Below are positions 1 through 64,000 of a stretch of 64,000 bases of DNA, piece by piece. The notes under the pieces are model-generated. The model was given only the letters and a program-made list of their open reading frames with translations. It had not been told where the DNA came from and searched no databases. A program made the position numbers and the translations under genes. The first letter of the stretch is position 1, and the number at the start of each line of letters is the position of its first letter. This DNA is from Heterostelium album PN500 (lineage: Eukaryota > Evosea > Eumycetozoa > Acytosteliales > Acytosteliaceae): contig NW_008805070.1 of the NCBI RefSeq assembly GCF_000004825.1, positions 1,922,001 through 1,986,000 of the forward strand. Direction: 5' to 3'.

Positions 1-870
1 GTTTGCCATTCTCAGAGCATCCTCCAACTCCTTTATTCTCCTGCTTGCCATACCGGCATCATCTCTCTTTGATCTCTCTGATTGCTGCAGCTGTTGTTGT
101 AACTGTTGTAATTGTTGTAGTTGTTGTTGTAATTGTTGTTTTAATAACTCTGAATCAATAGATTGTGATGGTGGTGGTGATGATATATGTGAGGATTGCT
201 GAACAAAAGGTTGATGCTGTTGTTGTTGTACTTGTTGAACAACCGTAGGTATCTTCTTTCCGAAATCACAAATACAACTCTTTGTTAGTTCATTGTGTTG
301 TCGTTGCAATGACTCCAGTGCATTCTTTAGCTTTATGATTAGTGTATTCTTCTCGTCGATCTCCGATGTCAACTCTTGAATGCGGATGTTCATCTCGATG
401 GTGTCTTGATTGACACCGGAACTCTTGATACTCTCCTCCATGTAGTAGATCTTCATTTTCAAACTAAAGTTGATCTTCTTGTAGTACTCGCAGGTATCCT
501 CGAGATCTTTGAGATTCGACTTGACATCCTCGAGGTTGGTGCTGCTACTGGTGCGAGTGATACCGTGTTGCGCCATCTGATCGGTAGCATTCTTTACAAA
601 CTGATTGTAACTGACGCTGTTATCGCGAATACTATTGCTTAGCGAACCTTTGAAGCCGGCAATACTATCGAGCGATGAGACATCATCAAAGTAATCTACA
701 TCATCGATATTATGTAGGAAATCACCGAATCCAGAAAAGTTAGCGATACCACCATTCAGCCCGCCGACGTTATTACTACTGATACCAGACTGTGTTGTCG
801 ATCCACTACTTCCACTACCGCCAGTATTGATAAGACCATTCACACTCATCGGTGTATTTGACATGATCAT
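1..870 (-). CDS. CM1 (centrosomin N-terminal motif) coiled-coil protein, partial
   Basis: The gene runs off the left edge, so only its first 290 codons are here. An in-frame stop lies directly before the ATG at 870, which fixes the start. The N-terminus is Ser/Gly/Asn-rich. Around residues 118-148 it reads LKDLEDTCEYYKKINFSLKM followed by KIYYMEESI. This matches the Cnn_1N/CM1 motif pattern (KENFNLKLRIYFLEE) of centrosomin, CDK5RAP2 and Spc110-type proteins that bind gamma-tubulin complexes. A coiled coil with several Gln runs follows. In Dictyostelium a CDK5RAP2-like protein is known in the centrosome corona, so a microtubule-nucleation scaffold role is inferred. No intron is visible in this part. 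The motif match is by eye, and the rest of the protein is low complexity. Confidence 0.7.
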   Translation of the reverse strand, partial: MIMSNTPMSVNGLINTGGSGSSGSTTQSGISSNNVGGLNGGIANFSGFGDFLHNIDDVDYFDDVSSLDSIAGFKGSLSNSIRDNSVSYNQFVKNATDQMAQHGITRTSSSTNLEDVKSNLKDLEDTCEYYKKINFSLKMKIYYMEESIKSSGVNQDTIEMNIRIQELTSEIDEKNTLIIKLKNALESLQRQHNELTKSCICDFGKKIPTVVQQVQQQQHQPFVQQSSHISSPPPSQSIDSELLKQQLQQQLQQLQQLQQQLQQSERSKRDDAGMASRRIKELEDALRMAN

Positions 871-2375
871 TCAAAACCAAAAAAAAAAAAAAAAACTATA
901 AACAAACTCTATTCTATAAATAATTTTTCTTTTTTCTTGATAAATGAAATAAAAATAGAAAAAAAAAACAATAAAAAAATAAATAAACAATGTGAATATT
1001 TTCTATAAATAACTAAAAAGAGATGAAAATTTCTTTGTTTATTTTTTTTTTATTAATAAAGATAAAATGAACTATAGTATTATGAACAACAAATTTGCAA
1101 CATTTTTTTTTTAAAATTTTCGCGGTCAAAATTTTTTAAAAATTATAACTGTTAAATTTCAAGTCAAGGTATTAATTTGGATTCATTCCAAAGACCCTAA
1201 ACTAAATAGTTATTAATAAATATAAATATTAGTATTTTATATTTAACTTTAAATCTATTTGTTTTTTCTGTATTTTTTTTATTTTTGTTTTCTTTATTAC
1301 CAATTAAACAGTCTAATATTAGAGTTTGATCAAATTGTAGATAATAGATTTAACAATTTCCATTTTTTCTAACTCCTTTTCGAATAAAGATATTTTGATT
1401 CCTTAGAATTAGAATTAGAATGGTGTTTATTTGATGGTATCGAAGAAAACCAAAAAAAAAAAAAAAACCAATAATATCCCCCATTAAATTGTTTTGAACA
1501 TGAAGTGTTGTTTAATTGTCGGGATCGGATGTTTGATTATGAAGTTGAACAATTAATTAGTATTTATTTTCTTTTTTCTTTATTTATTTAGATTTAACAA
1601 ATATTTTTCAGCAAAAGTAGAAACATAAAAAAAACTCTGGGTACTTATGATTGAACCATCAAAAAAAATCAAACTCTTCTGTTTTTGGCAAAACATGTTG
1701 TGTTTTGTTTTAAAATTTTACACACAAGATTTTTATTTTTTACCAATAGAGAGAAAAACAAAATTGTTAAGAGTATGATGAAATTACTTTTCAAGATAGC
1801 AACTGGTAAACATAAGGTACAAATGATGAGTTGAGTCGCTCCAACTACACACTTTTGGTTGGTGATTGGGTGGTTTCATTATTAGTCAATTTCATAATTC
1901 CACCACCACAAACTATCGCTATTGATTTTGATCCCATCCATTTCAAAATTTCATTCATTTGTTCATTCATTTATTCATTCATATTCATTTAAACAAATAA
2001 ATAAAACAATTTTAATTAATATTTTATTCAAATAGTATAAATTTATTTATTTTATTTATTTTTAAAACCCGATATCCACAAAAAAACACACCCACTCATC
2101 TAGACACAATCTACACCCCAATTCATCTTATAACTTCACGAAAAACATCTGCTGCTCTGTACATTTTGTATAGTCTTTGTCTTGTTGTATTCTACTCTCT
2201 AAACAAAAAAAAAAAAACAAAAGAAAACAAAACAATTAACAAAAACAGAATAACATAAACATAACATAATAATAATAATATTAATAATTAAAATATATTT
2301 TAGTTTTTAAATAATATAATATCTTTATTTTTTTTAGTTATTTATATAAGTATTCTATTTTTAAACCTATCATAA
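871..2375. other. Divergent intergenic region
   Basis: This 1.5-kb AT-rich spacer lies between two divergent genes and should hold both promoters. I see long A and T runs but no gene. About 230-300 bases before the citrate synthase start there are C-rich boxes (ACACACCCAC near 2085-2095 and CTACACCCC near 2111). They resemble the CACCC/G-box type sites seen in regulated dictyostelid promoters. That link is inference. Confidence 0.5.
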
Positions 2376-4166
2376 ATGATGAGTTCTCCATTAGAATCAC
2401 CAACAACAGTGTCACCACCTAGCGGTAAGAACACTCTAACCGTAACTGATAATCGTACTGGTAAGACCTATGAGATTGCAATTACCAATGAAACATGTAA
2501 GGCACTCGATTTCCGTCCAATCAAAGAGAATCCGTCAGATTTCGGTACAATGTAAATATTATTAGTCTAATCGAAATATCATCGATCAACACACACATCT
2601 GCTGTTTACACATTGAATATTAATGTTGGTTGTTTCGATATTCTATAGGATTTACGATCCAGGTTATTACAATACTGCCGTTTGTAAATCACAGATTACA
2701 TATATCGATGGTGATCAAGGTATTCTAGAGTATCGTGGTTATTCTATCGAGGATTTGGCTGCCAACTCTTCATTCGTAGAGGTTGCTTATTTATTGATTT
2801 TCGGATCATTACCAAGTTCTGTATGTAACCAATAATAACTGAATAGATCTATTTCTTAGCAAAAAGAGATTGAAAACAAGTTAATATTAATTCAATGTTT
2901 TTTTTGTTATCATTTTAATATATTTAGAATCAACTTAATCTATGGAATTCAAAGATTATGAATCATACTTTTATTCATGAGAATCTTATTCAATTGATGA
3001 AATCTTTTAGATATGATGCACACCCAATGGGTATGCTCATCAGTTCAATGAGTGCAATGTCAACATTCTATCCAGAGGCTAACCCTGCATTGAAAGGTGC
3101 CGATATCTACAAGAACAAGGCATTGATGAACAAACAAATTTTTAGAATTCTTGGTAAATTACCAACTATCGCTGCTTGTGCTTATCGTCATAGAATTGGA
3201 AGGTAAATAACTTGCTAATAGTTAATAATAATGATAATTAAATAACTAATCAATAATATTATTTATTAAAATATAACAATATATAGACCATATAATAATC
3301 CAACCAATACATTATCATATACTGAAAACTTTTTATATATGTTGGATCGTTTATCAGAGACAAACTATAAGCCACATCCAGTACTCACAAGAGCTTTGGA
3401 TAAGTTGTTTATTATACACGCAGATCATGAATTGAATTGCTCTACTGCAACAATGAGACAGATTGCTTCGACTTTGGTCGATCCATACTCTGCTGTCGCC
3501 GGTGCTGCAAGTGCTTTGTATGGACCGTTGCACGGTGGTGCCAACGAAGCTGTATTGCGTATGTTGGAGCAAATCGGTAGTGTTGAGAACATTCCAAGCT
3601 TCTTGGAGGCCGTCAAGCAAAAGAAGCAACGTTTGATGGGATTCGGACATCGTGTATACAAATCGTACGATCCACGTGCCAAGATCCTGAAGGAGGTCAC
3701 TCAAGAGGTGTTTGCTTTGCTCGGAAAGAATCCGCTGATGGAGATTGCAACCGAGTTGGAGCGTCATGCCTTGACCGATCGTTACTTTATCGATAGACAA
3801 CTCTATCCAAACGTCGATTTCTACAGTGGTATCATCTACAAGACAATGGGATTCCCAACCGATATGTTCCCAGTGCTCTTCTCCATCCCAAGAGCTGCCG
3901 GATGGTTAGCTCACTGGGTTGAGGAACTCTCTGATGCTGATTTGAGAATCTTTAGACCAAGACAGATCTATCTTGGAAAGCGTGGTGAGAAATACATTCC
4001 ACTCGAGAACAGAGTTTCTCCACAAAACGAACTAAGCAGCTACGCCTCTGGTATGTCATCAAGAAGACAGGTATCCGATAACGACGAAACCAACGCCATT
4101 CCAAAGACTGCTAACGGTTCAAAATCAATGCTTTCACAATCTATTGAATCAACTTTTGGTAATTAA
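2376..4166 (+). CDS. cshA: Citrate synthase, peroxisomal/bacterial type
   Basis: The enzyme condenses acetyl-CoA and oxaloacetate to citrate. Four exons (2376-2551, 2649-2820, 2928-3202, 3287-4166) join in phase to 500 residues, the normal family length. The catalytic signatures are all present: [16 protein letters not shown] (active-site His), [14 protein letters not shown] (second His) and YPNVDFYSG (active-site Asp). [14 protein letters not shown] is typical of bacterial and plant-peroxisomal enzymes, not the animal mitochondrial form, so this is the likely counterpart of Dictyostelium CshA. No mitochondrial presequence, C-terminal SKL or clear PTS2 is visible, so the compartment is inferred from the subfamily. 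Two adjacent ATGs (2376 and 2379) could both serve as start. AATAAA lies about 30-40 bases after the stop. Confidence 0.9.
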
Positions 4167-4601
4167 AAAGTATGTGAATAACTTTATAAAAAAATGAAAT
4201 AAATAAATATGAATAATCTAATCTTGATTGTTTTTAATTAAAAAAATTAGATAAAATGAAGTTAATTTTAATGAATTTTAATAATATATTGTATATAGAG
4301 ATAAATAATCTCAGATAATCTAATTAGGTCAACTTTAGAAGTTTGAACCAAAAATTTATATTTTTTAATCTTTTTTTATCTTTTTTCTTTCTTTCTTTCC
4401 TTCTTTTTGTATGTACAACAAGAACATAATAAAATCCCTATCATATATGTATTTCATTTGAAATATAGCTAAGTTTGGTTAATAAATAAATAAATTTGTT
4501 TTTTATTATGATATATAAAAAATCCTATTCCTCCAAAGAGTAGGTGGGTAAAAAAAAACGTATATAAAACAACGTTGATAGAGAAAATATAATGTGTGAA
4601 T
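4167..4601. terminator. Convergent 3' region of citrate synthase and kinase genes
   Basis: Two genes converge here. AATAAATAAA near 4198-4207 is a plausible polyadenylation signal for the plus-strand gene. The rest is T-rich and A-rich sequence with no gene that I can support. Confidence 0.45.
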
Positions 4602-7600
4602 TTAAAAGGTATTGGTAAGGTAGTTTGTAATTTCTTCAAAGGAAGGTCGTTTGTTTGGATCTTCTGACCAACACCAAACCACCAGCTTCTTCCAATTGGG
4701 ATCACAGTTCTCTGGTAGCTCAGGACGTAGCTCTTTGCTTGCAACCAAAATACCTGCATTCATCGGTGGAATTCCAGCATATGGTTCCTCTCCAGTCAAG
4801 AGTTCCCAGATTACAATACCATAGGAATAGACATCTGCCTTGTGATTGTAACTCTCGTGTCTAAGAATCTCTGGAGCTGTCCATGCAACCGTTCCTATCG
4901 TTGTCATTGTCTGAGTGAATGAAGTCTCCCTTGCAATACCAAGATCAGCTATTTTTACATTGAAATGTTTATCCAATAAAAGATTACTAGATTTTAAATC
5001 TCTATGAATAATATCTTAATTATTAAAACAAAAATATATTAATATTCAAATTAATTATTATTAAAACTATTATTATGTTTTACTTACTTCTAGAATGAAG
5101 ATAACGCATTCCTCTAGCAATATCAAATGCAAATTGTAATATCAGTGTAGAGTCTAACTTGTTGTTGTTCTCTCTCGAGTGAATTAGATCGAATAGATTT
5201 CCTGTTGTTAAGAACTCCATAACAATACACATTGGATTTAAACAATATCCATAACAATTTACAAGATTAGGATGTTGTAATGAACCCAACAACTCTACTT
5301 CCGCTTTAAACTCGTTCATCATTTCCTCTTTGGCCTTGTCTCGAATTAGATTCAACTTCTTGACTGCCACCTCTTTTTGTTTCCATACACCTCTCAGCAC
5401 CTTTGAGAAATGACCTTTACCGATTTCCTTATCAATCTTTATATCTGGATAGTTTATCATTGTTACACTTGATGATATTGGTAGATTTGCTATAGTTATA
5501 ATTAAAAAAAATAGAATATTAATAAATGATTGTTTAGAAATAATACTACTATATATATATAGTTATGATTTAATTACTTACTTGTATTTGCAAACCAAAC
5601 ATCATCTAGGATATTACCATTTTGACCTTTACCACCACAAATAAAGAGTTTACTTTCATTCTTTACTAGACCATGATGTGAGTGTGGAGAGATTTGAAGA
5701 CCGGTTACTTTGGACCATTGCATTCTATAGGAGAGCGACCAGATATCTCTTTGGGTTACACCTTCACGTCGACCACCCACGATGATTAGATTGCGACCAA
5801 CTCTAACGGCGGCATGGAAAGAACGTTCCTGTGGAACCTCACCACCTCCATGGCTAGAGGGTGGAGGCATCCAGCTGTTGGTATCCAACTGTAGAATATT
5901 GATATCATTGAGATCTTTCAGCTTGTTGGTACCACCAAAGACAATCATCTTCTCACCAAGTATGGTTGTAGAGTGTCCGTAACGCTCGCTTGGTGGATTA
6001 CCAGTGAAGGCAAACGACGACCAAGTCATTGTCTCTGGGTCGAGCGTGTGTGAATCATTGAGAACCGACTCACCGTCGAAACCACCAAACAGTATGAACT
6101 TGTTGCCATAACGTGTCAAGGTGTGACCGATACGTGGTGATGGTGAGTAGCTGTTGATTCTTGGCTGAGACCAATGCACTGTGGAATCATCGATGATCGA
6201 TACCATATAGACCTTGTTGGACATCTTTCCATTGACCATTCCACCAAACAAATAGAATTTATTACCGATTCTACAAAAGTCATGAAGATAGATTGATTCT
6301 GGTGCAATCTTGGCACCGGTAACCTTGGGTGTCGTAGAAATTCCTTTCTCCATATCCATGAACTGTACAATATTGGCTGCATCCACTACACCTTCACCAC
6401 CAATAGTAACAATCGATTGACCATAAACTGTAATTGAATGTGACTAAGCAAATTGATATTATTAGCTAAAATTTATCACGATGTCTATTTTAATAGTTTT
6501 AAGTTTAACTAATACTTACAGCTCTTGGTGGATTTAGAGTAAACGGCGATTGTGCCCAATCAAGCTTTTCTTCGAGATTAGATGAAAGCTTTGTGAAATG
6601 AGTGATATTACTCTTTACTTTTTTAATACTCACTAGTTCAGACAATTCATTCTTGGTTTCTTTTGGTGCATCATTGTTGTTATTACCGCTCTCTTCGAGA
6701 TCAGAGTCATTTAATAGATTGGCGGATGTTTCATCTTGATCTATACTTTGATTACCAATATTATTATTATCATCATCGATACCTTCATGATTATTAGTTG
6801 ATTCATTATTAATGTTGGTGGTATTAGTGTTCTGACTATTATGTTGATTATGAATGTTATTCTTATAATTTAAATTATAGTTCAAGTATTGATTATAATA
6901 TTCTGGTGGTAATGAACGTCTATGATTATCATAGGGTCTAGTACGATAGAATGATGACGACTCTTCAGTTTGAAGAGGGAAGTTGATAAATGATGGTAAA
7001 TTGGTAGGAACTGTATTACTTCCACTTATTATTTGTGAATTTGATTCTTTGTTATTGTTGTTGTTGTTAATATTGTTGTTGTTGTTGTTAATATTAACAG
7101 ATGAATTGCTACTATTAGAAGATCCAGATGAAGATGATCTTGTATGATTCTTGATGGTTGGTGTTATCAACGAAGATGAAGATACAGTTCTACTGTTACT
7201 CAATCCACTGATACCGACACTACCAATACCCAAACCATTGTTGGAACTACTACCAGCACCACCAACACCACCTGTATTTGTAGATATTCCTCCGATGATG
7301 TCTTTGGCAATGTTACTCGATGATGCTTCGTAGAAATTAATCTTATCTTTAATATTGTTGTTGTGTGAAAGACGGTCATTGATATTGTCTTTGTTGATAT
7401 CGGTAAGAGATCTCTTGGTATCTGTGATATGGTAACGCTCATCGAGACACAAAAACAGATACGATATAATTACAGCGACAACTGGAAGTGGTAACCAGCC
7501 TCTTGACAACTCTGTCAGTAGATAGATAACCGATACCAACACCATTGAAACCACCAGATACAATTGATTGAACATCAACGTACCATGTACAACCACTGGT

Positions 7601-9708
7601 GGTCCTCTAATGATATCATTCAAATGAGTAAACCATCTCTTTAGATAACCATCTATTATCTCTTCCACTTGATTATTATCATTATTATTCTTATTTATAT
7701 TACTATTATTATTATTATCATTTTTAATTAAATTACTACTACTATTATTATTATTATTATTATTATTGTTGTTGTTGTTGTTGTTAATACTATTTACATT
7801 AGAATTACTATTTGAACTACTATTATTATTACTAGAACTATTTACAAAATTACCCAATATCTTTGATGGTGATATAGATCTAAAAGATGATGAAGATGAA
7901 GATGATAGTTCTTTAGTTGGACTAACTGAACTACCATTGTTATTTGACATATTATTATTACTATTATTATTATTATTATTATTATTGATTGTCGTCATTG
8001 AATTGTGGTTATTATTATTACTATTACTAGCGTTTAAATTATTATTATTTATAGTCTCCATTAAGTTTGGTGTTGAATAATATATTGGAGGTGCATTTGA
8101 AGAATGATGTACATTGTTGTTGTTGTTATGAGCAAGAGAAAATGAAATTCTTCTCTTTGTTAGAGGTGAAATTTGATTAATTTGTTGATGTTGTTGTTGT
8201 TGCAATGGTGGTTCTTTTAATTTATCAGCACCATCCATTAAGAGAGAGTGACTCCTATAACGAATACCTTTGGGATTGACTGTGGTAATGGTAGCCAGTC
8301 TTTAAAAAGAAACTATTATAAAAGTATTCTATTATTATTACAATTATACAAAAGTATTAAAGATCTAAGAAATTAATTGAAACACTTTGCAAACCACACT
8401 ATTATCTATTAACATAAAAAGCAACTATCTTCTTTATTTTCTTTCTTTTCTTTTCTTTTTTAATGTAATTTACAAATATAGTTAGTTTCAGAATTTGATT
8501 TGCTTTATTATTATAAATAACTAAATATATAAATAAAAAAATTAAAATAAAACTTAAAAATTGATTTTTTTTTTTTGTAAATATTAAAAATTTTGTAAAA
8601 AAAAAAAATTAAACATAAAAATCATAGTTTGCAAAGATGAACATTGCAACAAAGAATAATTTTAAAAATATAATTTTATTCTAATCAGGTTAAATTCATA
8701 AGAATTATCTTACCATATCATCTTTTAAAAAAAAGTGTGGGTGTGTGTGAAAATGTGTGTATATTTTTTCGAATACATACCAACAAAAATTATATTATAT
8801 ATAATAATAAATCTAAATTAATAATTGAGAATTATTTTTCGAATATTTATATCTTCAACATCAAAAATGTTTAAATTTAAAAAAGAAATTAAAATGTTAA
8901 AAAAAAAAGTTATAAAATAATGGGATGTTTTTAAAAAAAGTTTGTGTTAAATTCAAAGAAAAATAATTTCTGTTTTTTGTGGAACCATTTCAATAGCTAT
9001 ACAAATGACTTTCGAATCAACATAAAATTTTAATAGATAGATTTTAAAATAGATTTACATTTATTAAGTAATAAAAAATATTTTTTTGGGTATAATTTAA
9101 GATATCTTTTTGAACCAATTTAAAATCTAATGCTCTTAATTGATAAAGGTGGTTTTTCTAATTTAGATGAAATAAAACTTTATTGAAAGAAAAAAAAGAA
9201 AAATTAATTAAAGAAGTCAATTAAGTAAATATATATAAACTTACCCAAATGTATAAATATCTCCAGGTCTTATACCATCTTGGAAATCAGGAGCACCCAA
9301 TTCATTGATTTCTTCATTATATCTTGCATTCCAAATTGAAGAAGGTTTCAATAATTCGAATCCAACTGCATTGAAAGTGATCTTTCTTATTTTAATTCCA
9401 CAAATATTCTTAATTGATCCTTTAAATTGTGCTGAATCTGACCAAACACCATCAGTTGTTAAATTAAACTCTACTAAACTTTTTGCTTGATCTTTATTTA
9501 TTAATTTTTTTAAATATTAATATTATCATAACATAGATATTTTATATATAAAAATCCTACCTAATGGTCTACACATTGCAGAAGTGTAATCGGAAACACA
9601 AAACAATTGACCAAAACAACTTCGAGGACCACATAATTCCGATCCAGATATAATATTAATAAATAAAAATGTAAATAATACAAATGTTGAATATAGATAA
9701 ATTCTCAT
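4602..9708 (-). CDS. Kelch-repeat TKL protein kinase with N-terminal signal peptide and CBM49-like domain
   Basis: Six exons (9708-9561, 9491-9245, 8299-6520, 6443-5582, 5489-5088, 5014-4602) join in phase to 1283 residues. Residues 1-22 form a signal peptide. Residues about 60-140 resemble the carbohydrate-binding CBM49 fold (SIWN, then PGDIYTFG). A long Asn/Ser-rich stretch contains two close hydrophobic segments (about 378-395 and 402-417). Kelch repeats span about 705-1010. A tyrosine-kinase-like domain runs from about 1030 to the end, with glycine loop GKGHFSKV, AVKK lysine near 1056, HRDLKSSN, DLG in place of DFG, and GTVAWTAPEI. The kinase resembles the Dictyostelium DRK group. The joins downstream of 8299 are firm. 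The two upstream exons cross a 945-bp intron and could instead be a separate small secreted-protein gene, with the kinase starting at 8238. The FG|LATI join fits the end of a CBM49 domain. Confidence 0.75.
8300..9244 (-). other. 945-bp putative intron or intergenic promoter
   Basis: The donor is GG|GTAAGT and the acceptor TTTAAAG|A. The flanking exons match in phase (2 then 1). Most introns in the window are 70-200 bp, so this one is exceptional. It contains GT-rich boxes (GTGTGGGTGTGTGTG near 8738) and long A/T runs that would also suit a promoter. No coding sequence is visible inside. Confidence 0.5.
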
Positions 9709-10552
9709 TCTCTATGTTTTTTTCTATTTTAGATATTAATTAATAAATATTGTTTTTAAAAAATGTACAAACAAATAAAAAATGATAATAATACGAAAAC
9801 CAGTCAATCAACATTATGAAAGTATTAAATCTTAATCTACAATTTATTTAATTTAAATAATTTAAACCATTTGATTGAAATGATATATAGAATCATAGAA
9901 TAAAGATACTTTAGATATGTATATTAGTGGATCGTTTTTTTTGTATTTTATATAAACATAAAAAAAAAAAAAAAAAAGAAGTTAAACAATCAGACAAATC
10001 AAAAAGTGAGTGGGTTGTGTGTGTATATAGGGGGTTATAGTTTAACATTTTTTTTTTTAATTTGTATTTAAATTATTCATTTTTTTTTATTTTTATGTTT
10101 GATTTATTGTGTGTGTGTATTTGGAGGAGTGACTGTTGATCAAAGACTGACATCCTTTTAAATTATTTGTTATTTTGGTTTTGTGTAGGGTATAATGATT
10201 ACTGATGATGATTTCTGATGATGTTGATAATTTTGGCTTTATATGTACAGATATACTATTATATATATGTGAATTGATTTATAAATAATAATAAATTCTA
10301 TTATCTTTTTACTTTTGTTTAACAGTTTTTACTATTTTATCAAATAAAGGCTGTTAGGAGTAGCTGATGGTTGATAGAGTTGGATTGAATATGAATGTAT
10401 AACAATAACAAATCGATTTTTAACAATGTTGTAGTTGGGTAGGAAATGTAGAGTGATGTTGTGATAGGTTTGATGGTTTAGAGGAATGTATGAAGTCTGT
10501 GTATTTGATTGATTCCTTTTAATATAATTGAATATCAGATATTCACAGATCA
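9709..10552. other. Upstream region of the kinase gene
   Basis: This spacer lies between the kinase start and the 3' end of the Sds3-like gene. It contains a GT-rich block (GAGTGGGTTGTGTGTGTATA near 10007) and a second one near 10111 (GTGTGTGTATTTGG). No gene is seen. Confidence 0.4.
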
Positions 10553-13490
10553 TTATGAAGGTCGTTTATATTTAGCTATGGAGTTAAAGTCATCATTAAT
10601 TTCATTTTCTTTCAATGCATAAACAATTGATGGTGCTATTATTAAAAAAAAATAATTAAAATAATATTGTTAATATCTTTAAAAAAAAAAAAAAGTATAT
10701 ATATATATAGTTTTAAACTTACGAGTTGGTTTCTTTGGTGCTTTAGGTTGTTGTGGTTGTTGCTGTGGTTGCCTTCTTCTTGTTCTTGTGGATACTCTTG
10801 ATTCACCATCGATCAATCTTAAATTTTCTTTTTCCTCATATATTCTCTTTTGCTTGTCAACAAGCAAATTAACCATTCTCTCTCTCAGTAGAGATGTCTC
10901 TTCCTATTGAATGATCATTTTTAATATATTAAAAGTTGATTAGAGTTAATTTAATTAACAATAACAATATCAATAATAATAATAACTTACTTCATATTCA
11001 TTTTCAAATTGTTGTTTCTCTGCGTCAAACATATTCATAATATTCTGTAGTTGGTAATTCTTCCATGCCTCTGCAATCTGCATCTTCTTTTCTTTTTTCA
11101 AATCCAACTCTCTTAGTTTATCTTGAAATGTGGTATGATCACCTATTGATATATATATATATATATATATGTATAGGTATAAAATGAATATGATTAGTAA
11201 ACAACTACCCTTAATATCCGGATTGATATGAATGATTTACTTACCAACTTTGATCTCCTCCATCTCCTTTTTGATTTGATTTAATTTATCTGTGCAGAAC
11301 TTCTCTTTTAGATCTGAAAACTCTTTTTCTATACGCTCGAGGTTGCCCAGACACTCCATTCTCTTCTTGGTCTCTTGATCGGCCTCCTTATTGGATGAGT
11401 AACTTGACTTTGTTATTAAGCCATCGCCTTTCTTCTCCTTATCCAATACGTCATCTTCGTAATCACCTTGGTCCATATCTTCGTCTGGTGGCGGTTGATC
11501 GGCTGCCTCTCTCTTGGTTTTCGATACTTCCTCATCCATTATACTTTGATCGATCTCCTCCTCTTTATTACTACCTTCATCGTCATCCGTCTGATTGTTG
11601 TTACTGTTATTGTTATTATCAATGGTGTCCACCACAGCAGCGGCAGCAGTAGTGGAAGTTGATTTATTTGTTTCTACTTTCTTCTCTTCACTACTACCAT
11701 TTGCATGATGATTATTATTATTATTACTATTATTCTGTTTACTACTACTATTGCTATCATTATTTTTATTATTATTGACTATTTCCTCGGTAACAATATC
11801 CTCTTTCTCTTCTACAATAGTCATTTCTTTATCATTATCATCATTCTCTTTCTCTTTCTCTTTTTCTTTCTCTTTCTCTTTCTCTTTCTCCTCCTTATCG
11901 TTTATTTCTTTCTTGTCAATTTCATTTGATTTTTCATCGACAACTGAAATCTCATTATCTTTGACCTCTTTATCATTACTCTCTTTGTTATCTTTATCAT
12001 TCTTTTCCTCCTTCTCTTTAACTTTATCGCTCGACTCTGCAGCATCCTCTTTGGTGGGATGTGTATCTTCTTTCTTCTCCTTTTCTTTTTCTTTTTCTTT
12101 CTCAGGAGATTCCTCTGGTTTGTCGTTGGTGCTCTCCTTCTCGATAGGCACTGTTGAGTTACTGTTGTTGTCTTTCTCTATTTCTTTATCTTTATCTACT
12201 ATATCTTGTGTTGTAGTTGCATCCACCTTTATTGTATTGGTATCGGTGTCGGTCATCTCCTCATCTGGTTTGGTGGTTGTCGTTGTTGTCGTTGTTGTTG
12301 TTGTTGTGTCTGCCTTTTCATTATTCTCAGAAGCATCTACCTTCTTATTGTTACTATTGTCATTGTTATTATTATTCTCTGTTGTTGTTGTTGTTGTTGC
12401 TGGTGTAACTTCATTTCCATTTAAAACCGCTGGATCTTTAATGACCACATCGGGCGGATTTGAATCGATCTCCATTGGTTTAGTAGATGTATTGACTGTA
12501 TCTTGATTTACTCCTGTATGAGATGACTCTGTTGTTGTTTCTTTACTAGTCTCTGTAGTTTTTAAAAATAAATAAATAAGAAAATAATGTTAACAACAAC
12601 AACTATTAGATCATATGATCATTATTATTAATCATTAGATAGAGATTATTATTTTTTATATGTGTAAATTATACAATTACTGCAAATCTACTACTGTCTT
12701 TATATCAATATTGATATTTTAAAAATAAATAAATAAAATTGGAGTATGTTGATTTGATTGATTGATTAATTAATTGATTGATTTGATTACCACTTTACAC
12801 AAATAAAGAGTTGTTGTTTTTTTTTTTTTTTTTGTGTCTGTTAATTAATTCACCTTATATTTAAGGTAAAAATAAAAAAAAAGATTGTAAAGTCAAAAAA
12901 AAAAAAAAAAAAACAAAAAAAATTTCAAATCAAAAACTTGACCTGCAAACCACATCAAACAAACAACTGTTTCCTAAACCACCAAAAAACAATCAGATGA
13001 TCACACAAATTAATTTAGAATCCTTTTTTTTTTTAACAATTTGTGAGTGTCGCAAAAAAATTTTTTTGAATTTTTTTAACGCTTGCACAAATGAAAATTT
13101 GAATAAATTTCAGAACTTCATAACTGTTTGTTGTCATTGACAAGATGAAATATTATTTTGTGTGATTCTTGAATAATTATGGTGTGTAAGGTGATAAATA
13201 TAGTTTTTGAGATAAAAAAGTATATTATATATTGAATATATATAGATATAATAAATATTCTTATAAGAATATTATTTGTATGATGATTTTTATACGTTTA
13301 ATTTTGTTTAAAAAATATTATGAAGTGTCAATGATTATAACCTTATTGAGTCTACCTATAACTATTTTTAATTTATCTATCTACGATGTGATGTGTATAT
13401 ATATATATATATATATATGATTATTTTATTATTGATTGATATCATAATATTCATACCTATTTGTGAATCGGGATCTGATGGATTTCCCAT
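10553..13490 (-). CDS. Sds3/BRMS1-like subunit of a Sin3 histone deacetylase complex
   Basis: Five exons (13490-13457, 12552-11245, 11142-10991, 10903-10723, 10635-10553) join in phase to 585 residues. The first 400 or so residues are acidic, Thr/Asn/Lys/Glu-rich low complexity. The conserved part is the C-terminal coiled coil, from ECLGNLERIEKEFSDLKEKF through FQDKLRELDLKKEKKMQIAE to LLRERMVNLLVDKQ. This is the Sds3-like family pattern (yeast Sds3, human SUDS3 and BRMS1). Those proteins hold HDACs in the Sin3 co-repressor, so a nuclear role is inferred. The end (PSIVYALKENEINDDFNSI) also fits. The 34-bp first exon lies 903 bp upstream. It is phase-matched, but translation could instead start at MEID (12475). 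Confidence 0.75.
12553..13456 (-). other. 903-bp putative first intron or promoter of the Sds3-like gene
   Basis: The donor is ATAG|GTATGA and the acceptor CTACAG|AG. The joined reading frame is open. The interior has long A/T runs and a (TA)n run near 13396-13419. It looks like promoter DNA as much as intron. No convincing coding sequence lies inside. Confidence 0.45.
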
Positions 13491-14168
13491 AGAATTACTA
13501 TTATTGAATGGTAATATCTCTAATTATAATACTAAATTGATATGTTTGATTATCTTATTATTTGGTATGTGATGCCGATCTTAATATTCTATAAGTCTGA
13601 ATCGCATTAACCGATATCTATACTATAAGAAGTTATTTATGTAAAGCTGTGATTTCTATAAAGAGTTGGTGATCTTTTCTACTACTGCTACTTCTACTAC
13701 TATTAGTAATTACATAAATAGTTTATATATGAACTGCAAATGACTATCTACCAACTACTACTACTACTCTACTAATTATAAATACTCTAAAGTTATCTAT
13801 CTATCGAATATAAATATTTTCAAATATATTAATTAGCTATATCAATCTAAATATAGTCTACACAATTGTTGATTTAAAATCTTTAATAATGATATGAATG
13901 TTTATCGTGTAAAGTGGTATAAAGGTACTGGTTTTTTATTATTAAAAGTGGTGAAAAAAAAAAAAAAAAAAAACAAATTTTTTGAAAATAAATAATAAAT
14001 TAATCGAGTTTAATGGTAAACGTTCAAACAAGATGAATGAAATTCTTCTTAAAAAGGATAAAAAAATAAAAAATAAAAAATAAAAAAAGGTTTATATTGG
14101 TTCTCTATTACTATTTAGATAGTAATTATAGTAGTTAGTTTGCAGTTTATTTATTTTTATAATTATTT
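13491..14168. other. Spacer between gatC and the Sds3-like gene
   Basis: Both neighbours lie on the minus strand, so this is the 3' side of gatC and the 5' side of the Sds3-like gene. It is AT-rich, with short CTA-type trinucleotide repeats near 13674-13700 and 13752-13780. No gene is seen. Confidence 0.4.
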
Positions 14169-14827
14169 TTATTCCTCTTCGATTTCATCTTGATCGGAGA
14201 TGACTTTTTTATTTGATTTCGATTCAGATGATGAAGTTTGTCCTCTGTGAGGTACTTTATAAAAATTTGAAAGTGTATGTGATGAATGTTGGAGTATGTT
14301 GTTAATTTGTTGTTTTTGGTTTTGCGATGATATTGTTGTTGTTGTTGATTGCTGCTCTGCAGGAGTGACAGTTGTCTCTTTTCTTAGTAGCAGTGACTGG
14401 TCCTCGAGTAGTGTACGTAACGGCAAGACGTTGTTTGTATCTACCTGTTGCATAGCATCGACAGCTTGTAATACACCACCTAATTGCTGGCAGTATCTAT
14501 CTACATCTTCCTCTTTGATCTCGAGCATTGAAAGAGATGCTAAATGTCGCAGCTTCTCTACAGGAATACTATGTGACTTTTGTTTACTCTCTAATAACTC
14601 TACTACTGACCATCTCTTATTCCAATCCTTTAGTTTTGTTTTTCAATATAATTTCAATATTAATATAAAAAAAAAATCATAAATTAATAAAATTTAACTT
14701 TTATACATACAATACTATTTACATTGTTGGTACTATATCTTTTATATAAATTAAATGTGGTTGTTGATCGATTCAAAGTTGAAATCAACTTATTTGTTTG
14801 ACATCCAACACCAACTATTCTAATCAT
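14169..14827 (-). CDS. gatC: Mitochondrial glutamyl-tRNA(Gln) amidotransferase subunit C
   Basis: GatC is the small stabilising subunit of GatCAB, which converts Glu-tRNA(Gln) to Gln-tRNA(Gln) in mitochondria. Two exons (14827-14711, 14627-14169) join in phase to 191 residues. The first 39 residues are rich in Arg, Ser and Thr without acidic residues (MIRIVGVGCQTNKLISTLNR), as expected for a mitochondrial presequence. The GatC core follows: EKLRHLASLSMLEIKEEDVD, a helix with the VLQAVDAM pattern, then VDTNNVLPLRT and, near the end, NFYKVPHRG. A Gln/Thr/Ser insert separates the last two blocks. The acidic tail DQDEIEEE is unusual. The match covers the whole family length. Confidence 0.85.
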
Positions 14828-16754
14828 TGTATAAAATATCAAAAACAAAAAAAAAATTCACAAAAATGAGCCAAAAAAAACTCACAAAAATTTTTGTTTA
14901 TTTGTTTAATTTTTTTTAATGATAACACATATTAACATTAAGATAATTAATCTATCATCACTATTAAGTTGTACTATTTGTTTTTTTATCTATGATTTTT
15001 TATTTTATTTTTATTTTTTTTGTTAACTTTGGCTAATGAAACAAAAAAAAACAACAGTTAGTTAGTCTTTTTACACAGGTATCTGATTAAAAAGATTGTA
15101 ATAAATCATTTAACTGTAGATTATTTTTGAAAAATATCCAACAACTTTTTAAATTAAAATTTTAATTAAGAATTTATTATTATTTGTAGTATTAGATATT
15201 TATTTCTTTTTATTGGGTCACTGCATTGTCGGTTAGTGGAAACCCAACCTTGAACCCATGCTTATGCCAATCAAAACAAAACAATGTTATATTGATATTA
15301 AAATGATTAAATCCAACTCTTTTAACACATCTGATTAAATTTCGAAAATCTTTTTGGTCAAACATGTTGAACGAACAAAAATCACACATCTAATAATAAG
15401 TTGATGGTCCTATCAAAAAAAAAAAAAAAAATGAAATATCAAATAAAAATGAAAAAATTTTGGCAATGGGTATCAAAAGGAACACCTTGTGTACAATTTT
15501 TTGTTTTTTTTTTAAAACAATCAGAAATGGCTCCCCAATAATAAATTACATTTTCATTAATGAACAATAATATCTAAATTAAAAACAAAATTTTAATTAT
15601 ATTAATTTTTGCAACAATTTCATGGTTGTTCATCTATTAGGTCCAGCTATTGTATCTCGAATTCAATCACCCTTTTTTTTTTTATTTTCTCAACCACACT
15701 CCACCACAAAATATTTTTTTTTACCGTAAAACGACTCTTGGTTCAGTTTTACTGTTATTCCCATAGGTTAGCCCCAAAAATTCCCTCCTTTTTTTGCAAA
15801 AAAGTCAGTTAGATTGAGATTTTTGAAAAATAAAAAAGACTACTGAAAGTTAGACCAAAACACACACTTTGATGCACCAACAAAGAAGAGTAATACAGAT
15901 CTGCACCCAAAGTCTTTGAACCATGGCAAAAAAGCAAATTTTTACAAAAATATAAAACGAAAAATGGACAGTGATGATTGATTTTGTTTTAATATGATGA
16001 CAAAACATTGTTGTGGTTACCCATGATATCTTGTTCTTAGTTGACCTCCAAATGGCAATTTAATTAAATATTTTTGTTTGATTTTGCTGAGAGAAGAGCA
16101 ACAGACGATTTTATTATTATATTAAAATTGATTAAAAATTTAATGTATTGTGTGTGTTATATCAACTACTACTGAAATGAGAAAGCAGGTCCACCTCCCA
16201 CACACAATAATGCGAAATTAGACAATACTTTTTCACATAGCTCAATAATCGACCATTTTTTTTTTAAAAAAAAAGTTTTTTAGTTTTTTTTTTTAATTTA
16301 ATAAAAATGTCGAAGAGAATCGTAATAATAAAATCAAAACAAAATAGTTTTTAATATTAATTTTAATATTAATTTCATAATATAATATTGTTTGATTGCT
16401 TTTTTGTTAATTATTTTAGTAATAGTAATTATATATCATTATATATTTATTTTGTACTACCATCAATATAAATTAAATTTTCCATTTAATAATTAACATC
16501 ATTTCACAACATTTAATATTTTAATTTAATTTATTTTTTTTGAATCACCTCTAAATATTTTAGATTGTAACAACATTTAGAGTTTAAAAATAAATATATA
16601 TCATTATTTTTTTCAAATACACCAACAACACGATTTTAAATATTTCCAACTAAATTTAATTTGTGTATTCCAAAAAAAATATTATTTAATTCATATATAT
16701 TTAAAAAAAAAAAAAAAAAAAAAGATATTATACCAACAAAGTATTTAAACAACA
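14828..16754. other. Large divergent intergenic region (gatC / homeobox)
   Basis: This 1.9-kb spacer is well above the local average and should contain the homeobox promoter. It has long A and T runs, several less AT-rich islands (about 15215-15270, 15600-15700 and 15840-16060) and no gene I can support. An open stretch at 15609-15812 has no recognisable similarity and lacks an initiator ATG. Confidence 0.5.
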
Positions 16755-18462
16755 ATGGAAATTATCCAAGAACAAAATCAAATCTTTGCTAATTTCCAAC
16801 AATATAAGCAAAGAGCTCAACAGCAACAACAATTACAATCAATGTCATCTTTAAAACCAATTGACACAGCAACATCCTCAGCAAACAGTATAGATACAAT
16901 CATCCACAGTGGAAGTGGTCCAGTTTCACCAATTTCAAGTGATTCTGATAGTTTGTCCGTAGATGAAAAAGATAATACATTAGTTACACCGGGTTGTGAT
17001 GATGAAAGGTTAGTATTTTTTAAAACCTCATTTAGTTATTCAATATTCGATCAATTTATTACACAAAATTTCGTTTATCGTTTTTTTTTTCATATTAAAA
17101 AACGAATGCGAAATTTTTTATATTAAAAAAAATCTATTTTTTTTTTAAATTTTTTTTTTGATTGCAAAAATATTAATATTGATAATTAATAAATAATATT
17201 ATTATAGAGAAATTGGTTTAGTTGCCAATATTTTATTAAATATTTCCTCTGTTGGAATTCCAAGTGTACCATCATCATCAAATTTCGATGTATCATCATC
17301 AGCCTCATCAGTACCCATTATGAATTTGAAACTCACTGATAGCTCCAATGTAGTGCCATTCGAGTCGACTTCAAATGTAATTGGTGAGGATTCCCGTCAG
17401 TCTGTCAGTTTAAATAATTCAATTAGTGATTTACGTACCAGTGGTTCTGGAATTCCGCCAGTGATCAACCCATTGTCTCAATCATTACAATCGACATCCG
17501 CCTACAAAAAGAAACGTCAAAGAACTTCACCAGAGCAACTTGCAATTCTCGAGCAAATTTTTGAAACCGATAAAATGCCATCTCAACAGATCCGTATTCG
17601 TTTGGCCAACCAATTGGGAATGTCCAGTCGTAGAGTCCAAATCTGGTTCCAAAATAAACGTGCCAAAGTCAAGCGTGGTGTATTCACCAAGGGTGACGGT
17701 GATGACGATGTCCTCGATGATGAAGCCATCGATGAGGAAGACATGGACGACGATACCTCGTTGACCATCGATGAGTCCAGTGGCTCCAATCTCTTAAATA
17801 GCCTAAGTTCATCACTTAACGGAATGAACAGTCTTTCCAATAATAGTTCACCCATTTCCATGGGAATGAACGGTCTCGGTGATAATATTGTGCCATCGAT
17901 TTCACCATTGATGTTGGCGACCAATCCAAATCCAAATATGGTCAAGGCGTCTTCAATGATGTCTCACTTTAGTTTGGGCCAACCAATTCCACCATCAACC
18001 TCATCTTCATCTTCACTCTCATCCTCATCATCATCCATCAAAACAATCAAACCATCGTTATCATCAAATTCTTTGACATCTTTGGCTGGCAGCACCACCT
18101 CTACAACTACCACACAGTCATCGCCAACCTCATCGACAACACCTGCATTGGTACCGTCACCAACAAACAAACGCAAGAAGACATCACGTCCATCTTCGCC
18201 AACCTCTGGTAACAACACACCATTGCTTTCACCCATTGCTTTCCAACCAACAAGCTCAACCTTGCCATCACTCTCACAAATCAAATTAAACTCTTCATCA
18301 GCACACATTCCAACAAACAACTCATTCAAACCATATACTTTTCCATTTGACAACACTAACAATACCAACAACAACAACAACAACAACACCAACAATACCA
18401 ACAACAACGCACCAACAAATAGCAGTGGTTCATCTTTTGAATCTCTTAGATTCGCAAACTAA
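16755..18462 (+). CDS. Homeodomain transcription factor
   Basis: Two exons (16755-17008, 17208-18462) join in phase to 502 residues. The homeodomain is at about 184-243. It begins KKKRQRTSPEQLAILEQIF and ends with the recognition helix RRVQIWFQNKRAKVKRG, including the invariant W, F, N and R. It is a typical 60-residue domain without the three-residue loop insert of TALE proteins. A Gln-rich N-terminus precedes it. An acidic patch (DGDDDVLDDEAIDEEDMDDD) and a long Ser/Thr/Asn-rich tail follow. These may be activation regions, which is inference. It belongs with the Dictyostelium hbx genes, but I cannot say which one. The large upstream spacer suggests developmental control. Confidence 0.9.
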
Positions 18463-19189
18463 CTTATCAGTTTATTATTTTTATATGCCTATATATATTT
18501 ATTTAACTTTTTCCCCTCCTCTTTGTATCGATTTTCACAATGATCATTGTTTTTACTATATATATTAATTAAGCAATGTATTATTTAAATATTGATACCT
18601 GCCACCCGTTCTCCACCTAATAAGTTTAGTTTATAATTTTATTTATTACCATTTTTTTTTCATTTCAATATAATTATATTTTATATTATATTATTATTTT
18701 ATTTTTTTCCCCATCCTTACACACACATATATATATTTATATAAAACATCCACAACCAACACCTTGCGAGCATCACATGGTATCAATTATACCAAGTGAG
18801 AGTAACACTAAATTATTATATTCATTTAATAATAATAATGTATTTTATACTCGGTTATAAAAAAATGCTCTCATCATACCAATCAATCATTTTCACCACC
18901 CTCTGAATCGATGTTCCTCAAGAGAATAGAATAACCCTGGACATTCCAAAGATGTTTGTAATCACAATATCTTTTTTTTTTATAACAATCAAAAAACTTT
19001 TTTTAAAAATAAATAAAATAAAAAAATTCCAAAAAAAAAAAATAATTCGTAATTTTAAATTAATTTTATTTTAAATTTATTTTTTTTTGATTGACGACTG
19101 TTTCGCTTACCTATTTTTAAATTAAATTTGTTTGTTTCAAAAAGAGAAATTATTTTGTTTTTTTTTTTTAAAAAGTTATATAGTTAACA
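18463..19189. other. Intergenic region homeobox / dim1
   Basis: This 727-bp AT-rich spacer holds the 3' end of the homeobox gene and the promoter of the dimethylase. A short block around 18760-18800 and 18860-18960 is less AT-rich. No gene or tRNA is seen. Confidence 0.4.
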
Positions 19190-20360
<1,171 letters not shown>

Positions 20361-20463
20361 ATAGTTGGTTTTATTTTTTTTTATTTAAGAATCGATTAAA
20401 TAATTATTATAATAATAATAAAACCAAGTAGTGATACAAAAATGTAATGATACTAAAAATTAA

Positions 20464-21918
20464 TTAAGTTGATACTGTTTTCTTATTGTTGTTAAATAAA
20501 ACAGGATATTGATGAGTAGTAGTGTTGTTGTTAATATTTGGAAGTCTCTTGGTAAAGTCTAGAAACAAAGAGTCTCTCCAATTTAAGAGTGAGTTGTTGG
20601 TGTTTGGGTTAACGGGTACTGTTGGATTGGAGATGTTTGGTTGCTGGTTGTTTTCAAATTCAGGTTTCTCTTCCATCAAAGATTTGTAGATATTAAGACA
20701 TTGATCATCGATGTACGTAATGTTACCGTTGTTGTTGTTGTTGTTGTTTAGTTTGTTAGAGTGTGATGGTTTCGATATCAAGTCTTGATCTTGCATTTCA
20801 ATGATTTCCAATTTCGATTCGATTTTGTTTAGTGTTTCCATATTTTCTTCGAGTTCTTTGAGTTTTCTGTTTCTTTGCTCTCGATTGAGGTGGGAGGAGT
20901 TCGATATGTTCATTCTCATATCGTTGATCTGATTGACGACAACAAAGAGTTCATCTCTTAGAGCAATCGTTTCTTGTTGAGTCGGTGATTCCGGAGATCT
21001 CTTTCTGTTTCTTGGACTGTTGTTGGCACTGGTACGTCTACCTTTGCGAGGTGTTGGGAGATCATCGGAATTGGATTGACTCGAGACTGAGCTGGTATCT
21101 TCGTCATCGAAATCGGTTGGCGATTCAATTTGACGTTTCTTGTTGTTTTGATCCGATGATCCTCTTGGTGTGTTATTGGATGCCGTCTGGATTACCCATG
21201 GATCTTGGACATTCTTTAAACGCCAATATCCATTTTGTCCAATAACTTCATAGCCAGACTCAAAAATATTCTTTGAGTGACTGAGCATATCTTGAACTTG
21301 CTTTCTCCAGTTGTCTGACTTTTTCTTGTCAACACAAAGGCGCCTCCAATGTGATTCCATGAATCCATAGACATCACCCTTGAGACTAAAGAATTGTTTG
21401 TCTGGAAATTCAATGTGTAGGGTGTAGAGAACTACTTTCATGATAGAGGCCCAGGTTGGCACTTTCATCAACATGGTTGGACGACCGCGGTTGCACAGGA
21501 CACAACTCTTGAGAGAACACTGAGAGCATGGCATATCCTCATCATCTTCTGAGATGTTGGACAAATCATTTCTTGGTGAACTGAGACAGGGTGATCTTGA
21601 ACCGTTGGAAATTGGAGAGTTTGAACCAGAGTGACTTGGTGATGGAATTCCGGAGACAGAGTTAAAAACTGGCGATCTGCAGGGGTAGACAGGAGAATTA
21701 TATAAGGATAATTCTTCATTTTGTGGTACATTTCTTGGTGATGGAATTAAATATTGTTGTTGAGTTGGTAGACTTTGAAAAAAATATGGTCTATATACCA
21801 ATGATGGATGATCCATCATTATTGGTTGTTGAACCATATATGGATGGATTGGTACAGAGTAGTTTGGTGGTAGATTACTACCAATGTGATGCTTATAATT
21901 TGTATAAGGTTGTGACAT
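20464..21918 (-). CDS. Winged-helix-like nuclear protein, unnamed
   Basis: This is a single exon of 484 residues with AAAAA before the ATG. The N-terminus is Pro/Ser/Tyr-rich. Around residues 134-150 there is a Cys cluster (CSQCSLKSCVLCNRGRP). It is followed directly by a domain of about 95 residues, from PTWASIMKVVLYTLHIEFPD through SHWRRLC and WRKQVQDMLSHSKNIFESG to GYWRLKNVQDPW. Its spacing of helices and aromatic residues looks like a winged helix, perhaps like the zinc plus winged-helix module of Ash2-type proteins, which is a guess. A basic Ser/Pro region (RKGRRTSANNSPRNRKRS) that could be a nuclear signal follows, then a coiled coil. A DNA-bound regulatory role is inferred. I do not recognise the gene. 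Confidence 0.65.
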   Translation of the reverse strand: MSQPYTNYKHHIGSNLPPNYSVPIHPYMVQQPIMMDHPSLVYRPYFFQSLPTQQQYLIPSPRNVPQNEELSLYNSPVYPCRSPVFNSVSGIPSPSHSGSNSPISNGSRSPCLSSPRNDLSNISEDDEDMPCSQCSLKSCVLCNRGRPTMLMKVPTWASIMKVVLYTLHIEFPDKQFFSLKGDVYGFMESHWRRLCVDKKKSDNWRKQVQDMLSHSKNIFESGYEVIGQNGYWRLKNVQDPWVIQTASNNTPRGSSDQNNKKRQIESPTDFDDEDTSSVSSQSNSDDLPTPRKGRRTSANNSPRNRKRSPESPTQQETIALRDELFVVVNQINDMRMNISNSSHLNREQRNRKLKELEENMETLNKIESKLEIIEMQDQDLISKPSHSNKLNNNNNNNGNITYIDDQCLNIYKSLMEEKPEFENNQQPNISNPTVPVNPNTNNSLLNWRDSLFLDFTKRLPNINNNTTTHQYPVLFNNNKKTVST

Positions 21919-24382
21919 TTTTTTATTATTATTATTTTTTTAATCAATTAATTCTATTAAAAATAAAATATTAATTATTATGATGGTATTTTTTAAATCA
22001 AAACATTATCCTTACAGAATCTGTTGTAATTAAACTTCAGTTTTTTTTTATTTTTTGATTAAATTTCTAAATCTTTTTTTTATAGTTATATAATACAATG
22101 TTAATAATAATACAATACATATTTTGATTGCAATACAAATTGATGTATTTATATACCTTTTGTTTTAGATACGTTAAAGGTGGTTCGATCGAAGTGGTTT
22201 CAGGACTTTATTATAAGGAAATCCGGTTATATGAAAAAGTGCTATAGTAAGTGAGATTTGACGATGATGATGAAGATGAAGATGATGTATGATAAAAGTA
22301 ATCAAAGAATTGATAGATTTAAAAGAGATTTATTTAGCAAGTCCGTAAAGAGTTAATACGGTTGAAAAATTGTTACAATAAGTAGTAGTACAAATAAAAT
22401 TGTATTGTTGTTAAATTTTTAAAACAAGCAAGATTCTTGGTGTGAATCAATGCAAATTGTAATGTTACTGAAAGTGGTTGGTAGTAATGTAATTATAATT
22501 AGATGATTGGTGGTGTGGGTGTAGGATCTTGTGATGAAATGATGATGATGACAAAGCTTTGAAAGAAAATATATATATATCGGTGAATGTATGCTATTAA
22601 AAGAGTTTTAGTTTTAAAAATATAGAAAACTCAAACTGTTGTTAATGTAGTAGTAGTAATAGTTTGTTATAACAAAAAAAAGTTCTGGTTGATCTTGAAA
22701 TTCAAATTATATTTATAAATAAATTATTTGTTGAAACTGAAATTATTAAAATAGAAACTGTTTTACCACTCTATTGTTGGAGAGAGGTGTATAAGTAGTA
22801 ATATAGATAGAGGTAGTACTATTGTTTTTGTAGATTGGAATTTGAGAAGAAAAAAAAATAGTGAGTAGTAGCAAATAAATAGAAGGTCGATATAGACTAT
22901 CTAGTTTTAGTTGTAGATTATTCTGTTGTTGTTGGTGGTGAAGATAGTGTTAGAGAGAGTGAGTAGAGCACAACTATGATTGTCGGGAAAGAATTTTCTA
23001 AGTTTTGTGACCAAACAAACACTGAGGAGGAGTGATAGGTGGGGGTAGACTTGGTTCATTAATAGGTACACCACTGCATCTCTCTCAACTTCTCATACAG
23101 AGAAGAGCAATGTTGGTAAGAGTAACAAAAAGACCAAAATCCAATCATCCATAATAATGGTAATGTTAAAACGATTTAATACACGATGATGCTTGTTATT
23201 ATTATCAGCATCAGAGCATCGATGACAATTTTGTCTACATCATCTCCAGTAGACACTTTTTGCGAATTAAACACATGGTCTTCGGTTCTCTAAAAATACC
23301 AACAAATAGTATCATTTTTATTCTGTGCTCAAGATAAAACGCCCATACAAGAGTAGTGCTAAAGAAGTCTGATTAAGAAGAAGAAAAAAAAAATCAACAA
23401 TACGAACGTAATCAGCTTTGATATTGGTGGTTGATTGATTGAAGTTGATACTAACGACCATCAAATCAAAACAAAAACAAGTAAAATAAACCTTATGTTC
23501 TATTTTTTTATTGAGCAAAAAAAATATGAACAATAAAAAAATTGTACAAACAAAAAAACCAAACAAAAATGCTAATTAAAGTCACCACTTGACCCAACAC
23601 CAAATCAATTTTGCCAAAAATAGAAACATCAATTGTGACTATTTTTGACATCCACACCCCTCCAAATTAAAGAACACAGTGAATAAATTTATTGAATTCG
23701 GTGTGGTTGATTGATTGATTACTGAGTTTAGTAATCCTAAAATGTGATAGTTCTTTTTTTGGACTTATGCTCTAGGGTACCCCTTCATGATTTGTACTTC
23801 ACTGACAATCCCCTCAGAACTACAACAACAATAAACAGGTGACCACAAATGATTTTATCTTTAAAAAGGAAATTGTTTGGAGGGGTGTGCTAGTTAAATC
23901 AACCTTTCCTTTAAAGATAATAGTTTAATTGAATTAAACTAACAAAATTAAAAACCTATCATATAATCAGAACAAACACACAATATTCTCACCAACTAGA
24001 TCTCTTTCTTATATCTAATTAGATACCTTAATAAATAATTTCAATGCCAATTTGGCAAGCGTGAGTTAGTTTAGCTTCCCAATACTAGGTTTCACCAGAC
24101 TCTCCAAATTACTAAGATTTAAAATCTATGGCAATAATCAATCATTTCTTATAAACTTAACGATAACGTCGCCACAATACTTAAATCTATTTGTCTTATC
24201 ATAAAGCTCTTTATAGATTGATATTGTGATGTAACACTTGTCACTGCTTAGATAAAAAAAAATTAAAACCTTTTAAAACAACTTTGATCACAAAACAAAA
24301 AAGAAAAAAAAACAAGTGAAGATAAAAGGAGATTTTGATGTTATTTTTATCATGTTTTTATTATTTTTAAAAAAATTAAAAA
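21919..24382. promoter_or_regulatory. 2.46-kb upstream region of the winged-helix-like gene, with G-box-like sites
   Basis: No gene is visible in this long spacer. It lies 5' of the minus-strand gene starting at 21918. Several G/C-rich boxes stand out from the AT background: GTGGTGTGGGTGTAGG near 22511, GGTGGGGGTAG near 23038, CCACACCCCTCC near 23652, GGTGTGGTTG near 23700 and GGAGGGGTGTGC near 23878. They resemble the G-box sites bound by the dictyostelid factor GBF. The clustering is seen; the function is inferred. Confidence 0.45.
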
Positions 24383-26843
24383 TTATTCCTCTGCTGCTGT
24401 TGCAGACTCTAATTCCTTTGTCATTGTTTTCACTCTTTGCATTACTAGCATTGCCTTTTCTTTCTTTCCTTCACCAACCAGTTTCTTTGCCAATATTTTA
24501 TCTTTGAGAATGGCTTCTTCCAATTGTTTTACATAGTTTTCGATAGTCAACATACCTGACGATACTTGAGTTTCTAATATCATCAACTTTAATTCAATTG
24601 CCTGGTAGTAGTTGTAGTTTAAAAAAAAAAAAAAAAAAAATGATAATGTTTGTTAATTATTAAACAAAATTTTTTTTTAAATAATAATTATATTATTAAA
24701 CAAATTACATACCTGTTTTCTATCTAATAATTCTGGTTGTGCAGATCCTGCCATTAATTGTTTGTTAATTGATTCCAACAAAGCTTCCATTACATCGTTT
24801 GATACAATTCTATCCAAACTTTCTGGATCATCTTCTTCTTCCTCTTCATTCTGTACAGGTGTTGGTGGTGTGCTAGCTGGTGGTTTTTGTGTTGGTACTG
24901 GTGCTGGTTTAGCAACCTGGGTTGGTGGAGGTGTTGAGGTTTCTGGTTTTGATGGTGTAGTTGGTTTAGTGATCTCTGGTGATGTATTAGTTGGTGGTGG
25001 CGGTGTAGATGGTACAGATGTTGAGGAAGGTGTTGATGGAGTAGAGGTAATCAGAGTTGGAGCGACGAAAGTGGTTGTTGTGGTGCTGGCAGTAGTCGTG
25101 GTAGTGGTTGTGGTGGTATTAGTTTCTCCTAGTGGACCATCCAAAACCAATACTCTTTCAATCTTCTTTTGGATTTGCTTGCTATCCAATGGAGTTCTTA
25201 GTCTAATTGAAATCTCAACGTATCCACCCAACTCTTTCTTGGTGCCCTCCTTCATGATCGGTGCCTTTTCAATGATTTGACATTGTGTCATCAGCGGTGC
25301 AAGCTTAATCTCACATTTACCGACGACACTCTTCATAAAGAACATTTTCGATGATACAATGCTAAGTTGAACCTTTTTCTTCTCGGCAACTCTTAGGAAT
25401 GTCTTTTTCTTTTCCATGGTGATCGTTGTCTTGAAGGCATAGTCCTTGGAGGTGACACTGTTTGATGATCCTGTGGTCAGCTTGGTAGGTTCATCGGTCG
25501 AAGGATATGGGAAGTCCATTTGGGCATAGCTGTCGATATTTCCAAAGCTCTTTGGGAATTCATACTTTCCAATGGTTATTACCATTTCATTCTCCTTGAT
25601 ATCCTGATTGATCACTTCATTTTGAATCTCTTTGTTCTCAAAGTGGAATGGTGGTGGTGATAGACCTTGATTCTTGTTAATCACTATTTGATCGATAATA
25701 GCATGAATACCTTTACTCTCTTTTAAAAATATAATAGCTTTATGTTTATCTATTTCTCTATATTTCTAAAGAAATGTTGTAAGAATAAGTTAGTTTCCAA
25801 TTTATAATAAATCAGTTGTATACTACTACTAACATACCAATGCTTCCGATTGTAAAAATAATAGTTTCTTTTGAAATTCTTCTTCGAACAACTCCCAGGT
25901 TTGATTACGTTCCTCCAACTCGATCTTTTCCTTTGACATTATTTCGACTTTGGGTTGTAGTTTTGGTTGTTGCTGTACTGGTAGTGGTCTGCTTGTTGGT
26001 GATGTATTTGTTGGTGATGTTGCAACAGGTTTTGATGGTGCAGCAGCAGCAGCTGATGGTGCTAGTAATTTAACTTCGGGTGGTAATGATCTAACATCTA
26101 AGTAGTTATATAATATAAAGATTAACTACAAATTACAGTAAATTTAAAGTTATACATTTAACATACCAATTGGAATACCATTATTAAGTTCACTTAGAGC
26201 AGCTTCGATCTTTTTATATCCACTGACAAATAGCTTTGCACTTTCAATATCATCCGCTCTTTTAGATTGGAGAGCATTCTGTTTATAGATGCTTAGACGG
26301 TTCTCTAGTACAGGTATGAGTGCTTGGAAATCATTGGAATCATCTTGGTTATCGTCGTCGTCGTCATCTACTTCACCCAACTCTCTCTTTAACATCAATT
26401 CCTCTTGTTCCTCTTCAGTGAGTTGCTTCTTTTTCGGTGGTACTACAGACTTTGTTGTAGTAGTTTGTTGGATTGTCGCAGTGGTGGTGGTGGTTGAAGC
26501 CACTGGCTTAGGTGGTGGCTTTGGTTTCTCGAGTTTTGAACCACTCTCAATGGTAGTCAACTGAGCAAGCAACTCTGGATCGTCCATATCCGCATCAGTA
26601 AGTTGAATATCATCGTCTTTGATATCATTCTTCATCATCTTATCGATCTGACCCATATCGACCTCTTGCAAAGCATCTGTGATTCCACTATTCAAATCTG
26701 CTTCGATCTTTGAGAATGGATCTATAATTAATTAATTAATCGTCATAGCAAAATAATTAAGATTAATAAAAAAAAAACTACTTTATTTTTCGTAACAACA
26801 TACCAGCTTCATTCTTTTTAGATTTATTTTTATTACCAAACAT
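24383..26843 (-). CDS. CC2D1/Lgd-like protein (DM14 and C2 domains)
   Basis: Five exons (26843-26804, 26721-26167, 26097-25838, 25765-24713, 24601-24383) join in phase to 708 residues. A DM14-type helical hairpin lies at about 150-200 (ENRLSIYKQNALQSKRADDI, then AKLFVSGYKKIEAAL). A second DM14-like stretch is at about 255-310. A C2 domain at about 330-470 carries the KTFLRVAEKKK and LGGYVEISIRLRTP strands. A Thr/Pro-rich linker and a C-terminal helical region (LMILETQVSSGMLTIENYVK) follow. This order is that of Drosophila Lgd and human CC2D1A/B, which bind ESCRT-III Shrub/CHMP4 and regulate endosomal sorting. Family members in animals have up to four DM14 repeats; here I see one clear and one weaker. 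Confidence 0.8.
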
Positions 26844-27083
26844 TATACATATATATATATATTATTATTATTTTACAAAATTGGAACAAATAAAAAGTAA
26901 AGATGGATTCAATATGAATGATTTTTTTTTAATTTTAATTTTTTAATTTTTTTTTTTTAATTTTTTTTTTTTCAATTACAAAGAATTATTTGAACCAAAA
27001 AATATATATTATTTTTTGTAGTAGTTGAACTATATATATATATATTATTATTTTATTATTGTAAATAGGTTTATAGTAAAAAG

Positions 27084-28620
27084 ATGCTTGCAGGTGGAAA
27101 GTATGGTAAAAGTGGTGTGCTGTTTGCAAACTTTAATCAAGACTTTACTTGCATATCAGTAGGAACACCAGAAGGTTTTAAAATATTCAATTCAGAGCCA
27201 TATCAACTATGTTATAGTCAATGTATGTTACTTATTTGTTTTAGCAATCATTATTATCAATGATGATGAGTTAACTTATTTATTATAAACAAATAAATAA
27301 TAAATAGCAAATGGAGGTGTTGGTCTGATTGAAATGTTATTCTCTACAAGTTTGGTTGCAATTGTTGGTTCAGGTGAAGGTGGATCTTCACAACGTAGAC
27401 TATTAATCAATAATATAAAGACAAATCTGACTATTTGTGATTTGAATTTCGTTACTGCAATCTTGGCTGTAAAATTAAATAGAAAAAGGTATGATAGATA
27501 TCATTTGATTAGTAGTAGTAGTAGTAGTAGTAGTAGTTGTAGTAGTTGTTGTTGTTATTACATTATTTACTAATAATCAATGTTGTTTATTATTAGATTA
27601 ATTGTAGTTATGGAAACAAAAATACATATTTATGATATTAATAATATGAAGTTATTGGAAACAAGAGATGTCGATCCCAATCCAAAAGGTTTATGTGCAT
27701 TATCACCTCAAACAACAAACTTTATGGTTTATCCTGCATCTCAAAACAAAGGAAATATTTTAGTTATGGACGTTCTAACTTTGGAAACAGTCAACCTCAT
27801 TCAAGCACACAAGGGACCAATATCCCAATTGGTTCTAAATCAAAATGGTACAATGTTAGCAACTGCATCTGAAAAGGTAATATAAATATTAATAACTGCT
27901 GATTTGTATCTTATGTATTAACTGATTGATTGATTTCAATATTTGATACATTGATTCAAATTATTATTATTATTATAGGGTACAGTTATTAGAGTATATT
28001 TATTACCAAACGCAAATAAATCGATTTCATTCCGTCGTGGTACCTATCCAGCGATCATTCATTCTATAACGTTTAGCAATGACTCCAAGTATCTCTGTGT
28101 GTGCAGTGACAATGGAACCATTCATATATTTAAGATTGATTTTTCAGCAAATGCCAATACCAGTTCGCTGGGTGCCATGAGCAGTTATTTGCCAGGTGTC
28201 ATTAGTCAGGTGTGGGAACCATCGAGAGATTTCGCACACATCAAGATACAGGCTGGCATTCCAAGCATCTGCGCACTCAGTCAGGATAACAAGACCGCTT
28301 TGGTATTGATGGGTGACGGATTGTACCTACAATATCAATTCGATGAGCAAGTAGGTGGTGAACTAAAACTAAGTCAAGAATACTCTCTCTTGAGAGAACC
28401 ACAACTAGATGAAGAGAAAACAACTTTATTCTTACATCAACAACCAACAAACAAACAGAATATAAACAACAACAATAACAATAATAATAGCAATAGTAAT
28501 AGCAATAACAACTCACCGACAACCACAACAAACAAAGAAGCACAATTAAATAATATAAATTCACAAAATATTAATAATAATAATAATAGCATACAACAAA
28601 CTACAAACGGGACAAACTAA
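27084..28620 (+). CDS. atg18: Autophagy PROPPIN Atg18/WIPI
   Basis: PROPPINs bind PI3P and PI(3,5)P2 and recruit the Atg2 and Atg16 machinery to the forming autophagosome. Four exons (27084-27222, 27308-27488, 27597-27876, 27979-28620) join in phase to 413 residues. Seven-bladed WD signatures are present: [38 protein letters not shown], and [20 protein letters not shown] before TASEKGTVIRVY. The phosphoinositide-binding FRRG lies at about 218-221, followed by [19 protein letters not shown]. The C-terminal 70 residues are Gln/Asn-rich and not conserved. The upstream neighbour is divergent, 240 bp away. An ATG18/WIPI2 type is more likely than WIPI3/4, given the NRKR-LIVV block. Confidence 0.93.
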
Positions 28621-28818
28621 TTAATTCACTTTTATATTGTTATATATAATATATATTATATACTTATATTAACACAAACCATGGTTTACTTTTAATATTC
28701 AAATCCGACGGATATACTTTTTAAAACACCAATTATATAAAAATCAAATATAAATAAATAAAAATAGTTGTAAATAGTTGTACATTTATCTTTTTATTGG
28801 TAATTGATTTAGTTAATT

Positions 28819-31538
28819 TCATTCGAATGGATATCTTCTTGTATATGTACAACCACAGTATAAGCAGGATGAAGCTTTACCTTTGATATCGGGTGATGCC
28901 TCGATTGCTTTGAATTGTTTGAATGTGGAACTCTTATCATCTTGCGCTTCTTTGTCAAAGAGATATGCTTCTTTGTGGAAGATAAGTGATTTCACACGAC
29001 ACATTTGGCAGTGAAACAACTGGTGAGTATTTAGTAGGAGTTTGGTTCGTTGACAGCGAGCCAGAGGACATCCATTGACACACTCTACTGTCGAGAGCAA
29101 TGGTTTGTTGGGAACATTGTGCTGGCAAAAGATACATTTCTCACGAGGAGGTAAACGCTTTGGATCGGGTACTGATTGTTCTAGTTTCTTATAGACTTGC
29201 TTGGCAATACTTATTTGTTTCTCTTTGTCACTAATAACATTGTCAGAGTTGATTTCAAGTAACCAATCACACATCAGTAATAATGATATTTCTTCATCTT
29301 TTGATATCACTAATAAATTAAATATAAATTTATATTAGTAAATGTTTATAATATTTCTTGTTTTTTTTTTTTGTTAAAACATACTTGAATGATCCATATT
29401 TGTTAGAAATGTTGATAATACATTCACAATATAAATCATTTCTACTTTTGAAATAAACAATTTACAAAGAATATTCCATTGTTCTATTATTTTGTTTGGA
29501 CATTGTTCCTAATAATTGAGTTATAATAAATTAGTTATTGATTTACTCTTAAAACATATACTTTTAATAACATACTTTCATTATATGATAGGTATAAATA
29601 AATAGTTTATAAAAATGATAATAATCAGCAAGTTGATTGTTCTTTTTGTTTTGTAATCTATCGAGCTCTGCAATAGTTGTATCTATAATCTCTACTAGTT
29701 GATCTTCTGTTAGGTATCGCTGATATGCTAGAGTATCCCATATTCTATATAATTGATTCTTATTTGTATTGTATTCTATAATTTAATACATTAATAAACT
29801 AATTGAACAAAAAATAAAAATATGATCATCAGTTAATAGACTACTTACTATGAATTAATCCAAGTTGATAGTTTTCAAAATCTGAATTATAATAGATATT
29901 GACATTTACAAAGTCTCTTCTAACACTATACATTTTTTGTATACCTTGAGCACTTTAAAAGAATGATAGAATTAGTATGATCGTATTTCTTTAGTATATT
30001 AATAGATTTGTAAGACTTACTTTTCACCAACAATCAAAAACAAATTGTTTGGAGAAGGCAAACAAAAATAATAATTGTCGGGTGCTCTATCATTGGCTTC
30101 GAGAGGTAGGTTAATTGTTTCGATGGTAATATCTTTGGTTGTATCCATTGTCTTCCAAAATCTATCGCTGACCGTGTATCTTTGGATGGTAGCGTCCAAT
30201 GAACTACAGTAAAATTGATTGGCATTTGCAAATATAACACTAGAAACATTGTCAGTGTTGTTTATCAAATAGTTTGTCAATGAACGTTTAATTGGGTTAT
30301 AGATTTGTAATGCTATTCCTTTTCCAATGATAAGTAGTGATTCTCCTGATTCCTATTGGTAATGATGATAACGTTAGTAGTAGTAGTAGTTTAAATTCCA
30401 TTTGGATTAATATAAAAAACATACATTTGGTGGTGACCACTCTAGAAGAGTAACGGGTGAGTCGTCAGCTTCACAGACTGTTGCGATTGGTGTCATCGTT
30501 GTGTCGTGATCAATGTTGTATAGTGTCACCTCTCCTCGACTTGTGGCAGTAGCGATTATGGGAAGAGCACCTGCAGACAGTGTAGGTTTCCACCGCAAAT
30601 GTTGACACCATCCTTTTCCTAGTTTATGTGTTGCGAAATGTTCAATCGTATTTTCAAGTGGTTCAGAATAGTGAGCTTCCAAATTCATTTTCCACAATGT
30701 CAAGATTCTCTTTCCACCAAGTGCCAACAATGTTACATTTGATTTTTGTGTTTGTTCTATATTATCATTATCATTATCATTATTATTTTTATTATTATTT
30801 TTGTTTGTAACTAGTTTAAATCTAGGTGACCAATCAAGACAAAGAATATCTAGTAAATCTCTTTGACGATGTTGGTATTCCTTTATTTCAGATTCTCTTA
30901 TAACAAATGATTGTCTGTTTAATAAAGAAGAAAAAGAAGAAGAATATTAATATTATTACGTTCGTAAACTACATAAATGAATTGCTATTATAGTTACTCT
31001 TTATATTGATATTCATCACAATCATCATCATCATCATTGTCAAACTCTGTTGATTTCAAATGATTATATATCTTTAATTGAATCGATTGTTGATTGACCC
31101 AATTTGGTTGAAATGTAGGTGATGATAGAGGTGGTTGTAAGAATATATGAAGATTGAGGTTGTTTGTAGATGCAGCTATCAAAGAGACATTCATGCTATT
31201 CAGATGAGGTGAGAATCTAGCCTCTTTGAAATAAGGATCAACTGACATCTTTGATTGACTCTGATATGTGATTGCACTATCGAGTTGAAAATCTATTTCC
31301 TTTGTAATCTCTGCTGTTGAATACTGCTGAAGATTCGATCCATTCAAAGGACTCTATTTCAAATCGTCGATATTAGTATAGCCTTTATCATATATATAAA
31401 ATCTAAACATACAAATATAAAAATTGATTTTGAAGAGGTAATCAAGAATTGATCTCTCTCTGATCTATGTGTATTAGATATACATTTGAAACTAGATGAA
31501 CTATGTTTAATAGATTGTTTAGATTTAATTAAATTCAT
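28819..31538 (-). CDS. TFIIIC 90-kDa-like subunit (GTF3C4 family)
   Basis: TFIIIC binds the internal A and B boxes of tRNA genes and recruits TFIIIB for RNA polymerase III. Eight exons (31538-31413, 31353-30998, 30914-30425, 30352-30021, 29952-29849, 29775-29576, 29508-29385, 29309-28819) join in phase to 740 residues. The N-terminal half has WD-type repeats (ILCLDWSPRFK, GWCQHLRWKP, VTLLEWSPPN), as in the TFIIIC delta-subunit domain. The C-terminus holds the zf-TFIIIC pattern: CIFCQ, ECVNGCPLARCQRTKLLL, FHCQMCRVKS and CLYCGC. The animal GTF3C4 has this same architecture. The gene is densely intronic compared with its neighbours. Confidence 0.85.
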
Positions 31539-31780
31539 TTAATAGATTAATAATAAATGAGTACTTTAATTTAAAAATAAATAAGTTTTATTAATTTTTT
31601 TTTTTTTTTGTTTTTTTTGGCGCAATTGTTATTGCAAACAAAGTAAAGTTATGATATTATATGTTACAATGTATTCGAATACATTATTTATTATTATTAT
31701 TATTATTATTATTTGTTTATTTATCTTTTATGTATTGTTGTTTTGTTTATTATTTTTTGAAAGGTATTAAAAGATAACTA

Positions 31781-32314
31781 TTAATGATTGAGTTTTGTGA
31801 TAGGATGATGATACCACTGAAGATATAGAGTATACAGTTTTGATAGTAGTGTTATTAAATAAAATGGTAGTGCTAAGAAAAAGCCAAACTTTACAAATTT
31901 AAATCTGGAAAAGTCCAGTACGGCGACGTTGGTATTCTCTGAGAGTTCATCTAGAATGCCGCTGTTGAAACGAGAACGTTTTGTGTTGAGGTACCTGATG
32001 ATAGCACCGAAATTAAATATATATCCCATCCAGCAACTGAACATCGTAAAAGAATGGATTGTCACAATGATCGTGGAGATCCATGAGTTTAGTGAAAGCA
32101 GATAGCGAGTCCAGTAGCGAGCAATCGTGAAGCCTATCAGATTGACCAGTGGTATTGCTATGCCCGTTAGAAATCTGTTTTTACCACGTCGTTTTACCTG
32201 TTCTGCTGTTTCATTCGGTGAAGGATATCCATATCCAAGATAGAGTACACATACATCAAAAAATATCTGTGACAAAGAACTACCAAGTAAACCATTTATG
32301 ATTAAGGATTTCAT
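31781..32314 (-). CDS. Multispanning membrane protein, unknown
   Basis: This reads as 177 residues with four hydrophobic segments at about 9-28, 49-68, 76-106 and 143-165. The loops are charged (ETAEQVKRRGKNR and NTKRSRFNSGILDELSE). The spacing suggests a four-helix integral membrane protein. I do not recognise a family. TACAG|GACACAATG directly before the ATG is a good splice acceptor, so a 5' exon, coding or not, may lie in 32330-32900. I could not identify it. The gene is divergent from the CUE-domain gene at 32955 across a 640-bp AT-rich spacer that shows nothing else. Confidence 0.6.
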   Translation of the reverse strand: MKSLIINGLLGSSLSQIFFDVCVLYLGYGYPSPNETAEQVKRRGKNRFLTGIAIPLVNLIGFTIARYWTRYLLSLNSWISTIIVTIHSFTMFSCWMGYIFNFGAIIRYLNTKRSRFNSGILDELSENTNVAVLDFSRFKFVKFGFFLALPFYLITLLSKLYTLYLQWYHHPITKLNH

Positions 32315-32954
32315 TGTGTCCTGTATAAAAATTAATAACCATTTAAAAATAAACTTTGTAAAAGTTTTATAATCAAAAGATTAACTGTTTTAATGTTCTA
32401 TGTATTGCAATATAAAAAATAATATTAAAAGATGAAAATTTTTTTAAAAAATGAAAAAGAAATTTTTGCAACACTTTTCAGATTCTTTTTAATTAAAAAG
32501 ATATTTTTCAGGTTATAATTAACCATGTACTCTATAACAAGATAGTAAAAGTTCTATCAAGTCAAAAAGAATAAAAAGGTTTTTAAAAATTAGACTGGGT
32601 TGAAAAATACTTGACTATTATGTTATACACTGTGTGAACATTCAAATAGGTCAAGTTAGGTTACATAATAATAATAATAAAGGTAATTCAACTACAACAG
32701 ATCAAAATTAATTATATGAATATTTATTTGGTTGTATGAATAAACATGTATATCACATCGCCCAACAATTCATAAACTTTTGAGAATTTTAAAAAATAAA
32801 ATAAAATAAAAATAAATAAAAAAAAAACACATAAACCAGTAATTGCAAAAAATATTATTTATTTTTTTGAAAAAGTAGTCAATATTATTCTCATTAAAAT
32901 AATTAAAAGTTAACAGAGTATATACTGTTATCAATATATATTTAGAGAGAGAGA

Positions 32955-34060
32955 ATGAGCGTACCTTATGAAGAAGCACTGAACTCATTGCAGGCAATGT
33001 TTTCAAGTTTTGATAGAGAGCTGATAGGCGCAGTTCTTCAACAAAATAAAGGTCATATGGAAAAGACTATAGATGCACTCTTGGAAATGAGTGGTGAAGT
33101 ACCTATAAATGAAAATACCGACTCTGACCATGTATGTTCAATAATCATCGTATATCATCATCATCATTATGTTTGATGTTTTAACGCTTTCAATAGAATA
33201 TAGCACAGATGCACCAAGATGAAATGCTGGCAAGAATGTTACAAAATGAAATGTTTGTTAATGAAGTTAGAAATGATGAACAGTTAGCACATTTATTCAA
33301 TCAGAGACAGTTACAACAACAGAGACAAAGACAACAACAACAGCAACAAGGTTTGAGACCTGTTCAAAGAGATATGGCTGGTTCACTACCAACGACAAAT
33401 AGTGATACCACTCATCAGAATGAGGAGGATGGTGGAAGTGTACTCTCAATGTTGGAAGAGGATTTGAATTTAAAGGAAATTAAAGAAAAGATAAATCAAT
33501 TGGGTGAAGGTAAATATATAATAGCTTTTATAATATATCTCGATTGATTCGAATATTAAAAATATATTAATTCATTTCAATATAAAACAGCTGCAAAAAC
33601 AAAGTTTAAAGAACTATCTGATTATTTTATGAAAAAAGAGGAGAATAACTATCAGTTTGTATCGTTGTTATTATTATTATTATTATTATTATTTTGTTAA
33701 ATCATTCATGTCGAATGCAAATATTAATTATATTCATACATTTTAGAGCGGTAAGAACTCATGATATCGACGATGAAGAAGAGGAAGAAGGCAGATTGGA
33801 TAGACATGAATTAAGAAGAGTAAATACACACCAAAGCAGCATCAACAGCAACAACAATACAAGTATTAATTCATCGGAGGATGAATATGAAAGTTTTGTT
33901 TTAGGTAACTATCTATCAATATTATTTGTTTCAGTTTGACTCGACATTAATCTATTTCTATTACTATTTAAAAAAAGACGATATCGGTTCGAGAGCAGAT
34001 CCAAACACAAATGGAGTTAGATTAAGAGCATTGAGAGAAGGTTCGAAAGAGGATGATTAA
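32955..34060 (+). CDS. CUE-domain (ubiquitin-binding) protein, CUEDC1-like
   Basis: Five exons (32955-33131, 33197-33509, 33591-33654, 33747-33904, 33978-34060) join in phase to 264 residues. Residues 5-47 are a CUE domain (LNSLQAMFSSFDRELIGAVL then QQNKGHMEKTIDALLEMSG) with the MF-P/F and terminal LL features of ubiquitin-binding CUE folds. Next comes DEMLARMLQNEMFVNEVRND, a conserved block seen after the CUE domain of CUEDC1, then a Gln/Arg run and a predicted helix (LNLKEIKEKINQLGEAAKTK). The tail is acidic. A ubiquitin adaptor role is inferred from the family. Two of the exons are under 85 nt. Confidence 0.8.
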
Positions 34061-34408
34061 AAAATTATTGGAACAACAAAATAAAATGTTTTGAAAAACA
34101 AATGATTTAATGTATATAAATATATAAATGGTTACGACCAATGTCTTTTCATTCCACTTGGTTATAAAACCTACACAAATAAATAATAATAGTAATCTTT
34201 TAAAAAAAAATTTGGGTTGTGGGAGATTATTTTTAACTTGTTATAAAAATATTTAATTTTAAAGAGATTTAGATTGGATGTTTTATCTGTATTAAAAATA
34301 TAAATAATTTAAAAGATTTTTTTTAAATATAAATTCAGATTTTTTAAATTATAAGTTTAGAAAAGTCAACAATCTTTATTATTAAACCATAATTTCTTTC
34401 AAAAAACA
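34061..34408. other. Intergenic region
   Basis: AT-rich 3' and 5' flanks of two tandem plus-strand genes. I see nothing else in it. Confidence 0.4.
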
Positions 34409-35697
34409 ATGACAAATTATATTAATTATTTCCATATTCCAGAAATTGAAAATTTAGACATAAATTCTACTGTTTTAAATCCTATCCCAAATGAATTTAA
34501 TATAGAAAATGTTTATCAATTTATAGAAAAGGATTTGTTGCTTCTTACAAATTCAATTTTAAATGAACTATCGAAAAATCAAGAAAATGACTCTCTTTTA
34601 AATAAAATTTCTTGTTTATTATTTAATTTAAAGGTAAAATATTTTGAAAAAAATAAATTATCATACTTAAATTATTAATTTTATTTGTTTTTATTAAAGG
34701 GAAAAAAAACAAGACCAACAGTTATATTTCTTTTATCCAAAATACTTGAAAATGAAAAGACCAAAAGTAATAGTTTCTTAAAGTTGGCAATGGTTGCAGA
34801 GATGTTCCATACTGCTAGTTTAATTCATGATGATGTTATAGATGGTTCTGATACAAGAAGAGATGAAAAGACTGTAAACACGTTGTATTCCAATCGAATG
34901 GCTATTACTGGTGGTGATTTTATATTATCCAAGTAATTATTATAAAAAAAGTTAAAGTTTTTGAATTGATAAGTTTATTAATTTAATAAAAAAAAAAAAA
35001 AAGATCAATGGTTATATTAGGTTCAATAAGAAATGTTCGTGTTGCTAAATCAATGAGTAATGTACTGGGTGATTTGGTTGATGGTGAACTCCTACAGCTG
35101 CAGGGTAATGGACTTTCTTTTGAGAAATATCTACAAAAATCATATTTAAAAACTTCGTCAATGTTTTCTAATTGTTGTAAATCTGTTGCTCTTCTTGGTA
35201 TTCATGATGATGATGATGATATTGGTTCTTCTATAAAAATAGATGAAAAAACTGTTGAATTATGTTTTCAATTTGGTACCTATATTGGTATTGCATTTCA
35301 AGTAACTATTAAAAAGCTCTATATATTTAATATTTATATAATCTAATCTCGTTTTTAAAAGATAATTGATGATCTATTAGATTTTACTATATCATCTTCA
35401 TCACTTGGTAAACCATCATTAGCGGATCTACGTTTGGGAATCGCTACAGCACCTGTTCTGTTTGCTACACACGAATTCCCAGTGTTGGAGGTGCTCATCA
35501 ATCGAAAATTCTCAGAGAATGGTGATGTTGAATTAGCTACTGATCTAGTCTATAAAAGTAAAGCTTTAGAATTAACAAGAGCTCTTGCTATTCTGTTTTG
35601 TAACAAAGCTATAAATATCTTGTTAGAATTCCCTGAATCTACACCCAGGAATCTTTTAATAACCTTGACACAATCAATAGTTTTTAGAAAAAGATAA
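34409..35697 (+). CDS. coq1: Long-chain polyprenyl diphosphate synthase
   Basis: The enzyme adds isopentenyl units to an allylic primer to make the side chain of ubiquinone. Four exons (34409-34633, 34700-34932, 35004-35301, 35362-35697) join in phase to 363 residues. Signatures are GKKTRPTVIFLLSK, the first Asp-rich motif DDVIDGSDTRR after LAMVAEMFHTASLIH, GDFILSK, and GELLQLQGNG. The second Asp-rich motif DDLLDF is followed by GKPSLADLRLGIATAPVLFA. These place it with the long-chain (C40-C50) synthases, not the farnesyl type. The N-terminus is AT-rich and shows no clear mitochondrial presequence. A DDDDD insert (near residue 245) is lineage-specific low complexity. The short chain-length assignment is excluded by the small residues before DDxxD; the exact length is not known. 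Confidence 0.88.
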
Positions 35698-35841
35698 TGA
35701 AATAAAATGAAAATCTGTGCTTTTTTTTTTTTAAAAAAAATGACAAATCTAAAATAAATTTATTTATTATTGAGTGTTGATTAAACATGAATAGTTTTTC
35801 AAGTAATAATAATAGCATTGGATAGTAGTAATAATTTTAGT

Positions 35842-37760
<1,919 letters not shown>

Positions 37761-38017
37761 TTGATTAATATTTAAAACCAAATTACTATCGATATTAACT
37801 TTTTTTTTTTACAAATGTTAAATTTTTTTCAATGATAGCGATTGTGTTTGTTTTTCACAATTTTTTTTTTAAGTTTTTGCATTAGAGATTAATATTAAAA
37901 AAATAAAATAAAATATCAAACCTTGTTAGATTTTAATAAAAATTAGATAAATAGAAAGTATTTTTATAGTAGATTTAGAATATAAAGTTTGTTTTATTCT
38001 TTAAAAAAATTTTGAAA

Positions 38018-38248
38018 GAGTTTGGCCTCTGTTTTTCGATGGGTAAAATGAGTTTTCCAATCTGCATCGGAGTTCGGAGCAAGCTACAACGAACCCGAGA
38101 GATCAAAGAATACAGGGACAGACATATTTATCAATGTTATGAAAGATTAAATCAAATTCTCAAAGATCTTCAATCAAAAATTGGTGTTCAAAAAATGTTT
38201 ATTGTAATATGGGAAATTTATATGAGAAAATCAATGATTGGCAACTAG
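38018..38248 (+). pseudogene. Possible decayed exon, unknown family
   Basis: An open stretch of about 76 codons without an initiator ATG at its head reads REIKEYRDRHIYQCYERLNQ then ILKDLQSKIGV, which is helix-like and protein-like in composition. GC content is raised over the first 100 bases. No splice context or family is recognised, so it may be a relic or chance. Confidence 0.25.
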
Positions 38249-38526
38249 CGAAATAGATATTTAACAATGGACCCTACTGATTAAATAAAGCACATACATC
38301 AAATAGAAATGGTTCAACACACGATATGTGAGCTTTAATTTCTATCGATTCCTTGAATAGTGGATAAAGCTGGTATCTTTCACTTTGCCAATCAACACTA
38401 AATATTAAATTTTTGGTTTTTATTTGAATCAAACACAATCAAATCAACAATAACCATATAAAATTCAATTGTATAATGTTAGCGATACGAAAAAGCAACT
38501 TTGTATGATAGTAGATTGACAAGAAA

Positions 38527-38721
38527 GTGAGTTAATAAATGAATAAATGAATAAATATAATATATATGAATATAAATATATAAATATAAATAAATATAAT
38601 ATTTAAATAAATATAAAAAATATAAATAAATATAACACTGAAAATAAATATAAATATTAAGATAGATATAAAGATAAATATAAATAAATAAATATAATAC
38701 ATATAATAGATATATAGAGAA
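38527..38721. repeat. ATAAAT-type low-complexity repeat
   Basis: About 195 bp made of imperfect ATAAATATAA units with almost no C or G. It is probably slippage-derived. Confidence 0.75.
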
Positions 38722-38791
38722 ATAAATAAATTATTGGATGAATAAATAAATGTATGAAAGGAAGAATGAAAGAATAGGTGGATGAAAGATT

Positions 38792-38793
38792 GA

Positions 38794-38845
<52 letters not shown>

Positions 38846-38846
38846 A
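38792..38846. repeat. (GAAA)n microsatellite
   Basis: About thirteen uninterrupted GAAA units, flanked by diverged copies such as GGATGAAAGGAAGAATGAAAG on either side. Confidence 0.9.
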
Positions 38847-39523
38847 TATGGATGAAAGGAAGAATGAAAGTGAATTAGGTGCTAATTCACTGCAGTGCAA
38901 ATAAATAGAAATATAGTGTAAGAATATAAATATGTAACGCGTTGACAGCACAATGTGCACTGGACTAATACAGTACTTATATTGTATTACCTATATCTAT
39001 TTATTTATAGAATGATACATACCATATATAAACAAATTAAAGGAAAAAATAACCTATACTTTTTTGGAGAAAAAAAAAATAAATTTGAATTAGTTATCTT
39101 GAATATACTTGATTATTTACCCACTACCTGCACTGAGTGTGCCCCTGGTAATCCATTCTATTATTATTCACGACTATCATATCAAAATGGAGAAAATATA
39201 CATGATAACCGGGTGGCTCGTTCGATGCACCTTTATTGTTGTTACTCAACAATATTTTTCTATTTAAAACAAAAAAGTTAATGAGTAAGAATGTTTATCC
39301 AATTTGATTTTCAATTACATACATTTTATTTTCAAAGATTGTAGCTGAGTCGATATAATAACTTGACCACCTTAGTTAGAAATATTGACTAGTCGGCCCT
39401 TTATATATTCTAAAGTGGTGCATTTTAAAATATATAGTTTTATAGTGTGCCTACCCTATAATGCCGGATTGGTCTGTATCAAATAAGTTAGTAAAACATT
39501 AATTGAATAATGTATACTAGACA

Positions 39524-40070
39524 TTATTGAGTGACAGCCAGATGGGAGTCTTCATCTTTTACATTCGGTAATACCAGAATAATTTGTCGTAGGCATACAA
39601 AATTATCTGTATATCCCTTTCTGAATTCTTCTGATGTAGTAATACTACCATCTTTCTTTAATTCTTCAAGAACCTGAATATATTTATAGTTAAAAGTATT
39701 AACAATAATCATTCAAAACAACAGTTTATGATATGTATAGTTGTCAATAGTGTACCTGCTTTCCAGTGGTATTCTTTGTTAACCAATCTTTCATTAAATG
39801 TGTCTGTTGATCAATCGTTACTTTGTTATGTTTTTTTGGTGATGCTATTACATTAACTGAAGTTGTTATTAAATTTAAAACTTTACTTTTATTACCAGAC
39901 CTCTCTGATAATTTACTATAGTCCTTATAACGATTACTCTTGACTGGTTTAGTGTTTGGATCACTAACTGATTTTATTGAATTCAACACTCCTTGTGTAT
40001 AATTATTGAAAGAGGGAGCCAATGATCGACTATTATTACTCTTATTTTGTGTAGTTAATCTGCTTGCCAT
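39524..40070 (-). CDS. Small two-exon gene, unknown function
   Basis: Exons 40070-39756 and 39673-39524 join in phase (CAG|GTACAC donor, TTCAG|GTT acceptor) to 154 residues. The first 60 residues are Ser/Asn/Lys-rich and basic. The C-terminal half looks folded: QQTHLMKDWLTKNTTGKQ, then VLEELKKDGSITTSEEFRKG and NFVCLRQIILVLPNVKDED. There is no signal peptide or membrane segment. I do not recognise the family. Exon 2 starts with VLEELKKD; an orphan exon 450 bp upstream starts similarly (VLDLLKKD) just after a splice acceptor, which suggests a decayed duplicate. Confidence 0.55.
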
Positions 40071-40524
40071 TTTAAAATAAAACTTGATTAAAATAACGAA
40101 TCAAATATCAAATATAAATAATTAAAAAGAATCAATCACAACCTAAATTTTTTCCTTTTTTTTTAAAAAAAAGCAAAACACAAAAAAGCACAGCCACATG
40201 ATAATAAGTATTAGTTTGATGCACCTCTTTAACAATATTTCTGTTAATGATTAAATCTATAGATTGTTTTATTTTTTCTTTATTATTAAATTTTAAATAC
40301 ATATATTGTGTTTTGTTTTTTAAATAACCACATGACCAACAGTCTACCTGTATGTAGAATAATACCAAAGAGGTTACGAGGGTCATAATTCGCGTTCATG
40401 AATTGATTGAACATTATATTTCCTCGATATATTTTCTTTGACAATCGAAACAATGTTGAATTGCTCTAAGCATTATTAGTTAGCTAAAATAAAACCATTG
40501 GTTTTCACCATATCTTGACAATAA

Positions 40525-40629
40525 TTAAAAAGGTTCACGTTTCTCAGCTGCTCTTCTCCTATAGAATTCTCTGAATGATGATGGTCTTTTTTGTATACAA
40601 CAACAATCTTTCTTTAACAAATCTAATAC
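40525..40629 (-). pseudogene. Orphan terminal exon, possible duplicate relic
   Basis: A good acceptor (TTTATAG|GTATTAG) opens 34 codons and a stop: VLDLLKKDCCCIQKRPSS, then FREFYRRRAAEKREPF. The composition is strongly protein-like, yet no upstream exon is visible on the minus strand, because plus-strand Ubc12-like sequence lies there. Its start resembles exon 2 of the neighbouring 39524 gene. It could also be a real last exon with a distant first exon. Confidence 0.4.
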
Positions 40630-40721
40630 CTATAAATAAAGAATTTAACCAGTCAGTTTATTAAAGTTTTATTTTATTTTATTTTTTCACTTTTAAACGA
40701 CATCTTTGATTTGATAAACAA

Positions 40722-40850
40722 ACAAAAATATGTTTCGTTTAAAGTCGATGAAATGGAAGTACCATTGGGTTGCAAAGTTACATTCAAAGACACCAACGAC
40801 ATTCTCAATTTCCAATTAGACATTACGGTATCTTTTATGAAATTAAACAA
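40722..40850 (+). pseudogene. Ubc12-like (NEDD8-conjugating E2) relic
   Basis: The stretch reads DEMEVPLGCKVTFKDTNDIL then NFQLDIT. This is the start of the E2 fold of Ubc12/UBE2M (pattern: RIQKDINELNLP..C.ISF.DPDDLLNFKL.I). The expected R-L-K just before it is present in another frame (ATG TTT CGT TTA AAG), so a one-base frameshift separates them. The catalytic Cys exon and the rest of the E2 are absent from the next kilobase. It is therefore a truncated, frameshifted copy; the functional gene must be elsewhere. Confidence 0.6.
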
Positions 40851-41621
40851 AGATTAAAATAAATCTATACCTTTATAAATATTACATCCACTATCCTTTT
40901 TAGCCAATCTATGATTACATGTGCTTGTTTATATGTTTATTTTACTTTTTAGTTGAGCAATAGAACTAATTCTGTTATTGAACTCGAACTTTGTAATTGT
41001 TTCTGTTATTGAAATGCATGCTAATCCGTCATTGTCCAGTATTTAACCTTTATTTACTAATTTACTACATCTCGTATATTAATATCTTGGTGATAAATAT
41101 TCAAATAATAATTAAATTATAACTATTTTTTAAAAGAATGGATTAAGATGTCTGTTTTCTTTTGTTTTGATTGCAAAAAAAAACCAAACCAAAAAATAAT
41201 TAAAAAAAAATATTATTTTCAAATCAACATTTTTTTTGAAAAACTTAGTTTTCATATGATCCATAACACAAAGTTTGGAAGAAATATAAAAATGTCCCGA
41301 TTTAGAATGTTTGCTAATATATTGGTATGATCATAGATATTAGAAAAGATTCTTTTTTTTTTCTTGATCCTCAATTCTTTTTAAAAAACTTTTGAAACTA
41401 AGTTTTCAACCTTTCTTTTTAATAAGGAGAGAATTTGCCTCATTACAACTAAACTATGCTTTTTTGTTTTGATCAAAACCAAATTTTTTCATTTTAATTT
41501 TTTTACTTTACAACCTTCAAATTTAACAACAAATACAATCTTCAAATTTATCAACAAATATAATCTTCAAATTTATATAATAGTTATTATTTCTTATATT
41601 TTTAAAATATTATATCTATTC

Positions 41622-41856
41622 TTTTTTTTTATTCTTTCTCTATTCTTTATATTCTTTATCTATTTATCTATTATTTATCTTTTTATATATTGTTTAATAT
41701 TTATCTATTCTTATTTATCTATTTATATTTATCTATTCTTTATCTATTTATATTTATCTATTCTTTTTTTTTTATTCTTTCTCTATTCTTTATATTCTTT
41801 ATCTATTTATCTATTATTTATCTTTTTATATATTGTTTAATATTTATCTATTCTTT
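41622..41856. repeat. Tandem duplication of a T-rich block
   Basis: A block of about 90 bases (from TTTTTTTTATTCTTTCTC to AATATTTATCTATTCTT) occurs at about 41623-41712 and again at about 41764-41855. The copies appear identical apart from the length of the leading T run. They are separated by TATTTATC-type repeats. The second copy ends 13 bases before the ATG of the next gene, so it forms its 5' flank. Confidence 0.85.
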
Positions 41857-41868
41857 AATTATTTATCT

Positions 41869-44800
41869 ATGTCACACATTACTATAGGTCCTTTTAAGGT
41901 CAAAGATGTCCTAAAGGATGAATTCTTTACAACTATTTCTTCTAATCTATCAGAAGATCAAAGAAGATCTTTAGTACAAATTAATGATTTTCTTCATAAA
42001 TTTATAATTAATAATCAAGATAATTTCACCAAAAATTTTCAAATTGTTAATAATATTATTGTTAAAAATGAAGATGTTTTGACAAATTTAGAAAAAACAA
42101 CTACCCACCTCACTATCTCATATAATATAATAGCGTATATTTATAGGCGAATAATCGGTAGCGAAGTTCTAGAATCCAATCATATGGGAGAAGTTTGGAA
42201 ATTGCTTCAATTTCAACCTATAAATATTCATGAGATAACTAATATAATTTCTGAAGAAGATACAAAGTATGTATAAAAAGTTTGTTTTATTTAAAAAATA
42301 ATTCTCTGTTTATTTATATTTATTTGTAATAGAAAAAAGATTTTAGAATTATTTTTATCTTTCAAAGATGAATTCGATATAAAATCGAAATATTTTGATG
42401 AAGTACCTAAACAAGTGGCAACAAACTTGTATAATTTTCTCTACACCCAGCTCCAGTCTCATTTAAGAAACCTTACGAAAGTTATTAACACTTCTATTCA
42501 AAAGAATTTAATAAATCTTGAGATCAATGATAGTATTGACTCAAAGATTCATTTTTTAGATTTTATAATAAACAACAATCTTGTAAGTATCAATTTTTTT
42601 TTAATTTACAATTTTTTTTAGTTTTAATCAAAATTCCTAATTTTTTTAAATAGTTTCCCATCTTATCGGACCACCAAGTAAAGAATCTAGTAGATAAATA
42701 TAAAATCGATACAACAATCAAACTAGAGGAACGGTTGATCACACTTTTAGCCAATCACAAAAATGGCAAAGTTTCTATTGATTTTAGTGACTTTAAATTT
42801 AAAGGTAAGTTTTAAGTATATAAAAATTAAGAGTATTTAATTTTAATTTATTAATATTAATTTTCTTTTCTAAAAATTTAAATAGAATTAAAAAAATTAT
42901 TTTATTTTACACATTATGATCACCAAAATATTAAAGAACTTGGTTCGAAAGATTTCAATGGATACAAGTACTATAGATTGGGACTTGGTGGTCTATTCAA
43001 CAAGATAAAATATACTCTGAAATACCTGAATCCTCTCAAAGCAGTAGAGGCCGATCTTACTGACGCACTCTCTTTACATATATTTTTTATTAAATTTTTT
43101 AATGGTAATATTTTTTTAATAAATATTAAGTTGAATTTTTATTAATTTCTTTTTTTATAGGACTAGATGATCCGAGCGATGTTTTCATCAGATTATCGAA
43201 TTGGGGATTTGATTTTCCAAAATTACATCCCAAAATGAATCCTATAGAAGTTACATTCAATGAAGCTTCTATTGTCAAGATTGCACAATCTATACTTGGG
43301 GAAACCTATATGGATTATTCAAATGTTAAGCAATTTACCGACTTGGTCGAATTTGTGGAAAGATTAAAAATGCAAGAAGAAACTCCACACACAGTGGGTG
43401 AATATCTTTTATGTAAGAACGATAATCACAAGAATGTTGGTTTACCAGATAACATTTTCAAAGACTATATGCGTAAACATGGAAATCATTATTATTGTGC
43501 GAGTTGCTCTTCATATTATTTCAAGGAATACAGAAGAAAGGATTCGAAATCAATAGAAGTAAAACCAGCGAAAAAGAAAAAAATAACTAAATCAATTATT
43601 AGAATTGTAAAGTTTTTTTCTGAAACTGTAGAGAGATCAGATCTCAATTTATCATCAAATGTAATAGATCTAATACATCAACTAATTGGATTAATCTCAG
43701 AGTTTTTACATCATTTAAATTCTTCTTTGCCTAGGCCTATCTCATCACCTTCCAAAGCCATCAATGATCTCAAATCTAGACTGAAATCATTAATCAATCA
43801 ATATGGTCAAGATCAAAAGTCTACCGGTACCCTTAAGGAGGATTCCAAGATATCAAATCCTAATCCAAATTCAAAATCGAAATCAAAATCAAAATCCAAA
43901 TCAAAATCAAAATCAAAATCAAAATCAACCAGTTCAAACTCTCAAACTTCTGTAATTTTAGATCAATCATCAACATCAACAACAAACCCTACAACAGAAA
44001 CAACAACAAACTCTACAACAGAAACAACAAATGAGGAATCTACTGAAAATAATCAATTTTATTCGGTAGTCGATCAATTTAGAAATATTCAAACTTCCAC
44101 TGCATCACCAATATCAAAAACCTACACCGACCCTAACTATGTTATTGATACTGAGAAGTATCCAAGGTTTGTTGGTTCACCATTGAATACCTTCTCAATG
44201 ACCCCTCAAGTCTCTTCACCCACGTCTTCTATTATCACTCATCACCCTCTGGATCCAAATGACATGTCACTCAATAAGGATAGAAAACAGTGTGCTACCG
44301 CCAATAGAATTCAAACATTATCAATGTTTAATGGAATTAGAAATACAAATTGGTTAGATTTACACCCATTCGTAGCTAACAACATGAGTGAATTCCCAAA
44401 GGAACACAAACTGATAATGCTCGATAGTCTTCAATCAATTCTATCCGATGGCCCCGGATTATCTTTGTTATGTGGATCTGTAAATTTACAATTGCTTCAT
44501 ACTCTCATCAAAGATGGTGTTGTAGTAGTAGTTTCAAAACAATCATTTCAATCTTCATTCTCATTGAAATTAAAGATATTAGATAAGTCGGTAACAAAAA
44601 CTATAACAGTTCATTTAACACGTCATCCTTGTTTTTACTCTAAGGAATTTATCTCAGCATTCTATTATTTTGCAAATGATATTAGAGTTCAAAATAACAA
44701 GAACAATCACCACAACAACAATAGCAATCTCGATAACAATAGCAATAGCAATAGCAATATCGATATCGATATCGATAGCAATAGCAGTATCGATAGCAAT

Positions 44801-47175
44801 AGCAATAGCAATAACAATGGCAATAGCAGTATCGATAATAATAGCAATATCGATATCGATATCGATATCGATAGCAATAGCAATAGCAATATCGATAACA
44901 ATAACAATAACAATAACAATAATAATAACAATAATAATTATTATTCTATTATTCAAAATGATATTTTTAATAATCAACAATCTTCAAACTCCTCTTCCTC
45001 TAATAATAATAATGAACCATGTTTTCCTAATCGTCCTTATCTCTTTAAAATTAAAGAGTATATTGACAGCAAACCACCAAAAACGAAAACAACAAAACAA
45101 AAGAAAAAAAGAAAGTCAAGACATCTCAACCATTTGTATAATAAACAACAACAACAACAACAACAACAACCAGACACATCAACAACAACAACATCTAATT
45201 CTTCCAATAATAATAACAAGTTATCGATTAAAGAAAATATCGATATTAGTTTTTTTTATCATATCAAACGTTCAATCAGCGTTCTACTTATCCCACAAGT
45301 AAATAGGTATGTTTATAAAAAGGTATAAGTAAATTTAAAATTCTTTACTAATTGTTTTTTTTAGTTTTAATCAATTTTCTATCCACTATAATAAGACAGC
45401 TCTCGGTAAATTGTTAAATAATGAGAAGATCAACGTGTCAGATATAGTAAACCCCAAATTCAATTTAACAACATATGAGATGGTTGGTATTAGATCAAAT
45501 GGTGATTCTTGTTATATTGTATATGCCAAGAAAAAAAAGAAACCAACAGCCAACAAACCAACAGCAACCTCTACAATAACAACAACAACAACAACCACAA
45601 CCAACGAAACAACAACAGCTACAACCAACAATACAACAACTGAAACCAACGAACCAACAACTACTAAAACCAAAAACGAAATAGTTGTTACAAGTAAGTT
45701 TTTTTTTTTAATTTAAATTAAAAAAAGTTAAAATCATTAAAAATTTTTATTCACACTTTTCTAAAAACTTGTAGAAGAAATCAAATTATATGATAAAGTG
45801 AAGAAAGATCCCCAATGGAAAGAACTTTCAATCATTGCGGTTGATCCTGGTCGTAATCACAACACTTATTTATTCTATCCTGGTGGTCTTAGTGATGATA
45901 ATGGACTAATTCCCAATACTCCACAACAATTGGCACAAATGGAAAAGAAATTTAGTCTTGACATGATCAGTGGCACTCATTATTACAACTCGCAATCAGG
46001 CAGGCGTAAAAGTATTAAAAAAAAAAAGAGAGGTAAACAAGTTGATGAATGGGAATCAAAAATCCCAAGTCTTTATGGTATGTAATAAAAAAATATAAAA
46101 TAATAAATCGTTATGCCATCAATTATTAACAAAATTTTTCATTTTTAGGTGGTTTTGAATGTAACATATTATCAATAGATATTTATGAAAAGAGAAGGAA
46201 ATATCTATTTGATAGACCAATTCATTTTGTTACAGATTCAAAAGAGATTGATCTATTGAATAAAGAGTCGGTAGATATTCAAAATCATATTGACCATTTG
46301 ATATTGGAAATTGGCAAGCACGAACCAGATGATCCTGTTTATCAAAATTTAGAGAATCAACTTTTATCTTTTGAAGCTCATGGTACTGTTTATGCGAAAA
46401 ATAGCAGTGGATCATTTAGGAAACCCGAGATTCAAGTAAACCCCAATAATACCGAAATCGATGGTATTATTGATCGCTTAGGAGAAACTACAAAGAATCT
46501 TCATGCTCTTATCGAAAAACGCCAGTCAATTCCAAGTCCTTTATATTCTGCAGCAATTGAAGCTCATAAATCCTATCGATTGGTTGATTCTTCATTTGAT
46601 AAAAAGAAGAAACACAGTCAACTCTTAAAAGCCGACCTACTTTTGTATCGTGCAATTGAGACCACGTTACTTTCGGAAGAGTCCAAGCTGTCAAATGTTT
46701 CAACTATCACTCCGCTCAATGATATAGTTATGAATGATCAATCTAGTTCAATCCCTGCTCCAACTTCAACACAATCATCTTTGCCCCGACGAAAACGACG
46801 CTCCAAAAAACGTGCCGATGAACGACATGCCAAACATCGTGCCGCTGAACAACTCTCCAAATCTCTCTCCAACGATACAGTTATGACTGATCTACCTACT
46901 TCATCTACTACTACTACTACTACTACTACTACTAATACTACTACTACTAAGCCTCCACGTCGACCCCCTAAATCATCCTCCAAAGTTGGTCTACCTAGTT
47001 CCAAGACTGCTCCAACCTCAAAAAAACCATCTACATCCCGTGCCGGTAAAAGCTCCAAAGATACTGACGTAGTCATGACAGACCTACCTCCCGTAAAGAA
47101 TCTACCATTGAAACCACTTCAATATATTTACAAACCTTTAGATCCAAAAGTATTGAATCTCCCTGAAGTTGTTCC
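41869..47175 (+). CDS. 5' part of a very large unknown gene with a RuvC-I-like motif, interrupted by an LTR element
   Basis: Eight exons (41869-42266, 42333-42582, 42654-42804, 42886-43104, 43161-45306, 45365-45693, 45775-46077, 46149-47175) join in phase to about 1607 codons before the retrotransposon. The first 400 residues are helical without a known fold. A Cys/His-bearing stretch (GEYLLCKNDNHKNVGLPD, later YYCASCSSYYFKEYRR) lies at the start of exon 5. Long SK, Asn/Ser and Ile/Asp repeats follow. In exon 7 there is ELSIIAVDPGRNHNTYLFYP and then KFSLDMISGTHYYNSQSGRR. The DPG motif plus a following F-S-L..YY block resembles RuvC-I of TnpB/Fanzor nucleases. The later zinc ribbon and final Asp motif of that family are not visible. 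The last exon has basic, Ser/Thr-rich linkers with two VMTDLP repeats. The role is unknown; a mobile-element-related nuclease is a hypothesis. Confidence 0.6.
44731..44937 (+). repeat. Hexanucleotide repeats coding NS and ID dipeptides
   Basis: Alternating runs of AATAGC and ATCGAT units within exon 5 encode Asn-Ser and Ile-Asp dipeptide repeats, ending in an AAC/AAT run. Period-six coding repeats are much rarer here than the usual period-three ones. Confidence 0.85.
47171..47175. repeat. Target-site duplication, left copy (GTTCC)
   Basis: GTTCC abuts the TG of the left LTR and recurs directly after the CA of the right LTR at 53118-53122. A 5-bp duplication is typical of LTR-element integrases. 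Confidence 0.9.
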
Positions 47176-47387
47176 TGTTGGAATCGTAGTTCCAAGATAT
47201 CAGTCAACCGACTACTGCTAACCGATCAATGAACACAATGTATTTAAGCGCAAACAAGAACTCAATAAACATTATTAATTTCATATATTTCACAACCATA
47301 TTTAAACACATAAACTATTTGTTATTATAACATTATTATATCATTACACGATGTCGTTATTATCACGGTTTAACGACGTCTCCAACA
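47176..47387 (+). repeat. 5' LTR
   Basis: 212 bp, TG..CA ends, identical by eye to the 3' copy. It contains a TATTTAAG box near 47240 that may act as promoter. The first ATG of the gag frame lies inside it at 47351. Confidence 0.93.
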
Positions 47388-48712
47388 TGGTGGACTCAGA
47401 AGTATCAATTCCTTTTACGCCATATTTTAAACGGACCCCTACTAAGCCCACCACCCCTGCCGGTTTAACCAAACGAACAGTGCCTCGCAATCACGCTAGT
47501 ACTATGATGATAGTTAACGATTTTCTTTGCAGGAATGACCCTTTAAGATCTACTCATAAGAGCTTTTGCGATTTCTTTGTCAAAGTGTTATCCATGTATT
47601 CCATCTCCATAAAGCAAGCTTACGATTGGACCACTGCTACTTTTGCGGCCGACCCTAATTCGTCAAGTTTCAACACGTGGCTGAACTCGAATAAGGTAAT
47701 GTTTGGCTCGATCCAGAAGTTTAAATTAGGTGACGACATCTACTCATGGATAGATGCGATCTATAATCTGGTTCCAGAGGAGCACCGTTTCAACTTCACA
47801 GAGGTATGGCTGACACCAGACGCCTTTAGCTTCTTCTTTGCCAACAGAATTCCTTACAAGGATTTCGCCGAGTTGTCCGCTGCTCTTGTAAAAGTTTTCG
47901 GTTGTAAGATTGATGCTGACTCACTGTATGCCAAGTTTTCACACCAAGTAGTATACGATCCAAAATGGTCAATCACCAGCTTCAACATGTCTTTCAACCG
48001 CCTTGCCAGAATTATGAATATGGGTGAAGCCATCAACGTCCGCATGTATAAAGCTGCATTTATCAACCTGGGCGAGATCCGTACCCGTTTGAGTGAATTT
48101 ACCGATCTCTCACAATGCCTTCGCAAAGCTGAGGAGTTGTTCGCATTCCATTATTCAGCTAAGAACGTGAACCAATCCCATCTCGAGAAACTTGACGTTG
48201 CTGATCCATGTGGTTGGATTGACAAGCATTTCCCTGGTTTTGCTAACAAGTCGGTTGGTCAAACCACACATCACGTTTCAAAGCCTAGCTTTAAGTGTTT
48301 CAATTGTGGTCTCCCTGGTCACAAGTCTTTTGAGTGCCGCAAGCCGCGTGGCCCATATCACCGCGATAAACGTGATAGATTCAGACGTTCAGATCGTCGT
48401 TCAGATAGTCGCTCTGACAGACCCAAACTCTCAGATCACCCCAGTTCTGGTGATAAAAACCCTTACTTAAATAAAATGGTCGGCTCTGTCGATACGTCTT
48501 CTCTACCGTACGTTCCTATTTTCGTCAATGGAATCACCAAAGACGCTAAGCTTGACACTGGTTCTGAGATTAATCTGCTTTCTAGAACCGTTTGGAATAA
48601 TCTTAAGTTGACCACACCCCTCACTCCTGCATGCATTAATATATGTGGTGTCAATGGTACCCACACGTTCAGATGGTATGGTCTCATTACTTGTCGGTTT
48701 CACCACCGTTAA
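47351..48712 (+). CDS. Retrotransposon gag reading frame with protease motif at its end
   Basis: A 453-codon frame belonging to the LTR element. A capsid-like helical region is followed by a CCHC zinc knuckle (CFNCGLPGHKSFEC), an Arg/Asp/Ser-rich nucleic-acid-binding stretch, and an aspartic-protease-like DTGSE near the end. The first ATG sits in the LTR and a second in-frame ATG straddles the LTR edge. The pol frame overlaps its end by about 70 bp, an arrangement common in this family. Confidence 0.85.
   Translation: MSLLSRFNDVSNMVDSEVSIPFTPYFKRTPTKPTTPAGLTKRTVPRNHASTMMIVNDFLCRNDPLRSTHKSFCDFFVKVLSMYSISIKQAYDWTTATFAADPNSSSFNTWLNSNKVMFGSIQKFKLGDDIYSWIDAIYNLVPEEHRFNFTEVWLTPDAFSFFFANRIPYKDFAELSAALVKVFGCKIDADSLYAKFSHQVVYDPKWSITSFNMSFNRLARIMNMGEAINVRMYKAAFINLGEIRTRLSEFTDLSQCLRKAEELFAFHYSAKNVNQSHLEKLDVADPCGWIDKHFPGFANKSVGQTTHHVSKPSFKCFNCGLPGHKSFECRKPRGPYHRDKRDRFRRSDRRSDSRSDRPKLSDHPSSGDKNPYLNKMVGSVDTSSLPYVPIFVNGITKDAKLDTGSEINLLSRTVWNNLKLTTPLTPACINICGVNGTHTFRWYGLITCRFHHR
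47388..47402 (+). other. Probable primer-binding site
   Basis: TGGTGGACTCAGAAG follows the LTR directly. A TGG start complementary to the CCA end of a tRNA is the usual layout. The tRNA was not identified. Confidence 0.55.
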
Positions 48713-51700
48713 AGGTCACCGTGTCCATATTCCAATGGATTTTATCATTGCGGATGTGGACCCTAAAGTATGTATCATCGGCGTAGATTCACTAGCCAAA
48801 CTAGATTTTAGAATTGTCGATAATACACTCACTATTTCTGATAATTTAGTAAAAACATTCAGAAGAGGTGCCACCAATCATAGCGCGCTTCGTAACAACA
48901 TCGATTTTCATGTGTCTGGACGAAAAAGGAAATCTACTTTGAAATGTTTATTTGCATCAACGCAAAAATGTGACATTTTGCACGAAATTACAAAAATTTG
49001 TCACCAAATCCACGTCACCAAGGAAAAATTAAAAACTGATTTTGAAAATTTCCATTTTGGGAATTTCAATAAATTTAGGTACTCTCCTATGACCATGGCC
49101 ACTCTTAATCCAAGTAATCCTACTAACTCTGGCATCGAGCATATTAATACCGCTGATATTGCTGATAGTTACTTGGTATGGATTGACCCTGATGACGTGA
49201 AGACTCCACTGCCGACAGCTACTACTTTTACCACGAACGTCACCGCTGTTTCGGAGGATGGTCTTGATGGTGTTCGAGATGACATCATTAAAATGTTGAA
49301 AAGTGATTTCCAAGATGTGGTATCTCCAATGACTTCACCACCGCCATTCCGTGAGGATGTGGATATGAAGATCAACTTAAACGCACCTGTCCAGAAACAG
49401 AGGATGTTCCCTGTTCCGCAATCACTGTTAGAGGAACTACACAACCAAATCAAGGACTTGCTACATAAAGGTTTCATCGTTCCATCTAACGCTGAATACG
49501 GCGCTCCAGTATTGTTCGTTAAGAAGAAAACTGGTAACTGGCGTATGTGTGTCGACTACCGCCAACTCAATAAGTCTACCGTCAAGAACTCATATCCGCT
49601 TCCACGTATCAACGAACTGCTTGATCGTACCAAATCTGCTCACTGGCTAAGCAAGTTGGACTTGCTACATGGTTACCACCAACTTCGCATGAACCTACAA
49701 GACGCTGACAAGACCACTTTTCGTTGTCCATTTGGTTCATTCAAATACACGGTTATACCATTCGGATTATCAAATGCACCAGCAGTCTTCCAGTCTTTCA
49801 TGGATTCTGTATTTAAATTGGAAGTATTTCAGAAATTATTATTAGTATACTTAGACGATTTATTAATTATGACCAATAATTCTTCTATTACTGAACACAT
49901 CGATGGTATCAAGCATGTATTCACAATACTAAGAAAGAATAACTTACATGTCAACTTATCAAAATGCACATTCTTGGTTCGATCTGTCGACTACCTTGGT
50001 CACATGGTTGGTAATGGCAAAATAGACCCACTGCAGGACAAGATCGATTCTATCATCGCTTGGAAAGAGCCGAACAACAAAGACGAGCTACGTAGTTTCC
50101 TCGGTCTTGTTAACTACTACAATAGATTCATTCCGAGGTTAGCCACTGTCCAAGCACCACTCACTTTCCTACTTAGAAAGTTCGCTCCATTCCACTGGTC
50201 TGATGATTGCCAACTTGCATTCGATACTATCAAATCAGCAATTAAAGAGAAACCATCGTTGTTCCCACCAAATTACGATCTGCCTTTTATATTTGAATGC
50301 GACGCTTCCGATGTCGGTACCGGATATCGATTGTTTCAATTGGTAGACGGTAAAGAGAACGTAATCTGCTACGGTTCCAGGAAATTGAAAGATTCGGAAA
50401 CACGTTATTCAACACTGGAAAAGGAACTATTAGCCATCGTTACTGCGTTGAAAGCCAACTACTATCACATCTTCGGCAGAGATATCGAGATTCGTACTGA
50501 CCATAAGAACATCACCTACATCAACGAGGCCAACAAGATCGGTATCAACCAAACTATCAATCGCTGGATCGCACACATTAATCTTTACCAACCAAAGATC
50601 AAATTCATCAAAGGAAAGGACAATACGATTGCCGATGGTTTGTCCAGGTACACATTCAATGTATCCGTATCACTTAGTCATCCAACGATCGCCAACGATA
50701 TCATCGACGGTTACCGCATAGAGGACAACTCCAATCTTAGTAACGGAATCACTGATTACACGACAATCAACGGTCTCCGATACACCCACGACGGTAAGAT
50801 TATAGTGCCTAGAGTCATGTCAATAGTCAATAATTTACTATATCAAGCCCACGATTCTGAATTCGGTTGTCATAGGTCGGCCTCCAAAACTCTCCATTCT
50901 ATATCCGAACTATACGTATGGCCGAACATGGCGGCAGACACCAAGAAGTACTGTGATGACTGTATCGTCTGTCGACGTGCCAGCGACCATGCACGAAAAA
51001 GAATTGGTCACCTGATTCCATTGCCCATTCCAGTCAAATGCTTCCAACGTATTAACATCGACTTCATACCAAATCTACCAGTCGAGGAGTACATGGGTAG
51101 GAAGGTTGACGCTATAATGGTCGTTGTCGATGCCTTATCTAAAATGACCAGACTGATTCCTTTAGGTTCGGACTATACCAGTAAAGAGGTGATTGATCTG
51201 TTTCATAAAGAGATCTTTAAACTCCATGGTATCCCTATTGAAATTGTTTCTGATAACGATTCTAAATTGACCTCCAAGTTATTCAAGCAATTGACGAAAG
51301 CGTACGGTATTCACCACTCCACATCGGCCGTATCCAATCAACAAGCCAACGGACAAGCTGAAAGAATCATTCGTGCAGTCAAGAATGCGACTAGAAAGCT
51401 TATGGTTGATGACCGTCTCCACAATACTACTGGTTCCTGGTCTAAGCACATCGATACTGTCGAGTTTTCATTGAATTCAACTGTTCATTCAACTACCGAG
51501 TACACTCCGTTCAAGATCTATTTGGGACACAATCCGTTAACACCACTCAACCTCGTCAAAGAATCGGATGCTCTGGTCGACGTCACAGATAAGCAAATCA
51601 TCGAATCTATTAAGGAAAGGAAAGCAATCATTAAGTTAGTCAAACGAAACATCTGTGTTGGAAATCAAGAAATGAGATTTACATGGAACAAAGGTAAAAA

Positions 51701-52802
51701 AGAAAACCAAATCAAGGTAGGTGATTACGTTTTCTACAATAATAATAGAGATGGTAAGAAAAAGAAATTGGATGTGAGGTATGAAGGACCGCGAAAAGTA
51801 GTGGAAGTCGATAATTATAATAATATATTCATAGATGTGATTGGAAAAGATGGAATAAGCACAAAGAAGAAGAAATTTAATTCGAAACACATAATGTTAT
51901 ACGATCCAAAGATGAATGAAAATTTAATTAATGATGTCGACGACTTATTAGTCGAAAACGGTGCTACGGCGGAGACCGATCGGGGTAGTACCGTTGGCGA
52001 TAGTTCAGACGACTATGACGATAGTCCGAGGCCTATACGCCGTCACACACGGAGGGGGCTGAAAAATGTCGAAAGTAGAGTAGACATAAATGTCGAACGT
52101 AGTGTTGACAGGGATGACATGGAGGATAATAAATTAAATGACGATAATGATAGCGACTACGATAATAATAATAATAACAATAACAACTACAACAACAATA
52201 ACGATGACATGGATATGAATGACGATGATAGCGATAACTTACTTATTAATAATAATAATAACTCTAATAACTCTAATAACTCTAATAACTCTAATAACTC
52301 TAATAATAATAATAATAATAATTTAAATATCGATTATTTTAAATTTATTTCAAATGATTCAAAATTTCATCAAAACATCACTGCACGTGGAACTTTATCA
52401 AATAATTTATCAAAATCAATTTTGCGAAATGTCGAAAATAATTTTAACGAACTACGTAACGAAGTGGACAAATTCGATCATAATTTAAAATGCAATCTTA
52501 ATAAATCGGAAATAATAGCGACAAAGAACATTATATCATACATCAACAGCGACGACTTCATACCAAACACTCCCTCTATTATTATTGCAGATGATGTCAA
52601 GGTTCTAGCATACACCAAATGGAGAAAGGATATTGTTGCCATCCTCGCCAAGCGCAAGTTCACTCTTGGTACTTCCAAATTAGCTCGTGTCGAATATTTG
52701 GTTAAGGTTGGAAGAGCTCTCGCTTGGGTACCGTTACCTGGTAATACTCTGGCGACTAAGTTTAGCTCTGCTCATTCAGTTCCAGATTCTACAGACGGAT
52801 GA
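48645..52802 (+). CDS. Retrotransposon pol reading frame (RT, RNase H, integrase)
   Basis: A frame of about 1385 codons. Reverse transcriptase has KKKTGNWRMCVDYRQLNKST and YLDDLLIM. RNase H starts at FECDASDVGTGY and includes the TDHKN block. The integrase has an HHCC zinc finger (H..H, CDDCIVC) and the DDE core with IVSDNDSKLTSKLF. An SH3/chromodomain-like tail (VRYEGPRKVVEV) precedes a long Asp/Asn-rich C-terminus. RT before integrase marks Ty3/gypsy. It is a virus-like element gene, not a host gene. Confidence 0.93.
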   Translation: MVSMVPTRSDGMVSLLVGFTTVKGHRVHIPMDFIIADVDPKVCIIGVDSLAKLDFRIVDNTLTISDNLVKTFRRGATNHSALRNNIDFHVSGRKRKSTLKCLFASTQKCDILHEITKICHQIHVTKEKLKTDFENFHFGNFNKFRYSPMTMATLNPSNPTNSGIEHINTADIADSYLVWIDPDDVKTPLPTATTFTTNVTAVSEDGLDGVRDDIIKMLKSDFQDVVSPMTSPPPFREDVDMKINLNAPVQKQRMFPVPQSLLEELHNQIKDLLHKGFIVPSNAEYGAPVLFVKKKTGNWRMCVDYRQLNKSTVKNSYPLPRINELLDRTKSAHWLSKLDLLHGYHQLRMNLQDADKTTFRCPFGSFKYTVIPFGLSNAPAVFQSFMDSVFKLEVFQKLLLVYLDDLLIMTNNSSITEHIDGIKHVFTILRKNNLHVNLSKCTFLVRSVDYLGHMVGNGKIDPLQDKIDSIIAWKEPNNKDELRSFLGLVNYYNRFIPRLATVQAPLTFLLRKFAPFHWSDDCQLAFDTIKSAIKEKPSLFPPNYDLPFIFECDASDVGTGYRLFQLVDGKENVICYGSRKLKDSETRYSTLEKELLAIVTALKANYYHIFGRDIEIRTDHKNITYINEANKIGINQTINRWIAHINLYQPKIKFIKGKDNTIADGLSRYTFNVSVSLSHPTIANDIIDGYRIEDNSNLSNGITDYTTINGLRYTHDGKIIVPRVMSIVNNLLYQAHDSEFGCHRSASKTLHSISELYVWPNMAADTKKYCDDCIVCRRASDHARKRIGHLIPLPIPVKCFQRINIDFIPNLPVEEYMGRKVDAIMVVVDALSKMTRLIPLGSDYTSKEVIDLFHKEIFKLHGIPIEIVSDNDSKLTSKLFKQLTKAYGIHHSTSAVSNQQANGQAERIIRAVKNATRKLMVDDRLHNTTGSWSKHIDTVEFSLNSTVHSTTEYTPFKIYLGHNPLTPLNLVKESDALVDVTDKQIIESIKERKAIIKLVKRNICVGNQEMRFTWNKGKKENQIKVGDYVFYNNNRDGKKKKLDVRYEGPRKVVEVDNYNNIFIDVIGKDGISTKKKKFNSKHIMLYDPKMNENLINDVDDLLVENGATAETDRGSTVGDSSDDYDDSPRPIRRHTRRGLKNVESRVDINVERSVDRDDMEDNKLNDDNDSDYDNNNNNNNNYNNNNDDMDMNDDDSDNLLINNNNNSNNSNNSNNSNNSNNNNNNNLNIDYFKFISNDSKFHQNITARGTLSNNLSKSILRNVENNFNELRNEVDKFDHNLKCNLNKSEIIATKNIISYINSDDFIPNTPSIIIADDVKVLAYTKWRKDIVAILAKRKFTLGTSKLARVEYLVKVGRALAWVPLPGNTLATKFSSAHSVPDSTDG

Positions 52803-52890
52803 GTCGGCACCCGTCTCTCGCGTAAGTCCTGATAAGGTTTTCTTATGCAAAGCCGCGTATAAGTTTTTAATCCTGTCAGGCTGCTGCCTC

Positions 52891-52905
52891 GAAGAAGAAG
52901 GGCAG
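52891..52905 (+). other. Polypurine tract
   Basis: GAAGAAGAAGGGCAG abuts the 3' LTR; it is the expected plus-strand priming site. Confidence 0.75.
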
Positions 52906-53117
52906 TGTTGGAATCGTAGTTCCAAGATATCAGTCAACCGACTACTGCTAACCGATCAATGAACACAATGTATTTAAGCGCAAACAAGAACTCAATAAAC
53001 ATTATTAATTTCATATATTTCACAACCATATTTAAACACATAAACTATTTGTTATTATAACATTATTATATCATTACACGATGTCGTTATTATCACGGTT
53101 TAACGACGTCTCCAACA
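52906..53117 (+). repeat. 3' LTR
   Basis: 212 bp, identical by eye to the 5' LTR. It is followed by the second GTTCC at 53118-53122. Confidence 0.93.
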
Positions 53118-53122
53118 GTTCC

Positions 53123-53693
53123 AGAGAACTATACCAAACCAGAAGTCACTATCACTCATAAACTAAGATTCAAAGGGTCCGATACAAAAAGACACCGAGA
53201 TCTTTTATATTTGACAAAGATGGCAATTGGTTCTGAAATAACAAAAGAGAATGTGGAATCTTTCAAAAAACGATTCAATAGTTTGGTTGAGCTTGGAATG
53301 GACTTTGATTTCAATGTAGTAAAGACTTTCTCTGAGGATTTTAATCGAATTCAGCTCCAATCCACAGAAATTGATCAATTACGCGGGAAATTAGCAAAAC
53401 ATAATCTTGTTTTCAAAGTTCCTCAAGGTTTAAATGATCCACCAACTAAACGATCTGTCATATCAGCGACACAAAGATATGGTACCAATTTAATTCAACA
53501 AGCATTAAATATATTGGAGTACGTCAAACTATCAAACTCACTTTTGTTGAAATGCAAAGAAGAATTGAAAGTTGCTCTCATGCCTAGCGTTGAACTCTCT
53601 GGCCTGTGCTCTGAAATCCTAGTTATTTTGAATTCCAAGGATTTCCAAACTAATTGGTTTCATCGAATAGGTTATATTCGCTATTTGACTTGA
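53123..53693 (+). CDS. 3' part of the interrupted large unknown gene
   Basis: On the far side of the retrotransposon and its target duplication, the host reading frame resumes in the same phase and runs about 190 codons to a TGA. It reads ENYTKPEVTITHKLRFKGSD, then LTKMAIGSEITKENVESFKK, and further helical sequence to WFHRIGYIRYLT. There is no CxxC zinc ribbon and no recognised domain. In this allele it is cut off from the 5' part by the element, so it is unlikely to be made as part of that protein. Base and codon use match the upstream exons, not the retrotransposon. Confidence 0.6.
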
Positions 53694-54921
53694 GTAAATA
53701 TTAGATTATTTATGTTAATATTTGTTATTAAATATATACTTCAAGTGCAAGAAATAAAAAGATATAAAAAAAATTAAATTAATTTTGTTGTTTAATACTC
53801 TAGATTTTTTTTTTTTTTTTTTTGGTGATAAAATTTTAAAAAAATGTTGATAAAATTAAACCATACGATTTTAATGGTATTTAAATATCCATTTGAGACA
53901 ATGAGAATTTATTTATATTAAATATTTAACTTTGTTTTTAAGAATAAAAAAATTAATAAAAATGTTAACATTTGTGAAACATTTTATATTATTTTTGAAA
54001 ATTAATAAAAACTTATTTTTATTTTATAAAAAAATTTTTCAATTTAAAAATCCCACCCATTATTTTTAAAGTTCAACACTCTGGATTTCAAAATCAAAGT
54101 TACCTGAAGAGAAATATTGGGTGGGATCTTGGGATTGACTGTGTAGTTTACATACTTTATTTAGATTAAAACCTTTGAATTTACTTTTAATATTCAATTA
54201 TAAAAGGAAATTGTTGATATGAATTGACTTTATCAAAAATAACACCGTGAAAAAACAAAAATTCGATCTTTAATAATATAAAAGAAACTAAAAATAAATT
54301 GTCTTCATATTTTCAAAGTGTATCAAAACTGTGGACCAACTATGTTATTTTTTAAATCTCAATTTTCAAAATTATTATTATATATCATTTGATTCATTGG
54401 TCATAGTAGATATCGGTATTTGGTAAAGCGATTAAAAATTCATGTAAATAATTATTTATATTAAAAATTGATATTAACTTAACTTTCGGGTTTCTCTGTG
54501 TAAATTTATAAAGAATTAAGTTAATTTTTATTTATATTCATTTTACCGACTTCCTTAAACAAAACTTATTTATATTGTCTTTTGTGATTATTTCAGTAAA
54601 TCATCTTTCAACATGTAAATTAATAATTACATTAATATCACTTTAGTGATATTTAAATATATTATATATTAATAGTTGTATTTTAAATATTTTTTAAAAA
54701 TGGGTGATTTTTTGATCTTTCAAAGAGATTGAAAACACCTCCTGTTGTTCACTAAAACAGACCATCATTTTTAGTAGTTGATACTATATTCCTAGAAATT
54801 AAAAACCAATAGATCGAGAAACACAAAAATTTACTTATTCAGGTATAATACTCTGTAGATTAAATTTATTTTAATTTATTAACTAATATTTAACCTCAAG
54901 AATCAAATTTTTATAACTACC
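53694..54921. other. AT-rich spacer
   Basis: 3' flank of the large gene. It has long A/T runs and no gene. A block around 54040-54140 is less AT-rich (CCCACCCATTATT, GGGTGGGATCTTGGGATTG), but I cannot name it. Confidence 0.4.
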
Positions 54922-55278
54922 AATAAAGGTAAATATAAGGCTAATGGTTTTAAATATCAAGTTATAGTCAATCTAAATGGAAGTTTGGTAAAACTCGATG
55001 GTCCTTACTACGGTCCACGACCTAACTATAGCAAGACAAACCAACTTGCCCAATTTATTAGGTGTAGAACAGATAATAGGTGATAAAGCCTATATAGGTG
55101 ATGGTAAGTTTTAATTCCTATTAAAAAAACTTTGAGGAGTCAATACAGAAGAAGAGAAACTATTTAAAAGTAGATAGTCACTATTCGCTTGGACTTTGAA
55201 AACCTGTTCCCAAGAGTAAGAAATTTTTCAATATTGGATAGACCATTTCGATCTGATGTTGTTATGTTATTTATTTAA
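54922..55278 (+). pseudogene. Relic of a DDE transposase (IS5/Harbinger-like, DDE_Tnp_4 type)
   Basis: The relic reads KYKANGFKYQVIVNLNGSLV then KLDGPYYGPR. After a frameshift comes HDLTIARQTNLPNLLGVEQI with IGDKAYIGD. These match the conserved core of DDE_4 transposases (KYQVVVD.G.I...GP..GS.HDLTI...S.LP.LL...E.I.ADKGYIGD). After a decayed gap, RVRNFSILDRPFRSDVVMLF fits the C-terminal end of the same family. I see at least one frameshift and several stops. No terminal inverted repeats were found. It is a dead DNA-transposon copy. Confidence 0.7.
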
Positions 55279-55389
55279 CATATTAATAATAATAATAGGG
55301 ATAACTAAAAATAAAAATATTGTTTTTTAATTCATTTCATTTTTTAAAAATAAATCTTTTTTTTTTTTTTTTTTTTGATTTTCTCTATT

Positions 55390-55812
55390 TCAATAAATAA
55401 ACCAATATTTACTCATGTCAATTATTTTCTTTGGTTGTGAACGTTGTTGTTTTTGTTGTTGTCTATTAAGGTTTTCATTCAATAATACGGACGATTGATC
55501 AATTGTTAAAATTGATGATTGATTTTTAAATTCATTCCAATCTTTTGCAACTATAACTTTTCTATGCTGAGATTCATCTATGCTCTGATTTCCACTATTT
55601 ACATATAAAGTATAGTGATATACAAATTCTTGAAATGTACATTCATCTTTCATTTGATGACAATCATATAGTTTCGTAATATTATTTTCCAAAGTTTCCA
55701 AGGAATTTGAACTTATAGGAATAAAATATCTGTGGATAGAAAAAAATATCTATTAATATTTATTCAATTTAAGATATAGAACCAATCTTTTTTAATACTC
55801 TTTAACTTTCAT
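55390..55812 (-). CDS. Small two-exon gene, unknown function
   Basis: A 14-nt first exon (55812-55799, MKVKE start) joins a 340-nt second exon (55729-55390) in phase to 117 residues. The protein starts MKVKEYFIPISSNSLETLEN, then has TKLYDCHQMKDECTFQEFVY and VIVAKDWNEFKNQS. A short Gln run and KKIIDMSKYWFIY end it. The open frame extends to the CACAG acceptor without an ATG, so an upstream exon is needed, and this tiny one fits best. There is no signal peptide or membrane segment. I do not recognise the family. Confidence 0.5.
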
Positions 55813-56575
55813 TATATTTATATCTATTAATTTTTATTAATATTTTTCTTTTTAAATAAAAAATGATCATTTTTTTTCGAAAAGATGGATTTTTTGAAAG
55901 GACTCATTTTTATTGTAAAATCTTTAAAAAAATCTTCTCATCTTAATTTTTCAAATAAATAAATGTTTGAAAGTAAGAACTTCTTAAATTTAGAAATATT
56001 AAAAACTATTATATCTATCAAATCTTTTTTGATTTTATCTCTTTTTAAATTATATAATAAAAAGTCTAAAAAATTTTAATTTTTTTTATTTAATTTTCTA
56101 ATTAATTTAAATTTTCTTTGATGCTAATATTAATAATCCATTTTTAAGGAAATCTTTGATATTTGACTTAATATTTCGAAAGATTATACACAAATTTCTG
56201 CTTAATTAATCTCTCTATTTTTTTTTTGAAATTTACACCTTTTTTTTTTTAATTTTTTGTTTTTTTTTTTAAATTAATTAAAATCAACTAACTTCATTTT
56301 TTTAATTTTCATTCAACAGACACTTCTTAGATTATATTTCACAAACAAACATTACAGATATTATAATTATATTTCTTTAGAATATATAGAATTTGATTTT
56401 AGTTTGATATTGTTTTAACACCCCTGCTATTATTATTAGCAGATTAGATCAAATCAGATCATTAGTTAGTTGTGATCATTTAGTTAGTTAAAACACAGTG
56501 ATAGTGATAGCAATAGTGTAGATAGAGATTCACTGAAGTAAAGAGGCAGCAACGTTCAAAGAAAGAAGTTAAAAG
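55813..56575. other. Divergent intergenic region
   Basis: 763 bp, very AT-rich on the left. The last 150 bases before the TRAPPC10 start are purine-rich (AGTGATAGTGATAGCAATAG type) and probably 5' leader. No gene is seen. Confidence 0.45.
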
Positions 56576-59500
56576 ATGTCAAACAATAACAATACACCAA
56601 CATCAGCATCGACTTCATCTACTTCCTCTTCACCATCAAACACTACACCACTTGCAAACTCTACTCTATCTCCATCGGCATCAACTCTATTCGATCCGAA
56701 TGTATCTGCAGAACATATTATCATTTCATGTAACTAAAAACAATCATAACAATCATAATAATAATAACAACAATATTGAATCAAACAACTAAATAACTAA
56801 CAACATATCATATCATATCATTCAATTTTTAGATCAAGATGATTTCGGTGTTTGGAAATATTTGGAACCAGAGTTGAAATCACATCTACCTCTGAAGAAT
56901 ATCAGTTGGAAGACAAAGACAGGACACACAAAGATTGTAGAGTATATGCCAGTGGATATCGTCAGTCACGACGATGAACGACTGCGCAATCAGACATTTG
57001 AATTTGCCAATCTCTATCGCAAACCCTATCTCTATTTGTACTTGGTGCACTGCGACGACACCGACACCTACAAGAATGTCACGAAACCAAAGATACGCCA
57101 GTGGGTTACCAACATGGCGGACCGCCAGCAGGAATGGCTGATCGTTTACATACAGCTCGGTCAGAAGCGATTGTCAGAGACATTCGCGAAACTCTCGCGA
57201 ACCGTCTACGATAAGATAAAGAACGATTTCAATGTGCGTAAAGACCGTTGCTGTCAGCTGCGATTCCTCGACGATTCGAATCAGCGCAACGACGAGCTCT
57301 GGGACGACCTGCTCTTCAAGCTGAAAGAGGGAATCATCTCGAGTGCCGAACAATACTTGACGCTCTACGAAGAGGAGATCCGAAAGAGTGACGCCAAGCG
57401 AACCAGTCTCGGTTGGAACTACCTCGGATTCTTCTTTCTAAAGGAGAGTCTCGCTCTGATATACGAGCGTGCATTACTCTACGAAGATGCGCTACTACAA
57501 TACATAGAACTAGAGGTACTCTTCCAGGAGAATAAATCACAATTTGAAAAGGTTTCAGCTGCTAATGCTGCATCGGCGACGACGACGACGACGGCGACTT
57601 CGCCAACTTTGCCAGCTGGCGGAACTGCCACTACCACCGCCGCGGCAACGACAACAACTCCACACAATATGATTAATAATGATGGTGTCAATTTGTTTGA
57701 TTCAACTACGAGAAGACACTATCGTGAGTTAATCTATCAGAAAAAGATAAGTCTATTTGATTTCAAACATTATCTCTTTGTTTGTCAGTCAAAGCTACTC
57801 TTTCTTTTGAACAGACCAATTGAAGTAGCCAACAAAGCGACATCATTCATTACCTCTGTCGGACACATCATTGCCAAGAATGAAAAGTCATTCTCTGTCT
57901 ATTTCCGTGAAGCATGGACCATTGCTGTCTCCCTTGAAATTGTAAAAGCATGTCAAAATGCATTTGAAAAACTTACTGCCAATCCACAGCAACAAGCAGC
58001 ATCATCATCGCTAACATCATCACAACAACAACAACAACAACAACCAAATAATAATAATAATAGCAATAGTAATAATAATAAGATTACTAAACAAATTACA
58101 CCACCACTTGCAAGATTCTTAAATGCTTGGAATGGTGTTGGAAGTTTGGTTACCGGTGGAAGTCTTGGTAATACTCCGGTGACTGGAAACTCTCCGGTTT
58201 CGGGCAATGTCACTTCTACTCTGACAGGATCGGCTAGTTCAAATTCGCTGGCAGTTGGTTCATCAACACCACAGACACCAAGTGGAACGGGTGGTGGTCG
58301 TCTCACCTCCTCACAATCTCTAACCAGTGTACAGTCAATGCAGCTACAATCAACCAATTGGATGAGAACCAATAGTCTATCATTGGCAAGTGGTGATCTA
58401 GATGGTAAATTCGATCGTCAAGATCGTGAATCTCTCGACTTCCTACTTGCAGACCTATTGTTTGGTGCTGGTCAAATGTTAGAAACATTAGCAATTAAAT
58501 TAGATCTAATTGCAAAAGATGATTTAGATTATACTATTAATAATAATAATAATAACAATAATAATATAAATAATAATAATAATAATGACAATAATAATAG
58601 TAATAATTTAACATCACCAACAATTACAATAACAACTACAACAGAAACAACAACAACAACAACACCACAGATTATTATACCATTCTATAAATATGCAGAA
58701 TTAATATTTTCAAATGAATATAAACAACAAGAACAACAATTACAATCACCAATAATAGCAGTATCACCAACAACAACAACAACCATAGCAACAGTATCAC
58801 CTGGTACTTCACCAACTAAATCATCTGTACTTAGTAATAGCAATGAGAAGAAGAATAATAGCATTCCAACAACAACACTATTTACATATCCACCATTACA
58901 AGTTGCATTTCAATCAACTAAACAATTTAAACAACTTTATATTGTAAGTAGTATAAAAATAGATATATATACAAAATAGATCTATTTTAGAAAACTAACA
59001 TTTTTAATATTATTATTATAAAATTTAGAATGTAATGTCACAAGCAGATTCACTTTATATACAAACAAACAGAACAAGATCACATCATAGAGTGACCTAT
59101 GCTGTTGGTAAGATGTATTTGTAAGTTAGTTAATCCCAAACAAAAAAACTATTATTATTATTATTGAACTATATTAAAAAACTAACAAAATAATTTTATT
59201 ATTAGTAAACTTGGAGATTTCTCAGATGCAGCTGGATTCTTTAAGAGTATAGTTAATCTTTATTCAAGAGAGTCATGGAATTTGATAGAATATTCAATTA
59301 AAACAAAACTTTCATTCTGTCAAAAGAGATTGAACGATCTAACAGAGTATATTACAACATGCATTAGTCTACTATCACCTGGTATCTTAAAGACAGAAGA
59401 AGAGAAATCTTATTACCTCAATGAGATATTAAATATATCAAAGAACAATCAATTAAATAGTATGTTATAACTATTTAATTATTAATATTATGTGTTAAAA

Positions 59501-61452
59501 GTAATTACTAACAATCAAAACTTAACCACCTTACTTATTACTTTGTTTTATTTCTCAGTTGCTGTACCAATGCATCCTTTGTTTAAAGTGAAAATAATGA
59601 CTGGTGCATTGGAATGTAGATTCTTGGATACTATTACTATAGATGTAAAGGTAAAGAGTAACTTGTTTACCTCGATCGTTGCAAGACATGCTGCTATCAA
59701 CTTTATAAGGCTGAATTCAACCAGTGAGAAGTTGATATTCAACTTGACGGATTTCACTATTCACCCTGGTGTCAACCACTATCGATTCTCGACACTCGGC
59801 ACAACGAAAGCATCGTTTGTCAAAGATTCCATTTGGATACAGTTTGGAAATGTTGCGTTTGGCCAGTCGCTCAAAGACAGCGACGGTCGACCAAGTGAGA
59901 TAAAAGTGATAGAGACACAATCCACTATCAAACTAGAGTCGTTCGCCACCAGTCCGCTACTGCTATCGTGCATCCAGTACATTGGAATCAAGTTGAACAC
60001 TCACTCTGACTCGATCGAGATGGGAACACTCGGATTCCACTCGCCGACCGGTGTAACCATCATTCAGACACCGACCTATCACGTCATCAGCAGGAAGCGT
60101 GACGGCACTGTCACGACTCTGCAGATGCCGTTGGTCAACGAGAAGATCAACCTTCAGCACATCGATACCGAGGAGCAACTGGAGCTCTACTTGCCGGTGA
60201 TGGCAATCAATCGTGATCCTTGCTCACATCAGATCACCGTCGATCTGAATCATCAGAAACAAACGAAAGAAGCGTATTCATCGTCGTTGGTATCGACAAC
60301 ACTCTTTATCAATCCTTTCACCATTGAAGAACTGGTGATTCCTGTAAAAGACCGATTGTTCTTGAAGATCATAATGCAATGTGCATCTTCCACACCACTT
60401 GTAATACACGATTACTCACTGAACGGATTCGATCAGCAATACACTGAACCAACAGATGCAAATACACCAAGAAAACATCGATTCTATCTCATCAAAGACT
60501 ATAATGATTCACTAAAGAATATGACACTCTATCCAGGTCATACTCTTTCATTAATCTTTGAAGTCAACAAATATGATCAACCATCCATTCAACAAGATCA
60601 AAATAATAATAATCATAATAATAATAATAATAACAATCAATTAGGTAAGTTAATTTTAATTTAATACGCTCGTTTATCACACACACATATTTATTGTATA
60701 CTAATTAATAACTTACTTTTATTCAGATGATAATGATATAAATAACAAGGGTGTACAATTATGTATAAAATATATTAATAAACTGCAAGATACAGATAGT
60801 TTGGTAAGAGAATGTAAACCATTGTGGAAAGATCTTGTAGAATTCCATTGGCCAATTACAATCAACTGTCCAGATAAACACTATCAAATAGAAACGATCA
60901 TTCCCACTACCACATCAACAGTTGGCTCAATCATTCCATTTGAATTTATTATTACAAATCTACAGAAACAACAACAACAACAACAACAATCGAATGAAAA
61001 CGATACATCTCTAACCTATTTAATTGAATATGATCCAACCTATTGGACACTATCAGGTAGGAACAAATTCACTTTTAAATTAAATGTAAGTAAACTTTTA
61101 AAACAACTATAGTAATGATATTGATATATAAATAACTAATATTATTTCTATTTATTAGAATGGTCAAGATATTAAATTTAAATGTAATTTAATACCTGTT
61201 GCAGCAGGATCACCATCAATACCGACTATCACTCTTGTTGGAATCAATTCATCGAGTATCACTCATAAGAAACCAACTTCTGGTCAAATCTATATCTATC
61301 CACTCTCCAAGTTTAATTCGTCATGCAGTGAACAATCGTTGGCTCCATTGCCAACCGCCAACGTAACATCACCTACAACCACCAAAGGAGGATCCTCTAC
61401 AAAATCAACAACAACTACTTTAACTACAAAACAACCATCTATCCTTAAATAA
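56576..61452 (+). CDS. trappc10: TRAPP II complex subunit TRAPPC10/Trs130
   Basis: TRAPPC10 is a large scaffold subunit of TRAPP II, the exchange factor acting on Rab11/Ypt31-type and Rab1 GTPases at the Golgi and endosomes. Seven exons (56576-56729, 56833-58943, 59029-59120, 59206-59459, 59559-60644, 60727-61085, 61159-61452) join in phase to 1449 residues. The N-terminal core has LKNISWKTKTGHTKIVEYMP, WLIVYIQ and TVYDKIKNDFNVRKDRCCQL. LGWNYLGFFFLKESLALIYE then follows, with the alpha-solenoid ALLYEDALLQYIELEVLF. C-terminal beta-rich segments follow. Ala/Thr-rich, Gln/Asn-rich and Gly/Ser/Thr-rich inserts lengthen the middle. Exon 2 coding sequence is notably GC-rich over 56900-57500. The length is slightly above the animal protein because of the inserts. 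Confidence 0.92.
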
Positions 61453-61993
61453 CAATAAACAATAATAACAAATCAATAATATTATTTTGATTTACTGATG
61501 ATTAAAAAATTATAAATAATAATATTAACACAACAAGAATCAATAACTAGATGGATGGATTTTAGGAATCTTTTTCTTTATTAAGTAATTACATTTGGTG
61601 ATGTAAACAACCCTTTAAAGGGTTTGGGATTGAGTATCTTTATGTCCAATAAATTAATATTGATATAAATGAAATGAATTGAAATTAATGTGACCATTAT
61701 GATAAGTAAGCATAACATGATCTTATTTGTTTTTCTTCTGGCACAAAGAGTTACCTGCCTGGTAACTTTGAATTCATTTCCCACTTTTTACTGTTTTGGT
61801 TAATCTGAGACCAATTGATCGCCAAGTGATTGGCTGGCTGGTTGGTTGGTTGGAAGTTGAATTGATTTTTGTTGTTGTTTTGTATTGTTGTGTAATTTTG
61901 TTTTGTTTTGTCTTGTTTGTCGTTAATAAATAATAAATGATTGATATATTTGTAGAATAATTAAAAATAAAAGAATGTTGCCAACATTGTTGT
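61453..61993. other. Convergent 3' region, with one possible small ORF
   Basis: Between the TRAPPC10 and Faf1-like 3' ends. A TGGC/TGGT repeat occurs near 61828-61854. A minus-strand 67-codon frame at 61581-61784 is listed separately. Nothing else is seen. Confidence 0.4.
61581..61784 (-). CDS. Possible small single-pass membrane protein
   Basis: 67 codons from an ATG with G at -3. A basic N-terminus (KVTRQVTLCARRKTNK) precedes one hydrophobic helix (MLCLLIIMVTLISIHFIYIN), then a short polar tail (LNPKPFKGLFTSPNVIT). The shape suits a tail-side single-pass protein. It lies 210 bp beyond the stop of the upstream minus-strand gene, so it may simply be 3' UTR sequence. The family is unknown. 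Confidence 0.3.
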   Translation of the reverse strand: MGNEFKVTRQVTLCARRKTNKIMLCLLIIMVTLISIHFIYININLLDIKILNPKPFKGLFTSPNVIT

Positions 61994-62566
61994 TTACTTT
62001 GACTTTCTTCCAGCAGTGTAGACTCTCTTGACATCGGTCTTTGAAAGATAGTGAGTACCATTTGAAAACTTTCCATTTCTCATCTCTAAACCACGATCCT
62101 TCTCATCTTCATCCTTCTTCATTGATGATGGTTTCTTTGGCATTATACCTCCATTTTTCATTGCCTTTTATATTAATTTTTTTTTTAAAAAAACAAACAA
62201 AATTAATAACTTTTTTAAATAATAATAACTAATTAATGTTAATAATATATATTCACTTACCTGTGCAACTAATTCATCATATCTATTCTTTTCTTTTGAC
62301 ATTTTAATCTTTCCAATCTTTAGAGGTACTTTTCTTCTCTCTACCTTTCTGCCTTGTTCAATCAATTTTTGTGTAGCGAATGCTTTCTTGTCTTTTTTTG
62401 CAAACATAGTAGCACCTAGATTCTTTACCTCTTCCATAGACTTTATGAAATACTTCCTTTGTTCTTCACCGACGTGACCTCCCATTCTTGGTGCACCACC
62501 TCTACCACCACCTCTACCTCCTCCTCCACCTCTTCCGCCTCTACTACTACCACCTCTTGAACTCAT
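61994..62566 (-). CDS. Faf1/C1orf131-like (DUF4602) nucleolar protein
   Basis: Two exons (62566-62261, 62164-61994) join in phase to 158 residues. The first 32 residues are an RGG/GRG-rich tract (SSRGGRGGGGGRGGGRGG) typical of RNA-binding nucleolar proteins. The middle is basic and helical. The C-terminus has MRNGKFSNGTHYLSKTDVKR, close to the GKF.NG...LS..DI pattern of yeast Faf1 and human C1orf131, factors of the small-subunit processome. A role in 40S ribosome assembly is inferred from this short match. It may be co-expressed with other ribosome-assembly genes, but nothing in the promoter shows this. Confidence 0.55.
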
Positions 62567-62895
62567 ACTTTTATAAAATAATTTTATAATATAATAATAA
62601 AAAGTAAATAAACTAATATATATATTTACTATTAACTTAGTAATTTAATAAAGTTTCGTTTTATTAAAAAAAAAAATATTAAAAAATTGTTAAAATTTTA
62701 AAAAAACAAAAAAAACGATTGATTGTTTTTTTCTATTTTTTTCAAAAATATTTTTGTTTTAGATTGATAATAACAATAATATAATAAATCATTTATTATT
62801 AATACAGATCTCGATTTAGTAGTAGTTGTTTGTTTTTGTTGCGAATTCCCAAATTTAGATATATTTAATCACAACAATATAGAAATTAATATAAA

Positions 62896-63360
<465 letters not shown>

Positions 63361-64000
63361 GATAAATAAATAATAATAACAACAATAACAACAACAACAA
63401 CAGCAACAATATAGATAATATATATCGATGTTTTGGCTCAGCAAATAACTCATACGACTTGTAAAATGTTTTCATTCAAACTATCAACTTCATTCCACTT
63501 TCACCAACTCACCACCTCACCGCACCTCATCTAATCTCACCTTTAAACTTCTGATGATCAAACTTAACATTAGAATCAATTCAAAATCAATTTTTCCTCT
63601 TCTTTAGCAACAGTCAAACACCAACTTTAATTTAAAGATAACTTATAAAAAACAAAATAATACAACAAATACAGAGAAATACAATCACAAAAAGAAGAAG
63701 TCAAAAAGATAAAACACAACAATACAAAACAAAACCTAACAACTATGAGAAAAAGAATAGAATGATATCAGTCAATCAACCAATATATTCATTCTATCTT
63801 TTTTTTTTCAAATATAAATCGATCGAACGATGATAAATTTAATAAAAATGATAAGATATATAATTTTATCAATCAAATCAATTTATATATTGTTTTATTA
63901 TTATTATTATTATTATTATGCAAATAAAGTTGATTCAAAGATACTTTCATTCGAATGAATACATATCTCTCTTTAACGATCATTTGACGGTAGTTTTTCG
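63361..64000. other. 3' flank of rpb10, no gene seen
   Basis: It begins with an AAC/AAT-rich repeat (63370-63405). C-rich CACC/CCTCA segments (63495-63545) follow, then AT-rich DNA to the window edge. No gene is recognised. Confidence 0.4.

Follow-up and report, generated by a model that had tools for sequence, protein, structure and literature searches.

Whether a retrotransposon has recently entered a protein-coding exon, and what kind of gene received it, is the question raised by this locus of Heterostelium album PN500. It was examined in the window, the whole 64-kb stretch of DNA that was analysed. The initial annotation had described a fresh Ty3/gypsy insertion within a coding exon, with the host frame in phase on either side, identical 212-bp LTRs and GTTCC at both ends. 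On re-reading, the LTR pair was identical at 212/212 bases, GTTCC was present on both sides and the full retrotransposon comprised 5,942 bp (47176-53117). Two refuting conditions set in the annotation, differing LTRs and a GTTCC absent from one side, thus did not apply. Joining of the exon flanks minus one GTTCC gave a 538-aa stop-to-stop frame crossing the insertion site, and this continuity supports both the phase of the host frame and the location within a coding exon. Target duplications of 5 bp are also made by yeast Ty3.

Table 1. Features of the insertion locus in window coordinates
Feature	Position	Strand	Basis or remark
Stretch common to window and C17, retrotransposon excluded	39610..53685	+	blocks 98.3%, 93.2%, 97.2%, 99.8%
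Upstream exon of target gene, VDPGR motif (RuvC-I-like)	45775..46077	+	exon ends predicted
Interrupted exon, left part	46149..47175	+	start predicted from AG acceptor
Target-site duplication GTTCC, left	47171..47175	.	read from sequence; single GTTCC at C17/C8 empty sites
5' LTR, 212 bp, TGTTGG...CCAACA	47176..47387	+	LTR comparison
gag frame with CCHC knuckle and first part of protease; ATG inside 5' LTR	47351..48712	+	PF00098 E 0.00026; PF13650 E 0.016, below cut-off
Putative primer binding site, starts TGG, abuts 5' LTR	47388..47405	+	TGG signature as described in PMC5006619
Second frame: rest of protease, RT, RNase H, integrase, long integrase tail	48612..52802 (open from 48612)	+	Pfam
Integrase C-terminal extension, 338 residues from G of GPR motif	51786..52802	+	frame reading and Pfam
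Purine-rich tract ahead of 3' LTR	52888..52905	+	
3' LTR, 212 bp, same sequence as 5' LTR	52906..53117	+	
Target-site duplication GTTCC, right	53118..53122	.	
Interrupted exon, right part	53123..53685	+	C17/C8 similarity stops at 53685
DNA transposon, 1,735 bp, inverted ends TGACTTGAGTAAATATT / AATATTTACTCATGTCA	53686..55420	.	DDE_Tnp_4 weakly (E 0.15)

Two stretches of the same genome, C17 and C8, carried one GTTCC and no element at the corresponding point, and both copies were open across this empty site. These paralogous empty sites provide a direct test of the insertion within one genome; other strains are not needed to test it or its relative age. In an alignment of 1,966 nt that includes one intron, the window differed from C8 by 5 substitutions plus 3 gaps and from C17 by 17 substitutions plus 2 gaps. 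Since C8 is empty yet only those 5 substitutions away, the alignments date the insertion as younger than the split between the window and C8 copies, barring gene conversion. The LTRs are of little use for dating because 0/212 differences are compatible with divergence up to about 1.4%, and their identity is a weak sign of age because the three other two-LTR copies in the genome had 0, 1 and 0 differences. The claim of a recent insertion is supported, the word fresh being its soft point.

Between the LTRs, the order protease, RT, RNase H and integrase, together with a gag carrying a CCHC knuckle, confirmed the assignment to Ty3/gypsy (Metaviridae), the protease match being weak (E 0.016) and spread over two frames. 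Pfam E-values in the second frame were 3.8e-35 for RVT_1, 2.9e-28 for RT_RNaseH_2, 4e-14 for Integrase_H2C2 and 2.5e-10 for rve, and no chromodomain was detected by Pfam in the integrase extension. The gag-pol frame of the window copy is split inside the protease. A programmed frameshift was disfavoured as the cause because gag-pol forms one open frame in the second complete copy of the family in the genome.

The family is already known. Pp_DGLT-A.3 of Polysphondylium pallidum (Heterostelium album) is entered in Table 1 of Spaller et al. (2016, PMC5006619) with a total length of 5,942 bp and a 212-bp LTR, and the window element matched both lengths. The same source classes Pp_DGLT-A.3 as not tRNA-specific and describes Pp_DGLT-As as having an integrase extension of 264-333 aa with no detectable chromodomain; the window extension is likewise chromodomain-free and has slightly fewer than its 338 residues if counted past the GPR motif. 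From the equal lengths we infer that the window element is a copy of Pp_DGLT-A.3, the match being to published lengths and description and not to sequence. Copy counts in PMC5006619 refer to copies with intact frames, from which the window copy differs by its split protease frame. D. discoideum DGLT-A is also of Ty3/gypsy type with a CCHC knuckle and no chromodomain, but is described as inserting 13-33 bp upstream of tRNA genes (PMC5006619), which the window family does not do. Yeast Ty3 shares the Ty3/gypsy organisation (PMC5006619) and the length of the duplication, but is placed at tRNA genes, unlike the window family.

Neither ARAGORN nor Rfam at the gathering threshold detected a tRNA gene in the 64-kb window, in agreement with the initial annotation, and a tRNA-associated insertion at this site was rejected. 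The annotation had considered such a location unusual; it is instead expected because Pp_DGLT-A.3 is listed as not tRNA-specific (PMC5006619). Mapping of other 212-bp LTR copies against tRNA genes, which had been proposed as a check, covered 19 further loci, each with about 2 kb of flanking sequence; three had a tRNA gene, at 201, 632 and 745 bp. The family, like Pp_DGLT-A.3, showed no preference for tRNA genes. Two of the three tRNA-adjacent LTRs sit in, and interrupt, TRE-like ORFs. Nesting in TRE-type elements, themselves near tRNA genes, accounts in part for the tRNA nearness of some copies.

It is possible, if doubtful, that the site was picked by a sequence preference of the family for GC-rich, GGTGG-like targets and was not random. 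Thirteen of the fourteen five-bp duplications were analysed post hoc, with one 64-kb window as control; in this small sample G+C was 55%, whereas 5-mers drawn at random from the window had 30% (p about 5e-5). GGTGG in either orientation occurred in 3/13 duplications versus 0/20,000 random draws, although the duplication at the present site is GTTCC and not GGTGG. An exon preference of the family was rejected, as a crossing frame of at least 150 aa was present at 4/15 sites versus 51% of 2,000 random window positions, a control that the genes of the window and the retrotransposon itself inflate. Of the 20 loci, L015, L023, L024, L025 and L026 were left out as one-sided or cut; the flanks of L012 and L027 were joined with no duplication removed.

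Of the initial description of the target as a host coding exon, the coding exon was supported. An ordinary single-copy host gene was rejected because near-identical copies are present in the genome; the target is multi-copy and transposon-like. Protein identity to the window target was 97-99% for C17 and 93-99% for C8 (in pieces). The empty-site copies are imperfect genes: in C8 the frame breaks before the site is reached, and the tail of C17 falls out of frame close to its end. Gene conversion could have created the likeness between the window and C8 copies. The suggestion of a dispensable target gained support from its multi-copy state and from the near-identical copies that survive elsewhere in the genome.

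The target gene looks like a TnpB/Fanzor-like gene by its motifs, without a significant profile match. VDPG, DEYNTS and NRDxNA were read by eye in the family, giving the D, [TS][TS] and RD pattern; DEYNTS and NRDxNA are present in both C17 and C8 and absent from the window copy, which is truncated. In Fanzor1/TnpB proteins, TS and RD flank a C4 zinc finger, and 125-275 residues separate D from TS; in the target a CxxC...CxxC cluster lies upstream of DEYNTS with none between TS and RD, and in C17, with VDPG taken as the D, the interval from D to TS occupies most of a 723-aa frame. At E<=1, three of five family members were hit by Cas12f1-like_TNB, the best at E 0.027 and far below cut-off, while single members matched unrelated models equally or better (Pfam DUF6607 0.013; NCBIfam 0.0016 and 0.0019). 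At E<=10, a profile of the C-terminal part retrieved only LaTranC, a TnpB-related nuclease, as two PDB chains (E 0.6 and 0.78). No match of the target gene in Pfam, NCBIfam or PDB was judged significant, and a phmmer search of PDB with the joined protein gave no match. PF07282 was met at 5 places genome-wide, none above cut-off and none in the target family. When profiles were compared with two further loci of Fanzor-type appearance in the genome, the probability was 74.5 over just 32 columns, and a PDB search with another such locus gave nothing significant.

Seven Fanzor1 are tabulated for strain PN500 by Bao and Jurka (2013, PMC3627910), where Sola2-Fanzor chimeras are also described, and Fanzor proteins are reported to perform RNA-guided DNA cleavage (PMC10432273). 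The P. pallidum Fanzor1 genes (PMC3627910) share with the target VDPG, an E-x-x-TS-type motif, NRDxNA and the multi-copy state, whereas the target has its zinc cluster before the TS motif and a much longer spacing. No report of the nested insertion was found among the matches listed in the literature on Fanzor with Dictyostelium or Polysphondylium and beyond, and the words nested and gypsy do not appear in PMC3627910.

An ordinary non-mobile host gene, recently segmentally duplicated and dispensable by redundancy, is an unlikely target. Duplication could yield near-identical copies, about 8 kb are common to C17 and the window, and a single search for the inverted ends of a carrier transposon flanking the gene (window 5' part versus the tail of C17) returned nothing beyond A/T-rich or very short matches. 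However, similarity to the window begins at 39610 in C17 and at 44667 in C8 and covers only 46153-46683 in C11, a genome search with the C-terminal part at E<=1 gave 46 exon-level matches, counted as 21 loci, which are scattered and often partial, and the motifs are reminiscent of nucleases from mobile elements.

A DNA transposon forms a second insert in the same exon, with ATT on both sides (53683-53685 and 55421-55423). Mis-assembly, with the element or its right flank wrongly joined through repeats, is very improbable: past 55420 the window sequence is unrelated, while at C8:215527 the same transposon end adjoins the missing gene tail, and the C8 stretch contains an N run, but the retrotransposon is bounded by a perfect 5-bp duplication, its empty sites elsewhere are exact, the window has 0 N and the doubt is limited to the 55420 junction, 2.3 kb from the retrotransposon insertion.

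It is highly probable as a whole that a Pp_DGLT-A.3 copy entered an exon of a repeated TnpB/Fanzor-like gene after the C8 split and was tolerated by redundancy, with no tRNA targeting. The integrase would have inserted the copy and made the GTTCC duplication, in one copy of a presumably Fanzor-like gene and later than the separation of that copy from its C8 sister. The insertion may have been tolerated because the target is redundant and itself of mobile-element type, and the family would act without tRNA-gene targeting. Since copies lacking the insertion persist in the same genome, it is real but unremarkable, an ordinary nesting of one transposable element in another. That the DGLT-A.3 lineage, after losing tRNA targeting, came to favour GC-rich sites within other mobile elements as safe havens, in the present case a Fanzor-like gene and elsewhere one conserved Gly-Gly position shared by two different TRE-type ORFs, with tRNA nearness now indirect, is quite improbable. 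The target points to a divergent dictyostelid TnpB/Fanzor-like family that standard profile libraries do not recognise. The locus also illustrates how redundant mobile DNA may offer landing places that let a retrotransposon lacking tRNA targeting survive in a compact genome.

The initial annotation described a Ty3/gypsy element inside a host coding exon, and its identical LTRs (212 of 212 bases, termini TGTTGG and CCAACA), the GTTCC duplication on each side and the exon reading frame continuous across the insertion site were all confirmed. The element measures 5,942 bp from LTR to LTR, gag starts within the 5' LTR at base 176, and Pfam matches were obtained for the CCHC knuckle, RT, RNase H and integrase, and, weakly, for the protease (E 0.016), which is itself split between two frames. 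Polysphondylium pallidum is the earlier name of Heterostelium album. The element matches the P. pallidum retrotransposon Pp_DGLT-A.3 (Spaller et al. 2016, PMC5006619) in total and LTR length, and its integrase tail of 338 residues from the GPR motif is near the 264-333 aa quoted there. Table 1 of that paper lists 11 copies, two full-length copies with intact frames and three solo LTRs, and enters 'no' for tRNA specificity. A search of the genome (39 contigs, 32.9 Mb; window at C9:1922001-1986000) with the LTR returned 27 matches at 20 loci, the window element included, and the surplus over the published 11 is probably due to old solo LTRs and fragments being counted here.

Coordinates of the retrotransposon, the interrupted exon and associated features
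Feature	Position	Length	Remarks
Retrotransposon	47176-53117	5,942 bp	LTRs 47176-47387 and 52906-53117
Frame overlap	48612-48712		within protease
Interrupted exon	46149-47175, 53123-53685		Fanzor-like gene; putative start
Element-free exon copy	C17:533002-534612
Element-free exon copy	C8:206565-208188
Second insert, DNA transposon	53686-55420	1,735 bp	same exon; inverted ends, ATT each side
Minus-strand frame	55390-55749		right of the transposon; different frame, relatives elsewhere in the genome
Insert in locus L011	L011:2270-3825 (C16:475769-477324)	1,556 bp	inverted ends CAGCAAAAATC..., TA duplication
Tandem repeats	L009:1-641, L017:7531-8801		~66-bp units beside two two-LTR copies; also at ~C11:130290-131010

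Near-identical copies of the interrupted exon on contigs C17 and C8 lack the element and both read ...GAAGTTGTTCCAGAGAAC... with one GTTCC, and are thus empty sites in the same genome. Both reading frames are open across the empty site, and because the C8 frame is broken upstream of it the two copies are treated as empty sites, with no claim that they are functional genes. On C11 another copy spans only 46153-46683 of the window and does not include the insertion site. In the alignment of 1,966 nt around the site (1,403 to the left, one intron included, and 563 to the right), the window differed from C8 by 5 substitutions and 3 gaps and from C17 by 17 substitutions and 2 gaps. Since precise excision is not known for LTR elements, the insertion postdates the divergence of the window copy from that on C8, unless gene conversion has intervened.

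LTR identity is the rule in the DGLT-A.3 family, because three other two-LTR copies showed 0/213, 1/213 and 0/204 differences, and such short LTRs date poorly, with 0/212 giving a 95% upper bound of ~1.4%. One other complete copy, 96.8% identical to that in the window, encodes one uninterrupted frame of 1,829 aa. In the window copy there are two overlapping frames, for which the simplest reading is a small lesion or an error in the assembled sequence. The window copy is young, though not intact.

Likeness of the window exon to the C17 and C8 copies stops at 53685, beside the second insert. A copy of this transposon at C37:138269 shares 99% identity with it and has AAT on each side; another, at C9:355754, shares 93%, and in its flanks an exact 3-bp duplication was not seen. 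The gene tail missing from the window is present at C8:215527, immediately after this same end of the transposon. Such a junction would be explained by recombination between copies of the transposon or by an assembly that was joined through them.

The upstream exon of the target gene contains VDPGR. The C17 and C8 copies extend beyond the cut in the window copy, and their further exons carry a CxxC...CxxC cluster, DEYNTS and NRDFNACLNM. E-x-N-T-S and a K-G pair are conserved in four relatives (29-40% identity), and NRD in all three of them that extend far enough. The C-terminal part gave 46 exon-level matches at E<=1 in ~21 loci; the list in PMC3627910 has seven Fanzor1 for strain PN500. The gene resembles TnpB/Fanzor proteins in its motifs and multi-copy nature but differs from them in where the zinc finger lies and in spacing, both of which are defining features. 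CxxC...CxxC lies before E-x-N-T-S, not after it, across the family (C17, C8 and relatives L044-L047 and L061-L066). No TnpB-type profile matched significantly, the best being Cas12f1-like_TNB (E 0.027, 3 of 5 members), and single members matched unrelated models better (Pfam 0.013, NCBIfam 0.0016). A profile search of PDB returned two chains only, both LaTranC (E 0.6 and 0.78), phmmer against PDB found none, and profile comparison with two other Fanzor-type-looking loci of the genome gave a probability of 74.5 over 32 columns. Because of the two differing features and the lack of a significant TnpB-type match, the gene is termed Fanzor-like and is not filed as Fanzor1.

Mapping of the other LTR copies relative to tRNA genes, as proposed in the initial annotation, covered 19 loci with ~2 kb flanks each. 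ARAGORN and Rfam agreed on three tRNA genes, whose distances to the LTR are 201, 745 and 632 bp. Two of these three LTRs, on C16 and C13, interrupt TRE-like ORFs, while the third, on C3, is not accounted for in this way. A search with the C16 ORF family gave 133 matches at E<=0.01; a member of this family that contains stops and is 36% identical holds the C13 site. Among the first 60 of the 133 matches, 8 (7 of 46 loci) were within 1 kb of a tRNA gene relative to ~0.4% expected at random, using a partial list of 63 tRNA genes (63 of 1,916 candidates scored). The name TRE is used on the strength of this tRNA proximity and of a resemblance in motifs, and Pfam gave no supporting match for it. The L011 insert, presumably Tc1/mariner-like, sits in a DGLT-A.3 LTR that is itself in a TRE-like ORF.

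Five-bp target duplications were read by eye at 14 of the 20 LTR loci, window included, two of them after shifting the LTR end by one or two bases. At 13 sites (the window and loci among L009-L022) the duplications were 55% G+C against a 30% background. GGTGG, in one or other orientation, made up three of the 13, and two of these fall on the same Gly-Gly position, each in a different TRE-like ORF.

A coding-exon insertion away from tRNA genes had been regarded as surprising, and this surprise is removed by the published 'no' for tRNA specificity of the family and the multi-copy target. The original observation is sound, with a member of a known retrotransposon family nested inside a gene that is redundant and of mobile type. 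The interest that remains lies in possible targeting of GC-rich sites inside transposable elements and in a divergent Fanzor-like family.
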